A stretch of 64,000 bases of DNA. Origin: Soonwooa buanensis. Its GTDB lineage: Bacteria; Bacteroidota; Bacteroidia; Flavobacteriales; Weeksellaceae. Positions 1 through 64,000 of the stretch are shown here, piece after piece. Position numbers and translations under genes: made by a program. Position 1 is the stretch's first letter, and every line of letters begins with the position of its first letter. The stretch covers positions 434,001 through 498,000 of the forward strand of contig NZ_FUYZ01000001.1 of assembly GCF_900167905.1 (NCBI RefSeq), written 5' to 3'. The notes beneath the pieces were generated by a model. It was not told where the DNA came from. It worked only from the letters and a program-made list of their open reading frames with translations, and made no database searches.

Positions 1-578
1 ATTCAAAACATTTTTATTACACATCTCCTAATCTGCTGAAAGAGACTGAATTAACACACGCTGAACAAGCTGTTGTTTGTGATATCACTTACATTAAAAC
101 CGATCAAGGACACGCTTATTTATCGCTTGTTACGGATCCATATTCCAAGCAAATCATGGGTTATGCTCTGGAAGACAACATGAAAGTAGAAATGGTGAAA
201 AAAGCCCTAAAAATGGCGCATAACAAGCTGCAATTTGGATTAGAAAACATCATTCATCACTCTGACCGAGGATTGCAATATTGCTGTCCAGATTACACGG
301 AATTTGCCAGGAAATTAGGATTTAAAATGAGTACCACTCAGAAATACGATCCTTACGAAAACGCTGTAGCAGAAAGGATTAACGGGATTCTTAAATACGA
401 ATTTGGATTTAAAAATGTTATTAAAGATTTAAAAACCGCTCAAAAAATGATTAAGGAAGCTGTGGACATCTACAACAACGAAAGAACGCATTGGAGCCTA
501 GGTTTGAAGACGCCTGCGCAAGCTCATAACGAGTTCAATAAACACATTTATAAATCTTATTCAAAAAAATCTGCATGA
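1..578 (+). CDS. IS3-family transposase OrfB, C-terminal part
   Basis: DDE transposase of the IS3 family, cut by the window edge; the reading frame is open from base 3. The catalytic triad is visible: D in VCDITYIK, D in HSDRGLQY, and E in NAVAERINGILKYEF. The C-terminal DDE domain runs to KSYSKKSA. It differs from the full copy at 58158-58937 by only a few residues (for example K for N in NKLQFGLE), so the two copies are recent relatives. An upstream orfA is expected outside the window. Confidence 0.9.
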   Translation, partial: SKHFYYTSPNLLKETELTHAEQAVVCDITYIKTDQGHAYLSLVTDPYSKQIMGYALEDNMKVEMVKKALKMAHNKLQFGLENIIHHSDRGLQYCCPDYTEFARKLGFKMSTTQKYDPYENAVAERINGILKYEFGFKNVIKDLKTAQKMIKEAVDIYNNERTHWSLGLKTPAQAHNEFNKHIYKSYSKKSA

Positions 579-748
579 TGTTGTTGGTGAAAAAAATCGG
601 TAAAAAAATGTGGGAAAATCAACTGGACAAAGCGAAGGAAATTTTTCCAAATTTTATTCCGACATTAAAAACAAAAATTCCTATTTTTAAATCGTGAAAC
701 AAATCCTAAATATTAACCAAAAAGAGTCAACCTATTTCAGGACATGAC
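1..748 (+). mobile_element. IS3-family insertion sequence, copy 1 (3' part only)
   Basis: The window opens inside this element. Its 3' half and right end (inverted repeat about 726-748) are nearly identical in DNA to the element at 57599-59107. Both copies end in the same sequence, GTCAACCTATTTCAGGACA plus TGACA, so the right boundary is placed at about 748. It lies in direct orientation relative to the other copy. The left end is outside the window. Confidence 0.88.
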
Positions 749-765
749 ACAAGTCCCTGCAAATA

Positions 766-1263
766 ATGAATACAAAGAAATTTAAACACACATTAAGTTC
801 AATTCTTTTTGCTTCAACTTCACTGCTCTATTTTCTTCTTGCGTATATTGGATATGGAAAACAAAATCTAGACTTGTCAGAATATTCACAATATCAAAAT
901 ACTATAATTAACAAAGGAATTGGAATTCATTATGAAAGTAAAGGAAGAAAATCTCAAGTGTTTTATATTGCTTTAAATAATTTGGATGAAAAACTTGGAA
1001 TTTATCGAATGTCTAAAAATTATGATGATTTACTTGATAAAATAAAAATTGGAGATTCAATAAAAGTGTATTATCGACCAAACTCTAATGAAAAAGAGAA
1101 TATCAATATTGATTTAGTTCAAGTTGAAAAAAATGGTAAAATTCTAATTAGCAAAAATGAATATGAAAATAAAGAAAGTGCTCTAATTTACATTGGACTG
1201 ATTGCTGGAATTGGAACTTTATTTTTGGCATTTCGACATTACAAATATGGTTATATTTTTTAG
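766..1263 (+). CDS. small membrane protein of unknown function
   Basis: A 165-residue protein that I do not recognise by name. It has one hydrophobic segment near residues 10-30 and a second near 140-160, with a soluble domain between that contains a GDSIKVYYRP stretch. That layout resembles DUF3592-type proteins, which have two membrane helices around a small beta domain; this is inference. The gene starts only 17 bases after the right end of the IS3 element, so its native promoter has probably been replaced or lost. It is followed by the truncated 3' end of an IS256-family element. Confidence 0.55.
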   Translation: MNTKKFKHTLSSILFASTSLLYFLLAYIGYGKQNLDLSEYSQYQNTIINKGIGIHYESKGRKSQVFYIALNNLDEKLGIYRMSKNYDDLLDKIKIGDSIKVYYRPNSNEKENINIDLVQVEKNGKILISKNEYENKESALIYIGLIAGIGTLFLAFRHYKYGYIF

Positions 1264-1313
1264 CCACAAAAAAACTTCCGCTAACATTGTATTGGCAAAA
1301 TGCGGGGTCAAAT

Positions 1314-2369
1314 TTAAAATAGAAAATTTTGTAATATTTTGCCGTTGAGATTTTCAATTAAATTTGTGGTGTAAATGATTTTTCGTATTTCGAGAGAAAA
1401 TTCAAAGAATACGGTCAACTCATCCCAATTGTTTCGCCAGGATTGGATAGCATAAGAATATTTACTTTCCCATTTGTCTGCAAAATCACCCAGAGCTGCT
1501 TGAGCCGCTTGTTTTGTTGGAGCGGAGTAAATATGCTTCATATCGGCAGAAAATTCTTTTCTGTCCTTCCAAACCACATATTTGCAGGCTTTTCTTATTT
1601 GATGGACAACGCAAATTTGGGTTTGAGATTCAGGAAAGACGGAACGGATGGTTTGGGTAAATCCGTTTAAGTTATCGGTAGCGGTGATGAGAATATCCTC
1701 CACACCACGGGCTTTTAAATCCGTGAGAACACTCATCCAGAAGGCTGAGCTTTCATTTTTTCCAAGCCACATTCCCAAGACCTCCTTTCTCCCGTCATGG
1801 TATAATCCCACAGCCAGATAAACGGTTTTATTAATGACTTTGGAATTTTCTCTTACCTTGAAAACAATCCCATCCATCCAGACAATGAGATACAAATCTT
1901 CAAGCGGGCGGTTCTGCCAGCTCACAACTTCACGGGCAACCGCATTGGTGATTCGTGAGATGGTAGAGGTAGAAACCTCAAAATTATACATCTCTTTAAT
2001 TTGTTCTTCAATATCACTTATACTAATTCCCTATGCATAAAATGAGATGATGATATTCTCCAAACCATCGAAAATATTATGTCTCTTTGGAACCAATGCT
2101 GGTTCAAAACTACCTTCTCTATCTCTGGGAACTTTAATTTCAGATTCGCCAAATGAGGATTTTATCTTTTTGGTCCCATATCCGTTTCTGTAATTTCCAG
2201 TGATGGATTTCTGATGCTTTTCATTATCCAGATGGGTGTCCAATTCTGCATCAAGCATATGTTGTACAGCTCGTTTATGCATTTCTTTGAAGAAAGAGGT
2301 TAAATCTTCCCCATTTTTAAAGGACTTATAGAAATCCTTGTTGTTTAATAAGTCTTCTTTGTCTATCAT
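1314..2369 (-). pseudogene. IS256-family (mutator-type) transposase, nonsense and truncated
   Basis: The frame from 2369 reads as the N-terminal part of an IS256-type transposase up to IIISFYA, where a TAG stop occurs at 2031-2033. The same frame then continues directly with GISISDIEEQIKEMYNFEV. Relatives usually have K at that place, so this is probably one AAG to TAG change. The DDE residues are present: D in WMDGIVFKV, D in ITATDNLNGF, and E in TTNLIENLNGK. The protein is cut just after that last motif, with about 60-80 C-terminal residues missing compared with the family. Confidence 0.88.
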
Positions 2370-2392
2370 AACTATGTAATGGTTAAAAATAA

Positions 2393-2460
2393 TAAAAAGT
2401 TATTTCCGTAAAATTTTTTGAGCTATAAGGGCTCAAAATTTTCCAGAATAACTTTTTTAC
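2393..2460. repeat. imperfect inverted repeat in the IS256 5' leader
   Basis: Two arms of about 30 bases, each with a GTTATT block, a run of AAAATTTT and a GAGC/GCTC core, face each other around a short TATAAG loop. The structure sits between the IS256 outer end and the transposase start. A hairpin here could block transcription entering from outside; that role is inferred from position only. Confidence 0.5.
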
Positions 2461-2484
2461 TTACACAGTTAGTGAGATACTACC

Positions 2485-2612
2485 TTGATAATTCAGGACA
2501 AGATTTCAGGTTAATTTCAAAAGTGTACAATGGTAATAATATATCTTTAGAAATTGAACCTGAAAAACTGCCAAATTGGTTTTTAGAATATGTATTGAAA
2601 TATTATTTGTAA
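2485..2612 (+). pseudogene. short coding remnant next to the IS256 end
   Basis: Immediately outside the IS256 end, an open frame continues to a stop at 2612 and ends in EYVLKYYL. The part inside the element is not expected to be coding, so this may be the 3' tail of a host gene cut by the insertion. I do not recognise the family. It could also be a chance frame. Confidence 0.25.
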
Positions 2613-2653
2613 TCAATATTTTGTATATTGATATCATAAAATACCATTTCGAC

Positions 2654-3928
2654 TTAAATACATATCTTCGAATCTAACACTTCCAAAATAGTATCATAAA
2701 TCATTTGTAATTCAAATGGCGAAATACAATAAGGAGGAACGAGATACATCACATTCCCTAAAGGCCGCATGATAATTCCTCGCTCTAAAAATTCTTGATA
2801 TAGCAATTTTCCGATATCATTAAAATAAGAAGTTTGTTCGTCATTTTTAATTTCCCACGCTAAAATTGTTCCGGTCTGTCTTACATTCTCAACCTTGGGA
2901 TGTCGTTGTAATATTTTAGAAAAATTTAAATGTGCTTCAGTAAGTGAATAAATATTATTCAAGGTTTCTTCATTTAGCAACAGTTCCATACTTGCTAAGG
3001 CCGCGGTGCAGGCTAAAGGATTTGCCGTAAAAGAATGACCATGAAATAAGGTTTTGTATTTATCATCTGACAAAAATGATTCGAAAATTTCATTCGAAGA
3101 AGTTGTAATTCCCATCGGCATTGTTCCGCCTGTCAAGCCTTTTGAGAAACACATAATATCTGGTTTTTGAGATAAATAATTCGCAGCAAAAAGCTTTCCT
3201 GTTCTTCCAAATCCTGTAAAGACTTCATCTTGTATCATCAAAATTCCCTTCTCTCTGCAAAATTTCATTAATTCAGATAAATCCTCCGCTTTGTGCATCA
3301 ACATTCCCGCAGCACCCTGAACTAAGGGTTCGTAGATAAAACAGGCAACTTCATCTGCGAAATTTTCAATTTGATTTTTTAAACTTTCCAGATTTTCTGA
3401 AGTCGGTGTATCAATAAAAATAACTTCAAAAAGCATCTCTCCAAAAGGCTTTGTCCAGACACTTCTTGCGCTCACGGACATTGCCCCGAAAGTATCACCG
3501 TGATACGCATTTCTAAAAGCCAGAATCTTCTTTTTTTCCTTCCCTTGATTATGCGAATATTGAATACACATCTTCAAAGCCACTTCCACCGCCGTCGAGC
3601 CATTATCTGAATAAAAAATTTTTTCTTGATTTTCAGGCAAAAGGTTTAATAAATTCTCCGAAAGCTTAATGGCTGGCTCATGGGTAAATCCAGCGAAAAT
3701 AACCTGTTCCAATGTATTCAGTTGCTCCGAAACCCTTTGTGCAATGTACGGATGTGCATGACCGTGAAGCGTTACCCACCACGAAGAAACTGCATCAATA
3801 TATTGTTTCCCCTGCTCATCAAAAAGATAAATCCCTTTTCCTTTTACAATGGGAATTGCATCATCAGCCGTTTTCATTTGAGTATAAGGGTGCCAGTTGA
3901 CGGCTCTGTCACGTTCTTGTAAAGTCAT
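2654..3928 (-). CDS. bioA: adenosylmethionine-8-amino-7-oxononanoate aminotransferase
   Basis: A PLP-dependent class III aminotransferase of 424 residues, the usual BioA length. It converts 7-keto-8-aminopelargonate to 7,8-diaminopelargonate using SAM as amino donor. Visible marks are an N-terminal WHPYTQM, a substrate-side SSWWVTLHGHAHP, an IQDEVFTGFGRTG block that holds the cofactor aspartate, and FSKGLTGGTMP with the PLP lysine. It is the last gene of the biotin block, 11 bases after the bioB stop, so it is likely cotranscribed. The start gives MTLQERDRAVNWHPY, typical for the family. Confidence 0.96.
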   Translation of the reverse strand: MTLQERDRAVNWHPYTQMKTADDAIPIVKGKGIYLFDEQGKQYIDAVSSWWVTLHGHAHPYIAQRVSEQLNTLEQVIFAGFTHEPAIKLSENLLNLLPENQEKIFYSDNGSTAVEVALKMCIQYSHNQGKEKKKILAFRNAYHGDTFGAMSVSARSVWTKPFGEMLFEVIFIDTPTSENLESLKNQIENFADEVACFIYEPLVQGAAGMLMHKAEDLSELMKFCREKGILMIQDEVFTGFGRTGKLFAANYLSQKPDIMCFSKGLTGGTMPMGITTSSNEIFESFLSDDKYKTLFHGHSFTANPLACTAALASMELLLNEETLNNIYSLTEAHLNFSKILQRHPKVENVRQTGTILAWEIKNDEQTSYFNDIGKLLYQEFLERGIIMRPLGNVMYLVPPYCISPFELQMIYDTILEVLDSKICI

Positions 3929-3939
3929 ATTTTTATCAA

Positions 3940-4956
3940 CTATAAGTTAGCATTCCAGGTTTCAAACTGTTCGGTAGCTTTTTCTGATTGTCCTTTCATT
4001 GGTTTCAATCCTAAATTTTGTAACATCTGCATATCTTCCGAAACTCCCGGATTTGGCGTCACCAAAAGAGTTTCTCTTTCTCCAGTAAAGATGGAATTGG
4101 CTCCTGCCATAAAACACCAACCTTGTTCAAATTCAGTCATTTCAATTCTTCCTGCACTTAGACGAACCATTGATGATGGCATGATAATTCTCGCTGTTGC
4201 GATCATTCTCACCATTTCCCAGGTATTGGTTTTTTCATTATCCTGCAACGGAGTTCCTTCGACTCTGGCCAATGCATTGATTGGAACAGATTCCGGATGT
4301 TTTGGCATATTTGATAATGTTAAAAGCATTGAAATTCTGTCTCCGTGAGTTTCTCCAAGACCGATAATTCCTCCTGAACAAACGGTAATTCCTGCTTTTC
4401 TCACATTATTGATAGTATTAATTCTATTATCAAAAGTTCTGGTCGAAATAATCTCTTCATAATATTGCTCCGAAGTATCCAAATTATGATTATAGGCGTA
4501 CAAACCTGCTTCCTGAAGACGAATTGCCTGTTCTTCCGTCAACATTCCCAATGTACAGCAAACTTCCATTCCAAGTTCATTTACGCCTTTCACCATATCG
4601 ATTACCCTGTCGAAATCACGATTGTTACGCACTTCACGCCACGCTGCAGCCATACAAAAACGCGACGAGCCATTGTCTTTTGCTTTTTGAGCATGTGCAA
4701 TTACCTGTTCCGTCGGAAGCAAAGCCTGAACTTTGATATTCGTTTGATAACGAGCTGCTTGCCCGCAATACGAACAATCTTCGGGGCAACCTCCGGTCTT
4801 TATGGACAGCAAAGTGGACATCTGGACTTCCTCAGCATTGTGCCATTCGCGGTGAACAGTTGCTGCCTTATAAATTAATTCAAGAAGCGGAAGATTGTAG
4901 ATTTCTTCGATTTCTTGTTTTGTCCAATCATTTCTCAATTTTGTTTTATCTCTCAT
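3940..4956 (-). CDS. bioB: biotin synthase
   Basis: A radical SAM enzyme of 338 residues that inserts sulfur into dethiobiotin. The 4Fe-4S cluster motif CxxxCxxC is present as CPEDCSYC near residue 57, followed by GQAARY. Further family blocks are [21 protein letters not shown] and SAGRIEM. The start overlaps the bioD stop by four bases, a sign of translational coupling. Full length, with no broken motif seen. Confidence 0.97.
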
Positions 4957-5585
4957 CTATTTTCTAATTGTTTTGTAATATTTTCTATATTTTCTTTTGT
5001 TATGTTCTCGATGTCTGGAATTCTTATAATTTTTGTTTCTAATTGAATATTTTTACAAATAATTCTTTTAGTGTCTGATGGAAAATTTCCATTAAGGATT
5101 AAATATTGTAGTTTAATTTTTCTTTGATTTAAAGCTATTATCGACAGTAAAGTATGATTGATGCAGCCTAAATAATTTCTTACAACCAATCCCACCGGGA
5201 TATTCAATTTTTCAATTAAATCAATAATATATTCCTTATCATTTAAAGGAACCATCAATCCTCCTGCTCCTTCAATAATTAAATTATTTTGAGTTTCAGG
5301 AATTTTAAATTCATTTAAATCAATTATAACACCTTCTTCTTTCGCCGATTGATGTGGGGACGCAGCTAATTGGAAACGGTAAGTTTCAGGATGACAAATA
5401 GTATTTTCTCCAACCCAATTTTTGATTTTCATACTATCAGAAAAATCTAAATCTCCAGATTGTACCGGTTTCCAATAGTCTGCATTAAAATATTTTATTA
5501 AAACTGCCGAACAAACGGTTTTTCCTACTTCGGTCCCGATGCCTGTGACGAAGAGTTTTTTTTGTTTCTTATCTTTCGTATTCAT
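4953..5585 (-). CDS. bioD: dethiobiotin synthetase
   Basis: An ATP-dependent carboxylase of 210 residues that closes the ureido ring of dethiobiotin. The N-terminal P-loop reads [16 protein letters not shown], and a KPVQSG block follows as in other BioD proteins. The GAGG motif in [12 protein letters not shown] is also present. It overlaps bioB by four bases. A 100-base gap with a palindromic repeat separates it from bioF. Confidence 0.95.
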
Positions 5586-5601
5586 AATTTTATATAACTA
5601 T

Positions 5602-5678
5602 CTGTCATTTCGACAAAGGAGAAATCTATCCCTTATTAATAGATTCTTCACTCCGCTTCGCTATGTTCTGAATGACAG
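5602..5678. repeat. palindromic intergenic repeat between bioF and bioD
   Basis: A 77-base unit with 8-base inverted ends (CTGTCATT and AATGACAG) and an inner ATCTAT/ATAGAT stem. The left half contains TTTCGACAAAGGAGAAATCT and the right half TTCACTCCGCTTCGCTATG. Similar short repeats ending in TGTCATT are common between genes in Chryseobacterium and relatives, as I recall. The two arms here look like halves of two repeat types. It may act as a weak terminator or RNA stabiliser inside the operon. Confidence 0.55.
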
Positions 5679-5685
5679 TCATTCT

Positions 5686-6795
5686 TTAAATAAATGTTTT
5701 AACAATCTTTGTTAATTCCAAAATTTCCTCTTCTTTATTAAAACTATGCAGACAAATTCTCAACCTCTCTGTTCCTTCTTTGACAGTCGGACTAAAAACG
5801 GCATATGTCAAAAATCCATTCTCCAATAAAGCTTCTTTTAAACTTCTCAATCGATGGTTGTTTGGAATTATAATTGCCTGAATCGGGCTGTTTTCGGATG
5901 ATGGAGTTTCTAAATTTTGTTGACGAAAAATTTTAATATTTTTCTGTAAATCAATTGACAATTGATTGTCTGATTTTATAAACTCATGTCCTTTCAAAAT
6001 GCTCATCCAAAGAAAATCATGCGCCGAAGTGGTATAGATAAAGGGTGATGCAAAGTTGATGAGATAAGATTTAATTAAGTCATTTGTTAAAATCGCTGCT
6101 CCATGGGTTCCAAGTGATTTTCCATAAGTAATAACCGTTGCCAAAACTTTATTTTGCAATTGAAATTTATTAATCAACCCATATCCGAAAATGCCAAAAG
6201 CATGGGCTTCGTCAACAATCAAATTGGCATTGTATTTTTCTGTGATTTCAACAATTTTCTGAATCGGAGCAAGATCTCCATCCATCGAATACAAACTTTC
6301 GATCGCTACATAACAAATTCTGTTTTGTCTTTTTAAAATTTCTTCTAAATGTTCAGGATCATTATGTTTAAACTTCAGCTTTTTTGCATTAGACATTTTG
6401 CACGCATCATGAACTGAGCGATGGATTTGTTCATCCACAATAATCGTATCATGACGGGTCGGAAGCGTTGAAAATATGGCAAGATTAGCATTATAACCCG
6501 AAGGGAAAAGCAACGCAGATTTATATTGATGTTCTTTAGCAATAAATTCTTCAGCTTCTGTAACAATAGAACTATTTCCGCTTACTAATCTCGAACCTGT
6601 GCTTCCGGAAAGCAATTTTGGATTTTCAAAGACTATTTTTAATAACAAATCCTGAAATTCTTGATTTCTCGCCATTCCCAAATAATCATTTGAATAAAAA
6701 TCTATTCCTTCCGATTTTTGATTTAAAACCCTCAGCGTACCCTTCTCTTTTCTTTTTTCTAAAGCTTCCTCGAAATGATGAAATTGATTAAGCAT
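5686..6795 (-). CDS. bioF: 8-amino-7-oxononanoate synthase
   Basis: A PLP-dependent alpha-oxoamine synthase of 369 residues that condenses pimeloyl thioester and alanine. Visible motifs are FYSNDYLGMARN, GSTGSRLVSGN, the aspartate in IVDEAHAFGIFG, and the PLP lysine in TYGKSLGTHG. The protein is slightly shorter than the usual 380-390 residues at the N-terminus, which is common in Bacteroidota. Its start overlaps the end of the ferritin-like gene by eight bases. Confidence 0.95.
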   Translation of the reverse strand: MLNQFHHFEEALEKRKEKGTLRVLNQKSEGIDFYSNDYLGMARNQEFQDLLLKIVFENPKLLSGSTGSRLVSGNSSIVTEAEEFIAKEHQYKSALLFPSGYNANLAIFSTLPTRHDTIIVDEQIHRSVHDACKMSNAKKLKFKHNDPEHLEEILKRQNRICYVAIESLYSMDGDLAPIQKIVEITEKYNANLIVDEAHAFGIFGYGLINKFQLQNKVLATVITYGKSLGTHGAAILTNDLIKSYLINFASPFIYTTSAHDFLWMSILKGHEFIKSDNQLSIDLQKNIKIFRQQNLETPSSENSPIQAIIIPNNHRLRSLKEALLENGFLTYAVFSPTVKEGTERLRICLHSFNKEEEILELTKIVKTFI

Positions 6796-7411
6796 AATTC
6801 AATTCTAAAATCTCTTTAGAAATCGCCTGAATCCATTGTTCATGGAGTTCTTTTTCAATATTTAAAATGACTTCAGCATGAGCTTTCCAATCTTCAGAAA
6901 ATTCATCTAATTGATTTATCATTTCTTCCAAATGCCCCTCTTCTTCCAAAATAATTGATTTAATCATGATTTTTGAAGCAGTTTTTGTAAGAATTTCCTG
7001 ATAGACCGGATACAATTTATCCGCACGAACTTCGATTGCATAAGTCACAAAAAGATAAGCGGCAAATTTTAGTTCTTCTTTATTAAGTTTAAAATTTTGC
7101 TGAAGATGTTTACAGGCTTTAATATCAAGAGAATGAAGATATTGTCTCGTCGCGATAGAAGCTAAAAGTTCATTATTTTCATACGTTTTGCATAATGCAG
7201 AGTCAATTTTTCCGATTTGTTTTTTCAGATAAAAAGCATGGCGATGCTCTTCCGTCGCATGTTTTAATTGAATCAAACTAACTTTCGTTGGATGCTCACA
7301 AGCAGAAATTTTTCTAGCTCCTGCATTTTCCATGAATGAAAGCGTGTTCAGCCATTTTGCATGAGTTTCATTGTGCTGAACAATTTTGTCTAAAAGATTG
7401 TAAAATTCCAT
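6788..7411 (-). CDS. ferritin-like di-iron protein in the biotin operon
   Basis: First gene of the operon, 207 residues from the ATG at 7411; an upstream extension to 7507 would run into the promoter and is rejected. It is mostly helical and carries two ExxH motifs, one in HATEEHRHAFYL and one in ILEEEGHLEEM, as in ferritin-like di-iron carboxylate proteins. A further block is NTLSFMENAGARKIS. Its stop codon lies eight bases inside bioF, so the two are probably translated together. The biological role is not known to me. No bioC or bioH is seen in this window, so a part in making or protecting the pimeloyl precursor is possible, but that is inference. Confidence 0.7.
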   Translation of the reverse strand: MEFYNLLDKIVQHNETHAKWLNTLSFMENAGARKISACEHPTKVSLIQLKHATEEHRHAFYLKKQIGKIDSALCKTYENNELLASIATRQYLHSLDIKACKHLQQNFKLNKEELKFAAYLFVTYAIEVRADKLYPVYQEILTKTASKIMIKSIILEEEGHLEEMINQLDEFSEDWKAHAEVILNIEKELHEQWIQAISKEILELNYA

Positions 7412-7429
7412 TCTTTTTTGTTTTGGTTT

Positions 7430-7437
7430 CAAAAGTA
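7430..7437 (-). promoter_or_regulatory. -7 box of the biotin operon promoter
   Basis: On the minus strand the box reads TACTTTTG, matching the Bacteroidota consensus TAnnTTTG. Transcription would start near 7423, about 12 bases before the ATG at 7411. The 66-base region shared with the divergent MocR gene also holds a direct repeat ATGGT-TGA-ATGGT at about 7450-7462, a possible regulator site. Confidence 0.5.
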
Positions 7438-7477
7438 GTATATTGCGGGATGGTTGAATGGTGCCAGTTTTAAGATT

Positions 7478-8959
7478 ATGGATAGTCCGGTTGAAATTCC
7501 TTATCAAAGTTTCATTAAAATCAATAGAGATTCTGAGGTCTCTCTATATATGCAAATCTCAAATCAGTTGATTAACGCAATACAACGTGGTTTTTTGCCC
7601 TTTGGAACAAAACTTCCGGGAACGAGAGCTTTAAGCCAGATTTTGGAGGTTCATAGAAATACAATTGTTTCAGTTTACGACGAATTATTTGCTCAAGGTT
7701 GGGTGGAAAGCCTTCCCAATAAAGGAACTTTCATTATTGGAAAAGATCAGGATAAATCTGTAGAATTTAGAAACTTTGAAAAAACACATCTTGAAAATTA
7801 TCCTAAAACGACAGGCTTTACATTCAAAACATCGAATATTTTAGATAACCCCTTTGAACATTCCAATTGTGAATATAATTTCAATGACGGAGTTCCGGAT
7901 ATTCGTTTAACCCAAATCAATCAGCATTCCAGAATTTACAGCTCTATTTTAAAAAGAAAAGCCCATAAAATAGGACAATACAATCAGGATGGGAGCGAAT
8001 TTTTCAAGAAAAATCTTTCAAAATATCTGAATCTATCAAGAGGATTACCTATTTCAGATAATAATCTTCTGATAACGAGAAGCACCGAAATGAGTATTTA
8101 TATTGCTTCGGAAATTCTTTTATCAAAAGGCGATACTGTTTTAGTTGGAGAATTAAGTTATTTCTCGGTCAATATGATTTTTCAGAAAGCTGGTGTAAAA
8201 ATTCAATCCGTATCGATTGATGGTGAAGGGGTCAATGTTGAAGAAGTTCGGAAAATCTGTGAGAAAGAGAAAATCAGAATGATTTATCTTACACCACATC
8301 ATCATTACCCTACTACAGTTACATTAAGTGCTCACAGAAGAATAGAACTTTTAAATCTTGCTAACGAATTTAATTTCATAATTTTAGAAGACGATTACGA
8401 TTATGATTTTCATTACGATAAAAGTCCAATTCTTCCTCTTGCAAGTGCTGATACCAGAGGAATGGTAGTCTATACTGGTTCTTTTGGAAAGTCTCTTGCG
8501 CCTGGCTTCCGTACAGGGTTTATAGTTGCTCCTGAAAACCTAATGATAGAAATGCGAAAATATCTCGGAATAATTGATAGGCAGGGTGATGTTTTGATGG
8601 AACATGTTTTGGGAGAAATGATTGCTGATGGAGAAATTAACAGATATTTAAAAAAATCATTGAAAATCTATAAGGAAAGAAGAGACCTTTTTTGTCTGTC
8701 TTTAGAAAATTCTTTGGGAAAATTTATTAATTTCAATAAGCCCTCCGGAGGACTTGCTGTGTGGATTGAGTGGAAAAAACCATTAAATTTAATACATTTA
8801 AGTAACGAATGTATCAAAAACAATGTCTTTATTCCGAGAACACTACTATATCAAAACAAAAACTTGACCGCAACTCGCCTTGGTTTTGGAAATTTAAATG
8901 TAGATGAAATTAATGAGTGTATAACTACAATAGCAAGTTGTGTAAAACGTATATGTTAA
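7478..8959 (+). CDS. MocR-family transcriptional regulator (GntR HTH plus aminotransferase domain)
   Basis: A 493-residue protein from the ATG at 7478; an in-frame ATG at 7454 is also possible. Residues about 15-85 form a GntR winged helix (LPGTRALSQILEVHRNTIVSVYDEL). The rest is a fold-type I aminotransferase domain with LEDDYDYDFHYD and the PLP lysine in GSFGKSLAPGFRTGF. MocR proteins sense PLP or an amino compound. This one is transcribed divergently from the biotin operon, 66 bases away, and no vitamin B6 gene is nearby, so it may regulate the operon and possibly itself. Confidence 0.88.
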   Translation: MDSPVEIPYQSFIKINRDSEVSLYMQISNQLINAIQRGFLPFGTKLPGTRALSQILEVHRNTIVSVYDELFAQGWVESLPNKGTFIIGKDQDKSVEFRNFEKTHLENYPKTTGFTFKTSNILDNPFEHSNCEYNFNDGVPDIRLTQINQHSRIYSSILKRKAHKIGQYNQDGSEFFKKNLSKYLNLSRGLPISDNNLLITRSTEMSIYIASEILLSKGDTVLVGELSYFSVNMIFQKAGVKIQSVSIDGEGVNVEEVRKICEKEKIRMIYLTPHHHYPTTVTLSAHRRIELLNLANEFNFIILEDDYDYDFHYDKSPILPLASADTRGMVVYTGSFGKSLAPGFRTGFIVAPENLMIEMRKYLGIIDRQGDVLMEHVLGEMIADGEINRYLKKSLKIYKERRDLFCLSLENSLGKFINFNKPSGGLAVWIEWKKPLNLIHLSNECIKNNVFIPRTLLYQNKNLTATRLGFGNLNVDEINECITTIASCVKRIC

Positions 8960-9026
8960 GATTTAAAATTGCTTTTTGAAAGGTCGTTGAGGTTTTATTT
9001 GTAAAAATCTTTTTTTTTGGAAAAAA

Positions 9027-9063
9027 GACACTATCCCGTAAAGTGTGTAAGTTAAAAAGTTAT
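9027..9063. repeat. isolated IS256-type terminal inverted repeat
   Basis: Reads GACACTATCCCGTAAAGTGT followed by GTAAGTTAAAAAGTTAT, the type of end seen in diverged form at 2447-2484. No transposase of that family follows: the IS3 element begins within about 20 bases. It is the scar of an IS256-family element whose body has been lost. Confidence 0.5.
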
Positions 9064-9183
9064 GGCTTAGATGAACTTGCAACTATTTTTGAGACAAAAT
9101 TTATATACTCTTTATGCTACATTTTTAGATTGATTAGACATTAAATTTTGATACTCTTTTATGGTTAAGTTTCCTAAAGCTGA

Positions 9184-9205
9184 AATCGAAGATTCGACGG
9201 AGTCA
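9184..9205. repeat. short insertion 1 in the IS3 transposase
   Basis: A 22-base insertion between CAT and TCAG on the minus strand, which shifts the frame after FYNTQRRH. It shares 20 of 22 bases with the insertion at 9434-9455, and both sit at the same CAT/TCAG context. On the plus strand it reads AATCGAAGATTCGACGGAGT plus CA and includes an AATC-GAA-GATT mini palindrome. Confidence 0.75.
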
Positions 9206-9433
9206 ATGCCTTCTCTGAGTGTTGTAAAATGTTTCTATATATTCAAACACAGAGTTTTTGGCATCATCTCTAGTTTCATATTTATTTTGATAAACAAGTT
9301 CTGTTTTCAGAGTTTTGAAAAAGCTCTCCGCTACAGCATTATCATAGCAGTTCCCTTTTCCACTCATTCGGATAATGTTTTTTCCGACCATTGACGTAAA
9401 TTCTGTGCACGCATACTGTATTCCCCTATCTGA

Positions 9434-9455
9434 AATCGGAGATTCGACGTAGTCA
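9434..9455. repeat. short insertion 2 in the IS3 transposase
   Basis: A 22-base insertion that splits the codons for H and S of the catalytic HSDRG motif. Flanks are CAT and TCAG on the minus strand, the same as at insertion 1. It differs from insertion 1 by two bases. The origin is unknown. Confidence 0.75.
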
Positions 9456-10051
9456 ATGGCAAATTAAACTGTCATGATCCTGTAAAGGACGATGGAGTCG
9501 TGCCATTTTCAAGGCGGCAATACTGGTATCCTGAGCCTTCATCATCTCACTCAGCGACCAGCCGATAACCTTGCTGTCAAATAGATCAATGACTGTAGTA
9601 AGATACAACCAACCCTGACCTGTGCGGATATAGGTAATATCAGAAACCCATGCTTTATTTTTTTCTTTCACTTGAAAATTCTGATTTAACAAGTTGGCTA
9701 CCACGGGATATTTGTGGGAAGAGTTTGTAGTTTTCTTGAATTTTCTTTTCACAATACTTCGTAGATTAAGCTCACGCATCAGCTTTGCTACAAAAGGACG
9801 AGAAGCATTCATTCCCTTTGATTCAAGTTCTCTGGCGATTCGAGGACTGCCATATCTGCCACGGCTCCAATGATAAATATGGAAGATCTCTGCAGATAAA
9901 ACAGATCTTCTTTCTGATCGCCCACTCGGTTTTCTTTTCTTCCAATGATAGAAACTGCTCCTGCTAACCTTTAATACTTCACACATCTTCCCGACAGGAA
10001 ACACAGTAGTGTGTTCTTTGATAAATTTATATCTTACCCGTCTCTCTTGGA

Positions 10052-10100
10052 AATTGAAGATTCGTGAATTCCTTTAAAAACAAAATAAAAATAATGAACA
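10052..10100. repeat. short insertion 3, at the orfA/orfB junction
   Basis: A 49-base insertion within the end of orfA: after GIF the frame should continue through SKRDG and a stop at TCCAAGAGAGACGGG, but 49 foreign bases come first. Its last 13 bases on the minus strand, CGAATCTTCAATT, match the ends of insertions 1 and 2 with one or two changes. All three stop immediately before TC. Confidence 0.6.
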
Positions 10101-10373
10101 AAAGATGCCTACCGCCTTTTTTAAGATGTCACGTTCTAGCTTTGTTTCTTCAAGTTCTTTTCGAAGCCTCAAAAGCTCTTCCCTTACGGGATCGAAGGAA
10201 ATTTGTTTTTCCTTGGTAAGCTTGCCTTCTTTGTGATGCTTTCTCCAATTGACTAGACTTTCTTTGCAGATCCCCAATTCTTGAGCTACTGAAGATATGT
10301 TGCCTCGCTGCTCACTTAAAGATACTGCTTGGATCTTAAACTCTAAACTGTAATTTTTTCTGATCTTTTTCAT
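10074..10373 (-). CDS. IS3-family transposase OrfA (altered C-terminus)
   Basis: A helix-turn-helix protein of 99 residues; the HTH_Tnp_1 part covers MKKIRKNYSLEFKIQAVSLS to about residue 50, followed by a coiled coil (REELLRLRKELEETKLERDI). The last nine residues (FCSLFLFCF) come from the 49-base insertion and replace the native end. The usual frameshift to orfB is therefore lost. It is probably non-functional for transposition. Confidence 0.75.
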   Translation of the reverse strand: MKKIRKNYSLEFKIQAVSLSEQRGNISSVAQELGICKESLVNWRKHHKEGKLTKEKQISFDPVREELLRLRKELEETKLERDILKKAVGIFCSLFLFCF

Positions 10374-10523
10374 ACTCTTAAAGATAAAGAGTATAAGAAT
10401 TGTGTCCTAACAAAGGTAGCAACTCCAGTTGGCAGTTGCGGTAACGAAGTGGACGCAATCTCCGTAGCGGCTGCGTATGAGTATAATGTCTATTATGTTA
10501 TTTGCTGGGGGAAGGCGTGGAAT

Positions 10524-10769
10524 TTAGTTCACTACTCTATTATCGCAATATTGTCTAAATTTAGTTCCATCAATGTCGCCATAATCTAATTTGTTATCAA
10601 GAATATATTTAATAAAATCATCAATGCTTGCATAACTTACCTGTAATTCTTTATTGATTGAATAGTGTTGTTCATAGTGCCACCACATATGTTTATTCAA
10701 TTTAATATCTTCTTCATCTGTGAATGGATTCTCAGATTCATTTTGAAAATATTTATAATCAATTTTCAT
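10524..10769 (-). CDS. hypothetical protein, 81 residues
   Basis: A small acidic protein beginning MKIDYKYFQNESENPF and rich in D, Y and N, with no signal peptide or membrane segment. I do not recognise its family. It begins 16 bases after the SRAP gene stop on the same strand, so it is probably cotranscribed with it. A helix-rich middle part and a short YGDIDGTKFRQYC segment are all that can be described. Confidence 0.5.
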   Translation of the reverse strand: MKIDYKYFQNESENPFTDEEDIKLNKHMWWHYEQHYSINKELQVSYASIDDFIKYILDNKLDYGDIDGTKFRQYCDNRVVN

Positions 10770-10785
10770 ATTCTATTCTAAAATT

Positions 10786-11406
10786 TTAAACCACTTTAGC
10801 AACTAATTTTGGATTATAATGAGGGAATGAAAAATCTTGTATTTTTCTATCATCTAACCATGCTTCTTGAATTGTTTTATCAAGTACCATTGGCATACGA
10901 TGTTTGGTATTGTGAATTTCTGCCATTAACTCATTAGCTTCTGTTGTAACAATTGAAAATGAAGTAAGTTGTTCTCCTGTTTCTTTATCTGTCCAAACGT
11001 TATAAATACCTCCCAAAGCAAAAGGTTTATCATCATTATCTAATTGAATATAGAATTTTTCTTTCTCTTTACCTTTAGCATCAAGCCATTTCCATTCATA
11101 AAAACCATTAACCAATACAAGACAACGCTTATTAACAGATGCTTTAAAACTTGCTTTTTCGCCAATAGTTTCTATTCTTGCGTTAAGTGTCATTTTTTGA
11201 CCATCACGATTTTTAGCCCATGGTGGGATAATACCCCAATTACCTAGAATAGCTTCATCGGGATTATCATCCAAAATTATAGGGATATTTGGATGAGCAA
11301 AGCCATTAACAAAGCTTGAACCTTCATAGTCGGGTCCATTATAACCAACGCCAAAAGCGTCTTTGATTTGCTTTTTAGCCAATTTAGCATCTACGTAATA
11401 GCACAT
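10786..11406 (-). CDS. SOS response-associated peptidase (SRAP, YedK/HMCES type)
   Basis: A 206-residue protein that forms a covalent thiazolidine link to abasic sites in single-stranded DNA. The catalytic Cys2 follows the initiator Met (MCYYVDA). Other active-site blocks are LNARIETI, NGFYEWKW and HNTKHRMP. It sits beside the restriction genes, a frequent place for SRAP genes, but it could equally serve general DNA repair. The start is fixed by the need for Cys at position 2. Confidence 0.93.
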   Translation of the reverse strand: MCYYVDAKLAKKQIKDAFGVGYNGPDYEGSSFVNGFAHPNIPIILDDNPDEAILGNWGIIPPWAKNRDGQKMTLNARIETIGEKASFKASVNKRCLVLVNGFYEWKWLDAKGKEKEKFYIQLDNDDKPFALGGIYNVWTDKETGEQLTSFSIVTTEANELMAEIHNTKHRMPMVLDKTIQEAWLDDRKIQDFSFPHYNPKLVAKVV

Positions 11407-11467
11407 AACTACCTATTTTATTGATTATTAATTAAAGGTAGGAATTTTAAAGAAATATAATGTAAAA

Positions 11468-11500
11468 AATGAGCCGATTAAGTAATTTAATCAGCTCATT
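11468..11500 (-). terminator. hairpin terminator after the defence operon
   Basis: Two 14-base arms (AATGAGCCGATTAA and TTAATCAGCTCATT, one mismatch) around a five-base spacer. On the minus strand a T-run follows the stem. It lies between the Mrr-like gene and the SRAP gene and would end transcription from the restriction operon. Confidence 0.6.
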
Positions 11501-11628
11501 TTCGATTTCTTATTTTATTCTCGCAATCGTCATAAATAATAGATCATATAAAAGATAAATACTATCGTCACTATGAAAACAAAAAAGCATTTTTTTATAT
11601 CAAGTCTTTAATGCCTTATCCTAGGCTT

Positions 11629-12390
11629 TTAGAAATTTAAATATATACTGTTTTTATTGGTTAATTCTAGTTCTTTATCTATTTTCTTATTTGTAACAAA
11701 ATTATCTTTCAACCAATTTTGAATATCGTGAGAATCTTTTAATTCTAAATTAAACTCTTTTCCTTCCAGCCACTTGCTATCCTCCGTAAAAAAAGTATTA
11801 GTCACCAACATACCTGCATTAAAATAGTCCACTAACTTCATTGCACCTAGGAAATCACGAACCTCACCTGTTGTTACTTTTTTATCGGTATTTATTTTGT
11901 ATTTTATTTGTACGGCGATAATGATGTTAACGATGTCCTTTTTGTATGCGATTACGTCAATACCACCATCAGCTTGATTCGTTCTTCCTGATTTTTCTAC
12001 ACTATAACCCTTTTTTATAAGTAGAGTAATTATTAAATTTTCAAAGTTATCTGGGGTTATTCGATCTAAATTTTTAATATCCTCCCTAATCCATTCTAAA
12101 ATGTCATAAGTAGGATCCGATAGGAAAATAGGATTCTCATCAAATTCCTTTTCGAATAATACTCTCATCGCTTCTTCGCTTAACATTACATTGGGATTAT
12201 ACTCAACGCTAATGTTATTACGAGATAATATTTCAATGATCCTAGGCATTGACATATTTAATTCTTTACCCGCTCTATTTAACCTTACTTTTCTAGGAAC
12301 ATTGGTTACTGTGTTTCGGGATGCAATTTTTTTCAAATGCTTTAAATGCTTTCTTTTTGCTTTTTCCTTTTTAATAAATTTCTTTCTCAC
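11629..12390 (-). CDS. Mrr-like restriction endonuclease with an IF2-N-like domain
   Basis: 253 residues in three parts. The N-terminus is strongly basic (residues 1-25, MRKKFIKKEKAKRKHLKHL). Residues about 36-85 (VRLNRAGKELNMSMPRIIEI, then NPNVMLSEEAMRVLFEKEF) closely resemble the N-terminal domain of Bacteroidota initiation factor IF-2. Residues about 110-235 form an Mrr_cat PD-(D/E)xK fold with GGIDVIAYKKD and AVQIKYK as the catalytic D and QxK. It lies 48 bases after hsdR. The helical domain may recognise DNA or a modified base; that is inference. Confidence 0.72.
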   Translation of the reverse strand: MRKKFIKKEKAKRKHLKHLKKIASRNTVTNVPRKVRLNRAGKELNMSMPRIIEILSRNNISVEYNPNVMLSEEAMRVLFEKEFDENPIFLSDPTYDILEWIREDIKNLDRITPDNFENLIITLLIKKGYSVEKSGRTNQADGGIDVIAYKKDIVNIIIAVQIKYKINTDKKVTTGEVRDFLGAMKLVDYFNAGMLVTNTFFTEDSKWLEGKEFNLELKDSHDIQNWLKDNFVTNKKIDKELELTNKNSIYLNF

Positions 12391-12438
12391 TTGCGCCTTT
12401 GTATTATTATGAAGATCATTAAACCAAAGTATTAACCC

Positions 12439-15400
12439 TTACCTATTCTTCTTAAAATTTTCCGCTTGTTCTAGTACATTTTTATAGACTTCTTCCTGCG
12501 TAATTGGAGGGTATCCAAATTCATGAAGCTTCACAATAATATCCATTTTAAGTTGTGCTTTTATATCATCTCTGTCGCTCCAATCGGGATATTTGGCCGT
12601 ATTTTCAACTATTATTTTTATTTCCCGAGCCAATTCTAACATTTTGTCCTTATCGAATTCAAAACCATATTGTTGACAGATCATATCCAAGATGTCGTAA
12701 AATGCTTTTTCTTCGTAATCGATTCCTAAATCCGCAAATGAATCCATTTCGACACGCAGCTTGATGATGAGATTCAGCATCTGTTCTGCAGTATCGAACT
12801 GAATGCCTTCGTAGTCTAAAATATCCCCTTCGCTTCGTTCGTTATATCGGTTTATAATGGACTGCAAACGCTCAGAAAAATCTTGACCTTTTACTTTATT
12901 AACCTTTTTGAAATCGTTAATGGTTTGTTTTAGTAATCGCTCTAAAATTTTAATCTTCGTATTGGGTAATTCCAAATTGGAAATTTTCTCAATGAATTTA
13001 TCGTTGAATAAATCAATCGCATTGGCTTTGTTATCGTCCAGTTTAAAGATTTCTTCTACCCCTTCCGAAACAATCGCTTCTTCCATTAAACGAGCCACCT
13101 TCTCGTTCATTTGAGCTGTATCTGGTGCTTCTCCTTTTGTTAATTTAACGACAATGGATTTAATCGCGAAATAGAAATGAATTTCATCAACTTCTTTTGG
13201 TGTAAACAGTTCGGAACCACTCACTAAATTGTACGCCGACTTTAACTTTTTAGTCACATTTACAAATAGTTTTTCCGATTCTTCTGTTTTTAAAACCAAT
13301 TCAGAAGCTCTGTTTAAGCAATTTAATCGTTCAATTGATAATTCTTCAAAATAATCTTTGGTATCGAACTTATTGAAAAACTGACGTAATAATTCTAATT
13401 GATCTCTTACCAAAATTTCTGCTTGCGCTGTATCTTCAAAATCATCATCCGCCGTTTGGTTATTGAACATTCCCAAGCCTTTATTCAGATTTTTCTTAAT
13501 GCCGATGTAATCAACCACCAGACCTCTATCTTTCCCTTCGTATTTACGATTCACACGAGAAATGGTCTGAATCAAATTATGCGTTTGCAAGGGTTTATCA
13601 ATGTAAATGGTATCTAAGAATGGAACATCAAAACCTGTTAACCACATATCTACTACAATAGCGATTTTGAAGTTGGATTTGATTTGTTTGAACTGACGAT
13701 CCAATTCTTTACGGTCGTCTTTATTTCCTAATAAGTCCCATAACTCCTTTTCATCGTCTTTGTTGCGTGTCATAATCATTTTAATACGCTCGATGGGTTT
13801 AATGTCCTTCTGTTCTTTCTCCGATAAGCCTACAGGAAGCATGATTTCGTTCCATTCCGGACGTAGTGCTAAAATTTCTTGAAACAATTTGTAGGCAATC
13901 CCACGAGAAGCACATACAAACATTGCTTTGCCCGCAACGGTTGCTTTTTCTTCTAATCGATTTTCATAATGCTCGATAAAATCTTGTGCAATGGCTTTGA
14001 TACGGTCTGTATCCCCTAACACCACTTCCATATTGGCAATGGCTTTTTGACTGGCTTCTACATGGTATTCTGAAGCACCTTCAGCTACTGCATTTTCATA
14101 ATAGGATTCAATTTCTTGAACTTTTTTGTAATCTAAATTAACTTTAGCTGCACGACCTTCGTACACCAATCGCACGGTGATTTCATCATTTACCGACTCG
14201 AACATCGTGTATTGATCGACCACCTCACCAAACACTTCTAAAGTCTTGTCTATTGGTGTCCCTGTAAAACCAACATAAGTTGCATTGGGTAAGGAATCGT
14301 GTAAATATTTGGCAAAGCCATAGGATTTGGTGACCGTGTTTTTGTCGTGGTCTATCTTTACTTTCAAATCCAAATTCACTTGCGAACGGTGGGCTTCATC
14401 GGAAATGCAAATGATGTTGGTACGATTGGATAAAATCTCATCATCTTCTGCAAATTTTTGAACCGTCGTTAAATAAACACCACCACTTTCAATACCTCGC
14501 AAACGCTCTCTTAAATCGGCTCTGGAATTTATGTTTATAATGTTTTCATCACCAATGAATTTCTTAGCGTTGGTAAAATCTTTGGATAATTGATCGTCTA
14601 AATCGGTACGGTCTGAAATAATGATAATCGTAGGACTGGCAAAATCTGTTGAACGCATTAATAAGCGCGACAAATATAACATCGTGTAACTTTTTCCACA
14701 ACCTGTTGCCCCAAAATAGGTTCCCCCTTTACCATCACCCTCGGGCTTACGGTGTTTTAAAATACTATCGTACAGTTTGTTGGCTGCATAATATTGTGGA
14801 TAGCGTGTTAAAATTTTAAGTTCGTGTTTTGAATTATCAGGAAATAAAATAAAATGATGCAGTATATCCACCAAACGCTTTTGATTCAACATACCATGCA
14901 CGATTGAGGTTGTGGTTTCGATCCCCGATAAGGCTTTCTTTTCCTCCCCTGTAATCTTGTTCCAACCGTAATAAAATTCATAGGAAGAAAAGAGTGTTCC
15001 CGCTTTGTTATTAACGCCATCCGAAATCACACAAAATGCATTGTATTTCATCAGTTCTGGAATATCTCTTCGGTAACGATTGGTTAATTGTTTGTAGGCA
15101 TCGTGAATGGTAATTTCTTCCTCGATAGCCGTTTTGAACTCAAAAACCACAACTGGAATTCCGTTGATGTATAAAATCAAATCAGGAATGCGAAGTTCAG
15201 AACCTTGAATTTCTAATTGGTTTACAATTTTGAATGTGTTTGAATTAACATCCTCCTTATCAATGTATTGAATGTGTAGGTCTTTTTTCGCAGGATTGTT
15301 GCGTTTGAATATTAAGCCATCCGCCAATAATTTGCAGATGTATTTGTTGGAATCGTACAAGTTGGACGCAGACTGAAAAGCAATTTCGTTGATGATGCTC

Positions 15401-15579
15401 TCTAGCTCCATAGGTTCCAAATCGGGATAATGCTGAAGCAAGAAGCTTTGCAAATCTTCTTTGATTAATACGTCCTGATTGGAAGCACGATCCAACTGTT
15501 TTCCGTTGATATAGTGATAGCCTTCTGTTTTCAAAAGGCTGATGAAAGCTTGTTCTAGTTGAGATTCGGTGTATTTCAT
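12439..15579 (-). CDS. hsdR: type I restriction enzyme, R subunit
   Basis: The motor and nuclease subunit of the type I system, about 1046 residues. The N-terminal HSDR_N nuclease has PD in ELRIPDLILYING and ExK in VVFEFKTA. The SF2 helicase follows with GATGCGKSY (Walker A), ISDEAHRSQ (DEAH) and GFTGTPI, and a C-terminal EcoEI-type region completes it. The ATG at 15579 (MKYTESQLEQAF) is chosen over one at 15615 because a copied remnant of the same start lies at 17230-17268. It is 53 bases after the AAA gene. Confidence 0.95.
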   Translation of the reverse strand: MKYTESQLEQAFISLLKTEGYHYINGKQLDRASNQDVLIKEDLQSFLLQHYPDLEPMELESIINEIAFQSASNLYDSNKYICKLLADGLIFKRNNPAKKDLHIQYIDKEDVNSNTFKIVNQLEIQGSELRIPDLILYINGIPVVVFEFKTAIEEEITIHDAYKQLTNRYRRDIPELMKYNAFCVISDGVNNKAGTLFSSYEFYYGWNKITGEEKKALSGIETTTSIVHGMLNQKRLVDILHHFILFPDNSKHELKILTRYPQYYAANKLYDSILKHRKPEGDGKGGTYFGATGCGKSYTMLYLSRLLMRSTDFASPTIIIISDRTDLDDQLSKDFTNAKKFIGDENIININSRADLRERLRGIESGGVYLTTVQKFAEDDEILSNRTNIICISDEAHRSQVNLDLKVKIDHDKNTVTKSYGFAKYLHDSLPNATYVGFTGTPIDKTLEVFGEVVDQYTMFESVNDEITVRLVYEGRAAKVNLDYKKVQEIESYYENAVAEGASEYHVEASQKAIANMEVVLGDTDRIKAIAQDFIEHYENRLEEKATVAGKAMFVCASRGIAYKLFQEILALRPEWNEIMLPVGLSEKEQKDIKPIERIKMIMTRNKDDEKELWDLLGNKDDRKELDRQFKQIKSNFKIAIVVDMWLTGFDVPFLDTIYIDKPLQTHNLIQTISRVNRKYEGKDRGLVVDYIGIKKNLNKGLGMFNNQTADDDFEDTAQAEILVRDQLELLRQFFNKFDTKDYFEELSIERLNCLNRASELVLKTEESEKLFVNVTKKLKSAYNLVSGSELFTPKEVDEIHFYFAIKSIVVKLTKGEAPDTAQMNEKVARLMEEAIVSEGVEEIFKLDDNKANAIDLFNDKFIEKISNLELPNTKIKILERLLKQTINDFKKVNKVKGQDFSERLQSIINRYNERSEGDILDYEGIQFDTAEQMLNLIIKLRVEMDSFADLGIDYEEKAFYDILDMICQQYGFEFDKDKMLELAREIKIIVENTAKYPDWSDRDDIKAQLKMDIIVKLHEFGYPPITQEEVYKNVLEQAENFKKNR

Positions 15580-15632
15580 GCTAGTGTTTTTCAAGTATAG
15601 TTTTTTTGTTTCCAATTAATGGATCGTATCCA

Positions 15633-17078
15633 TTATTTGGTTTTCTTTTCTAAGGTAATTTCTCCAATATTATAAGCGTAGACTGATGCTGGAACAAAAG
15701 TAAAACTGATCTCGCTCTCAAGCTTTGTATCTTGCTTGTCAATCGTGGTTACTAATGCCTTTTCAAATTGGTTGGCTTTACAAAATTTTATTAAACTCTT
15801 TAAATCTTGAGGCATTTCGAAAAAGCGATTACTCCATTTTATTTCTACACCCCAAACAGGTTTAAATTTTTTATCGTCTACTAAAACCAGATCTACTTCG
15901 CCTTCAGAACGTCCATCTTTCCATCTTGCATAGGTTAAATCCAAATTTTCACGGTGCATCCATTGGGAGAGAATGGCAGTTTCTACCATATTTCCCATTT
16001 CACTATCCATGCCTTTTACGGGTGAAAATAAAGCGGTACGAAGGGAGGGATTGGTTAAATACACTTTGAAGCTGGTTACTCTTTTTAGTCTTTTAGCATT
16101 GATGTCCACTTTGTTTAGCACTTTTATTAAAAAAGCAGCTTCTAGATATTCTAAGTATTTTTTCAGTGTTTCTTTTTGAATTCCAGAATCTTTGGACATG
16201 GTTTCGTAGGAAAATTCGTTTCCTGTATTATAGGCGATGTAAGTAAAAAAACGATTGAGTTCTTGCACATCTTTGATGCCGTATAAGCTTGGTAAATCTC
16301 TTAATAATACTTTATCTACAATGTCGTTTTTCACATACCTTCCCATATCCTTTTGGATTTTTTCGGATAATACTACTTCGGGGTAACCACCAAAATTGAG
16401 GTATTGGATAAACTCATCGTTCAACTCATCAATATTTACGGGTAAGCAATACGAAATCTGTTGATTACCATATTGTATGGTACTTTTCTGGATGAGATGA
16501 TCTCTGTTTTTTAGATGGATGAATTCCTGAAAAGTAAGAGGAGGCAACATAAAATCTGTAAATCTTCCCGCACCACTTTCTGTACTATGCCACTTTAGAG
16601 CCGCAGCAGCAGAACCCGACACAATAAATTTGGTCTTGGGATAGGTATCTACCAATACTTTTAAGTGACGTTCCCAATCTTTGAGATACTGTATTTCGTC
16701 AAAAAATACAAAGCAGTTTTCTAAATTTTCCACCTTTACAGAATCTTTGCATAAATCTAAAATCTCCTGTAAGCTTAAATTAACATAGATGGGATTATCA
16801 ATACCAATAAAGAAAATACGTTGTGGATTTATATTTTCATTAATTAACTCGTCTATGGTGTGAAACATCATAACGGTTTTACCCACACGTCTAGGCCCCA
16901 TTAAAACTACCGCTCTGCGAATGTCTGTCTCGGTAACAAAGGGATAAAACAAATCAAAATACAGACGTTTGGACATTTCTTTATAGAGCGAAGGAATCTC
17001 TTTGGTTGCCCACCACGGATTTTCGTACTGCAGCCGTTCTATAATTTTCTCTGTCGGAATAAGTCTTGAGTTGCTCAT
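15633..17078 (-). CDS. AAA ATPase with DUF4143 domain
   Basis: A 481-residue STAND-like ATPase of the widespread AAA_14/DUF4143 type. Walker A is GPRRVGKT near residue 60, Walker B is FVFFDEIQYL, and a sensor-type VSGSAAAA follows. The C-terminal half is DUF4143, ending in a PD-(D/E)xK-like region with EGEVDLVLVDDKK and VEIKWSNRFF. Such genes are often solitary and of unclear role. Here it splits herA from hsdR and has its own palindromic upstream region. It may be an insertion into the operon rather than part of the defence mechanism. Confidence 0.85.
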   Translation of the reverse strand: MSNSRLIPTEKIIERLQYENPWWATKEIPSLYKEMSKRLYFDLFYPFVTETDIRRAVVLMGPRRVGKTVMMFHTIDELINENINPQRIFFIGIDNPIYVNLSLQEILDLCKDSVKVENLENCFVFFDEIQYLKDWERHLKVLVDTYPKTKFIVSGSAAAALKWHSTESGAGRFTDFMLPPLTFQEFIHLKNRDHLIQKSTIQYGNQQISYCLPVNIDELNDEFIQYLNFGGYPEVVLSEKIQKDMGRYVKNDIVDKVLLRDLPSLYGIKDVQELNRFFTYIAYNTGNEFSYETMSKDSGIQKETLKKYLEYLEAAFLIKVLNKVDINAKRLKRVTSFKVYLTNPSLRTALFSPVKGMDSEMGNMVETAILSQWMHRENLDLTYARWKDGRSEGEVDLVLVDDKKFKPVWGVEIKWSNRFFEMPQDLKSLIKFCKANQFEKALVTTIDKQDTKLESEISFTFVPASVYAYNIGEITLEKKTK

Positions 17079-17102
17079 TTTTTTTCTTATTTACACAAAT
17101 AT

Positions 17103-17142
17103 AGTGAAAATAAACAATTTTAAATGTGTTTATTTTTACACT
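17103..17142 (-). promoter_or_regulatory. palindromic operator upstream of the AAA gene
   Basis: Arms AGTGAAAATAAACA and TGTTTATTTTTACACT face each other around a 10-base spacer, 24 bases upstream of the AAA start. This is a likely regulatory site or promoter giving the gene its own control. The remaining bases to 17229 show no gene. Confidence 0.4.
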
Positions 17143-17229
17143 ATTGTCTGTGTAGTTTGTTTTACGACCTTCTTAATTATTTATTTTCACCAGTCACAAT
17201 AAGGATTATTCTGTTGTGGTTTTTGTTTT

Positions 17230-17268
17230 TAAAAAAGCTTGTACTAATTGCGATTCGGTGTATTTCAT
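17230..17268 (-). pseudogene. relic of an hsdR 5' end directly after herA
   Basis: Starting three bases after the herA stop, the minus strand encodes MKYTESQLVQAF and then runs into non-coding sequence. It matches the present hsdR start (MKYTESQLEQAF) in DNA with only a few differences over about 36 bases. It shows where hsdR originally began, or where a copied start was left when the AAA gene entered. Confidence 0.75.
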
Positions 17269-17271
17269 GAT

Positions 17272-19248
17272 TTAAAATGGTATATCGTCATCTTTAACAG
17301 TTCCAGATTCTTCGTATTCCTGAAAATTAATAACTTCAATATTTCCCCAAAAATCTGTTAATTTAATAGTTTGGCTATTAGGTTGAAACTCCTTTTTCAA
17401 AGGATTCATTTTAACGACAACGGGCAATTTGGCTGCTAAACCTGCAACAATGCAAGTTCCTGTAGGTAATATAGGTAAGGACTCAAAAGAAACTTTATCT
17501 AAATAGGAAACTGTTTTTTCAACTGCTTCAATATCTTTGTTATTGATCAGGCGATGTAAAAAATAATTATGTAATTGAGAAATTATTGTTGCTGAAATAT
17601 CTGAAGGTCTCTGGCTTGCTAATGTTAAAAAAGTCCCAAATTTTCTACCTTCTTTTATTATTTCTTCAAAAGTTTCTAAACGATAATCTTTCCACGTTTC
17701 ACTTTCTCTTACTGAATTTGTAGAAAGAATATTATGTGCTTCATCAATGATTATATTTAAATATTCTTCTTTTCTATTGTTTTTCTTTTTCTCTCTATAG
17801 ACCTGATGACATATTAATAAAGGAATTAATTTTCGCATTTGAACATTAACATTTTTTAATGAGATTATAGATAATGTTCTATCAAATAAAGGCTCAGGAT
17901 CGATCTTAACTAATTTATTTAAATCTTTTAATCTATTATCTAAACGCCCTATAATATGACCAATATGCTCTTTATGATAATAACCTTTCTGTATTACATA
18001 ATAGTAATGAAAATTAAAAATCAATTTAATTTTTGATAATTCATTAGCTTCGAATTCTTTGAATTTTATTTTTAAATATTCATCAACTTTATTGCTAATA
18101 ACATTTTCATAAAAACCATCATCTTTATTACTGTTGTAAGTTTGACCATCTATTATGCAATAATATCTTCTATCTTCTTTTGCTGCAAAAAAATTAAGAT
18201 TCTCTGAGTAATATGATTTTAATGTGTCTATTCCGGTTATAATCAAATCCAAACCAAATTTTTGTAACTCATCTAAAAATGTCTCTACTAAATTTTTTTC
18301 TTGATTAGGAGTTATACTTGTGGTAATTAACTTTAGTGTGGATTTAATGGAATCCTTTAATCCTTCTTCTGATTTTAATTTATCTTTCAAATAAAAACTT
18401 GATAAAGCACTTTGAATAAAAGGCATTTGGGTTTTCTCAGTAGCTTGAAGTAAAATACTCCAAAATGTATGATCATTAATTGTTTCACTTGAAATTGGCA
18501 ATTTATTTAAAGTGTCTTCAGAATCAGTTGATAAATTAAATCTTGCTTTATTAATATTAAAAATTGTAATATCTTCTTCATCAGAATTAATATCTTCATT
18601 TATATACTCACCATTAAAATCAATCAATAAAAATTTAGCATTTTTTTTAAATTCTGAGTTGTTTTGATATTTTTTAAAAAGTGAATGATATAAACTTGCC
18701 AACGAATACGATTTTCCACTTCCTGTATTTCCAAAAATTCCAATATGACTAGCAAATAAACTATTAACTCCTAGTGAAATCTCTTTAGATTTTTCAGATG
18801 CCAAAGTTCCAATAGTAATTGGTGTGTCACCGTTTTTAATGAATGCATGAACTTGATCATATTCTTTTTTAGTTAAAATATAGCAAACATTATCAATTAA
18901 TGGTAACTCCTTTACACCTTGTTCAAAGCTATTATTTTCTAAATAACCTATAATTTTAACTTGTAATACTCGTTGAATCTTTTCTTTTTCCTGATTGTAA
19001 TTATTTTCTATTTCAAATAATTTATCTTCTTTAATTGTCTCAGATTCTATTATTCCTATAATTCGTTCGAATCCCTTATTAATTTTGATATAACTACCAA
19101 CAGAAACATTTCTTATTAATTCTCCATCAAATAATAACTGAGGAACATTTTTAGTTTTATCAACAAGAATTTCAACTGATCTACCTCTAACACTAAATAC
19201 GATACCAACCCTTAAAACATCTATATAACATACTGAATTATCTTCCAT
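17272..19248 (-). CDS. herA: HerA-like ATPase of a SIR2-HerA defence pair
   Basis: A 658-residue hexameric translocase-type ATPase (DUF87 family). Residues about 10-70 look like a HAS-barrel. Walker A is GNTGSGKS at 173-180. Walker B is IIIDEAHNIL, followed by a conserved TLASQRPSDIS block with a nearby arginine. It lies seven bases after the SIR2-like gene. SIR2 and HerA together are a known anti-phage system in which the complex depletes NAD or cleaves DNA on infection; the role here is inferred from the pairing and from its place inside a restriction operon. Confidence 0.9.
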   Translation of the reverse strand: MEDNSVCYIDVLRVGIVFSVRGRSVEILVDKTKNVPQLLFDGELIRNVSVGSYIKINKGFERIIGIIESETIKEDKLFEIENNYNQEKEKIQRVLQVKIIGYLENNSFEQGVKELPLIDNVCYILTKKEYDQVHAFIKNGDTPITIGTLASEKSKEISLGVNSLFASHIGIFGNTGSGKSYSLASLYHSLFKKYQNNSEFKKNAKFLLIDFNGEYINEDINSDEEDITIFNINKARFNLSTDSEDTLNKLPISSETINDHTFWSILLQATEKTQMPFIQSALSSFYLKDKLKSEEGLKDSIKSTLKLITTSITPNQEKNLVETFLDELQKFGLDLIITGIDTLKSYYSENLNFFAAKEDRRYYCIIDGQTYNSNKDDGFYENVISNKVDEYLKIKFKEFEANELSKIKLIFNFHYYYVIQKGYYHKEHIGHIIGRLDNRLKDLNKLVKIDPEPLFDRTLSIISLKNVNVQMRKLIPLLICHQVYREKKKNNRKEEYLNIIIDEAHNILSTNSVRESETWKDYRLETFEEIIKEGRKFGTFLTLASQRPSDISATIISQLHNYFLHRLINNKDIEAVEKTVSYLDKVSFESLPILPTGTCIVAGLAAKLPVVVKMNPLKKEFQPNSQTIKLTDFWGNIEVINFQEYEESGTVKDDDIPF

Positions 19249-19255
19249 ATTTTTT

Positions 19256-20434
19256 TTATTTAGGTAATAGTTTAAGTACTTCTTGTAGTTGTTGAGTAAA
19301 ATCTTTTAATGTATAATAGTTATTTGGTGATGTTAAAACTTTGATATTATTAAAACCAACGAATTTATCTCTAAAGCCATCGACAGCATTTTTAGATGAT
19401 AATATGTAAATTAAAAGGGATGGATTTTCTTTAGCTACACGTTGAGTTATTTTATGAATATGTTCATCTGCAAACGAAAAACCTAATACAAATAATAATG
19501 AGTTTGCACGCTCCAAATGATTTGAATAAATACGAAGCATTTCATAATAATGAACATTAGTTGTTGTATCTCTGAACTTCTGCTTAGTAGGATTAATCAT
19601 TACAATTTTATTATACAAATCTTGAAAACCTTGACAGAAAGAATTATCTACTTTGAATTTTTTTAATGCTTCTATATCTGGTTTTTCACAAGCATCATCT
19701 ATCGATTTATAATCAATAAATTTTGATTCATTATTTTGACAATATTTATAGATTTCTTTTAAGTTCTCCAATTTATAATCTGCACTAATGCAATATTCAG
19801 ATTCAGAAATTACTTTATCTTTATTCCAATTAATTGCGCCATGAATTTTAAATAAATTAATATGTGGTTGTTCTGATTTAAATTCATAATGTGAACTAAT
19901 TTTGTATGGAACATTATGAAAGTTATGTGTATTAAACAGGACTTCTTTTTTTCCACTAAAACCATCATTGTAACTTAAGTTTAATTCTTCTAAACTATAG
20001 TCTAAAAACATGTCAACATTAGTGGTAAATATATTTATTTGTTTACTTAGTAATTGGATATCACGCAAAGAAATAATCTCCATAATAGTTCTTATAAAAG
20101 AAAGATAATCATCTTTTACAGAAATAAAGTTATCTGCAACACCTTTATTAGCAGATTGACAATATTGTTTATAATCACTAATTTTTTCTTCAAAAAAAAA
20201 TAAATTACCAAAAATACATTTTTCTAAGTATTGTTTATAAATAGAACATTTTAATGTATTTGCTAATGCTGGTGAATCTTGTAAATTATTGTCTATAAAA
20301 GCTATATTTTTCTCAATATTTCCAAGTGTAGATAAGAATGGCATAGATGTGCCAGAACCTATGAGAAAATTTATGTGGCAATTTTCAATAACTTTTTTAA
20401 AATGTTCTGTGATTTTATTTTGCTCATAATCCAT
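19256..20434 (-). CDS. SIR2-like NAD-consuming defence protein
   Basis: A 392-residue SIR2-like protein. Family marks are INFLIGSGTSMPF (residues 21-33, nucleotide binding), FTTNVDMFLDYS, FKIHGAINW (catalytic His) and FVLGFSFADEHIHKI near the C-terminus. In anti-phage systems this domain hydrolyses NAD, leading to abortive infection. The partner HerA gene follows after seven bases, and hsdS precedes by 33 bases. No zinc-binding cysteine set of a deacetylase sirtuin is seen, in line with a defence role. Confidence 0.88.
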   Translation of the reverse strand: MDYEQNKITEHFKKVIENCHINFLIGSGTSMPFLSTLGNIEKNIAFIDNNLQDSPALANTLKCSIYKQYLEKCIFGNLFFFEEKISDYKQYCQSANKGVADNFISVKDDYLSFIRTIMEIISLRDIQLLSKQINIFTTNVDMFLDYSLEELNLSYNDGFSGKKEVLFNTHNFHNVPYKISSHYEFKSEQPHINLFKIHGAINWNKDKVISESEYCISADYKLENLKEIYKYCQNNESKFIDYKSIDDACEKPDIEALKKFKVDNSFCQGFQDLYNKIVMINPTKQKFRDTTTNVHYYEMLRIYSNHLERANSLLFVLGFSFADEHIHKITQRVAKENPSLLIYILSSKNAVDGFRDKFVGFNNIKVLTSPNNYYTLKDFTQQLQEVLKLLPK

Positions 20435-20467
20435 AGCGTTTCCTTTAGTTAATAGTAGTTTAGTTTT

Positions 20468-21682
20468 TTACCCCTCCAACGTTGCCAAACGGGACAACAT
20501 CAAACTTTGGAGTTGTGTGAGTTTTTTAAGCTTTATTGAATTAGATTGTAATAATTCATAAATATTAGAAATTAAAAATGAAAATGAATTCACACAATTT
20601 TCATTTAATATTATCTGGTAATCTTTTAAAATTTCTGTTTTTAAATTTTTGAAAACACTACCATTCCCTTCAGATAAAATACCTTGTTTATTAAATTTTA
20701 AATATTCAATTAAAAAGTATTTATCAATTTTTTTGTAATCATTAAAAATTAACCATCCGTCATGAACACAAGCCTTAATATTCATTATTTTAGGTAAACC
20801 AGGACTTGCAGAATTTGATAGTATTAAATCTCCTATTTCAACTACTCTTGATTTTCTCACACCATACTTATCAATAAATAGTTTTGTATCCAAAAGAAAA
20901 TCAGTTTTTTGAGCAGTAGCATCAGATATTTTAACCCAAGGCATATCATCATCATTATTAGTAATGAAATTTTCGATTGGTCTCGGTGAAGCACCTCGGT
21001 TTATCTTTACATAATCTTCCAACTTTCCAACCTCCCAACCCTCAGGGATTTCTTTTTCCAATTCTTCGTTAAAGACCATAGCACCGCCTGAAAATTTATA
21101 AGGTTGTCCTTCATCGTTTGGGAATTCAAAATCGACAAACCATTGTTTGTACAAGGCTTGTGCAGTGGCTTCTAATTTCTCGCAAATGGCTTCGTTTACT
21201 TTTATTTTGTTGGCTACCGCTCCGTATTGGGCTACCATTTCACGTTGCTTTTCGATGGATGGAATGGGTAATTCTACTTCGCACATATCTGTCCAATCAA
21301 AAGATTCTCTTGTACTTCCGTGAGAATGATAACGTGCATAACGATCAAACTCTGGACGAGAAAACCACATCATCAAATATTCAGGCAATAAAACAGAAGT
21401 ATCAATCACTTCAAATACAATATAAATCTGAGAAACCAAAGCTTTCTCAAATTCATCCAATAAAGCGATTGAGATTTTATCTCCGTTTCTTGAAGTAATA
21501 GTTCCATAAGCAAATTGTCCACGTTCTATAATTTTGTACGCTGACATATCTGTTCCAACCGTATTGGCTATAGATGGAATTAATTTTTTGGTGATACTTA
21601 CACCCAATAAAGTTTCAACTTCTAAATCTCTGTTACGATTATTTACTTGTTGAATGTATTCGCCCAACTTTTTATAACTCAT
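20468..21682 (-). CDS. hsdS: type I restriction-modification specificity subunit
   Basis: A 404-residue subunit with two target-recognition domains separated by conserved helices. The first ends at about residue 155 (LPIPSIEKQREMVAQYGAVA) with a central coiled coil up to ALYKQWFVDFEFP. The second starts at IPEGWEVGKLEDYVKINRGA and closes with a C-terminal helix. It overlaps hsdM by 11 bases. No second hsdS copy or inverted repeat for phase switching is seen. The recognition sequence cannot be read from this. Confidence 0.95.
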   Translation of the reverse strand: MSYKKLGEYIQQVNNRNRDLEVETLLGVSITKKLIPSIANTVGTDMSAYKIIERGQFAYGTITSRNGDKISIALLDEFEKALVSQIYIVFEVIDTSVLLPEYLMMWFSRPEFDRYARYHSHGSTRESFDWTDMCEVELPIPSIEKQREMVAQYGAVANKIKVNEAICEKLEATAQALYKQWFVDFEFPNDEGQPYKFSGGAMVFNEELEKEIPEGWEVGKLEDYVKINRGASPRPIENFITNNDDDMPWVKISDATAQKTDFLLDTKLFIDKYGVRKSRVVEIGDLILSNSASPGLPKIMNIKACVHDGWLIFNDYKKIDKYFLIEYLKFNKQGILSEGNGSVFKNLKTEILKDYQIILNENCVNSFSFLISNIYELLQSNSIKLKKLTQLQSLMLSRLATLEG

Positions 21683-23231
21683 AACCCAAGGCTTTAAATA
21701 CGTTTGCTACTTGGTCTTTCAATTCGGCTTCTTCGGCAAACAATTCTTTCAAATCGCTCTGTAAAGCTTGCATTTGCGTATCGTAATCCAAGGATTCATC
21801 ACGGTTGACGAATTCGATGTACTTACTTGGAACCAAAGAATAATCTTTTTTACGAATTTCTTCTATACTAGCTGAATAGCAATATTCCGCTTCGTTAGCA
21901 TAAGTCGTTTCCCATTCTTTCTGTTGCCAGTTGTGGTATGTTTCAGCAATTTGTTCAATATCATTTTCAGAAAACTGAATGAATTTCTTTTCAAAAGGTT
22001 CCCCTTTTTGGCGCAGATCCATAAATAATACTTCACCTTTTCGATTACGGTAATTTTTGATTCCATCGTTTACTTCAAAAACTCTTTCCGTTTTATTTCT
22101 ATTCAAAATCCAAAGTGTCACTGAAATGTCCGTTGAATAAAACATTGCACGAGGTAAAATCACAATCGCTTCTACCATATCGTTTTCAATGATTTGTTTA
22201 CGTATTTTGTATTCTTCTCCACCACCCGAAAGCGCACCATTTGCCAAGATAAATCCAGCGACTCCGTTTTGAGATAGTTTGGAAATCATATTCAATATCC
22301 ACGCATAGTTGGCATTCGATTTTGGAGGTACTTCGTAGCCTGCCCAACGCGGATCGTCGGTTAATTCGTTTTCGGCACGCCAATCTTTTAAGTTAAACGG
22401 TGGATTCGCCATGATGTAATCGGATTTCAATTCCTTGTGCTGATCGTCTGCAAACGTATCAGCCGCTTTGTTTCCTAAATTGGCAGAAATCCCACGAATC
22501 GCCAAGTTCATCTTCGCCAGTTTAAACGTGGTATTGGTTAACTCTTGTCCGTAAATAGAGATGTCTTTTTTGTTCCCTTGATGCTTTTCAATAAACTTCA
22601 ACGATTGCACAAACATACCGCCCGAACCACAAGACGGGTCATAGATTTTCCCTTTGTAAGGTTCTATCATTTCGGCAATTAAGTTTACAATCGACTTCGG
22701 CGTATAGAATTCTCCTTTTCCCTTTCCTTCGGCAATGGCAAACTTGCTCAAAAAGTATTCGTACACACGCCCCACAATATCCTGCGCTTCGTCTTTTAGC
22801 GTATCAATATTGTTGATGGTATCCAATAAAGCCGAGAATTTGGATTGATCCAATCCCAAACGTGAGAAATAATTATCAGGCAAAGCCCCTTCTAATGATT
22901 TGTTGGTTCGTTCAATGGTTTTAAGAGCGGTATCTACTTTTAGGGTAATGTCTTCTTGTTTGGCATTCTCCATAATGAACGTCCAACGTGATTCTTCTGG
23001 AAGATAGAATACGTTTTCTGCTTGGTAGAATTCAGGAATTTCTAGAAAAGCTTCTTTACCTTCAGCGATCAATTCTTCTCTACGCTTGATGAATTTATCC
23101 GAAGCGAACTTTAAGAAAATTAAACTTAGTACGACGTGTTTGTATTCAGAAGGTTCGATAGAACCACGTAATTTATTAGCTGCATCCCACAGGATTTCTT
23201 CGGTTGATTTGGTTTGTAGTTTTTTTGCCAT
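21672..23231 (-). CDS. hsdM: type I restriction-modification DNA methyltransferase
   Basis: A 519-residue adenine-N6 methyltransferase. An N-terminal helical HsdM_N domain covers about residues 10-140. The SAM-binding motif is DPSCGSGG at 198-205 and the catalytic motif is NPPF at 276-279. It is the first gene of the defence operon, followed by overlapping hsdS, and methylates the target to protect host DNA. The usual length and all motifs are intact. Confidence 0.97.
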   Translation of the reverse strand: MAKKLQTKSTEEILWDAANKLRGSIEPSEYKHVVLSLIFLKFASDKFIKRREELIAEGKEAFLEIPEFYQAENVFYLPEESRWTFIMENAKQEDITLKVDTALKTIERTNKSLEGALPDNYFSRLGLDQSKFSALLDTINNIDTLKDEAQDIVGRVYEYFLSKFAIAEGKGKGEFYTPKSIVNLIAEMIEPYKGKIYDPSCGSGGMFVQSLKFIEKHQGNKKDISIYGQELTNTTFKLAKMNLAIRGISANLGNKAADTFADDQHKELKSDYIMANPPFNLKDWRAENELTDDPRWAGYEVPPKSNANYAWILNMISKLSQNGVAGFILANGALSGGGEEYKIRKQIIENDMVEAIVILPRAMFYSTDISVTLWILNRNKTERVFEVNDGIKNYRNRKGEVLFMDLRQKGEPFEKKFIQFSENDIEQIAETYHNWQQKEWETTYANEAEYCYSASIEEIRKKDYSLVPSKYIEFVNRDESLDYDTQMQALQSDLKELFAEEAELKDQVANVFKALGYEL

Positions 23232-23544
23232 ACCTATGTAATAGTCCTAAAAAAGTATTTTGTTTTTATAAAAAAATTAATTCATAAAGATACAAAATGC
23301 AATTAAAAGTAAAATAAGGTAAACCGTAAAAAGTAAGTAAAGTAAGTAAGGTTTGGGAAAAAACTTTTTTATAAAAGTACATTATAAAAAAAACTATTTC
23401 AAACGAGGTATTAAACGCAAAAGAATGAAGGCTACTTAGTGGTTTGCTTTGTTCTACTCTATTTCAGCATTTTTTTTCTTAAGAAAAAAATAAAAAAATG
23501 TTTTGCCTTTTTAAGCTTATTTTACTTACTTTCTAAAACCAAAG
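23232..23544. other. upstream region of the defence operon, no gene
   Basis: The stretch between hsdM and the primase pseudogene holds no supported gene. On the minus strand a TATCTTTA box about 70 bases before the hsdM ATG is a near match to TAnnTTTG and may be the operon promoter. A short direct repeat made of AAGTAAGT units lies at about 23331-23350. The rest is A/T-rich sequence. Confidence 0.35.
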
Positions 23545-23571
23545 AAAAAGAGTGCATTTTGCACTCTTTTT
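23545..23571. terminator. intrinsic terminator after the primase pseudogene
   Basis: Perfect 12-base arms (AAAAAGAGTGCA and TGCACTCTTTTT) with a three-base loop, so it can act on either strand. It touches the stop of the minus-strand primase pseudogene at 23571. Confidence 0.8.
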
Positions 23572-25505
23572 TATTTGGGGAAACGGAACAGAATTTCTTC
23601 TTGGGTTTCTTTAGGTTTTGGAGGTTCACCATTTTGTTTATTATTCTTATCCACTTCCTCATGTTCCAACAAATTAACTGCATAAACATAGGAGTTGTTT
23701 TTCATAATTCTCGTGAAATTGTATTTCCGCAATGCTTTACCCAATTTTAGAACGGAAGCATCTGTAATATTTACATTAGCACGACTTGCTAATATTTGAA
23801 GTATCTGCGTTGTATTCAAAAAGTATTTTGCAGTAGTTTTAATAGCCGGTTCAAACCATGTTAGTAGTAATTCTTCTTCTGGACTTTTTAGTTGGTATTG
23901 TTCGTTATTGGCATTTATTTCTTTGATTTCTTCTTGGTTGAACCAATGGCGGAAGCCATTGGAAAACAACGAAAATGCTTGTGCATAAACTTTGTTGATG
24001 TAGATTTCGTGAGCATATTCGATATGTTCCACTTCGAAGCAAAGAAAACGACGTGAGCCTGTTGTATCGTTTAGAAACTGGGAAGTGTTTACACTTCCTG
24101 CAAAACTAGCTCTGCGCGGCATATTTTCATTGTTATGACCATAAGCTTTACGCATTCTTATATGGGTTTTGGTGATGATTTCTTTTAAACTGCCAATTTC
24201 TGAACGATTGAGGTTTTCTAATTCGTCTAAATTAATCAACATACATTCTGCTAAATGGATTAAAGTATCTTTATTGCTCGGATTTATGGTTCCTGAAAAG
24301 ATGTATTCTTTGAGTTGTTTCGGCATTAGTTTTTCGATCCAGGTGGTTTCCTAAACCTTGTTTTCCCGAAAAGACAATAACCGTCTGATTGACTTGTTTT
24401 TCATCTAGTACACAAGCTACCATCGCTACAAACCATTTTTTAAAACAGATTCTCCAAAGCTCTTGTTTTGTAGTTGTTATTGTATCGGCTAATTGCTCTA
24501 TATATTCTGTTTCTTCTTCAAATTTTGGGAGGTTTTGAAAGTACACGTCGAACGGATCAAACATTTCGCAATAGTCGGAATGAAGCAAATTTCTAAGTGA
24601 ATTGATACTGCATTTCACTTTAGCTTTTAGGATTTCACGAAGGATTGAGTTTTCGGCAAAATCAGTCATCGGTTTATATTTTACGGCTTTAATTGTTTTA
24701 AACTCTAACTTTCCTAATACCCTGTTGTAACGAAAGTTATAACGATTATTCAAAAACATTTCTAGCTTGTCTATGAAACTGGGTTTGTCTTCATTATTTT
24801 CGAATTCGGGATCGGTATTTAGATTGGTTTTCTTACGGTCATTTGTTGCAGAATTGTTTTTTGGTTTGTATTCGTCTGAGCCAAAATCCGAAGTATTGGA
24901 ATAAGCACTTTGAACAGCTTTAGTGACTTCAATATCATTAAAATTATAATCGGCTAAAATGTAACCTAGTGCCATTGCTTCGGGAACGCCTTTCCTATTG
25001 AGGTTGTTTGCCAATTGGTAAATCAAAGTCTAGTAATATCTTTTCCTGACTTATCGATTTCTACCTCCAATAATTCTTCAAAATATCGTTGCAATTTTAA
25101 AAAGGTTTCTTTGTGGTTTTCTTTTGTTGAATCGGTTTTTACAAATAGTTTTAAACCATTTCCAGAAGGACTTATGAAAGCTGCATAAACATATTGGTAT
25201 TGAATGGCTTTCGCCTTTGAATCGGCTAATTTTTGTTTTTCTAGTTTATCAATATCTAATACCACTAAACTGTTGTACTCTTGCAGGAATTCCATTTTTC
25301 TACCACCTTTAAATGTTGCACTTGGCGTAAATGCAGGAAGTGATTTTTTGATTCGTTCAGCAGCTTCTTTTTTATCATCTGCTATTGATTTTCTAAGATA
25401 AACGATTAGGTTTCTATAGGTTCCGTTTTGGATATTTTCTAATATTTTAGAAATGGGTTGCGTGTCTGTAACTTCGTTGAAGTTTTGAAATATTGAAGTT
25501 TTCAT
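23571..25505 (-). pseudogene. VirE-type primase/helicase (BT4734-like N-domain), broken
   Basis: Three pieces of one mobile-element replication gene. 25505-25023 carries the BT4734-like N-terminal domain (SLVVLDIDKLEKQ, YVYAAFISPSGNGLKLFVKT) and ends at KDITRL. An internal deletion then joins it, out of frame, to the VirE-type ATPase part from 25026. A second shift at about 24340 breaks Walker A: GKQGLG should continue KTTW, but two bases are missing. The rest (PKQLKEYIFSGTINPSNKD to the stop at 23571) is intact. The gene cannot give a working product. Confidence 0.85.
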
Positions 25506-25599
25506 TTTGTGAGATGTTTGAGATTAGACGTTTGATTTTAGATAAAAACCCTCTGGAAAATAGAGGGTTTTAGGTTTTCAGCATTCGAAACAAAAGCAT

Positions 25600-25800
25600 T
25601 CACTTTTTCGCAAAAGATTTGTTGTAGTATTCCTGCATAGTACGTTCGATGTCCGAAAGTTTGTAGTAGATTTTGTTACCGACTTGGGAAAATGAAATTT
25701 TGCCTTCATCACGCCACGTTTGAGCCGTTCTTGGAGAAATTTTAAGCATTTCCATAAACTGTTTGTTGTCTAAATAGGTTTCTTGTACCGCGCCTCGTTT
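25600..25800 (-). pseudogene. excisionase-like HTH protein, start lost
   Basis: The minus strand encodes an HTH_17-type domain: TYLDNKQFMEMLKISPRTAQ, then TWRDEGKISFSQVGNKIYYK and a YYNKSFAKK tail. Upstream, the frame is open to 25851 but has no ATG, GTG or TTG before the domain, so the native start is probably missing. Such genes sit beside VirE-type primases in Bacteroidota integrated elements, as here. It resembles the intact HTH gene at 29882-30172 in type, not in close sequence. Confidence 0.55.
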
Positions 25801-25870
25801 AGTGTTTACTTTGCTTGCGATACAAAATATGCCAAATAAATCACTTGATGATCAATTGATATTTAGATGA

Positions 25871-25948
25871 CAGAATCTGAAGCCCGTATCAGGAGCAGCG
25901 CCTTTACATCCAGAGTTATTTGAACTTTTAGGAAATAAAAGAATATAA
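25871..25948 (+). pseudogene. C-terminal fragment of an unknown protein
   Basis: An open stretch on the plus strand ends with KPVSGAAPLHPELFELLGNK and two more residues before a stop. It looks like the tail of a conserved protein rather than random sequence, but I cannot name it and no upstream part is present. The region 25949-26051 shows no gene. Confidence 0.2.
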
Positions 25949-26051
25949 CTTCAGATAATAGCGGAAAAGATAATAAAATAATGGAAGTACTAAAAACTGC
26001 TGAAAAATAAATATTAGTCATTGCTTAAAATCTGTTCTGTAAATATAAATT

Positions 26052-26081
26052 AAACCCACTATGCATTCTGGAAGTGGGTTT
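26052..26081. terminator. hairpin downstream of topB
   Basis: Nine-base perfect arms, AAACCCACT and AGTGGGTTT, with a 12-base loop. It lies 28 bases past the topB stop. The following sequence on the minus strand is A/T-rich but has no strong T-run, so it is a moderate terminator candidate. Confidence 0.5.
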
Positions 26082-26108
26082 GCTTATTTAATATGGCATT
26101 TATTGATC

Positions 26109-28247
26109 TTAAGGAAATTGAAATGCTGTAGTATAATCATCTTTTAAAATGATGAAAGCTTCAAACTTTTTACCGTTTTTACTTTGAATATTTTTGATAA
26201 GTGGTGTTTTTCCTTTTATTAATAGGGAAGTGATATGATCAATGCTGAGCTGTACGCCGCATATTATTCGGAATAAGATCCATTGGCATTGTTCATCGGG
26301 GCATTTGACAATTTTGTCTTTAATGATGAGATTATGTTGCTGGCATTTGGGACATTTGAGTTCTGGAATGTTTTCTTGTGGAATGTTGAGTAATAAGAGT
26401 TCTTGGGTGATTTCTGCTGTGTAGTTTTTGATGCCAGTGATGAACAGTTTTGAATCGAGTTCTTTTGTTTCAATTCGGTGGAGTGTCATCTCCCACTCTG
26501 CCGTCATCTGGACATTGGCAATCTTTTGGTCTTTGATGAGATCATAGACCTTTTCGCCTTTTTCCGTTGGGATCAGTGATTTGCTTTTTCTGATGATGTA
26601 GTTTCTTGCGATCAAGGTTTCAATAATGGAGGCTCTGGTAGCAGGTGTACCAATACCGATGTTGGCTAAAGCTTTTTGCTGTTCTTGATCGTCGATCTGT
26701 CTGCCTGCATTTTCCATAGCTGATAAAAGGTCGGCTTCGGTGTAGAGTTTTGGAGGGCTGGTCAGTTTTTCTGGGAGGTTGGCTGATGAGATTTTAAGCT
26801 CATTGCCTTTTTTGAATTCTGGGAGTTCAATGATATTGGATTCTTGCGAACTGTTATTGTAGCTTTTGCTAGTACTGCTTTTGTCATTGCTGTTGCTATC
26901 TTGGTTTGTACTGGCTTCATCAGACAATAGACCTTTGATGGCTCGCCATCCTTTGTGGAGTATCTTGGAACCTTTGATACTGAATTCATAATGATGGACT
27001 TTGATGGTGATGTGTGTAAGTTGTTTAGAGCAGTGTTCTGAAAGAGATTCAAGCAGGCGGTAAACGATCATGTCGTAAATCGCTTTTTCACTGGCGGTTA
27101 AAGCGGATGGTATTTTGGTAGTGGGCAATAATCCGTGATGGTCTGTGACCTTCAGATCATTGACAATGCGTTTATTGAAATTGCCGAACTTGAGTGTTAA
27201 TATCGCTGGTTTGAAAGAATTGGTTTGATTGAGTATTCTTATGAGTTCGGGGATTTCTGGCCAAAGGTCTTCAGGAATATACTTGCTACCGGTTCGGGGA
27301 TAGGTAATGAATTTCTTTTCATACAGGCTTTGTGCAGTTTGTAAAATTTCATCTGCTGATAAACCCAGCTTTCGGTTGGCTTCTTTCTGTAGTTCTGTTA
27401 AATCGAACAGTAATGGAGACTGTTCTTTAACATTGTTAATAGAGACCTTTTCTACACTGGCTCTACCCTCCCGCTCTATGGCTTTTAAAATCTGCTCTGC
27501 CTGTTTTTTGTCTTCCCATTGTTGGTTGGAAACGCTGGTGAAATTTAAATAATCCTTGCGATGCTGTAATTGGATCTGCCAGTATTTCTTTTGTTTAAAA
27601 TTTTTGTTCTCCTGAAATCTTTTGCAGATCAAAGCTAATGTTAGGGTCTGTACTCTTCCCAGGCTATACACATCGTTGTCCGCTGCAAGACATAATGCTT
27701 GGGTAGCATTGATGCCCACCAGCCAGTCTGCTTCGCTTCTGGCTCTTGCAGCATCATAAAGTCCATCGAAATCTGAACTGGGTTTAAGATTGTTAAATCC
27801 ATTCTGTATGGCTTTTTCTGTGAGTGAACTGATCCAGAGTCTTTCAAATGGTTTATTACATTGGAGGTAGTCATAGATATAGCGGAAGATCAGCTCGCCT
27901 TCTCTTCCTGCATCTGTCGCAGCGATAATACTTGTGCATTGACTGAAGATATTTTTAATGATCTTAAGCTGCTTTAAGGCAGAAAGGGCTGGCTCGTAGT
28001 TTTTTGATTTGGTTGGTTTCGTCTTTCTTGGAGTGAGAATGAAAGGATCGGGAAAGATAGGCAGAGAGGCTTTGTCAAAGCCTCTTATGCCATAATCTTC
28101 CGGCATTCCCAAGGATACCAAATGACCTAATGCCCAGGTCACGCAGTATCCGTTTCCTTCAAAGTAGCCGTCTTTTCTGTTGTTAGCATTGAGTATTTGG
28201 GCAATTTCTCTGGCAACACTCGGTTTTTCTGCAATGATGGCTTTCAT
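26109..28247 (-). CDS. topB: type IA DNA topoisomerase (topoisomerase III)
   Basis: A 712-residue enzyme that relaxes and decatenates DNA. The Toprim domain starts at MKAIIAEKPSVAREIA and contains ATDAGREGELIF. The catalytic tyrosine is in YPRTGSKYIPEDLW. The C-terminal part has a zinc-ribbon-like CPKC/CPDEQCQW pattern. This type is carried by Bacteroidota conjugative elements as well as chromosomes; the neighbouring DUF3945-type and HTH genes favour the element version. It is full length. Confidence 0.95.
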   Translation of the reverse strand: MKAIIAEKPSVAREIAQILNANNRKDGYFEGNGYCVTWALGHLVSLGMPEDYGIRGFDKASLPIFPDPFILTPRKTKPTKSKNYEPALSALKQLKIIKNIFSQCTSIIAATDAGREGELIFRYIYDYLQCNKPFERLWISSLTEKAIQNGFNNLKPSSDFDGLYDAARARSEADWLVGINATQALCLAADNDVYSLGRVQTLTLALICKRFQENKNFKQKKYWQIQLQHRKDYLNFTSVSNQQWEDKKQAEQILKAIEREGRASVEKVSINNVKEQSPLLFDLTELQKEANRKLGLSADEILQTAQSLYEKKFITYPRTGSKYIPEDLWPEIPELIRILNQTNSFKPAILTLKFGNFNKRIVNDLKVTDHHGLLPTTKIPSALTASEKAIYDMIVYRLLESLSEHCSKQLTHITIKVHHYEFSIKGSKILHKGWRAIKGLLSDEASTNQDSNSNDKSSTSKSYNNSSQESNIIELPEFKKGNELKISSANLPEKLTSPPKLYTEADLLSAMENAGRQIDDQEQQKALANIGIGTPATRASIIETLIARNYIIRKSKSLIPTEKGEKVYDLIKDQKIANVQMTAEWEMTLHRIETKELDSKLFITGIKNYTAEITQELLLLNIPQENIPELKCPKCQQHNLIIKDKIVKCPDEQCQWILFRIICGVQLSIDHITSLLIKGKTPLIKNIQSKNGKKFEAFIILKDDYTTAFQFP

Positions 28248-28323
28248 AGATTATGGATTTTATGGTGGTTATGGTTGATTTATACTTGATAGACTGAAGA
28301 TTCTGTATTGAATGGGTTTTCAA

Positions 28324-29790
28324 TTACATTTTTCTTCCTCTTGATCTAGCAGGTTTTTTCTGCTGCTCCTGTTGTTGTTTGTTGGCAGCTTCCTGCTGTT
28401 TGGATTGAAGCGGTTCTTTGATGTTCTTTGTCGCTTCGTTTGTTTTACCATCCGTGTTCACCGCCGTTTGGGTTTTATGGGATTCTGAGGGCTGAGCTTT
28501 TTCCCTGAGCATATTAGGATTGGTAAATGAGAAGTCGGTCTTGGATGTTTCCTTGTTGAAAGTAATATAGCCTTTGTATTCTTTGCCTTTACTGTCAACA
28601 AGACCGCTGACATAGACCGTCTCTCCTGCCTTGAATTTTTCATACTGCTTTTCATCAAGTTCTTTGTCCCTGAAAACTCTTGGAGGCTCAGTATTTTTAT
28701 TTTGGTTTTGATCATAGTTTTGGTTTTGCTGATCGCTATCTTTTTGAGACTGGCTTTGCTGATTCTTTTGACTGTTATCAAATATAAATTCGACATAGCG
28801 TTTATCTGCATTGAACTGCACGGTAGCATCGAAGAAAGTTCCTTTTGTAGAAGTCATCCCTTCCAAATAAAGAGGCTTGCCTTCCAATAGGGTTTGTTTT
28901 TGATGCTCATCTAATTTGATTCCTTTGATCTCGTCAGGGATCTTCATATACTCTGCCCTGTAAGCAACCAGTTCATTGGTCAGGCGGTCACGGCTGATAA
29001 TCGAAGGAATGATTTCATCGGTCTTGGGATTGACCAGATCAACAACTCTTCCCATATTGCCGTTCTCCATCAGGTTCTTTTTGTCTTCTTCACTGAACTC
29101 GTGGCCTAAGAACTTAAGGTTGAGATTGGGTTCTCTGCGGATGCCGTGAAGCTTGATGCCGATATCACCTGTATCGCCTTCCTGTAAAGATAATCTGACA
29201 TCCATCTTGCTGACGGCAGCGCCGAGATTGATGGTGATGGGAATTAAGGTATTGGTCTTGTAGCCTCTGAGCAGAGGATCCATAGCATTCATCTTTTCAA
29301 GCTTTTCCTGCGTAAGCCCGAATTTTTCCATGGTTTTCCAGTCGATCTGTTCGGGCTGGAAACGGTATTCCTGATGTTCTGTGTTGTTTTCCATTGTTTT
29401 CTGATTTTTTAATGGGTTGTTATTTTTAGGTAAAATTTCATACTCCTTGAGTTGTCCTTTTTCTTCAGGTGACGCCTGGTTGACATACTGCTGAAGGTCT
29501 TTGGCGGTATCGACAGCATCATACTGCGAAACTTTAAAGAAATTGAAATGCGTCGGGTTTTTAAGCTGACGGTAAAAGTTGGAAAAGAAATTGGAGAAGA
29601 CGTCCCCGTGCTTATCGACCCTGATGAGCTGGTCATTGTCTTTCTTGTTTTCCGGAGGAACTCTTTGCAGGTTTCCTTCCTTATCAATTCCTTTCACCAG
29701 CTCGATCCTGTTATTATGGATATTCAAAACCAAAAGGGTATCTGCTGCCGGTTCGATTTCATTGGTATTATTGGGTTGGTTATCTCCCAT
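28324..29790 (-). CDS. DUF3945/DUF4099-type conjugative element protein
   Basis: A 488-residue protein typical of Bacteroidota integrated elements. After an N-terminal LLVLNIHNNRIELVKGID block comes a helical region (YDAVDTAKDLQQYVNQASPE), then DUF4099/DUF3945-like repeats, each with an ELDEHQKQTLLEGKPLYLEG-like or ELDEKQYEKFKAGETVYVSG-like pattern. The tail is low-complexity, rich in Q, N and K. The molecular function is unknown. It precedes topB by 76 bases and is probably cotranscribed with it. Confidence 0.8.
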   Translation of the reverse strand: MGDNQPNNTNEIEPAADTLLVLNIHNNRIELVKGIDKEGNLQRVPPENKKDNDQLIRVDKHGDVFSNFFSNFYRQLKNPTHFNFFKVSQYDAVDTAKDLQQYVNQASPEEKGQLKEYEILPKNNNPLKNQKTMENNTEHQEYRFQPEQIDWKTMEKFGLTQEKLEKMNAMDPLLRGYKTNTLIPITINLGAAVSKMDVRLSLQEGDTGDIGIKLHGIRREPNLNLKFLGHEFSEEDKKNLMENGNMGRVVDLVNPKTDEIIPSIISRDRLTNELVAYRAEYMKIPDEIKGIKLDEHQKQTLLEGKPLYLEGMTSTKGTFFDATVQFNADKRYVEFIFDNSQKNQQSQSQKDSDQQNQNYDQNQNKNTEPPRVFRDKELDEKQYEKFKAGETVYVSGLVDSKGKEYKGYITFNKETSKTDFSFTNPNMLREKAQPSESHKTQTAVNTDGKTNEATKNIKEPLQSKQQEAANKQQQEQQKKPARSRGRKM

Positions 29791-29881
29791 CGCTGATAAT
29801 TTTAACAGGACGAAGATAGACGGGCTTGTTTTTAACCAATAGAAATAAGAAAGGTGTCGGTTGATTTGGCCGTCTGTGTCT

Positions 29882-30172
29882 TTATGTCTTCTTTGAATTC
29901 AGGCTGTTCCTGATCAACTGGTGGACATCGGACAGCTTGTAGTAAAGTTTGCCGCTGATGGTATAATACGGAAGCTTTTTATCAGTACGGTAGCGCTGCA
30001 AAGACCTTGAACTGATTTTCAGGAGCTGCAATACATCTTGGTTGTCGAGCAGCTGCTCGCCGTCGATTTCTATAAATCTGGACTGTTTTGTTACGATGTG
30101 TTCCTTGAGGATGTCGAATCGTTCCATGATTCTTTCCATCCATGCCATAAATTCTGTTCTCTCGATATTCAT
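29882..30172 (-). CDS. HTH_17-type DNA-binding protein
   Basis: A 96-residue protein. The first 45 residues form a helix with MAWMERIMERFDILK. The HTH_17 domain follows (LLDNQDVLQLLKISSRSLQR, then YRTDKKLPYYTISGKLYYKL). Such small excisionase-like regulators accompany Bacteroidota mobile elements. It is the first gene of the minus-strand group with the DUF3945-type gene and topB, 91 bases upstream of the former. Confidence 0.85.
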   Translation of the reverse strand: MNIERTEFMAWMERIMERFDILKEHIVTKQSRFIEIDGEQLLDNQDVLQLLKISSRSLQRYRTDKKLPYYTISGKLYYKLSDVHQLIRNSLNSKKT

Positions 30173-30413
30173 AACCGTGATTTTAAATGTTAAAATGAAG
30201 TGAACAGCTGATCAGCTTTATTGGGGTAAAGTTGAAGATTGGAGTTGAGATAAAATCACTACTTTTTCGTAGTACCGAAAAAACTATGGTTTAATTTAAG
30301 CAAGCAATATCGAATTTAGTGATTATTAAAGATGCTATTAAGCCTGCTTGACAATTTGAAAATAACTAAATTTGCCACTTCTATCAGATTTGAGATAGCA
30401 GGAAATAGGAGCA
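30173..30413. promoter_or_regulatory. intergenic region with palindromes at the element border
   Basis: Holds a perfect 12-base palindrome AGCTGATCAGCT at 30206-30217, a possible operator for the HTH gene. At 30258-30282 two overlapping hairpins compete for the same bases: ACTAC/GTAGT and TTTTTCG/CGAAAAA. The change from element genes to chromosomal genes happens here, so an attachment site is possible, but no direct repeat proves it. Confidence 0.35.
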
Positions 30414-31289
30414 ATGAAGAAATTTGAAATAAAGAAAAACATAAAGAAGCAAGATGATAAAAATTTATCTTTTCGAGTTTTTGATTTGACGGAAGAAAAT
30501 TTGAAAGATTATTTCAAGCCCCATAAAAAAGACCATTTTTTTATTATTGTGATTCAAAAAGGAACTTTACAACTCCATATTGAAGACAAAATCCATTATT
30601 TAAAGGCAGAGAAAATTTCTGTGGTTTTCCCTGAGCAGGTTCACTTTATTTCAGATTTAAGCTCAGATTTAAAAGGGAAAATTATTTTATTTGAGGAAAT
30701 ATTATTCTGTTCTGATATTCTGAAAAATGAATTGAGTGCTTACAATGTTAATCTTTCGACTCAGCTTAATTGTACAATTTTATCTTCCGAAGATTTCGAA
30801 CAAAGCTTGAATGCCATCAAAATTATCAAAGGAATTTATGAATATCCAAGCTTGATTAAAAAAGAGCAAGCAAGATTTCAAATCAAGATTTTTCTATTAG
30901 GTTTGATAGAATCTATTCACGGCTTGCATCCTATTTTACATAAAGAAACGGTTGACAAACCCATTTATGTTCGGTTTAAAAAATTGTTAAATGAACATTA
31001 TAAACAATACCGTACCGTTCAGTATTATGCCAAAGAATTAGCCATTACCACGAAAAAATTAAACTCAATTACTAAAAAACATTGTGGAGAAACAGCAATC
31101 CAGGCTATTCATAACCGAATTTTAATTGAAATCAAACGTCAACTGATGTTTTCTGACCTCTCACATAAGGAAATTGCTTTCGACTTAGGTTTCAATTCAC
31201 CATCTGCACTCAATAAATTTGTAAAAGCAAAATTGAAAGAAACACCAACCGAACTTCAGCAGGAACTGGCACAAATGTATAACGCATAG
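30414..31289 (+). CDS. AraC-family transcriptional regulator
   Basis: 291 residues. The N-terminal two-thirds form a cupin-type sensing domain (HFFIIVIQKGTLQLHIEDK). The C-terminal HTH_18 spans about residues 190-285, with VQYYAKELAITTKKLNSITK and HKEIAFDLGFNSPSALNKFV. It stands 66 bases upstream of an iron-containing alcohol dehydrogenase on the same strand, in the way YqhC stands next to YqhD in enterobacteria. It may therefore activate that gene in response to aldehydes; this is inference. Confidence 0.88.
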   Translation: MKKFEIKKNIKKQDDKNLSFRVFDLTEENLKDYFKPHKKDHFFIIVIQKGTLQLHIEDKIHYLKAEKISVVFPEQVHFISDLSSDLKGKIILFEEILFCSDILKNELSAYNVNLSTQLNCTILSSEDFEQSLNAIKIIKGIYEYPSLIKKEQARFQIKIFLLGLIESIHGLHPILHKETVDKPIYVRFKKLLNEHYKQYRTVQYYAKELAITTKKLNSITKKHCGETAIQAIHNRILIEIKRQLMFSDLSHKEIAFDLGFNSPSALNKFVKAKLKETPTELQQELAQMYNA

Positions 31290-31324
31290 TCTTGTTTGTA
31301 TAACATCGTCGGATTTTTCTAATT

Positions 31325-31332
31325 TAATTTTG
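31325..31332 (+). promoter_or_regulatory. -7 box for the alcohol dehydrogenase gene
   Basis: TAATTTTG matches TAnnTTTG and places a transcription start near 31339, about 17 bases before the ATG at 31356. No clear -33 box was found at the right distance, which fits an activator-dependent promoter. Confidence 0.45.
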
Positions 31333-31355
31333 TCACATTAAAATTTAAATAAAAA

Positions 31356-32522
31356 ATGAGCAAATTATTTATTGCAGGAGAAGTTTTCCACGGAGCGGGA
31401 ACTCTTTCCGAATTGGCAAATATCAAAGGGACAAAAGCGGTAATCGTAACAGGCGGAAGCTCGATGAGAAAGAGCGGAACATTGGATAAAGCGGTTGCTT
31501 ACCTTACTGAAGCGGGAATCGAAACTCAGATTTTCGAAGGTGTGGAAGAAGATCCGTCATCTGCAACTTGCATGAAAGGTGCTGAAATGATTCAAAATTT
31601 CCAACCGGACTGGATTATCGGTTTAGGAGGTTGTTCAGCGATTGATGCTGCAAAAATCATGTGGGTTTTCTATGAATATCCTGATGCGGATTTCGATGCA
31701 ATGATCAAACCTTTCACTGTTCCGGTTTTAAGAAACAAAGCGAAATTTATCGCTATCCCTTCTACCAGCGGAACTGGAACTGAAACTACGGGTCTAGCGG
31801 TAATTACAGACAGAGAAAAAGGGGTAAAATATCCTATCGTTTCTTACGAATTAACTCCGGATATCGCAATTGTTGATGGTGAAATCTGTGCTTCAATGCC
31901 GGCTCACGTGACTTCAAACACCGGTCTTGATGCTTTGACACACTGTGTGGAAGCTTACGTTTCCAATATCGATAACAATATCGCTGATGCTCTTTCTAAA
32001 GGAGGTTTGGAGATTGTTTTTGATAATTTGAAAGAAGCGGTAGAAAATCCTAATAATATTGTGGCTCGTCAGAATATGCATGATGCTTCATTTATGGCAG
32101 GTTTGGCGTTCAACAATGCTTGGTTGGGAATTGTTCACTCTTTGTCTCATCAGGTTGGTGCTTTGTATGGAATTCCTCACGGAGCTTCTAATGCCATTTT
32201 CCTTCCGAATGTGATTCGTTATAATGCTCAAGCAACAAACCGTTTTCCTGATTTAGCAAGAGTAATCGGTAAAGAAACGGCTGAGGATTTAGCTCAGGCT
32301 ATTGAGACCTTACGTTCTGAAGTTAACAATCAATCAGCGATCAAAGAATTTGGAATTTCAAGAGAAGATTGGGATAAAAACCTTGATTATATCGCCAACA
32401 ATGCTTTGGTAGATCCTTGTACAGGTTTCAACCCAAGAGTTCCTTCTTTGGAAGAGTTGAAAGCTATTTACAATGCTTGTTATGAAGGTCTTGTGTATGC
32501 TGAGAAAGTTATTGCGGAGTAA
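31356..32522 (+). CDS. iron-containing alcohol dehydrogenase
   Basis: A group III (Fe-ADH) enzyme of 388 residues that interconverts alcohols and aldehydes with NAD(P)H. The nucleotide-binding block is IGLGGCSAIDAAK. The metal ligands are in GLDALTHCVEAYVS, HSLSHQVGALYGIPHGASNA and neighbouring blocks. Substrate range cannot be told from sequence. A strong bidirectional terminator follows at once. The AraC gene just upstream is the likely regulator. Confidence 0.93.
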   Translation: MSKLFIAGEVFHGAGTLSELANIKGTKAVIVTGGSSMRKSGTLDKAVAYLTEAGIETQIFEGVEEDPSSATCMKGAEMIQNFQPDWIIGLGGCSAIDAAKIMWVFYEYPDADFDAMIKPFTVPVLRNKAKFIAIPSTSGTGTETTGLAVITDREKGVKYPIVSYELTPDIAIVDGEICASMPAHVTSNTGLDALTHCVEAYVSNIDNNIADALSKGGLEIVFDNLKEAVENPNNIVARQNMHDASFMAGLAFNNAWLGIVHSLSHQVGALYGIPHGASNAIFLPNVIRYNAQATNRFPDLARVIGKETAEDLAQAIETLRSEVNNQSAIKEFGISREDWDKNLDYIANNALVDPCTGFNPRVPSLEELKAIYNACYEGLVYAEKVIAE

Positions 32523-32542
32523 TGAATATGGAAATTATAACT

Positions 32543-32588
32543 TCAACTAAAAAAGGAAGCTATTGTTAGCTTCCTTTTTTAGTTGAAA
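32543..32588. terminator. bidirectional terminator between the ADH and alkB genes
   Basis: Perfect 21-base arms with a TTGT loop, with AAAAAAGGAAGC facing GCTTCCTTTTTT. It serves the plus-strand dehydrogenase (stop at 32522) and the minus-strand alkB-like gene (stop at 32602). Confidence 0.9.
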
Positions 32589-32601
32589 TATTCAGTATTA
32601 A

Positions 32602-33213
32602 TTACCTGTTTAAAATTAACCGAAAGGTAAGATTGATCCTTTCCTTCATAGCTATTATGGATTTAGCAATCCGGTGTTCCCAGTTTTCCTGTAAATCACC
32701 TTTCATAATGAGTAATGAACCGTGAGGAAGCGGTAAGCTGTATTTGCTTTGATGGTGATCTTTCTTTCTGAAGTCAAAGTTTCGGGTCTGTCCAAGACTT
32801 ATAGATGCAATCACAGGGCATTTGCCGTATCGGCTTTCTTTGTCTCTGTGCCAGGCAACGGAGTCATTATTATCACGATACAGGTTTAACAAAACACCAT
32901 TGAACTTATACCCAAATTCTTTTTCTATCCTTTCTTTTAAAGCATAAAGCTCGGGAGTCCAAGGATTAGTACCTGAAACATTTCCATCTAAATCGTAAGA
33001 GCTATCATTCCCTCCATACCAGGCAGTAAGGCGGGGTGTTACAACTGTTTTGTCATACATCTTTTGGGTACGCTGTTCCCAAGGTGCTGTTTTCAGCAAA
33101 ATATCTTTAAGTTCATCAGCTTCTTTGCTGCTCAGGAAATTTTCCCTGTATTCCAAAAGGTCTTTTGGAAATTCATAAAATTCTTCCGCATCAAATAAAC
33201 TCAGCTGACCCAT
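32602..33213 (-). CDS. AlkB-like 2-oxoglutarate/Fe(II) dioxygenase
   Basis: A 203-residue DNA/RNA demethylase of the AlkB family that reverses alkylation damage. Visible blocks are TPRLTAWYGG, LLNLYRDNNDSVAWHRDKE with the HxD iron ligands, SISLGQTRNFDFR, and WEHRIAKS with the distal His, followed by RINLTFR with the 2-oxoglutarate arginine. It stands upstream of a damage-type S24 repressor on the same strand, which fits a repair role. Confidence 0.92.
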   Translation of the reverse strand: MGQLSLFDAEEFYEFPKDLLEYRENFLSSKEADELKDILLKTAPWEQRTQKMYDKTVVTPRLTAWYGGNDSSYDLDGNVSGTNPWTPELYALKERIEKEFGYKFNGVLLNLYRDNNDSVAWHRDKESRYGKCPVIASISLGQTRNFDFRKKDHHQSKYSLPLPHGSLLIMKGDLQENWEHRIAKSIIAMKERINLTFRLILNR

Positions 33214-33235
33214 TGTAGTTTTCTGTTAAAATATT

Positions 33236-33312
33236 TATATTTGATTTGTCCTGTTTATACAGGATTTTTTTCATCATTTGTGTTTTTGCTTCCCTTCGGG
33301 GAAGTTTTTTTA
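33236..33312 (+). ncRNA. possible short plus-strand RNA with two terminator-like hairpins
   Basis: TATATTTG at 33236-33243 matches the Bacteroidota -7 box on the plus strand. It is followed by two hairpins, each with a plus-strand T-run: CCTG-TTTATA-CAGG then ATTTTTTT (33250-33272), and CTTCCC-TTCG-GGGAAG then TTTTTTT (33289-33312). Both neighbours are on the minus strand, so the T-runs do not serve them. A transcript of about 60 bases is the simplest reading, but there is no expression evidence. Confidence 0.3.
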
Positions 33313-33359
33313 TGAAGTAGCTTTAAGAAGCTTTATTTCTAAACTTCATTCAAATGAAC

Positions 33360-34136
33360 TCAATCCTTATCCCCCATTTTTTCTTTGATCTGTTTGATAT
33401 CGGTCTTAATCTCTGTCATAAGGTTTTGAATATTACGTTCTGCAAATTCATCAGCTCCATATTCTATGGTATTGATACTACAGGCAAATTGCCAGATCTC
33501 TTTAATTTCAGATAATGGAATTTTATAGGGCTCATAAAATTGATTATCCGACTTAACCCATATGCTGTCTGCTTCATGAAACTGGAATCTTTTGTAACTG
33601 ATTCCATCATTGGTGGTAATGAAAATATAAGTCCTGTCTGTTTTCAGGTCAGAAAGATTTTCTACATATTTTCCAACAATATAAGTTCCATTCTTATAGG
33701 GTGGCATAGAATCTCCTTCAGCTGGAAAAGCCCTGAACTTCCCTCCTTTTAAGAAGGGTAAGGATATGGTTTCAAGATTTTCTATATATTCCGGATCACC
33801 ATAACCGTTTAAGTATCCCATAGAAGCCTTTTGTGGAATAATCTCAATCTGATCGTTTCCATCCTGATCAACCCTGATAGGCAGAACAATCCTGTTATCC
33901 GGAAGTTCCATAATCTCATCAATCGAATATTTGCTGACGTTAATGGTCAGAAGCAAATCGATACTGATATTGTAATATTTTGAAATCTTCACCAAGAGAT
34001 CAAGCGGCGGTGCTGAGGCATCATCCTCATATTTACCGTATCTGCCTCTGGTGATTAAGAGATCATCAGCAACTTTCTGTTGTGAAAGATTAAGCTTACC
34101 TCTCAAATACCGCATGTTTTCTGATAAAATTGACAT
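33360..34136 (-). CDS. LexA-like XRE/S24 repressor
   Basis: A 258-residue protein with an N-terminal XRE HTH (residues about 5-65, LSQQKVADDLLITRGRYGKY) and a C-terminal S24 peptidase fold. The serine is in FPAEGDSMPPYKNG and the lysine in DGISYKRF. A candidate self-cleavage region is KASMGYLNGYG. It is divergent from dinB-dnaE with a perfect palindrome covering its own start codon, so it probably represses both directions until DNA damage triggers cleavage. The usual LexA winged helix is replaced by an XRE domain, as is typical for Bacteroidota. Confidence 0.9.
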   Translation of the reverse strand: MSILSENMRYLRGKLNLSQQKVADDLLITRGRYGKYEDDASAPPLDLLVKISKYYNISIDLLLTINVSKYSIDEIMELPDNRIVLPIRVDQDGNDQIEIIPQKASMGYLNGYGDPEYIENLETISLPFLKGGKFRAFPAEGDSMPPYKNGTYIVGKYVENLSDLKTDRTYIFITTNDGISYKRFQFHEADSIWVKSDNQFYEPYKIPLSEIKEIWQFACSINTIEYGADEFAERNIQNLMTEIKTDIKQIKEKMGDKD

Positions 34137-34192
34137 TGCTATAAATTATAGCAACAAATATACAAGTTTTGCTACAAATCGTAATAATTTTG
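34136..34192. promoter_or_regulatory. divergent promoter-operator of the S24 repressor and dinB
   Basis: A perfect 19-base palindrome TTGCTATAAATTATAGCAA lies at 34136-34154 and reaches the repressor's ATG. A weaker relative, TTGCTACAAATCGTAATAA, lies at 34169-34187 on the dinB side. The minus -7 box TATATTTG (34155-34162) adjoins the palindrome and the plus -7 box TAATTTTG is at 34185-34192. The layout fits one repressor controlling both transcripts. Confidence 0.75.
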
Positions 34193-34196
34193 TCAA

Positions 34197-35342
34197 ATGG
34201 AACGAGCGATTGCACATATGGATTTGGATACCTTCTTTGTTTCCTGTGAACGGCTGAGAGACTCTGTACTTGAGAAACAGCCTGTTATCATAGGCGGTGG
34301 AGATCGTGGTGTGGTGGCATCTTGCTCGTATGAAGCTAGGAAATTCGGGGTTCGCTCTGCGATGCCTTTAAGAATGGCTTTGCGATTATGTCCCGAAGCG
34401 CAGGTTATCAAAGGTGATATGGAGTATTATTCCAAAATGTCACATTTGGTGACTGAAATCATTCAGGAAAAAGTTCCTGTTATGGAAAAAGCAAGCGTAG
34501 ACGAGTTCTATCTTGATCTGTCGGGAATGGACAAATTTTTCGGCTGCTATCAATGGACATCAGAAATTGCTGAAACGGTAAAGAAAAAAACAGGTCTGCC
34601 TATTAGTTTTGCCTTGTCTACCAATAAAACAGTTTCAAAGATTGGAACCGGAGAGGCAAAGCCATCCGGTAAATTAGAATTGAAACCGCTCGCAATACAG
34701 CCTTTTTTAAATCCTTTATCCGTCAGAAAGATTCCTATGGTTGGTGATGTCACTTTTGAACTGCTTTCAAGATTAGGGATAAGAAAGATTGAAACATTGT
34801 CTCAAATGCCAGTGGATGTTCTACAGGAATTAATTGGAAAAAATGGAACTGAATTATGGAAAAAAGCCAATGGAATTGACCTGACTCCTGTCGTTCAGTA
34901 TTCCGAACGTAAATCAATATCAACTGAAACGACTTTTGCTGAAGATACTATCGATATTCCTAATATCAGGAGTATTCTTTCCGGAATGGTCGAACAGTTA
35001 TGCTACCAGTTAAGACAGGAAAAATGGCTTACCTCAACAGTTTCTGTTAGAATCCGATATGCCAACTTTGATACAGAGACCAAACAATGTAAGGTTGCTT
35101 ATACCTCGGCAGACCATACCTTGCTGAAATATATTCTGGAACTCTTCAAGAAAGTTTATACCCGAAGAATGAGAATTCGATTAGTAGGTGTCAAGTTTAC
35201 AGGACTGGTTCATGGCAATCACCAGATGAATCTCTTTGAAGACACCGAAGAGCTGATCTCATTATATCAGACCATGGATAAAATGAAAGACCGTTTTGGT
35301 GCTAAAAGCCTCGGAAGGGCTTCCGGTTTTTTAACTCAATAA
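34197..35342 (+). CDS. dinB: DNA polymerase IV (Y-family)
   Basis: A 381-residue translesion polymerase. The catalytic carboxylates are in MDLDTFFVSCERL (residues 6-18) and KASVDEFYLDLSG. Palm, thumb and little-finger domains are complete. A clamp-binding type motif QMNLFED lies near the C-terminus. It starts five bases after a -7 box, so the message may be leaderless. It is eight bases upstream of a dnaE-type gene, with which it forms a damage-inducible pair. Confidence 0.94.
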   Translation: MERAIAHMDLDTFFVSCERLRDSVLEKQPVIIGGGDRGVVASCSYEARKFGVRSAMPLRMALRLCPEAQVIKGDMEYYSKMSHLVTEIIQEKVPVMEKASVDEFYLDLSGMDKFFGCYQWTSEIAETVKKKTGLPISFALSTNKTVSKIGTGEAKPSGKLELKPLAIQPFLNPLSVRKIPMVGDVTFELLSRLGIRKIETLSQMPVDVLQELIGKNGTELWKKANGIDLTPVVQYSERKSISTETTFAEDTIDIPNIRSILSGMVEQLCYQLRQEKWLTSTVSVRIRYANFDTETKQCKVAYTSADHTLLKYILELFKKVYTRRMRIRLVGVKFTGLVHGNHQMNLFEDTEELISLYQTMDKMKDRFGAKSLGRASGFLTQ

Positions 35343-35350
35343 ATAAAATT

Positions 35351-38300
35351 ATGTTCCTCAATTGCCATACCTATCATAGCCTTCGTTATGGGACTATTTC
35401 TGTTGAAGAATTGGTTGATTTGGCTATGGATTATAAGCTGAAAGTTCTTGCGCTAACTGATATTAATACCGTAACGGGAATCTATCAGTTTTATAAACTG
35501 TGTGAAGATAAAGGCATTAAACCTATCGTAGGCGTTGATGTCAGAGTTGAAAATGAGCAGTATTATATATGCTTAGCTAAGAACCCAAAAGGGATTGGTG
35601 AGGTCAACAGACTTTTGACTGATTATAATTGTGAAGGCATTTCAATTCCGAAGGCAAATCCTAACCTGGAAAATTGTTTTGTGATTTACTCCTTGAAGAA
35701 TATTCCTGAAAAATTAAAGGAACACGAATTTATAGGCATCAGGCAGGATGAATTAAACCTTTTAATTAAACCTGAGTTGAAACCATTAATTCATAAAATG
35801 GTTATTCTACATCCGGTAACCTTTAAAACTGATAAACATGATGAACAGTATCAACTTCATAAAGTATTACGGGCAATTGATGGTAACGTCCTGTTGACAA
35901 AATTAAAAGAGAATGATTATTGTAAAAGCGATGAAACGTTCATCAACAAAAAACTGTTGTTGAATAAATACAGTGATTTTCCTGAAATTATTGAGAACAC
36001 CAAATTCATCGTAGATGAAAGCAGCTTTGATTTTGATTTTAAAACACCTAAGAATAAAAAGCATTATACAGACAGTAAAGAGAGTGATTTTAAATTATTA
36101 TCAAAGCTGGCTTATGAAGGTCTGGTCAGAAGATATCCGGATGAGAATAATCAGGCTGTTGAAAGGGTTAAAAAAGAATTGACCGTCATTGATCAATTGA
36201 ATTTCTGCGGTTATTTTTTGATTACCTGGGATATTATTCAATACAGTAATCGAATGGGATTTATGCATGTCGGAAGAGGTAGCGGAGCCAACAGCATTGT
36301 TGCTTACTGCTTAGGAATCTCTGACATTTGCCCTTTAGAATTGGATTTGTATTTTGAACGGTTCCTCAACCTTAATCGTAAGTCCCCTCCTGACTTCGAC
36401 ATCGATTGGAGCTGGAAGAACCGGGATACGATTCTGGACTATATCTTTAAAAAGTATGGAAAGGATCACGTAGCTTTCTGCGGAACCAATGTGGAATTCA
36501 AAAAAAGATCAAGGTTCAGAGAATTGGGGAAAGTATTCGGCCTTCCAAAAGATGAGCTTGATCAACTGTCTAAAAAACCAAAAGAACAGCACGATCAGAA
36601 TGCTGTGGTTTTGGATATTTATAAATATGAACAGCTCATGATTGGCTTTCCTAACCAGAGAAGTATGCATTCCTGCGGCATACTTATTTCTGAAGAACCT
36701 ATTACCAATTATTCTGCCTTGGAATTTCCGCCAAAGGAATTTCCTATCGTACAGTTCGATATGCATACCGCTGAAGAAATTGGTCTGGAAAAGTTTGATA
36801 TCCTTTCGCAAAGGGGCCTGGGAACGATTAAAGATACTGTAAACCTGATTGAGGAAAAGAGAGGGATTACTGTCGATATTGAAGATACAACGATTTCAAA
36901 GAATGAAGAAAAATGCAATGAGTTTCTGAGTATTGGAAAAACGATAGGTTGCTTTTATATTGAATCGCCTGCGATGCGCGGATTATTGCGGAGGCTGAAA
37001 TGCGACAATTACAAAGTATTGGTTGCAGCCTCTTCTATTATTCGTCCGGGCGTTGCACAAAGCGGTATGATGCGGGAGTATATTTTCCGCCATAACCATC
37101 CTGGTCAGTTTGAATATTTTCATGAAGTCTTTGAAAAGGAACTGGGCGAAACCTATGGTATTATGGTCTACCAGGAAGATGTCATCAAAATTGCTCTTCA
37201 TTATGGAGGAATATCTGCTGAAAATGGTGATGTTCTGCGTAGGGCGATGAGCGGGAAAGGAAGATCGCTGTCAGCTTTGCAACAATTAAAAGATGATTTT
37301 TTTAAATCCTGTAAGAAAAAAGGTCATCCTGAGCAGCTCTCTCAGGAGGTCTATCGACAGATCGAATCTTTCGCGGGGTATTCTTTTTGTAAAGCCCATT
37401 CAGCTTCCTACGCGGTGGAAAGCTATCAGAGTCTTTATTTAAAAGCGTACTACCCTATTGAGTTTATGGTCTCTGCGATTAATAATGGCGGTGGCTTTTA
37501 CAGAACAGAAGTCTATGTCCATGAAGCCAAAATGGCTGGTGCTAAAATTCATAATCCTTGTGTTAACCTCAGCGAATTTCATACAACATTATATGGAACT
37601 GATGTCTATTTGGGATTGATGCATATTGAAAGACTTGAAGCAGCTGCTAAGTTATTGATTACTGAAGAAAGGAAAAAAAATGGTGATTATAAATCATTGG
37701 AGGACTTTGTAAAAAGAATTCATATTGGCATAGAAACATTACAGATATTGATTTTTGTCGGGGCTTTCAGATTCACGGGCAAGCAGAAACATGAGCTACT
37801 CATTGAAGCCAGATTTCTTTTGTCTAAGAATCAATATAAAACTAAGATGATCTCTTTATTTGAAGAACCTCAAAAAGACTATCAGTTACCTGTCATCGAA
37901 AGAAATCCTTTTGAAGATGCTTTTGACGAATTGGAAATATTAGGCTTCCCTGTTTCTTATTCCATTTTCGATTTACTGAAGATCAAATACAGAGGCGATG
38001 TGATGGTTAAAGATCTTTTGAAGCACCATAAGAAGCAGGTGAGAATGTTAGCTTATCTGATCTCAAGAAAACACGTTCCGATTAAAAATAAATATGAAAA
38101 TAGAGATGATATGTATTTCGGAACCTGGATCGATGCAGAAGGTCAGTATTTTGATACCGCACATTTTCCTGACAGCCTTTCGAAGTTTCCTTTTAAAGAG
38201 GGTGGAATTTATCTTTTATTGGGAACGGTTGAAGTAGATTACCACTTTCCTACTGTTACTATTATTAAAATGGAAAAGATGCCGCTTATTGCAGATCCCA

Positions 38301-38437
38301 GATATTCAAAGGATGAGGAAAAAGCGAAGGAAGTTGAAAATAATCTTCGTGAAGATGTCAGCTTAACTTTCAGGAAGCCTTATCCTCAAGAACATGAAAT
38401 TAAAATCCCTAGACTGCAAATGTCATCTGAAACATAA
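35351..38437 (+). CDS. dnaE2: DNA polymerase III alpha subunit, DnaE2-like (error-prone type)
   Basis: A 1028-residue C-family polymerase. The PHP domain opens with MFLNCHTYHSLRYGTISVEE. The polymerase domain has PPDFDIDWSWKNRD with catalytic aspartates, and FDILSQRGLGTI. It is shorter than the replicative DnaE (about 1150 or more residues) and lies in an operon with dinB behind a LexA-like repressor, which points to the mutasome polymerase rather than the replicative one. No imuB gene is present; DinB takes that place. A MISLFEE segment near residue 840 may bind the clamp. Confidence 0.88.
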   Translation: MFLNCHTYHSLRYGTISVEELVDLAMDYKLKVLALTDINTVTGIYQFYKLCEDKGIKPIVGVDVRVENEQYYICLAKNPKGIGEVNRLLTDYNCEGISIPKANPNLENCFVIYSLKNIPEKLKEHEFIGIRQDELNLLIKPELKPLIHKMVILHPVTFKTDKHDEQYQLHKVLRAIDGNVLLTKLKENDYCKSDETFINKKLLLNKYSDFPEIIENTKFIVDESSFDFDFKTPKNKKHYTDSKESDFKLLSKLAYEGLVRRYPDENNQAVERVKKELTVIDQLNFCGYFLITWDIIQYSNRMGFMHVGRGSGANSIVAYCLGISDICPLELDLYFERFLNLNRKSPPDFDIDWSWKNRDTILDYIFKKYGKDHVAFCGTNVEFKKRSRFRELGKVFGLPKDELDQLSKKPKEQHDQNAVVLDIYKYEQLMIGFPNQRSMHSCGILISEEPITNYSALEFPPKEFPIVQFDMHTAEEIGLEKFDILSQRGLGTIKDTVNLIEEKRGITVDIEDTTISKNEEKCNEFLSIGKTIGCFYIESPAMRGLLRRLKCDNYKVLVAASSIIRPGVAQSGMMREYIFRHNHPGQFEYFHEVFEKELGETYGIMVYQEDVIKIALHYGGISAENGDVLRRAMSGKGRSLSALQQLKDDFFKSCKKKGHPEQLSQEVYRQIESFAGYSFCKAHSASYAVESYQSLYLKAYYPIEFMVSAINNGGGFYRTEVYVHEAKMAGAKIHNPCVNLSEFHTTLYGTDVYLGLMHIERLEAAAKLLITEERKKNGDYKSLEDFVKRIHIGIETLQILIFVGAFRFTGKQKHELLIEARFLLSKNQYKTKMISLFEEPQKDYQLPVIERNPFEDAFDELEILGFPVSYSIFDLLKIKYRGDVMVKDLLKHHKKQVRMLAYLISRKHVPIKNKYENRDDMYFGTWIDAEGQYFDTAHFPDSLSKFPFKEGGIYLLLGTVEVDYHFPTVTIIKMEKMPLIADPRYSKDEEKAKEVENNLREDVSLTFRKPYPQEHEIKIPRLQMSSET

Positions 38438-38519
38438 AAAAATAAGCTGTTTGGAAAGAAAAGCCTTGATTTTATAACATCAATTTGATATATTTAGCTT
38501 TAATTCCATTAATCATTAT

Positions 38520-39365
38520 ATGAAGGATATACTTTCATTATTTAATGTTTCAAGCGAAAATTCCTTTTATGTTTCTGCAGGGAATTCTCTTGGTAAGCTT
38601 CCACAAAAGCCATTTAGAATGAATTTTTTCAATGTATGTTTATGTCTAGAGGGAAGTACAGTTGTTGAAATTGACAATATAAAGTTTACTTTTCAAAAGA
38701 ATTCTTTGCTTACCTCATCTCCTAACACTACAGTAAGATTTATTAGTCAGAGTGATAACTTTAAAATGAAGTTACTTTTTTTTGAGAAAAACTTTCTCTT
38801 AAAAAATATATCAAATCCTTTTATTGTAGAAAAAAGCTCATTATTTAAAAATCATTCATACAATATTATTAATCTCAGTGACGATAAATCCACAGAACTC
38901 ATCAAACTACTTAATTATCTCAAAGAAAAATCATCTTCAGACAGCATGTACAAAGATGAACTTTCAAGAACCATTATCTTTAATATTTTACTTGAAATAG
39001 CAGATTTCATGGATAAGAATTATGATCAAAATTCAAATCCAAAAACCATTTATTACCAATTCTGCCAGTTATTGCAGAAGCATATTAGTAAACAGAAAAA
39101 TGTGCAGTTTTATGCAGACAGCTTATGTATCTCCAATAAGCACTTGATTACAATAATTAAAGAAGCTTCGGGAAAAACACCTCACCAGGTAATGGACGAA
39201 TATCTTTTAAAAGAAGCTTTTTCTCTCTTAGGTAATCCTGATAAAAACATATCTGAAATAGCATTTCAACTTAATTTTAGCGCCGTTTCTTCTTTCGGTC
39301 GTTTCTTTAAAAAACAAACAAATTATTCGCCTGTGGATTATCGCAAAATCCAAAATATTTCCTAA
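38520..39365 (+). CDS. AraC-family transcriptional regulator
   Basis: 281 residues: an N-terminal cupin-like domain (FFNVCLCLEGSTVVEIDN) and a C-terminal HTH_18 at about residues 180-278 with VQFYADSLCISNKHLITIIK and ISEIAFQLNFSAVSSFGRFF. The oleate hydratase gene follows on the same strand after 85 bases, behind its own -7 box. Control of that gene in response to fatty acids is a reasonable guess but is not shown by the sequence. Confidence 0.87.
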   Translation: MKDILSLFNVSSENSFYVSAGNSLGKLPQKPFRMNFFNVCLCLEGSTVVEIDNIKFTFQKNSLLTSSPNTTVRFISQSDNFKMKLLFFEKNFLLKNISNPFIVEKSSLFKNHSYNIINLSDDKSTELIKLLNYLKEKSSSDSMYKDELSRTIIFNILLEIADFMDKNYDQNSNPKTIYYQFCQLLQKHISKQKNVQFYADSLCISNKHLITIIKEASGKTPHQVMDEYLLKEAFSLLGNPDKNISEIAFQLNFSAVSSFGRFFKKQTNYSPVDYRKIQNIS

Positions 39366-39422
39366 GGAATTTAAGTATAATCTATCAGAATTTGGGTGTA
39401 CCAAAAAGCATGTGTCTCGGCT

Positions 39423-39430
39423 TAAATTTG
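39423..39430 (+). promoter_or_regulatory. -7 box of the oleate hydratase gene
   Basis: TAAATTTG matches TAnnTTTG. Transcription would begin near 39437, 14 bases before the ATG at 39451. Confidence 0.5.
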
Positions 39431-39450
39431 TAATAATCTAATTGAATATT

Positions 39451-41400
39451 ATGAAACCAGACACTTCTAAATTCGACAAAGTTTTGAATACTTCCAATCA
39501 AAATGGAAAGTTCATTCATGAACCAGATGCCAGTAAAGAAACTGTAAGAAACACCAAAGAAAAAACTCTTCCTTTTGCGGATCAGATTGGTAACTATCAA
39601 CGAAACAAAGCCATCCCTTTACAATCTTTTGACGATAGTAAAGTATACATTGTAGGAGGTGGTATTGCAGGTCTATCTGCGGCATATTATTTTATTCGTG
39701 ATGGTAAAATCCCCGCTGAAAACATTACATTTATCGAGCAGCTGCATGTAGAAGGCGGGTCTATGGATGGTGCAGGAAATGAAGAAGATGGATATATCAT
39801 CAGAGGCGGACGTGAAATGGATTTTACCTACGAAAATTTATGGGATATGTTTCAGGATATTCCTGCAACAGAATTACCAGAGCCCTACTCTGTCTTAGAC
39901 GAATACCGTTTGGTAAATGACAATGACCCCAATTATTCTATTGCCAGATTGATTCATAACAAAGGATCTATCAAAGATTTCAGTAAATTTGGCTTGAATA
40001 AGAAAGATCAGTTATCTATCGTTAAATTGCTTCTTAAAAAGAAAGAAGAACTGGACGATATTACAATTGAACAATATTTCAGTCAGACATTTTTAGACAG
40101 CAATTTCTGGTTTTTCTGGAGAACTATGTTTGCATTTGAAAACTGGCACAGCTTGTTAGAATGTAAGTTGTATATGCACCGATTTTTACATGCAATTGAT
40201 GGGATGAGGGATTTTTCATGTTTGGTTTTTCCCAAATACAATCAATATGATACCTATATTAAGCCCTTGCGTGAATTCTTACAAAAAAAAGGTGTACAGC
40301 TTCAATTTAATACCTTGGTGAAAGATCTTGAAATCCACAATGACATTTCAGGAAAAGTTGTAACAGGTTTAATAACTGATCAAAACGGAAAAGATACAGT
40401 CATTCCGGTCACCGAAAAAGATTACGTTATTGTGACTACAGGATCTATGACGGAAGATACAGCCTATGGAAATAATACAACAGTTCCTGTTTTAAGCGTA
40501 GACAATAGTACAAGCGGCATGAGTCCCGGATGGAAACTATGGAAAAATCTTGCAGCCAAATCCGAAGTTTTTGGAAAACCTGAAAAATTCTGCGGCAATA
40601 TCCAAAGATCCGCATGGGAATCTGCAACTTTAACATGTCGTCCATCTGCCTTTACAGAGAAACTAAAAGAATACACAGTCAATGATCCCTACTCCGGCAA
40701 AACAGCCACGGGAGGAATTGTCACCATTACCGATTCTAATTGGCTGATGAGTTTTACCTGCAATCGCCAACCGCATTTTCCGACACAGCCTGATGACATA
40801 CTCGTAATTTGGGTATATGCTCTATTTATGGATAAAGAGGGAAACTACATCAAAAAAGCAATGCCGGCATGTACAGGTAATGAAATTTTAAGCGAACTCT
40901 GTTATCATATGGGCATTGAAGACCAAATAGATAATGTAATAGAAAATACGATTGTACGCACAGCGTTTATGCCTTACATCACTTCCATGTTCATGCCCCG
41001 AGCAGCCGGAGATCGTCCTAGAGTTGTTCCAGAAGGAAGTAAAAACTTAGGTCTGGTCGGTCAATTTGTAGAAACGAACAATGACATCATTTTTACTATG
41101 GAAAGTTCAGTTCGCACAGCAAGACTTGCAGTATATGAATTATTAAACCTGAACAAGCAAGTTCCTGATATCAACCCTTTACAATACGATATCCGCCAGC
41201 TAATTAAAGCAGCTTCAACTTTAAATGATGATCAGCCTTTCGTTGGAGAAAACCTCTTGAGAAAAGTTTTGAAGGGAACTTATTTTGAACATATCTTACC
41301 CCAGATTCAAGAGGAAGAAGAGCACGAATCTTTTTTACAGGAACAATATGGTAAGTTTAAGGATTGGTTAAGAGAGATCAAAGATAGATTTGAAAAATAA
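39451..41400 (+). CDS. ohyA: oleate hydratase (MCRA family)
   Basis: A 649-residue FAD-dependent hydratase that adds water to the cis-9 double bond of oleic acid, giving 10-hydroxystearate. The N-terminal dinucleotide fold is [17 protein letters not shown], followed by [10 protein letters not shown] and [15 protein letters not shown], typical of the family. The ATG at 39451 is chosen over a TTG at 39442. In Gram-positive bacteria the enzyme detoxifies host unsaturated fatty acids. An AraC gene stands directly upstream and a strong terminator directly downstream. Confidence 0.95.
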
Positions 41401-41408
41401 TTAAAAGT

Positions 41409-41437
41409 AAAAAGAGAATACGTTGTATTCTCTTTTT
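41409..41437 (+). terminator. intrinsic terminator of oleate hydratase
   Basis: Arms AAAAAGAGAATAC and GTATTCTCTTTTT with a three-base loop and a trailing T-rich run, nine bases after the stop codon. Confidence 0.9.
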
Positions 41438-41497
41438 ATTTTTAACCCTTCATCGCATAGCGCTAATGATCCCATTAAAGTATATTGTCACCATTAT

Positions 41498-41771
41498 TTA
41501 TTTCTTTAATATTTTAAAACTTTTTTCTTTTCCAACAATCATGACAGAAAGAATATACATCCCTGTTTTCAAAGACTTGGTAGAAACTTCCAGATTTTTG
41601 CTTTTTGGTAGAAACTCCAACACTTTCTGCCCGGACAAGGAAGCAATCTTTATCTTTTGAATGGATTGTTCGGATGAGACATAAAGTTGGTCGTCTACAG
41701 GATTGAATTTTGCAAATGAATCTTCTTTTACGGATAGCACCTGATTATCGTGAACCTCCAAACAATAACTC
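41498..41771 (-). pseudogene. orphan T9SS type A sorting domain (C-terminal fragment)
   Basis: The minus strand encodes a typical type IX secretion sorting domain: FNPVDDQLYVSS, IQKIKIASLSGQKVLEF, LKTGMYILSVMIVGKEKSFK and a basic IL-KK end. Nothing upstream belongs to a secreted protein: the frame runs back into the palindromic terminator at 41772-41811. It is the tail of a lost surface or secreted protein. A short independent protein with no signal peptide would not be secreted. Confidence 0.65.
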
Positions 41772-41811
41772 AAAATTAAAAAGAGACGCATATGCGTCTC
41801 TTTTTAATTTT
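41772..41811. terminator. 40-base perfect palindrome, bidirectional terminator
   Basis: Two 20-base arms meet with no unpaired centre; the core is GAGACGCATATGCGTCTC, flanked by A5 and T5 runs. It begins 17 bases past the stop of the small Lmo0937-type gene and works as its terminator on the minus strand. Confidence 0.8.
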
Positions 41812-41828
41812 AATGTTCTATAATTAAT

Positions 41829-42044
<216 letters not shown>

Positions 42045-42178
42045 TTAAACTCATTACCATATAAAATATTTTGTTTCTGGGTGGTCAGATATTTGTTAAG
42101 TTATTTTATAAATGAGAGCCAAATTGAATGGAATTAAATTTTCTTATCTACATTTTCATAACACCAAATAATTATATT

Positions 42179-42727
42179 ATGTCACAAAAAATTGCAATAT
42201 TAGCAACACACGGATTTGAAGAGAGTGAATTGAAATCTCCAAAAGAGCATTTGGAAAAACAAGGATGGACAGCTCATATTATAAGTCCTGAAGCAGGAAC
42301 AATTAAAGCATGGGCAGAAAAAGACTGGGGAAAAGAATATTCTGTGGATAAAACTTTGGACGAAGTTGATGCTTCCGAATATGATGCACTTGTTTTACCC
42401 GGCGGCGTTATTAATCCAGACCAGTTAAGAACTAATGAAAAAGCCATATCATTTGTACAGGATTTTTTCAGACAGCATAAACCTGTAGCTGCAATCTGTC
42501 ACGGTCCACAGGTTCTCATTAGCGCAGGAGCAGTAAATGGAAGAAAAATGACTTCTGTAAAATCAGTAAGTATCGATTTGAAAAATGCAGGTGCTATTTG
42601 GGAAGATAGCGAAGTTGTAACTGACAGTGGACTTGTAACCAGTCGTACACCAAAGGATCTTCCTGCTTTCAATGATAAAATCGTTGAAGAAATAAAAGAA
42701 GGTCGTCACGGAAACCAGTATATTTAA
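42179..42727 (+). CDS. DJ-1/PfpI-family protein (YhbO type)
   Basis: 182 residues from the ATG at 42179 (MSQKIAILATHGFEESEL); a longer start at 42128 is not needed. The nucleophile elbow is AAICHGPQVL with cysteine near position 105, and LVLPGGVINPDQLR and LVTSRTPKDLPAFN are typical of the PfpI/YhbO branch. These proteins repair or remove glyoxal-type damage or act as general stress proteins; early protease claims are disputed. It is a single gene with its own terminator. Confidence 0.92.
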   Translation: MSQKIAILATHGFEESELKSPKEHLEKQGWTAHIISPEAGTIKAWAEKDWGKEYSVDKTLDEVDASEYDALVLPGGVINPDQLRTNEKAISFVQDFFRQHKPVAAICHGPQVLISAGAVNGRKMTSVKSVSIDLKNAGAIWEDSEVVTDSGLVTSRTPKDLPAFNDKIVEEIKEGRHGNQYI

Positions 42728-42752
42728 AAAATCTACATTTATTTTCTACAAA

Positions 42753-42788
42753 AAAATACATCTCATTCTTTCCAATGGGATGTATTTT
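42753..42788. terminator. terminator between the PfpI and DUF421 genes
   Basis: 14-base arms with one mismatch (AAAATACATCTCAT and ATGGGATGTATTTT) and an eight-base loop. It lies between converging genes and can serve both. Confidence 0.8.
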
Positions 42789-42828
42789 CATTTAATAATC
42801 AAGCTAAGAAATTGGTCTATATATTTAT

Positions 42829-43518
42829 CTAAGTAATTCTTTTTCTATTTATCGCTTCGACCCAATGAAACTTTCCACAGTTTTTGCAGCTCTTCTCAGA
42901 ATTACTATTTTTCAATTCGGTATATCCGCAAAACATGCAGGAATAGTGTTTTTCCACAGTAAAATCCTTTGTACAATTCTCCAAAGAATTCAATAAGACT
43001 GGCAAACCATATTTGACCTCGTGGTCTTCATAGTAAAATACGCTTATTTCTCCGGAGGTTTCTTCAACAGCCTGTTTTATCTGCCCAAGATGCGAAATTC
43101 CTTTCAATCTTAATTCAGCAAAAAATTCATCACTACCTAAGTTTTCTTTTTTAAAGTTTTGAATTGCAAATACGCCATCTTCAATCAAAACAATAGGTTG
43201 ACCTTCCAGAAGGATTTCCATATTTTTAGATTTTCCGCTGAAGAAAATCAAAGTCGAATACAATGCAATAATTATTACAAAAACTACAAGGGACGATAAT
43301 AATCCTACTTCACGGTAGAACATAGGATCTCCTGCTGCTGAACCTAACCCAATAATGACCACTAATTCGAAAATCGATAACTGCTTGACTCCTCTTTTAC
43401 CTAAAACTCTAATCCCAATAATAATGGCAATAAACATCAATAAAGTTCGAAAGACAATTTGAAATAAAAAATCCCAGCTTTCAGATCCCATCCAGAGCTC
43501 TTTCCAATCTATTTGCAT
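42829..43518 (-). CDS. DUF421 (YetF-like) membrane protein with a C-terminal zinc ribbon
   Basis: 229 residues. The first 85 hold three membrane helices (QIVFRTLLMFIAIIIGIRVL, then LSIFELVVIIGLGSAAGDP and a third). The cytoplasmic DUF421 domain follows, with LEGQPIVLIEDG and LRLKGISHLGQIKQAV. An extra C-terminal part holds CxxC pairs, CMFCGYTEL and CKNCGKFHW, forming a likely zinc ribbon. The family's function is unclear; in Bacillus, YetF relatives affect spores and stress. The region 43519-43736 upstream shows no gene. Confidence 0.87.
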   Translation of the reverse strand: MQIDWKELWMGSESWDFLFQIVFRTLLMFIAIIIGIRVLGKRGVKQLSIFELVVIIGLGSAAGDPMFYREVGLLSSLVVFVIIIALYSTLIFFSGKSKNMEILLEGQPIVLIEDGVFAIQNFKKENLGSDEFFAELRLKGISHLGQIKQAVEETSGEISVFYYEDHEVKYGLPVLLNSLENCTKDFTVEKHYSCMFCGYTELKNSNSEKSCKNCGKFHWVEAINRKRIT

Positions 43519-43736
43519 AAATCATTATTTTATTTTATAGTTTTCAGGAAAAAGCCTTTTGAGCTGAAAACAAGGCTCTTATGTGGATAATCAAAGATTG
43601 TAAGGTAACGTTTTGGTAACGGTGCTTATTGCTTTGCTTTTCAATACGTTTCCGTTAGCTCATAGCAAATATACGAAATTTATGTTTCTTCAAAACAATT
43701 AAACAGTTTTAATTGTGTTGGGATTGCAGGATAAGA

Positions 43737-43761
43737 CAAAAGGGCTTTTAAAGCCCTTTTG
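43737..43761. terminator. palindromic terminator after the rteC remnant
   Basis: A 25-base palindrome with arms CAAAAGGGCTTT and AAAGCCCTTTTG and one central base. It starts four bases past the rteC remnant stop. A T-run is inside the stem in both directions. Confidence 0.65.
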
Positions 43762-43764
43762 TTG

Positions 43765-44274
43765 TTATATCCCGTCCTGTTCGTCCATTCTTTTGGTAAG
43801 GCTTTCTTTTAGTTCATCTAAAAACTTTGTCCTGTTTATTTTTCGGGCTTTAAGTTCCAAAAACGTATGGTAGAAATCGCCTAAATCAACATTGAATGTT
43901 CTTTCAAATACTGTTACAATAGGCTTAATATCTACGTTGCCGTTATTAAATATCCCTTGCGAATGCAGAGCGTAAATCAATTCTGTCAATGCTGATTTGT
44001 TCCCTGTCCAATTCAGTTTTGTTGGGTTTTTGGGACTATCATTGACAGCCGTTTTGAACAACTGATTTTCGAGGTATTCCTCTATCAAATCGTTAGCAAT
44101 AATCTTGGCTACTTTGTAATCGTGGGAAGTATTAAAATTGTGGTCGGTTTCAAAATAGTAGGTATCTAAACCCAATTTAATATTGTGCCTGCCACGCAGA
44201 AAATAGGTTTCATCAAGGTGAGTGCTTTCCGTTCGGTAATAGCTGTAAAGTATAAATTTTGTTGTGAAAATGTT
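43765..44274 (-). pseudogene. rteC: RteC-like conjugative element regulator, C-terminal part
   Basis: The minus-strand frame is open from 44274 and reads NIFTTKFILYSYYRTESTHL, then DETYFLRGRHNIKLGLDTYY, to the stop at 43765. This is the C-terminal half of RteC, which in CTnDOT-type elements controls excision in response to tetracycline signals. No start codon exists upstream before the TAG at 44275. About 100 N-terminal residues are missing. It marks one edge of the decayed conjugative element that also holds mobA, mobB and traA. Confidence 0.78.
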
Positions 44275-44332
44275 CTATAGGAATTATCTCATTGATTATA
44301 AATTGTTTTAAAATCTGTGATACAAAATAAAA

Positions 44333-44379
44333 GTATACAAATATACTATTTTTTAATTTAAAATAGTATATTTGTATGC
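44333..44379. promoter_or_regulatory. near-perfect inverted-repeat promoter of the carotenoid operon
   Basis: Two 20-base arms (44333-44352 and 44360-44379; one mismatch) flank a seven-base spacer TTAATTT. Each arm contains a TATATTTG -7 box pointing away from the centre: plus strand at 44367-44374, minus strand at 44338-44345. The plus box predicts a start near 44381, 13 bases before the marR ATG. The minus box points to the rteC remnant. The dyad is a good site for a dimeric MarR protein. Confidence 0.75.
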
Positions 44380-44393
44380 TAATATAATTCAAA

Positions 44394-45056
44394 ATGAACT
44401 ATAACCTGATTAAAGATATACTTGATTTGTTCGTGGAATTTGAGAACCAAAACCCTGGTCTGAATAAATCGGCAGTTACTATCGATGATTTCAAAAAATG
44501 GATCGTTATAAATTACAATGCCGAAGACTTAACTACCGAACCAAACTGGGAAGGAAAAGAGAAGGGACGAAGTCCCGAAAGTGTCATTAATACGCTGATC
44601 GTGCATATGAACCGCTATGCCAAAAGCTATTCAAGGTCGGCAATTTTCGGGTCGGATTTTTCTTCGCAGGAAGATTTTATTTACCTCATCAATCTCAAAG
44701 CATTTGGCGATATGACAAAAATGGACCTGATAAAAAAGAACGTTCACGAAAAGCCTGTCGGAATGCAGATCATCAATCGCTTAATTTCAAAAGGATGGGT
44801 AAACCAAATGGCCTCGGAAATTGATAAAAGAAGTAAGGTTTTGAAAATTACGGACAGAGGTATTCAGGTTTTGGATAAGCAAATGGATAAAATCAGAAAA
44901 GCAACTGAAATTGTAACAGGAGATTTGACCCAAAATGAAAAAATGGAACTAATCCGCTTGCTCAATAAGCTCAATGACTTTCATAAGTCGATTTATGACA
45001 AAAATATAGAACCAGAATATTTATTGGAAAAAGCCTTAAAAAATACAAACTTATGA
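44394..45056 (+). CDS. MarR-family transcriptional regulator
   Basis: 220 residues with a winged helix of MarR type at about residues 100-170 ([20 protein letters not shown], then [34 protein letters not shown]). The N-terminal 90 residues ([13 protein letters not shown]) add a helical part not found in the shortest MarR proteins. It overlaps crtI by four bases, so it is expressed with the carotenoid genes, and probably controls them through the dyad just upstream. Confidence 0.88.
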
Positions 45057-46525
45057 AAAAGAAAATAGCTGTTATCGGTTCGGGGTTTTCGGGTTTGTCA
45101 GCTGCGGCATATCTGGCAAAAGCGGGAAATGATGTACACGTTTTTGAAAAGCACGACCACCCAGGTGGCAGGGCAAGGCAATTTACTACCGAACAAGGCT
45201 ACGTTTTTGACATGGGGCCTAGCTGGTATTGGATGCCGGATATTATAGAGGGCTTCTTTGCCGATTTCGGCTACAAAACGGCTGATTTCTTTGAGATGAT
45301 TTCATTAAATCCACAGTTTGAGATGATTTTTTCTAATGAGAAAATTGATGTGCCTGAAAGTTTGGGGGAATTGAAAATCGTGTTCGAACAAATCGAAAAA
45401 GGTGCAGCTTCGCAATTAGAAAAATTTATGCAATCTGCAAAATTCAAGTACGAAGTAGGTATGCAGGATTTTGTCAATAAACCTTGCCATAACTGGGCAG
45501 AATTTATTTCTCTCAAAATAGCAAAAAGTGCCTTGAAGCTGGATTTGTTCACTAATTTCAGAACTTATGTCGCCAGATATTTTAAAAGTGATAAACTGAG
45601 AACCTTAATGGAATTTCCCGTAATTTTCTTGGGTGCTTCTACCAAAAACATTCCGGCATTGTATAGCCTTATGAACTACGGAGGTTATGCTTTGGGAACA
45701 CATTATCCTTTGGGCGGCTTTTATCAATTGGTACTGGCGATGAAAAAAATAGCCGAGAAACAGGGTGCAAGTTTTCATTTTAATAAAACCGTTGAACGCA
45801 TCAATACACAGACCGACAAGGTGAAATCTTTGACTATCGATAGCAAAAACTATGAATTTGATGTCGTGGTTGCTTCTTCGGATTATCATCATACCGAAAC
45901 ACTTTTGGATAGGGAATATAGAAATTATGATGAGACTTATTGGGAAAAAAAGACATTTGCACCATCGAGCCTGATTTTCTATTTGGGTGTCAATGAAACC
46001 ATTCCCAACCTGAAACACCACACGCTTTTCTTTGAGAATGATCTGGACGAGCATATTGACTGTATTTATAAAGAAAAAAAATGGCCTGAAAAACCTTTGT
46101 TCTACGCTTGCTGTCCGTCAAAAACTGATAAGAATGTTGCTCCCTTAGGAAAAGAAAATTTGTTTTTGCTAATGCCTTTGGCTATCGGGATAAACGATGA
46201 AGAGGTTGTTAGGGAAAAATACTTAACAGAAATGCTTTCAAGAATCGAAAAGCACACAGGCATGAGGGATTTGCAATCTACAATAGAATACAAAAAAAGT
46301 TATTGCGTCAGCGATTTTATGTCAGATTATAATGCCTACGGAGGCAATGCCTACGGACTGGCAAATACGCTTGGTCAGACTGCGGTTTTAAAACCTAAAA
46401 TCAGCAATAAAAAACTGAAAAACTTATTCTACACGGGTCAGCTGACGGTTCCGGGACCCGGTGTTCCGCCGTCAATCATATCGGGAAAAATTATAGCCAA
46501 CGAAATAAACAAAATCAAAAACTGA
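45053..46525 (+). CDS. crtI: phytoene desaturase
   Basis: A 490-residue FAD enzyme that turns phytoene into lycopene by successive desaturations. The N-terminal dinucleotide fold is [17 protein letters not shown] with HPGGRAR close behind. The C-terminal CrtI signature is [19 protein letters not shown]. It overlaps the marR stop by four bases and is followed after five bases by crtB. Length and motifs are complete. Confidence 0.96.
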
Positions 46526-46530
46526 GTAAT

Positions 46531-47367
46531 ATGAAACATCTATTTGACGAACTCTCTTACTCGGTAAGTAAGATAACCACCCAAAAATACAGCACTAGTT
46601 TTTCTTTGGGTATTTTAGCGCTAAAGCCCGCTATTCGTAAGGCTATTTATGCAATTTACGGCTATGTAAGATTGGCAGATGAAATCGTGGACAGCTTTCA
46701 CGATTACGACAAAAGCAAATTGCTTAACCGTTTGAAAATGGAAACAGAAAACGCTTTATCAGAAAAAATTTCTCTGAATCCGATTTTACAATCCTTTCAG
46801 GAAACAGTGCACAAATACGCTATGGACAAAAATCTGATTGACCAATTTTTGCACAGTATGGAAATGGATTTGCAACAAGTAGATTATAATTATGAATTGT
46901 ACAAAGAATATATTTTCGGGTCGGCAGAAGTGGTTGGCTTGATGTGTTTGCAGGTTTTTACCAATGGAAATAACGAAAAATACGAAGAGCTAAAACCCTA
47001 TGCAATGAAGCTGGGTTCGGCGTTTCAGAAAATTAATTTCTTGAGGGATTTGAAAGACGATTATCAGATTTTGGGACGCACTTATTTTCCGAATATCGAT
47101 ATGAATGTATTTGACAATGCTGTGAAATCCGAAATAGAAACAGAGATTGAAGAAGAATTCAAAGAAGCTCTAATCGGCATTAAGAAGCTCCCAAGCTCTT
47201 CAATTTTTGGGGTGTATCTGGCTTATAAATATTATTGGTCATTGTTTAAAAAGATAAAAAGAAAATCGTCGAAAGAGATACTGAATAACAGGGTGCGTAT
47301 TCACAATTCTGAAAAAGCTTATGTAGCGCTTACAAGTTATTTGAGATATAAAGCGGCTTTTCTATGA
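46531..47367 (+). CDS. crtB: phytoene synthase
   Basis: A 278-residue prenyl transferase that joins two geranylgeranyl diphosphates into phytoene. The two magnesium-binding aspartate motifs are RLADEIVDSF (first DxxxD) and NFLRDLKDDYQILGRTYFP (second). It overlaps the next gene by four bases. All features fit a functional CrtB. Confidence 0.96.
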   Translation: MKHLFDELSYSVSKITTQKYSTSFSLGILALKPAIRKAIYAIYGYVRLADEIVDSFHDYDKSKLLNRLKMETENALSEKISLNPILQSFQETVHKYAMDKNLIDQFLHSMEMDLQQVDYNYELYKEYIFGSAEVVGLMCLQVFTNGNNEKYEELKPYAMKLGSAFQKINFLRDLKDDYQILGRTYFPNIDMNVFDNAVKSEIETEIEEEFKEALIGIKKLPSSSIFGVYLAYKYYWSLFKKIKRKSSKEILNNRVRIHNSEKAYVALTSYLRYKAAFL

Positions 47368-47828
47368 CAAAAATATTCATTTTGCTGATGTCTGTACTTT
47401 ATCTTTTTGTAATCTCTGAAATGCGTGCAGACATATTAGACGATGTACGAAAAAATTACGATAAAATGGCTTCAAACGAGGAACTGTGCAAAAGTGCGAT
47501 AGCGAATTTGAAAGGAACAAAAAACAATTCGAGTACACATTTGGGGTATCTGGGAGGCTTGCAGACCATTTGGGCAAACCACGTTTTTAGTATTATGAGC
47601 AAGCTCAATACATTTAAAGAAGGAAAGAAAAACATAGAAGAAGCCATTAAAAAGGAGCCGGATAATGTTGAGTTGAGGTTTATCCGACTTTCTGTTCAGA
47701 AAAATGCACCGTCTTTTTTGGGGTATAAATCAAACATAACAGAGGACATACAATTTATTAAGAACAATCGAAGTCAAATAAAATCGCCTGTACTGAATAG
47801 GCACATAGAATCCTTGCTAAAAGAATAG
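47364..47828 (+). CDS. conserved hypothetical protein of the carotenoid operon
   Basis: A 154-residue protein with an N-terminal hydrophobic stretch (FILLMSVLYLFVISEM, residues 5-20) that looks like a signal peptide or anchor. The rest is helical, with a TPR-like stretch NIEEAIKKEPDNVELRFIRL. I recall similar genes beside crtB in flavobacterial carotenoid clusters but know no function. It is tightly packed between crtB (overlap of four) and the SRPBCC gene (gap of three), so it is surely cotranscribed. Confidence 0.75.
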   Translation: MTKIFILLMSVLYLFVISEMRADILDDVRKNYDKMASNEELCKSAIANLKGTKNNSSTHLGYLGGLQTIWANHVFSIMSKLNTFKEGKKNIEEAIKKEPDNVELRFIRLSVQKNAPSFLGYKSNITEDIQFIKNNRSQIKSPVLNRHIESLLKE

Positions 47829-47831
47829 AAA

Positions 47832-48302
47832 ATGAAACATCGATTATACAGAGAACAACAATTGCATTGCAATATAGAAACGGCTTGGGCATTTTTCTCT
47901 TCCCCAATGAATTTGTCGAAAATAACACCAAAGGATATGGGATTTACGGTATTGTCCGATTTTCAAAACGAACCGATTTTCAAGGGAATGATTATCGATT
48001 ATACCGTTTCACCGATATTACGTATTCCGCTACAATGGCAGACAAAAATAACGCAGGTAGATACACGCAAAAGTTTCACTGATTTTCAACAAAAAGGACC
48101 TTACAAATATTGGAATCATTTTCACGAATTTATTCCCAACGCAGACGGTGTGCTGATGAAAGATACGGTAGAATATGAGTTGCCTTTCGGTGTTTTGGGA
48201 ACTATAGCACATCGGGCATTTATAAAAAAGAAATTGGAGTCAATTTTTGATTTTCGCTACCAAGTTTTAGAACAACAATTTAAAAAAACAATTTCGATAT
48301 GA
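47832..48302 (+). CDS. SRPBCC-family (START-like) ligand-binding protein
   Basis: 156 residues of the type often named cell-division inhibitor or ligand-binding SRPBCC. Motifs: AWAFFSSPMNLSKITPKDMG and KDTVEYELPFGVLG. The fold has a hydrophobic cavity, so carotenoid or quinone binding is possible but unproven. It is frequently found with TIGR01777-type epimerases, and one lies at the end of this same operon. Confidence 0.85.
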   Translation: MKHRLYREQQLHCNIETAWAFFSSPMNLSKITPKDMGFTVLSDFQNEPIFKGMIIDYTVSPILRIPLQWQTKITQVDTRKSFTDFQQKGPYKYWNHFHEFIPNADGVLMKDTVEYELPFGVLGTIAHRAFIKKKLESIFDFRYQVLEQQFKKTISI

Positions 48303-48757
48303 ACGTATTAATCACATTGCTGACATTTATATTGATGGAAGGAGCAACCTGGATTATCCATAAATACGTGATGCACGGCTTTTTGTGGGTTTTGCACAGG
48401 GACCACCACGACCATAGCAATGAGGGCATTTTGGAAAAGAACGACTATTTCTTTGTGATATTTTCCTTGCCAACGATAGCTCTGATGTATTTCGGTTCGT
48501 TAAAGGATCTTAATTATTTATTCTTTATCGGCTTGGGAATAATGCTTTACGGAATGGCTTATTTTTTCGTACACGATATTTTTATTCATCAACGCAACAA
48601 AATTTTCAGTCGTACTCAAAACCCCTATTTCTTGGCACTTCGCAGAGCTCACAAACAGCATCACAAGCACACGGGAAAAGAAGATGGCGAATGTTTCGGA
48701 TTTCTGTACGTGCCTTTCAAATATTTCAGAATGTATTTTAATTCCGCTAAAAAATGA
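48299..48757 (+). CDS. crtZ: beta-carotene hydroxylase
   Basis: A 152-residue membrane di-iron hydroxylase of the fatty-acid hydroxylase superfamily, converting beta-carotene to zeaxanthin. The histidine boxes are HKYVMH, HRDHHDH and HKQHHKH. Membrane helices lie between the boxes. It overlaps both neighbours by four bases. All iron-ligand histidines are present. Confidence 0.94.
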   Translation: MNVLITLLTFILMEGATWIIHKYVMHGFLWVLHRDHHDHSNEGILEKNDYFFVIFSLPTIALMYFGSLKDLNYLFFIGLGIMLYGMAYFFVHDIFIHQRNKIFSRTQNPYFLALRRAHKQHHKHTGKEDGECFGFLYVPFKYFRMYFNSAKK

Positions 48758-49464
48758 TGGCTTATACTTACGCATTAATCCTGTTTTTCACGGTCATCAT
48801 TTGTTTCATCGCATCTTTTGACCGAAGAATACTCTTTAATCGACATTTCGGAGCATTTCTGAAATCGGCTGTTTTGGTGGCCATTCCTTTCAGCGCATGG
48901 GATGTTTGGTTTACGGCAAGAGGCGTTTGGTGGTTCAATACTGATTATACGCTCGGAATAGTCTTGGCAGGATTACCTTTGGAAGAATGGCTATTTTTTA
49001 TGTTCATTCCGTTTTCCTGTGTGTTTACCTATTTCTGTTTTGACAAATTTTTCAAGTTGGATTGGCTTTCGGGATTTAATAATTTGATTGTTTTTGTGAT
49101 TGTAATCGTATGTTCGGTGATGGCTCTGCTGCATTACGACAAAATTTATACACTGGTAACAGCTATCGCTACAATAGCGACCTTAATCTATCTGCATTTT
49201 ATAGTTCGTGCAGATTGGATTGGCAAAGCATCACTTATTTTTACGGTTTTGATGTTGGGTTTCTTTCCTGTAAATGGTGTATTGACAGGAACAGGATTGG
49301 AAACGCCTATCGTGAATTACAACCAGAATGATTTTCTAGGGTTACGCATGCTCACGATACCTGTAGAAGATGCTGTATATGGTTATACGCAATTTCTTTT
49401 GGTACTATATTTTTTCAAGAAATTTTCTGGTAAATCACTAAAACAGCAAGGTAATGAAGAATAA
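48754..49464 (+). CDS. crtY: lycopene cyclase (CrtYcd/CarR type)
   Basis: A 236-residue membrane protein with about seven helices; it closes the ends of lycopene to beta-carotene. Two copies of the cyclase domain are fused. The family signature PLEEWLFF follows the first domain, and a second block AVYGYTQFLLV with VEDAVYG closes the other. This is the heterodimeric-type cyclase in fused form rather than the FAD-type CrtY. It overlaps the next gene by 11 bases. Confidence 0.92.
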   Translation: MMAYTYALILFFTVIICFIASFDRRILFNRHFGAFLKSAVLVAIPFSAWDVWFTARGVWWFNTDYTLGIVLAGLPLEEWLFFMFIPFSCVFTYFCFDKFFKLDWLSGFNNLIVFVIVIVCSVMALLHYDKIYTLVTAIATIATLIYLHFIVRADWIGKASLIFTVLMLGFFPVNGVLTGTGLETPIVNYNQNDFLGLRMLTIPVEDAVYGYTQFLLVLYFFKKFSGKSLKQQGNEE

Positions 49465-50224
49465 ATTTCAACTTTTAAATGGGCTTGCTTTAGTCGCAAC
49501 CATCGCCATAAACTATCTCTCCAGTAGTGGTATGCTTAATGGCGAGACAATGGCAAGTATTTCGGCAAAACATCCAACGCTGTTTACTTCGGCAGGATAT
49601 GCGTTTTCTATATGGGGAATTATTTACATCGGACTGTTGGGTTTTGTGATTTACTATGGTCCGCTAACAAAAAGCACCGAAACGAAAGAAAAAACGGTTT
49701 CAACTATTGGTTGGTGGTTTGTCATATCCTGCATAGCCAACAGTTTGTGGGTGGTGGCGTGGATGTACGGCTATACGTTTCTTTCTATTCTTTTAATGGT
49801 CGTTATTTTTGTTTCATTATTGAAAATAATACAGCAAATTAAGCCTGAACTACAATCTCCCAACTTGAAAACAAGGCTTTTTCTCCAGTTACCTTTTCAT
49901 ATTTATGCGGGTTGGATTTCGGTTGCGTTGATTGCGAATGTTGCCTTTTTGTTAAAAAAAGTAGAGTGGAATGGTTTTGGGATTTCAGAAACCATTTGGG
50001 CAATTGTGATGATTATAATCGCCGCATTGGTTCATTTATTTATGCTTTGGAGACAAAAAATGCCGCTGTTTTCCTTGATTGCCGTTTGGGCATTGATTGC
50101 CATTGCGGTAGCCAATCAAAAGAGCAATCAAACTGTTTTTATTACAGCTGTAAGTGTTGCGATATTCATTTTTGTAAATATTGCTGTTCAGTTTCTAAAG
50201 AAAAAATATCTGAATGAAAAGTAA
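49454..50224 (+). CDS. TspO/MBR-like tryptophan-rich membrane protein
   Basis: A 256-residue protein with about seven hydrophobic helices and many tryptophans (FSIWGIIYIGLLGF, GWWFVISCIANSLWVVAWMY). It resembles a longer TspO-like protein, possibly a tetrapyrrole or carotenoid-linked sensor or carrier. Its place between lycopene cyclase and photolyase suggests a light or oxygen response, but that is inference. Confidence 0.8.
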   Translation: MKNKFQLLNGLALVATIAINYLSSSGMLNGETMASISAKHPTLFTSAGYAFSIWGIIYIGLLGFVIYYGPLTKSTETKEKTVSTIGWWFVISCIANSLWVVAWMYGYTFLSILLMVVIFVSLLKIIQQIKPELQSPNLKTRLFLQLPFHIYAGWISVALIANVAFLLKKVEWNGFGISETIWAIVMIIIAALVHLFMLWRQKMPLFSLIAVWALIAIAVANQKSNQTVFITAVSVAIFIFVNIAVQFLKKKYLNEK

Positions 50225-51518
50225 GATATCCGTTTTTTGGTTTCGTAGGGATTTGCGTATGGAAGACAATACAGGCTTATGTCAGGCCTTGGCTTCGGAA
50301 TATCCTGTTTTGCCGGTTTTTATTTTCGACACGAATATTTTGAAACATTTTGAAGATAAAAAAGACCAAAGAGTGGATTATATTCATCAGGCACTTTCTG
50401 ATATAAACATGCAGCTGAAATCGTCAAATGCGAGGTTGAATACGTTCTATGGAAATCCGTTGGATATTTTCAAAATGCTTTCTGAAAAATTTGAGGTTCA
50501 AGCCGTTTTTTGCAATCGGGATTACGAACCACAAGCCATTCAAAGGGACACGGATATTTACCAATTTTTCAAAGAGCAAAACATTCCTTTCAGGGCCTTC
50601 AAAGACCAAGTCATTTTTGATAAAAACGAGGTGCTGAAAAATGATGGAACGCCTTACACGGTTTATACGCCCTATTCTAAAAAATGGAAAGAACGATTAA
50701 CAGAAGAACACTACAAGCCGCACGAAACGGATTTTACAAATTTTCTAAAGCAAGATTTTAAGAAGATTCATTCTTTAAAAGAAACTGGTTTTGAAAAAAC
50801 GGATATGAATTTGAAAACACCCAAATTGGAGGCCTCAACAATTGATGTATATGATAAATACAGAGATTATCCGGCATTGCAACGAACTACTCAACTCGGT
50901 ACTGCTTTGCGTTTTGGCACAATCAGCATTCGTAAATGTGTAGCTTTTGCTTTGGAACACAATCAAACTTGGCTGAACGAACTGATTTGGCGGGAGTTTT
51001 TTATGCAGATATTGTATCACTTTCCCAAAGTGACCAATCAATCGTTCAAAGCTAAATATGACGCTATCAAATGGAGAAATGATGAGTGGGAATTTGAACA
51101 ATGGTGCGAGGGAAAAACCGGCTATCCGATAGTCGATGCGGGAATGCGGCAGTTGAACGAAACTGGTTATATGCACAATCGGGTACGGATGATTACAGCG
51201 AGTTTCTTGTGCAAGCATTTGTTGATTGACTGGCGTTGGGGGGAGGTTTATTTTGCAAAAAAACTCAACGATTATGACTTGTCCGCCAACAACGGCAACT
51301 GGCAATGGGCAGCAGGTTCGGGTTGTGATGCTACACCTTATTTTAGGGTTTTCAATCCGAGTACACAAACCGAAAAATTTGATAAAGATTTAGTATACAT
51401 CAAAAAATGGGTTCCTGAATTTGGAACAGAAGAATATCCCAAACCTATTGTCGAACATGGATTAGCGCGGCAAAGAGCCTTGAAAGTGTATGCAGATGCG
51501 GTTAAAGAAAATGCTTAA
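50214..51518 (+). CDS. phrB: deoxyribodipyrimidine photolyase
   Basis: A 434-residue photolyase that repairs UV pyrimidine dimers with light energy. The N-terminal Rossmann part begins SVFWFRRDLRMEDNTGL. The FAD-binding part includes GTISIRKC, LIWREFFMQILYHFP, WCEGKTGYPIVDAGMRQL and DLSANNGNWQWAAGSGCDA. It is class I (CPD type) by these motifs. It lies two bases before idi and overlaps the previous gene by 11. Confidence 0.95.
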   Translation: MKSKISVFWFRRDLRMEDNTGLCQALASEYPVLPVFIFDTNILKHFEDKKDQRVDYIHQALSDINMQLKSSNARLNTFYGNPLDIFKMLSEKFEVQAVFCNRDYEPQAIQRDTDIYQFFKEQNIPFRAFKDQVIFDKNEVLKNDGTPYTVYTPYSKKWKERLTEEHYKPHETDFTNFLKQDFKKIHSLKETGFEKTDMNLKTPKLEASTIDVYDKYRDYPALQRTTQLGTALRFGTISIRKCVAFALEHNQTWLNELIWREFFMQILYHFPKVTNQSFKAKYDAIKWRNDEWEFEQWCEGKTGYPIVDAGMRQLNETGYMHNRVRMITASFLCKHLLIDWRWGEVYFAKKLNDYDLSANNGNWQWAAGSGCDATPYFRVFNPSTQTEKFDKDLVYIKKWVPEFGTEEYPKPIVEHGLARQRALKVYADAVKENA

Positions 51519-51520
51519 AT

Positions 51521-52039
51521 ATGGAAAGAAATAAAGTTATCCTCGTAGATGTAGATGATAATGCCATCGGAGAGATGGAAAAGTTGCTTGCCCATCAGCA
51601 AGGCGAGTTGCACAGGGCTTTTTCGGTGTTTATTTTTAATGCTAAAGGCGAATTGCTGTTACAGCAACGGGCGAAACATAAATATCACGGTGGTGGTTTG
51701 TGGACGAACACCTGTTGCTCTCATCCACAATGGGGAGAAGATGTAGACTCAAGTGCTTTAGAACGATTAAACTATGAAATGGGGTTGAAATCCAATTTAG
51801 AGCTGGTGTATTCGTTTATCTACTACACTACTGTCGAAAATAACCTAACCGAACACGAGTTAGACCATGTTTTTGTTGGTTATTCTGACCAGAATCCGTT
51901 GCCCAACGACGATGAAGTGCAGGATTATAAGTGGATGAATCCTACTGAAATATTATCAGATATAAATGAGAATCCCTCACTTTATACAGTATGGTTTAAA
52001 CAGGCTCTCCCGGAATTGCTTTCAAAAATAGAACGATGA
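51521..52039 (+). CDS. idi: isopentenyl-diphosphate delta-isomerase, type I
   Basis: A 172-residue Nudix-like enzyme that balances IPP and DMAPP, the building blocks for carotenoids. The active cysteine and metal site are in GGGLWTNTCCSHPQWGE and the glutamates in NNLTEHELDHVF. It overlaps the following gene by four bases. Its presence suggests the operon boosts precursor supply as well as pigment formation. Confidence 0.95.
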   Translation: MERNKVILVDVDDNAIGEMEKLLAHQQGELHRAFSVFIFNAKGELLLQQRAKHKYHGGGLWTNTCCSHPQWGEDVDSSALERLNYEMGLKSNLELVYSFIYYTTVENNLTEHELDHVFVGYSDQNPLPNDDEVQDYKWMNPTEILSDINENPSLYTVWFKQALPELLSKIER

Positions 52040-52944
52040 AAAAAATACTGATTGCTGGAGGGACAGGTTTTGTGGGGAAGGCATTGATAAAACATCTCGT
52101 AAACTGTGGTTATATAGTTCATGTTTTAACCCGAGGAAACAATATTTCGGAGACTGAAAATATACATTATTTTCGATGGAACATAGAGAAGGCTGTTATT
52201 GATGGCAAGGCTTTTGACGGTGTTACAATAATCATCAATCTGACAGGGGTTAACATCGGTGAAAAGCGATGGACAAAAAAAAGGAAAGTTGAAATCATCG
52301 AAAGCCGCATAAAGGCAATCAACCTACTGTACCAGTATGTCAATAGACTAAATATTGGTTTAGACACTTTCATTTCTTCATCTGCTGTGGGGTACTATGG
52401 AGCAGTTACTTCCACTAAAATATTCACAGAAATTTCTGATAGCGGCGACGACTTTTTAGCTTCTGTTTGTGAGCAATGGGAAAAAGCTGCACTACAATTT
52501 GAAAATAGTGATATTGCCACCACTATTTTAAGGAAAGGTGTCGTGTTGGGAAAAGAGGGTGGTATGTACCAAAAATTAGCTCCGTTGGCTAAATGGGGTA
52601 TTAATATTGCTTTGGGAAACGGAAGGCAATTTTTACCATGGATAGATATACGTGACTTGGTTCGTTTGTACGAATTTATTTTACAAACCGATGAAATAAG
52701 AGGTGTCTTCAATGTGGTTTCTTCCGAGCATATCACGATGAATGATTTTTCTAAAATTTTACTTCAATCCTTCAGGAAGACAAGTATTTTACCTAATGCA
52801 CCGGCATTCTTGATACAACTATTGCTCGGCGAAATGTCTGTAATGTTGTTGGAGGGTTCAAAAGTGAGTAATGAAAAGCTAAAAAAAGCAGGCTTTCAGT
52901 TTGAATACAACACCATTGAAAAATCATTATTCGGTTTAAAGTAA
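52036..52944 (+). CDS. TIGR01777-family NAD(P)-dependent epimerase
   Basis: A 302-residue SDR-type protein with the N-terminal motif ILIAGGTGFVGKALI. The family includes YfcH and the plant SulA homologues; the substrate is not known. It carries the typical ISSSAVGYYG and LGNGRQFLPWIDIRDL blocks. It ends the carotenoid operon; the mobilisation remnants follow on the opposite strand. The pairing with an SRPBCC gene is seen in other genomes. Confidence 0.88.
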   Translation: MKKILIAGGTGFVGKALIKHLVNCGYIVHVLTRGNNISETENIHYFRWNIEKAVIDGKAFDGVTIIINLTGVNIGEKRWTKKRKVEIIESRIKAINLLYQYVNRLNIGLDTFISSSAVGYYGAVTSTKIFTEISDSGDDFLASVCEQWEKAALQFENSDIATTILRKGVVLGKEGGMYQKLAPLAKWGINIALGNGRQFLPWIDIRDLVRLYEFILQTDEIRGVFNVVSSEHITMNDFSKILLQSFRKTSILPNAPAFLIQLLLGEMSVMLLEGSKVSNEKLKKAGFQFEYNTIEKSLFGLK

Positions 52945-52990
52945 GTGCGGTTTACGGAATTAGCATTATTTGAGATAAACATTTACGTAT

Positions 52991-54255
52991 TCACAATTTC
53001 CTGCCTTTCTTCTTTTTCTTCTTCATTCGATTGGCGAGCTGTTCTTCCTCGTAGTCCTCGCCCTGTGCTTGTGGCAACAGGCTGAACAACCCCAAATCAG
53101 AACTGTGCGAATGCTCCTGTGTGATGAACTCAAAAAGGTCTTTTTTCGGTTGGTTGTCTATCGGGTCCGTATTGGAAACAGGGCTGTCCTGTGCTTTCAA
53201 TTCGGGTTTGTTTCCGTTGTTCCACCAATCGTTAAACAGATTTGCAGACAAGTTTCTGTCCAACTGCGAGCCATTCCAAACAGTACGGCTACCATTGTCA
53301 ATAAACGTAATGCCGTAAATCCGTCCGCTGTTGTTCCTGCGGACAACCGTCTGAATATTCTGTTCGGCAAGTTGCTTTTTAAATTCCTTTTCGCTGTCTG
53401 TGGTATGAATGGCAAGCTCCACCGCATTTTTGAGGACAGACCTCGCAGGGTTGGTTTTCATTTTCTCTTTCGACTGTTCAAAGTGCCGTTGTAATCCGTT
53501 TACTCCTGCGTGCTTGCCAAACAAAGACGCTTTAAACGGATTGCTTACTTTTTCTCCCTTATCTTTCAAAGCGAAATATACCAATCCGTGTATCGGCTCT
53601 CCGTTGCGTTCGCCTTTTATTTCCTCTGCCGTAATATTCAAAAACGAAAGCAAAGCGTTGTATGTTCCAATGCTTGTGTATTGGTAATACTTCGGCAGAT
53701 GCCAACTACCGAAGCCATTTGACTTTTAATATCGCCTTTCTGCTGTTCTACCTTTTTGAAAATCTTATCGGTTTGTTTCTGTTCCTGCTCGGTAGCTTTG
53801 TGCAGGTTGTATTTGGTTTCCAAATCCCGACAGACAGCCATTGAGCGTGGGTGGTCGTAATCATCGGGAATTTTCTTGCCATCAATGCCCACGCAGGTCG
53901 AAACAATGTGTATATGTGTGCGGTCAATGTCCGTATGTTTGAATACGATATACGGCTGATTGCCGTAACCCATACGCTCCATATACTCCTGTGCCATTTC
54001 GGTAAACTGTTCATCGCTTACCTCGTCTTATGGATCGGGGTTCAATGAAATGTGCCGTACCGTCTTTTCCGTTTTGATATTGGCAGACAGATACGGCTCA
54101 AAACATTTATTAAAATACGCAACGGAATACCTGCCGTCCACCGTGTCGGGTATCTTGTTGAGCAACAGAACCGCTCCGTTTTCCTTTTCCACTTTCTGCT
54201 GATTGTACAAAATCGCTCCGTACATATTGCTTCCCTTTCCGATTTTTGCAATCAT
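52991..54255 (-). pseudogene. mobB: relaxase (MobB/BmgA type), two inactivating changes
   Basis: The start overlaps mobA (ATGA at 54252-54255). The first part ends at HISLNPDP, where a TAA (54028-54030) stands in place of a lysine codon. The same frame then runs DEVSDEQFTEMAQEYMERMG, QPYIVFKHTDIDRTHIHIVS (relaxase HxH motif) up to MASVVG. There a one-base shift near 53710 moves the frame to PKYYQYTSIGTYNALLSFLN and on to the stop at 52991. The C-terminus is basic (KKKKKKGRKL). It once nicked the transfer origin, and is now non-functional. Confidence 0.87.
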
Positions 54256-54707
54256 TTTTCTTGCTCTTTATTCAGATATTTCTTTTCAAACTCCTGTGTC
54301 AAACGAATGATTTCCCTTGTTACCTTTACCAATTCAATAGTCTGTTTTTACAATTTGTAGAGGTATACCAATGCCTTTTTCTCCGAAAAATTGGAATTCA
54401 ACAGCTTTACAATCTGGTTGTAATTGGTGGCTATTCCTCTGAACTGTCCGAAAAAATTGGTCAATCCTGCGTGGTATTCTACGGCATTCATATCAATTTT
54501 TACGGTCTTTACCGTCTTCTGAAAGATACAAGCCGTAATGAAATGTGCCATTACGTTCATTCCCGATTGGTCGAAAAGGGCAAGGAATTTGGCATTATCT
54601 TCATCGCTTAGGTTAAAGGAATACCGATGTACGGCAGGGTCAATCTTCGGTTTTCGACCTGTCTTTTTAATCTTTTTTCTGTTCATTTCTTCCATAATCA
54701 AATCCAT
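54252..54707 (-). pseudogene. mobA: mobilisation accessory protein MobA, premature stop
   Basis: The likely start is the ATG at 54707 (MDLIMEEMNRKKIKKTGRKP). A ribbon-helix-helix type part follows, with YSFNLSDEDNAKFLALFDQS. The frame meets a TAA at 54348-54350 after VYLYKL, then continues without shift through KQTIELVKVTREIIRLTQEF to a natural TGA at 54252. The stop replaces what is normally a glutamate codon. About 30 C-terminal residues are cut off in the stopped product. Confidence 0.8.
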
Positions 54708-54764
54708 TTTTAATGTTATCGAAACTGCGACTTCGGAGCGGTTTTCAGCCCCCTGCAAGGACAA

Positions 54765-55221
54765 GTGCTTTTGAGGTGCGGAAATTTATTTCGAGGACCT
54801 CAAGAGATAACTTGCTCTGAACAAGGGTTCAGAAAATCCGTTTTGCAAAAGGATTAGAGTTAGCCGAAAGAAAACAGTCCGAAACTGTTTTTATCGTATC
54901 CGTAAATACTTTGATTTTAAAGGATTAAACCCACTCTGTTATTCCTTTACAAAGTAAAGGAACTATCAGCATTTGGCACTCGGACAAACACTGCCACTGA
55001 ACGCCAAACACTGCCATACTTCAATCATCGGATACTTTAATCGCTTTATTTGCCTTATCGTTTTAATGCAGGTAGGAAAACAGGCAACAAAATCCGTGTT
55101 GCGTAAAAGCATAAAGTTTTAAAAGTATAAAATTGTAAAAGCGTGAAAGGATTTTGCTTCTTGCCAAAACATATACCTGTGTGCAAAACGGATAAAGTGT
55201 GTGACAATAAATTTTTGAATA
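54765..55221. other. probable transfer origin region between mobA and traA
   Basis: No gene is seen. The stretch contains an inverted repeat AAACAGT-CCGAA-ACTGTTT (54872-54890), a second one CCTTTAC-AAA-GTAAAGG (54944-54960), and two direct repeats CAAACACTGCCA spaced 20 bases apart (54985-54996, 55005-55016). In CTnDOT-like elements the origin of transfer lies close to mobA, so this dense set of repeats is the natural candidate. Confidence 0.45.
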
Positions 55222-55969
55222 ATGGGAACAACAAAGAAAACCTTAAAAATCAGTTTTGCCACCCAAAAAGGCGGTGTGGGAAAATCTACGATGACAACCC
55301 TGTTGGCAAGTGTGCTTCACTACCGCTTGGGTTACGATATGCTTATAATGGACTGCGACTTTCCGCAACATAGTCTTACCAATCTGCGTGAAAGGGATTT
55401 AAAAACCATAATGCAGAACGAATACCACAAACGAATGGCAATGAAACAGTTTCAAGCCATTAACAAAAAAAGCATATCCGATTATCAGATGTAAAGCTGA
55501 TACCGCTTTGCAGACAGCTTCGGACTATGTAAACCAATCGTCTGTAAAACCCGATGTGATATTTGTCGATTTGCCTGGAACGGCAAATACCAAAGGTGTT
55601 TTGACGACTTTAAAGAAAATGGATTTTATCTTCTCTCCGATGTCGGCAGACCGCTTGGTCGTGGAAAGTACATTGGGCTTTACCAAAGCATTTATCGGGC
55701 TTCCTCCCATTGAGGGCGAAAACAAAGAACAGGTAATGTGGCTGTTTTGGAACGGTGTGGACGGCAGGGAAAAAACAGGCGTATATGAAGCCTATCAAAG
55801 CGTAATCCAACAGCTTAATCTGTCCCTAATGCAGTCGAGGATAATGGACAGTAAGCGTTTCAGAAAGGAAACGGACGATACGGGAACTTATGTGTTCAGG
55901 TCGAGCCTGCTCCCTGTCGAAGTACCGTTGATGAAAGCGACAAAATTGGATTTATTTGTCGATGTGTAG
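55222..55969 (+). pseudogene. traA: conjugal transfer protein TraA (ParA-like ATPase), frameshifted
   Basis: The first part has the deviant Walker A FATQKGGVGKSTMT and DCDFPQHSLTNLRERD. At 55465-55471 a run of seven A's replaces six, shifting the frame so that AINKK is followed by SISDYQM and a stop at 55494. In the corrected frame it continues AYPIIRCKADTALQTASDYV and PDVIFVDLPGTANTKG to 55969, about 248 residues, the usual TraA length. It may be a mutation, a sequencing error or slippage. An IS21 element begins six bases after its stop, and traB onward are missing. Confidence 0.83.
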
Positions 55970-55974
55970 AATCC

Positions 55975-56060
55975 TGTAAAACTGACCATATCATTCCTGC
56001 CAAAGTGAGCAGTTAATTCCTGTTCAAATTTACCAGGGTATTCCTGCGAAATTGACCACC
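55975..56060. repeat. IS21 left-end multiple repeats
   Basis: Three units of about 23-25 bases, each ending in ATTCCTG with a GACCA/GAGCA/TACCA core, followed by a partial fourth (AAATTGACCA). Several transposase-binding repeats at each end are characteristic of IS21. Confidence 0.65.
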
Positions 56061-57598
56061 AAAAAAAGTCGATAAATGTGTCTTAGAAATAACTTGCAAA
56101 AAAGCGAGTTATGGCTAATAAAAAAATAGGCATGTTACATTTAAGACAATTATTACGACTTTACACCTCTGGTGTTAGTAAATTGCAGATTAGCAAACAG
56201 CTGGGTGTATCAAGGAACACCGTCAAGAAGTACATTCATCTTTACCACGAGCATCAGTTTACTTTTGACGAATTACAGGCACTTAACGATGAAGATTTTG
56301 ACGATCTTTTCGGAGCGTCATCATCTGACGTACGACATCAAGACACAGTTCATAAGCAATTAGAAAGTTTTTTTCCGTATTTTTCTAAAGAATTGAAACG
56401 TGTTGGTGTTACCCGTTACTTACTTTGGGAAGAGTATATCGACAAACATCCCTCAGGTTATAGCTATTCACGCTTTTGTTTTCATTACAGAACTTGGTGC
56501 AAGAGAGTCAATCCCTCTATGCATATCGATCACAAAGCTGGAGACAAAATGTTCGTTGATTATACGGGGAAAAAACTTCAAGTCATCAATAAAGAAACAG
56601 GCGAAGTAAAAGATGTAGAAGTCTTTGTAAGTGTGTTAGGAGCAAGCGGAATGACCTTTGTCGAGGCAACCTATACCCAGACCAAGGAAGACTTTTTGTC
56701 CAGTCTTACAAAAACTTTGCATTATTACGGCGGCGTTCCCGCAGCCATAGTTACGGATAATCTGCGTACAGCAGTAAAAAAAAGTCATAAATACGAACCC
56801 ATTATCACAGACTCTTTACTCGATTTTGCTTCCCATTACAGTACCACTATTTTGCCCACACGAGCTTATCATCCCAAAGACAAAGCTTTGGTTGAAAATG
56901 CTGTTAGAATAGTTTATACCAGAATATTTGCGCCACTTCGCAAGACTCAGTTTTTTAGCTTAGAAGAGCTTAATAACGCCATACATCTTCTTTTAGAACA
57001 GCATAACAAAGCGCCTTTACAACGCAAAAAATATTCCCGAGAAGATATCTTCTTGGAAGTTGAAAAACCTGCATTATCACCACTTCCTTCTTTGATGTAT
57101 CAGCTAAAATACACCACGAGGGCAACAGTTCATAAAACAAGCCATGTTTATCTCAATAAAGACAAGCATTACTATAGTGTTCCCTTCAGCTATATTGGTA
57201 AAAAGGTGAATATTATTTTCAATAAAAACACTGTCGAAATTTACTTTGAGCAACGCAGAATCGCTTTTCATAATCGGGTTTTACTAAAGTATGGTTATAC
57301 CACGATTAAAGAACATATGCCTTCCTCACATCAACTTATGACAGAATGGAATCCCTCGAGGTTTTTGTCGTGGGGACGAAGCATTGGCGAATCTTGTGAA
57401 AAATACATTGAGAAAATATTGGAAAAGAAACAACATCCCGAGCAATCTTATAAAACCTGTTTGGACATATTAACCTTGTCTAAAAAGACCGAAAATCAAC
57501 GTCTTGATAACGCTTGCAAAAGAGCAATAGACTACGAAAGATACAATCTTGCCATTATTAAAAGTATTCTGGAAAGAGGTTTGGACAACCTTAGCAAT
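55975..57598 (+). mobile_element. IS21-family element, left part with istA only
   Basis: The left end starts right after the traA remnant with TGTAAAACTGACCATATCAT, and istA follows. The right part, including istB, is missing: the IS3 element begins at about 57599, at the last codons of istA. No right inverted repeat is present. Confidence 0.85.
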
Positions 57599-57616
57599 TG
57601 CATCGTCCTAAAATAG
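56111..57616 (+). CDS. istA: IS21-family transposase IstA, C-terminus altered
   Basis: A 501-residue transposase with an N-terminal HTH (LRLYTSGVSKLQISKQLGVS, RNTVKKYI) and an rve-type DDE core: D in DKMFVDYTGKKLQ, D in AAIVTDNLRTAV, and E in DKALVENAVRIVY. The final residues (SNCIVLK) come from the IS3 end, so a few native residues are lost. Without the helper ATPase IstB it cannot transpose on its own. Confidence 0.92.
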   Translation: MANKKIGMLHLRQLLRLYTSGVSKLQISKQLGVSRNTVKKYIHLYHEHQFTFDELQALNDEDFDDLFGASSSDVRHQDTVHKQLESFFPYFSKELKRVGVTRYLLWEEYIDKHPSGYSYSRFCFHYRTWCKRVNPSMHIDHKAGDKMFVDYTGKKLQVINKETGEVKDVEVFVSVLGASGMTFVEATYTQTKEDFLSSLTKTLHYYGGVPAAIVTDNLRTAVKKSHKYEPIITDSLLDFASHYSTTILPTRAYHPKDKALVENAVRIVYTRIFAPLRKTQFFSLEELNNAIHLLLEQHNKAPLQRKKYSREDIFLEVEKPALSPLPSLMYQLKYTTRATVHKTSHVYLNKDKHYYSVPFSYIGKKVNIIFNKNTVEIYFEQRRIAFHNRVLLKYGYTTIKEHMPSSHQLMTEWNPSRFLSWGRSIGESCEKYIEKILEKKQHPEQSYKTCLDILTLSKKTENQRLDNACKRAIDYERYNLAIIKSILERGLDNLSNCIVLK

Positions 57617-57656
57617 GTTGACCAAAAATTAAGCACTTTTATTAAACAATGGACTG

Positions 57657-58086
57657 AACAAATGGACAAACCTGCCGAATTCTAGCGAATGCGCAGAATC
57701 GTGAGAACCTTGAAATAAACAACAAATCTCGAACAAAAAGAAACGGCAAAAAAACTTCTTTTGAATTCAAAATTTTTGTCATTTCGCAAATCAATAATGG
57801 GCAAATTTCCACTAACTTTGCTTCAAAAAAGTATGATATTTCTAGAAGTACAATCGATTATTGGCGAAAAAAATTAAGTAATTACACCTCAAAAAAGAAA
57901 GCAATGAGCTTACAAGATGAAAACAAAAAATTAAAAGAAAAGCTCCAAGAACTGGAGTGGATAAAGGATTTCCAACAAGATGTTATCGTAGAATTTGAAA
58001 AAGTTACAGGTAAGGAACTTTCAAAGGAATTATTGCCCAAACATTTAGCAAACGAGATTCAGAAGAGAAAGAAAAAGCTAAAATAA
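57657..58086 (+). CDS. IS3-family transposase OrfA, start unclear
   Basis: The frame after a TGA at 57654-57656 has no good start codon, but the protein part is clear: EINNKSRTKRNGKKTSFEFK, KKYDISRSTIDYWRKKL (HTH) and a coiled coil (LQDENKKLKEKLQELEWIKD). An in-frame ATG at 57904 would drop the HTH. The start may have mutated, or a rare codon near 57710 may be used. Near the end an A-rich stretch (AAGAAAAAG) could allow the frameshift into orfB. Confidence 0.65.
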
Positions 58087-58157
58087 AGCTTCTGTATCAA
58101 GTTTTTGGGATTTCAAAACAAGCTTATTATCAACGTCAAAAATCTTTTCAGAGACAA

Positions 58158-58937
58158 ATGTCTATCAATGAAAAAGTTATTGAAATAGTTCAAAAAATAC
58201 GAAAAAGACAACGTAAAATGGGAACTAGAAAACTCTACGATAAAATGAAATCTGAACTTTTAAAAAACAACATCAAAATGGGAAGAGATGCTTTATTCAC
58301 GCTACTTCGCAACCACGGAATGCTCATCAAAAAGAACAAATGCTATCACATAACAACCGATTCAAAACACTTTTATTACACATCTCCTAATCTACTGAAA
58401 GAGACTGAATTAACTCATACTGAACAAGCCGTCGTTTGTGATATTACTTACATTAAAACCGATCAAGGACATGCTTATTTATCGCTTGTTACAGATCCAT
58501 ATTCCAAGCAAATCATGGGTTATGCTCTGGAAGACAACATGAAAGTAGAAATGGTGAAAAAAGCCCTAAAAATGGCGCATAACAATCTGCAATTTGGATT
58601 AGAAAACATCATTCATCACTCTGATCGAGGATTGCAATATTGTTGTCCAGATTACACGGAATTTGCCAGGAAATTAGGATTCAAAATGAGTACCACTCAG
58701 AAATACGATCCTTACGAAAACGCTGTCGCAGAAAGGATTAACGGAATTTTAAAATACGAATTTGGATTTAAAAATGTTATTAAAGATTTAAAAACCGCTC
58801 AAAAAATGATTAAAGAAGCTGTGGACATCTATAACAACGAGAGAACGCATTGGAGCCTCGGTTTTAAGACGCCTGCGCAAGCTCATAATGAGTTCAATCA
58901 ACACATTTATAAATCTTATTCAAAAAAATCTGCATGA
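58158..58937 (+). CDS. IS3-family transposase OrfB
   Basis: 259 residues from the ATG given; the frame is open upstream to about 58065 and encodes AKIKLLYQVFGISKQAYYQR, so the real product is probably an OrfAB fusion made by -1 frameshift. The DDE residues are D in VVCDITYIKTDQ, D in HHSDRGLQY and E in NAVAERINGIL. It is the full version of the partial gene at 1-578. Confidence 0.92.
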   Translation: MSINEKVIEIVQKIRKRQRKMGTRKLYDKMKSELLKNNIKMGRDALFTLLRNHGMLIKKNKCYHITTDSKHFYYTSPNLLKETELTHTEQAVVCDITYIKTDQGHAYLSLVTDPYSKQIMGYALEDNMKVEMVKKALKMAHNNLQFGLENIIHHSDRGLQYCCPDYTEFARKLGFKMSTTQKYDPYENAVAERINGILKYEFGFKNVIKDLKTAQKMIKEAVDIYNNERTHWSLGFKTPAQAHNEFNQHIYKSYSKKSA

Positions 58938-59103
58938 TGATGTTGTTGAAAAAATCGGTAATAAAATGTGGGAAAATCGACTGGCCAAAGCGAAGGGAAT
59001 TTTTCCAAATTTTATTCCGAAATTAAAAACAAAAATTCCTATTTTTAAATCGTGAAACAAATCCTAAATATTAACCAAAAAGAGTCAACCTATTTCAGGA
59101 CAT

Positions 59104-59715
59104 GACATTTTCATCCATCCGGATTTTTTTGCCGGGCATCCACTTGCCAGGTTAATAACAAAATTCGGATTTTTCGGTTACAATATACATGAAGCCCTTC
59201 ATCTATCAGAAAAAGAAAGGAATAAAGTTCTTCATATTTTTGAAGATATCAGGGACGAAATTGAAACGGTAATAGACGATACAAGCCAGGAGCTGATCAT
59301 TTCATACCTTGAAGTTTTGCTTAATTACAGCAACCGCTATTATAAACGGCAGTTTATCACCAGAAAGGCAATAAACAGCCCTTTGATAGAGCGGTTTGAA
59401 ATGATACTCAACAAGTACTATGAAGAGAATGAATCCATGCAGAAAGGTATTCCAACAGTTGGTTATTTTTCAGCCCAGCTGAATGTTTCTTATGGTTATC
59501 TAAGTGACCTTCTGAGAAATATGACAGGAATGAATACGCAGCAGCATATCCACGCTAAACTGATCGAAGTTGCCAAACAAAAGCTGTCGACATCGGAACT
59601 TACTGCTGCCGAAATTGCTTATGAACTGGGGTTTGAGTACCCGCAATCATTTAATAAACTTTTCAAAAACAAAACCGGGTTGACACCACTGCAATTTAGG
59701 GAACAGCTTAATTAG
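59104..59715 (+). pseudogene. AraC-family regulator, N-terminus removed by IS3
   Basis: The frame opens inside the IS3 end and continues FIHPDFFAGHPLARLITKFG, FFGYNIHEALHLSEKERNKV to a C-terminal HTH_18 (VGYFSAQLNVSYGYLSDLLR, TAAEIAYELGFEYPQSFNKL) and the stop at 59715. The cupin domain of about 100 residues that normally precedes is gone. An internal ATG at 59317 would give a 132-residue HTH-only protein. Its natural target may be the serine hydrolase gene next door. Confidence 0.8.
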
Positions 59716-59821
59716 GCTCAACATCAACCGTAAAACAGCTTTTATAATATAGAAAATAAATAGCCAATCTATTTTATGTCCCGCTAAGTAGCCCCATCTA
59801 AAAAAATAGTAAAACAATAAT

Positions 59822-60934
59822 ATGAACACTGTTAAAAACCTTAAGGTCTTATTTCTGATCATCCTTGCAGCCTCAAATTCCTATGCACAAGATATACAGC
59901 AAAAGATAAAAAACATCGTTGATTCCACTTATGCTGCTAATCCGAAAGCAGTTGGTCTTGCACTCTATGTTGAATCACCAGAACAAAAACTTTCTTTTGG
60001 ATATGCCAAGGGCTATGATAATAGGGACACTAAACATCAACTCTCTGTAGATCAACCTGTACTGATAGCAAGTACTACAAAACCTTATGTTGCCGCAGCT
60101 CTATTGAGGCTTGCTGAAAAGGGAAAACTTAATATTGATCAACCCATCAAAAACTACTTGAGCCAAAAGTCTGAAATGGAACTTAGCCAAGCAGGTTACA
60201 ATACGTCTCTCATCACTATAAAACATCTACTCTCCCACACTTCAGGCATTAGAGATTACGTAGATGCTGACTATTTCAAATTTATTGGTGAACACCCAAA
60301 ATATGCCTGGACAAGGGACGAGCAGATCTCCAGAGCAGCAAAACTCGGAAAACCTCTTGCTCAGCCAGGTGAAGGTTTTAAGTATGCAGATATTAACTTT
60401 GTATTACTTACCGAAATCATTGAAAATATCACTCATCTCCCCTACTATCTTTCGATCAAAAAACTGCTCAGTTACAAAAAAAATGGATTGGAAATTACCC
60501 GTTTTGCTAAATTTGAGAAAGCTGATAAAAATAGCCATGAATGGGCACACCAGTATTGGGATGAATTTGGATGGGACACCTACAACCTGGATCCGTCATG
60601 GGATTTATATGGTGGTGGTGGTATAGCCACAAATGTGAAAGAGATGTCAATATTTTTCCAGCAATTATTTGGTGGTAAGACCATTAAGAATAAAAAAATT
60701 CTTTCTCAAATGACAGCTGATGTACCACCAAATCTCGAGGTAAACTATTGTCTTGGTATTCGTAAAATAAAATATGCAGGCCTTTTAGGTTACAATCATG
60801 GAGGGGGATTAGGAACAGACCTCATTTATATTCCCAAATTGAAGACATCAATTGCAGTAGCAGTGCTGGAAGCCTCTAATCGACCTATAACCGTAGAAAT
60901 GAGTAAACAAATCGTAGCACTTTTATCAAGATAA
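59822..60934 (+). CDS. serine hydrolase, beta-lactamase/PBP-like family
   Basis: 370 residues with a signal peptide (LKVLFLIILAASNSYAQD). The SxxK motif is S84-T-T-K87 in LIASTTKPYVAAAL. The tyrosine motif reads YADIN in place of the usual YxN, and the third motif is HGGG in YNHGGGLGTDL. This places it in the esterase/peptidase branch of family S12 rather than among true beta-lactamases; resistance cannot be claimed. It is likely periplasmic. Confidence 0.87.
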   Translation: MNTVKNLKVLFLIILAASNSYAQDIQQKIKNIVDSTYAANPKAVGLALYVESPEQKLSFGYAKGYDNRDTKHQLSVDQPVLIASTTKPYVAAALLRLAEKGKLNIDQPIKNYLSQKSEMELSQAGYNTSLITIKHLLSHTSGIRDYVDADYFKFIGEHPKYAWTRDEQISRAAKLGKPLAQPGEGFKYADINFVLLTEIIENITHLPYYLSIKKLLSYKKNGLEITRFAKFEKADKNSHEWAHQYWDEFGWDTYNLDPSWDLYGGGGIATNVKEMSIFFQQLFGGKTIKNKKILSQMTADVPPNLEVNYCLGIRKIKYAGLLGYNHGGGLGTDLIYIPKLKTSIAVAVLEASNRPITVEMSKQIVALLSR

Positions 60935-61042
60935 TAGACGTTTGATTGTTAATCTTCTTTTCAAATCCTATTTATATTCTCAATGCAAATAAATGGCACT
61001 TTATTCCATATTTTCTAGCAATATGGTGCTTACGTGTATAAT

Positions 61043-61085
61043 AAAATAAAAACGACTGCACTTTAATGTCAGTCGTTTTTATTTT
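61043..61085. terminator. bidirectional terminator
   Basis: Perfect 16-base arms (AAAATAAAAACGACTG and CAGTCGTTTTTATTTT) with an 11-base loop, between the converging serine hydrolase and VIT genes. Confidence 0.9.
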
Positions 61086-61088
61086 ATC

Positions 61089-61778
61089 TTAAGAAACGCT
61101 CACCCCGAAGAAATGACCTATAAATGCTGTAATTCCCATCGCAACAGTTCCCCAGAAACAAATTCTTAAAACAGCAATTCCTATTTTTGAACCACCTATT
61201 TTGGCGGAGAGAGCGCCTAAAATCATTAAGAAAATAATTGAAAATCCATATTGAAAATAAACCATTTGTTTAATCGGAGCTAAAAGCGAAACTGCAAACG
61301 GCAGTAATGCACCCAAAGCAAATGATCCGAATGATGCAAATGCAGCCTGTAAAGGTTTTGCCTGCGTTATTTCATTGATTCCCAATTCGTCATGAGCTGC
61401 CAAAGCATCGTGCTCCATGAGTTCGGTGGCTACTTTTAAAGCGGTTTCTTTACTTACACCTCGTCTCTCGTAGATCTTTGCCAATTCTCTCAGCTCAACT
61501 TCCGGCATTTCTTCAAGCTCGCGTTTTTCCCTTAAAAGATCGGCTTTCTCGGTGTCTTCCTGCGAACTTACCGACACGTATTCTCCTGCTGCCATAGACA
61601 TCGCTCCGGCGATCATTCCGGCTAAAGCGGCAAGAATAATGGTATTTCTGTCGGGATTGGCTGCAGCAACACCAATGAAGATGCTTGTGGTAGACAATAA
61701 TCCGTCATTTGCACCTAAAACCGCTGCACGAAGCCAGCCGACCCTATTCACATAATGTTTTTCCAATTGATGATGCAT
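61089..61778 (-). CDS. VIT1/CCC1-family iron/manganese transporter-like protein
   Basis: About 229 residues from the ATG at 61778 (MHHQLEKHYVNRVGWLRAAV); a longer start at 61826 adds 16 residues of no known role. The family signature ANDGLLSTTSIFIGVAAA lies in the first helix, and a second block AAGEYVSVSSQEDTEKADL follows. A cytoplasmic helical part and three further membrane helices complete it. Relatives move Fe(II) or Mn(II) into a compartment or out of the cell. Confidence 0.92.
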   Translation of the reverse strand: MHHQLEKHYVNRVGWLRAAVLGANDGLLSTTSIFIGVAAANPDRNTIILAALAGMIAGAMSMAAGEYVSVSSQEDTEKADLLREKRELEEMPEVELRELAKIYERRGVSKETALKVATELMEHDALAAHDELGINEITQAKPLQAAFASFGSFALGALLPFAVSLLAPIKQMVYFQYGFSIIFLMILGALSAKIGGSKIGIAVLRICFWGTVAMGITAFIGHFFGVSVS

Positions 61779-61844
61779 AAGCTTGTTTGTTAGTTTAAAA
61801 AATGACTTGCCAAACATCTTTAGCAAGTCAAATTTAAAATGATT

Positions 61845-63035
61845 TTATTTAAATCTCAAATTCAGGGAAATAATATCAGATTTCATTCCCACAGATTTCG
61901 TATAATGTCCGTATCTGATTTCCAGCATATTCAGCCTTTCGACACCAAATAAACCATTCTTCGGACTGATCCTGATTCCTGCCCCGTAAAAATTACTGCT
62001 GAATTTTGAAAGGTCATAATTACTTGTATAAAAATCATCAAAAGCCGTGTGCTCTTGATAAGGCGCAAAATATTTAGCCGCAGTCTGAGAATAATACCTG
62101 TAAAACGGACTTACCGAAACAAAAGGCGAAATTTTCACCGGCGTTTCCAGGCTGAAAGTATTGGATTTCAAGCCCCAATCGTCAGTATAATAACGATAAT
62201 ACGCTCTCAGAATCACTTTGTCCCCGAGGAAATAATTAGCTCTTAATCCCAAAGGAATTTTAAACCTTTTATCCGGCAAAGCTTCCTGATGAACCGAATG
62301 ATCATTGAAATAAACCCTGTGGAAAGGCAAACTTAAATATCCTGTCTGCTGAACACCATCCGCCAAAAATTCAACCTGAAAATTCTGATTGATGATCTGC
62401 GAATATGATAAGGACAACGCATAAGTATTTCTTCCGCTTGTTCCGTAGTTTTCGTGTTCTCCTCCGGTGCTTCCGGTTGTTCTGAGCTCAATCGGAGCAA
62501 TCAGTTTTACCTGATCCAGATAAGCCTGGAATTTTGCGGTAAACTCTCCCATTCTGTTTTTGGTTTTTTGCGAAAACCCGATGTTTGCACCGTAAGATGC
62601 ATAATCAAATTCAAAAGAGGTAGAAACACCCGCCATTAAAGTCGTTCCTTTTTTAGTATTCTCACGGCTCCAGCTTAATGCAGGATAAATTCTGTTGTCT
62701 GCGTGGGAAGCAGATGAATTGGCTTTCAGATCGATCATATCCGACGAAGCGGAAGTATAATGATCGATCCCGACACTGAGATCGAATTTGTTTTTCCTGT
62801 CTTTCTTGTCGTATTTTACCATAGTTACATCGATGGTATTGGAAATGTCGGTCAGTTTTTCCGTCCCGATTCCTCCTGTAACTGCGGAATTGTTTCCGTT
62901 TTGTTTATAATAGCTTGAAACTAAATTAGCTTCATCAAAAGTCAGTTTTTTAGGCTGTTCATTGTTTGTGTTTTCCTGTGCTTTTGCGTTGAAAATTCCG
63001 AAAAGAGCAATAACACTTACGATCAATTTTTTCAT
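61845..63035 (-). CDS. DUF3570 outer-membrane beta-barrel protein
   Basis: 396 residues. A signal peptide (MKKLIVSVIALFGIFNAKAQ) is followed by alternating beta segments such as YYRYYTDDWGLKSNTFSLET and a C-terminal IISLNLRFK of outer-membrane type. Members are found with DUF4266 and ApbE genes, as here, which suggests a flavinylated extracytoplasmic redox system. The exact role is unknown. Confidence 0.87.
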   Translation of the reverse strand: MKKLIVSVIALFGIFNAKAQENTNNEQPKKLTFDEANLVSSYYKQNGNNSAVTGGIGTEKLTDISNTIDVTMVKYDKKDRKNKFDLSVGIDHYTSASSDMIDLKANSSASHADNRIYPALSWSRENTKKGTTLMAGVSTSFEFDYASYGANIGFSQKTKNRMGEFTAKFQAYLDQVKLIAPIELRTTGSTGGEHENYGTSGRNTYALSLSYSQIINQNFQVEFLADGVQQTGYLSLPFHRVYFNDHSVHQEALPDKRFKIPLGLRANYFLGDKVILRAYYRYYTDDWGLKSNTFSLETPVKISPFVSVSPFYRYYSQTAAKYFAPYQEHTAFDDFYTSNYDLSKFSSNFYGAGIRISPKNGLFGVERLNMLEIRYGHYTKSVGMKSDIISLNLRFK

Positions 63036-63070
63036 TTTTGAATCACAATTAAATTTTACGATTACTCTTT

Positions 63071-63292
63071 TTAGTTACATCCGCACCCACCGCCAACTTT
63101 TCCGGCATTTGCGCCCGAAGATCCTTCTCTGTACGATTGAAAGCTCAGTTCGGTTTTTTCAATTTTTCTGTTTCCAAGAGCCATTTCGGCATCGTTTAAT
63201 TTGTTTTTCTCGTACTCTTTTACCGTTGTACAGGACTGTACTGAAGCAACGGTGATTAGTAAGAAGCCGAATATTTTTATAAGGTTTTTCAT
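63071..63292 (-). CDS. DUF4266 small lipoprotein
   Basis: A 73-residue protein. The lipobox is in VASVQSCTTVKEYEK, with lipidated Cys21. The family end is glycine- and cysteine-rich (GKVGGGCGCN). It overlaps the ApbE stop by four bases and precedes DUF3570 by 35. The function is unknown, but the C-terminal cysteines could bind metal or cofactor. Confidence 0.87.
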   Translation of the reverse strand: MKNLIKIFGFLLITVASVQSCTTVKEYEKNKLNDAEMALGNRKIEKTELSFQSYREGSSGANAGKVGGGCGCN

Positions 63293-64000
63293 TTTAGATT
63301 AATGTTTTGAGATGAATAAATTTTGTCCTGATCATCAATAATGATGCATTCCAGATGGTTGATCTGGTTGATCATATGGAGTGCCACATCGTTTCCCATA
63401 ATACTTACCGGAGTTGCCATTGCATCTGCAATTTCTGCGTTAGGACAAAAGATCGTAACACTTTTTACGCCCGAAACAGGTATTCCCGTTTTGGGATTGA
63501 TGGTATGAGAATATTTTTTACCGTTGATAACGACGAATTTTTCATAATTTCCTGAAGTGGCAATTGCCATATTGGTAATATTCATATACGAAAATGGCTG
63601 TTTTGCGTTATCGGGATCGGCAATTCCCACAGTCCAGGGCCTTCCGTCTGCCTGATTTCCCCAGGTCGTTAAATCTCCTGAAGCATTTACAATTCCGGAA
63701 GTGACACCTCTGTTTTGAAGCATCTGTTTTGCCATTTCAGCAGCATATCCCTTACCGATTCCTCCAAAGCCGATCCGCATGCCTTTTTCTTTTAGCAGAA
63801 CAGTTTGCTTTTCACGGTTAAGAATAATATTCTGATAATTAACGAGTTTCAGATGATCTTTAATCAGTTCAGGATTCGGAAGTTCTTTCATTTCACAATC
63901 GAAATTCCAGAAACTTTTATCGATTCCACCATAGGAAATATCGAAATATCCGTCTGTTATCCTGCTGATTCTAAGGCATCTTTCAATCAGATCAAAAATC
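63289..64000 (-). CDS. apbE: FAD:protein FMN transferase (ApbE family), 5' end outside the window
   Basis: The frame continues to the window edge (RCLRISRITDGYFDISYGGI, DKSFWNFD upstream of the internal Met at 63891). It attaches FMN to a threonine of target proteins. Visible marks are MRIGFGGIGKGYAAEMAKQM, YSHTINPKTGIPVSG and AEIADAMAT. It lies upstream of DUF4266 with a four-base overlap and is the first visible gene of the operon. Confidence 0.93.
   Translation of the reverse strand, partial: IFDLIERCLRISRITDGYFDISYGGIDKSFWNFDCEMKELPNPELIKDHLKLVNYQNIILNREKQTVLLKEKGMRIGFGGIGKGYAAEMAKQMLQNRGVTSGIVNASGDLTTWGNQADGRPWTVGIADPDNAKQPFSYMNITNMAIATSGNYEKFVVINGKKYSHTINPKTGIPVSGVKSVTIFCPNAEIADAMATPVSIMGNDVALHMINQINHLECIIIDDQDKIYSSQNINLK

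Follow-up and report, generated by a model that had tools for sequence, protein, structure and literature searches.

The window, by which we mean the whole 64,000-nucleotide stretch of DNA that was analyzed, carries on its minus strand an insertion sequence of the IS3 family. The Soonwooa buanensis genome (G000) has one full-length copy of this element (9072-10427), and that copy contains three short inserts. The features of the locus are as follows.

9072..10427, minus strand: IS3-family element, its ends taken from a C. limigenitum copy matching query 14-1369
9182..9183, plus strand: GA of the target, to the left of insert 1, the base after the insert being A (9206); the site is empty in C. 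limigenitum
9184..9205, plus strand: insert 1, 22-bp element A; A 9184, hairpin 1 ATC-GAA-GAT 9185-9193, TC 9194-9195, hairpin 2 GAC-GGA-GTC 9196-9204, A 9205
9434..9455, plus strand: insert 2, 22-bp element A; hairpin 1 ATC-GGA-GAT 9435-9443, TC 9444-9445, hairpin 2 GAC-GTA-GTC 9446-9454; target GA 9432-9433
10052..10100, plus strand: insert 3, 49-bp element B; hairpin 1 ATT-GAA-GAT 10053-10061, TC 10062-10063, A 10100; target GA 10050-10051
10064-10070 (GTGAATT) with 10093-10099 (AATGAAC), plus strand: imperfect second hairpin of insert 3, with an A-rich loop between
10074..10373, minus strand: IS3 orfA reading frame, which runs into insert 3
9453..10004, minus strand: IS3 orfB frame piece lying between inserts 3 and 2, with relatives that are 50-58% identical
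9203..9391, minus strand: IS3 orfB frame piece between inserts 2 and 1

The initial annotation had placed three interruptions of the IS3 element at 9184-9205, 9434-9455 and 10052-10100, and these coordinates were borne out; relatives of the element with an unbroken HSDRG motif exist. Read on the plus strand, the two 22-mers are AATCGAAGATTCGACGGAGTCA (9184-9205) and AATCGGAGATTCGACGTAGTCA (9434-9455), both with CTGA immediately before and ATG immediately after. They agree at 20 of 22 positions, as had been claimed, and the two mismatches each change the central base of a GNA loop. The 49-mer had been said to share 13 bases with the first insert; the likeness is present, but it amounts to 12 of 13 bases (AATTGAAGATTCG, with which insert 3 (10052-10100) starts, versus AATCGAAGATTCG). 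The resemblance of the 22-mers, earlier held to be beyond chance, is indeed so: a 26-base pattern allowing ≤3 mismatches found the two inserts only, and nothing in 100 shuffles. Taken alone, the likeness between the 49-mer and the 22-mers is weak (a 15-base pattern with 2 mismatches has 3 matches in the window, equalled in 4 of 100 shuffles), and we accept their kinship because a family of such elements, element B, was found in other genomes. Throughout the 3.33-Mb genome, no third 22-mer was detected (24-base pattern, 3 mismatches), the 49-type pattern matched once, and four further near-matches to the first 15 bases all proved on reading to be without the second hairpin. All three members found in the genome therefore fall in one 1.36-kb element, for which the chance under uniform placement is ~1.7e-7.

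Elsewhere in the window, pieces of ~28-43 bp from just beyond the IS3 end (9030-9071; query up to 1411) recur at 86-97% identity in many Weeksellaceae genomes, and this stretch is probably the end of another insertion sequence. A 26-bp piece at 38085-38110 matches a segment of the IS3 orfB region at 96% identity, and a long frame near the IS3 element (12439-15615) resembles by eye the restriction subunit of a type I restriction-modification system.

Intact copies of the IS3 element, aligned at the three sites, provided the corresponding empty sites: C. limigenitum copies with 90-97% identity near the sites lack the inserts, with exact junctions. More specifically, the joined 60-base flanks of each insert were run as queries against C. 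limigenitum, in which site 1 gave 11 hits (9 span the junction, 9/9 uninterrupted at 96-97% identity; 2 end short), site 2 gave 9 hits (1 spans the junction, 1/1 uninterrupted at 90% identity; 8 end short), and site 3 gave 10 hits (6 span the junction, 6/6 uninterrupted at 94-95% identity; 4 end short), with one C. limigenitum copy counted twice, as loci L335 and L348 overlap. At site 3, the first base after the insert is A in the window and G in C. limigenitum. The C. limigenitum genome (G717) holds at least 40 matches to the window element, eight of them to the 22-mer only. Its locus NZ_FPKW01000014.1 (L110), picked up in the 22-mer search and carrying a 22-mer elsewhere, contains part of the same IS3 without insert 1, and its full-length copy L334 aligns to the window IS3 at 80% identity overall, gaps included. 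More distant relatives with an open frame are found in genome G009 (eleven matches, 52% protein identity, a 319-codon frame; two were read), and IS3 relatives on plasmids comprise 6 records at E<=1e-40, all below 60% identity. Genome G214 has an IS3, by eye of another subfamily, with a type-B insert at the equivalent position, where orfA meets orfB; this insert may be an independent event or may reflect common descent. When joined flanks were compared with uninterrupted copies across the loci of the family, matches were obtained at up to 103 of 203 sites, an upper bound given that one of the eight alignments shown (L285 versus L073) has a filled subject.

The inserted bases are thus absent from IS3 relatives, and the outcome under which intact relatives would carry them as normal sequence did not occur. 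Ordinary IS sequence is ruled out by the empty sites in C. limigenitum relatives. As a whole, the reading that the inserts represent ordinary IS sequence, chance or an assembly artefact has a negligible probability, considering both the relatives without these bases and the many independently sequenced genomes that carry the element in other contexts.

The 22-mer was indeed found widely, in hundreds of other places, such that the outcome of its being found nowhere else did not occur either. The pattern GAAATCGRAGATTCGACGKAGTCA matched at least 119 stretches in the named-genome collection; among the 80 listed by name, most are from Chryseobacterium, and the other hosts are Kaistella, Winogradskyella, Lutibacter, Hanstruepera, rumen Bacteroidales bins, Saprospiraceae bins and one bin labelled Acinetobacter. 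A search of Weeksellaceae with one mismatch allowed and the loop base free detected the 22-mer in 177 of 296 genomes (743 copies, at most 21 per genome), with 0 for the reversed-pattern control. Across the phylum, 11 of 395 genomes carried it, namely 8 of 9 in the family of the window and 3 of 386 outside it (one control hit). The 22-mer is thus concentrated in Weeksellaceae and rare elsewhere. Carriage by viruses was rejected, as the viral contigs searched had 0 exact matches to the element. A literature search that included motif strings, and outside which most subscription papers lay, found no description of this element. The IS3 element probably gathered its inserts in an earlier host and reached this genome by transfer, carrying them with it, because it is multi-copy in a Chryseobacterium that has the elements, while it is single here and no other copy of the elements was found.

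Certain repeats were recorded during these searches as separate observations. At five loci from rumen or gut Bacteroidales (L050, L056, L075, L092 and L133), the 22-mer is found time and again within a single dispersed host hairpin (AGTCCT...AAGGACG), as though the two had spread together or the 22-mer had inserted there more than once. A dispersed repeat of genome G036 (L029, L241-L246) carries, in each of the seven copies shown, an element B together with a 22-mer-like element oriented the other way.

The 22-mers follow the plan A-[ATC GAA GAT]-TC-[GAC GNA GTC]-A, i.e., two mini-hairpins whose GNA loops are both closed by C-G. Across 144 canonical copies, loop 1 was GAA in 134, GGA in 6, GCA in 3 and GTA in 1, and loop 2 was GTA in 84, GGA in 36, GAA in 21 and GCA in 3, the latter tally being shaped by a first-scan pattern that favours GGA and GTA and by loci mostly fetched for carrying the 22-mer. 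All four loop variants also turned up in the Weeksellaceae search, in which the loop-2 base was free. A loop-class scan at spacing 2, whose total of 157 is not unbiased as most loci were chosen as 22-mer carriers, returned 0-26 for six other loop classes; the "TC" class is the GNA class on the opposite strand and hence no control. To this we add covariation. A pairing-blind scan for diverged copies yielded 15 with 2 to 5 changes, compared with at most 1 in each of six controls (shuffled or reversed consensus). In these copies, the mini-hairpin model accounted for 8 compensatory cells (in 7 copies, of which L329 and L330 are probably one event) versus 1 for an alternative TCGA/TCGA stem, and one-sided changes numbered 12 and 18, respectively. 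Speaking against this reading, the predicted folding energies of the inserts, computed as DNA and as RNA, were no better than those of shuffles, and for the 22-mers as DNA the folding program favours the other, 4-bp stem (the alternative TCGA/TCGA); its parameters may omit the special stability of GNA loops in DNA.

We found that the 49-mer belongs to a sister subfamily. Element B keeps hairpin 1 and TC, and its second hairpin is a 3-bp stem around a long A-rich loop (GATTCCTTTAAAA...GA), with the stem variants GCC/GGC, ATC/GAT, ACT/AGT, GCT/AGC, GGC/GCC, TCC/GGA and GAC/GTC. Once eight rows from a single conserved upstream site had been left out, pairing of the arms was seen in 33 of 54 rows, whereas 2000 shuffles averaged 8.4 and reached at most 16; the arms of the window's own element B (10052-10100) were not paired in this test. 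The element-B pattern occurs in 49 of 296 Weeksellaceae genomes (one control hit), of which ~16 are probably not true members: among the matches shown, 12 loci represent a single conserved position ahead of a gene, 3 represent another conserved site and 1 is chance-like. Genome G004 has 19 element-B matches and no 22-mer. As a separate observation, a sequence resembling the start of element B occupies a single conserved position near 1500 of L191-L209, just ahead of a gene whose product begins with MSKKLIVIA or a similar sequence, in 12 genomes of genus g21 among those shown; this site may have been domesticated, or may be part of a short reading frame.

Further types share the plan. Element C (28 bp, AACCTAACGAAGTGGTTCGGCGTAGCCA), which was spotted in the L334 alignment ahead of any scan, has other stems and sits in that C. 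limigenitum IS3 copy at another GA^A; its relatives are at L015, L018, L032 and L219. Type D reads A ATG-CTCNG-CAT TC hairpin A (L048, L050, L056, L145). A subfamily scan of the window and the fetched loci, in which types C and D were included and which required the outer A's, TC and a G-N-A hairpin but left the flanks free, gave 147 hits, i.e., 122 canonical and 25 others, a total that is not unbiased with loci mostly fetched for the 22-mer; controls gave 5-25 for other linkers and 5-10 for other loops. Single non-canonical hits, scarcely above these controls, may be chance, and types C and D were kept because they recur. At 12 of 12 sites of types C, D and E, GA or CA precedes the element and A follows it, the flanks having been free in the scan.

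The junctions of 164 unique sites have a clear consensus, with G (95%) and A (100%) before the insert and A (99%), then A or T, after it. This supports the proposal of the initial annotation that a mobile sequence or an insertion process with target preference is at work, the target being GA^A(A/T), sometimes with CA in place of GA. The boundaries of the inserts are ambiguous by one or two A, which may represent a target duplication of that size; at these exact junctions, a duplication of several bases is absent. The family lies mostly between genes, with 10 of 201 unique sites in open frames of at least 100 codons, and convergent neighbours (39) outnumber divergent ones (13) at intergenic sites. 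Strand bias relative to GC skew was not observed (74/129, p 0.11).

Hairpins and dispersed palindromic repeats often host the elements. A perfect stem of 6 bp or longer surrounds 15% of sites versus 1.2% of control GAA positions in the same loci, although these sites are not independent, many hosts being copies of the same repeats. Such enrichment of target hairpin tips speaks for a process without a dedicated enzyme, in which template switching at hairpins during replication or repair would copy the sequence. We nevertheless regard it as improbable: a fixed 22-base sequence placed at an exact GA^A in unrelated contexts needs a specific source and a cut, and 85% of the sites lie outside perfect stems of ≥6 bp.

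A route through RNA, in which an RNA copy of the element is reverse transcribed and then inserted, has been suggested for cyanobacterial small dispersed repeats. The small folded units, their precise insertion, and host sites that are often hairpins (some terminator-like by eye) all fit such a route, which we nonetheless consider unlikely for three reasons: (i) flanking genes run symmetrically relative to element orientation (51 same, 47 opposite); (ii) the window interval 8900-10600 has no Rfam match, on which ground a known RNA family was rejected; and (iii) the GNA loops are closed by C-G, and mini-hairpins with GNA loops and G-C stems are, according to an excerpt of PMC4686876, exceptionally stable in DNA, which favours single-stranded DNA over RNA as the form that moves.

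The best candidate movers of the elements are Y1 (HUH) transposases with the motif Y---Q--HH ("subclass 1.2"). Genes for Y1_Tnp (PF01797) were counted in 26 genomes picked by element content and then in the 296 Weeksellaceae genomes, where Y1 was present in 154 of 177 genomes with the 22-mer versus 50 of 119 without it (odds ratio 9). Counting against Y1, besides those 50 genomes, 23 genomes bear the 22-mer with no Y1 hit at E<=1e-12, one of which (G249) has 8 copies; element copies may outlive the enzyme in such genomes. Y1 and element counts were correlated by rank over the 296 genomes (rho 0.51) and within genera g21 (0.47, 149 genomes) and g27 (0.48, 36 genomes), and the lack of such a correlation in genus g9 (-0.14, 23 genomes) counts against Y1. 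Control rve transposases, recorded up to 15 per genome, gave rho values of 0.12 overall, 0.10 in g21 and 0.31 in g27; upon within-genus shuffling, the Y1 value was reached in 0 of 2000 trials and the rve value in 64 of 2000. The Y1-element correlation was still 0.51 without eight genomes having IS200-like Y1 hits, and it is not proof of cause. A separate observation concerns genome G229, in which 14 Y1 hits, mostly near-identical IS200-type copies, occur with the 22-mer absent; in this genome, the ordinary IS200 type and the element are not found together.

The rve data also bear on the idea that the inserts are miniature derivatives moved by a DDE transposase, for example by the IS3 in which they lie here. 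Element counts scarcely track rve counts (rho 0.12, with rve recorded up to 15 per genome), target duplications longer than one or two A are absent, and the ends AATCGAAG and NAGTCA are by inspection not inverted copies of each other, leaving this idea very unlikely. A DDE MITE was rejected on the absence of terminal inverted repeats and the weak rve correlation.

Among 12 Y1 proteins read from 30 loci, 11 have Y-I-x-N-Q-x-x-H-H. In a portion of PMC6006769, Y---Q--HH marks subclass 1.2 of Y1 proteins, which is found mostly in Cyanobacteria and Bacteroidetes and generally lacks typical IS200 end structures. All eight Y1 proteins compared with NCBIfam models scored above the IS200/IS605 cut-off, and 0 of 8 reached the RAYT cut-off. 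We then turn to the flanks of 19 Y1 loci with an intact frame of the motif, in which G..A loops (GNA or GNNA, either strand) were surveyed. Hairpins with such loops occur at 5.4 per kb within 300 bp of the Y1 genes versus 0.70 per kb farther off, other hairpins at 3.3 per kb both near and farther, and non-coding control DNA has 0.78 and 4.2 per kb, respectively. Expressed as shares, G..A loops make up 62 of 100 hairpins within 300 bp versus 30 of 172 at greater distance (p 1e-13) and 181 of 1152 in the non-coding control, the Y1-flank hairpins including repeated arrays and hence not being independent. Enzyme genes and tiny elements therefore have the same kind of loop. That the flank hairpins have longer stems and sequences unlike those of the elements counts against Y1, as does the lack of a canonical 22-mer immediately adjoining the Y1 gene at any of 30 loci; in two genomes only (L329, L330), a diverged copy is found ~1 kb from a Y1 gene. 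As individual observations, subclass 1.2 Y1 genes at L305, L309, L315, L331 and L333 are flanked by repeated GNA-loop hairpins, and L305 has two G..A-loop hairpins per side of the gene, inverted.

The lack of strand bias (74/129) also counts against Y1, as lagging-strand transposition might give one. A TnpA-REP that cuts at CA as well as at CT, its sites being steered by guide bases, is described in part of PMC8266576, and a cut at (G/C)A|A is thus not out of character for such enzymes. The TTC ahead of hairpin 2 could pair with the target GAA; CA^A targets occur without a changed guide, and IS608-like guide pairing is not supported by covariation.

As judged from sequence comparison, our data demonstrate dispersal, empty sites, precise insertion at (G/C)A^A, covariation of the stems and a common plan of the subfamilies, and the inserts are almost certainly tiny mobile double-hairpin elements. 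They would be non-autonomous units of 22 to about 50 bp with the body A, hairpin 1, TC, hairpin 2, A, moving as single-stranded DNA. A Y1 (HUH) transposase of subclass 1.2, with the Y---Q--HH motif, would recognise the folded hairpins and nick beside the element, and the element would then be joined to a (G/C)A|A site lying open in single-stranded DNA or at a hairpin tip. For the Y1 mechanism itself our preference is slight; the explanation as a whole, non-autonomous double-hairpin elements plus a candidate Y1 mover, we favour with moderate confidence. More tentatively, and with doubt outweighing belief, the elements may constitute a distinct class of DNA-transposon cargo: 22 bp in length, consisting of only two GNA mini-hairpins, moved by subclass 1.2 Y1 enzymes that perhaps also stand behind cyanobacterial SDR (small dispersed repeats), the latter because subclass 1.2 is reported mainly from Cyanobacteria and Bacteroidetes. 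Our analysis supports the initial annotation on the facts and on the kind of explanation; what it adds is the double mini-hairpin plan, the 49-mer as a sister subfamily and the link to Y1. The elements would rank among the smallest mobile DNAs known, and because they offer clean empty and filled sites, a defined target, a covarying fold and few candidate enzymes, the movement of REP/SDR-like elements becomes directly testable.

Among the closest likenesses by description is that to the SDR of Nostoc and other cyanobacteria, which Elhai in 2008 reportedly described as dispersed, mobile units of 21-27 nt, and whose common predicted fold is said to be backed by compensatory changes. Our 22-bp dispersed unit with empty sites resembles this definition, as does a fold backed by compensatory changes, the comparison being one of descriptions. 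The cyanobacteria are another phylum, however, and unlike SDR so described, the present elements insert at a defined (G/C)A^A target, are built of tandem GNA mini-hairpins and have a Y1 enzyme as candidate mover. In fungal mitochondrial DNA, double-hairpin elements also consist of two hairpins inserted at many sites, but they belong to organelle genomes, and the likeness is one of description. The 2008 SDR work is cited in a section of PMC3116915. With IS200/IS605 and subclass 1.2 Y1 systems, the elements would share the candidate enzyme family and a single-strand, hairpin-based recognition; whereas subclass 1.2 is described, in the portion of PMC6006769 mentioned above, without typical IS200 ends, here GNA-type hairpins flank the genes and tiny separate elements are the proposed cargo. 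The REP/RAYT (TnpA-REP) system, another of the closest likenesses, also has tiny DNA hairpins, which a Y1 HUH enzyme probably mobilises in trans, and REPs inserted within palindromes are known (an excerpt of PMC3733652). REPs have a GTAG/GTGG foot, with stems of 7-20 bp in the search model given in that portion of PMC6006769, and ones with 5-bp stems are on record in part of PMC8266576. In contrast, the elements lack the conserved GTAG/GTGG foot, the N of G-N-AG being free, and have stems of 3 bp versus the REP basal stem of 7-20 bp. A REP element identified by a GTAG tag was rejected on the free N (GTA 84, GGA 36, GAA 21, GCA 3 of 144), and the elements fail the REP definition on both tag and stem length. 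The elements appear to work like the smallest mobile repeats known, namely SDR and REP, and there is a fair chance that they form a separate, Y1-driven class.
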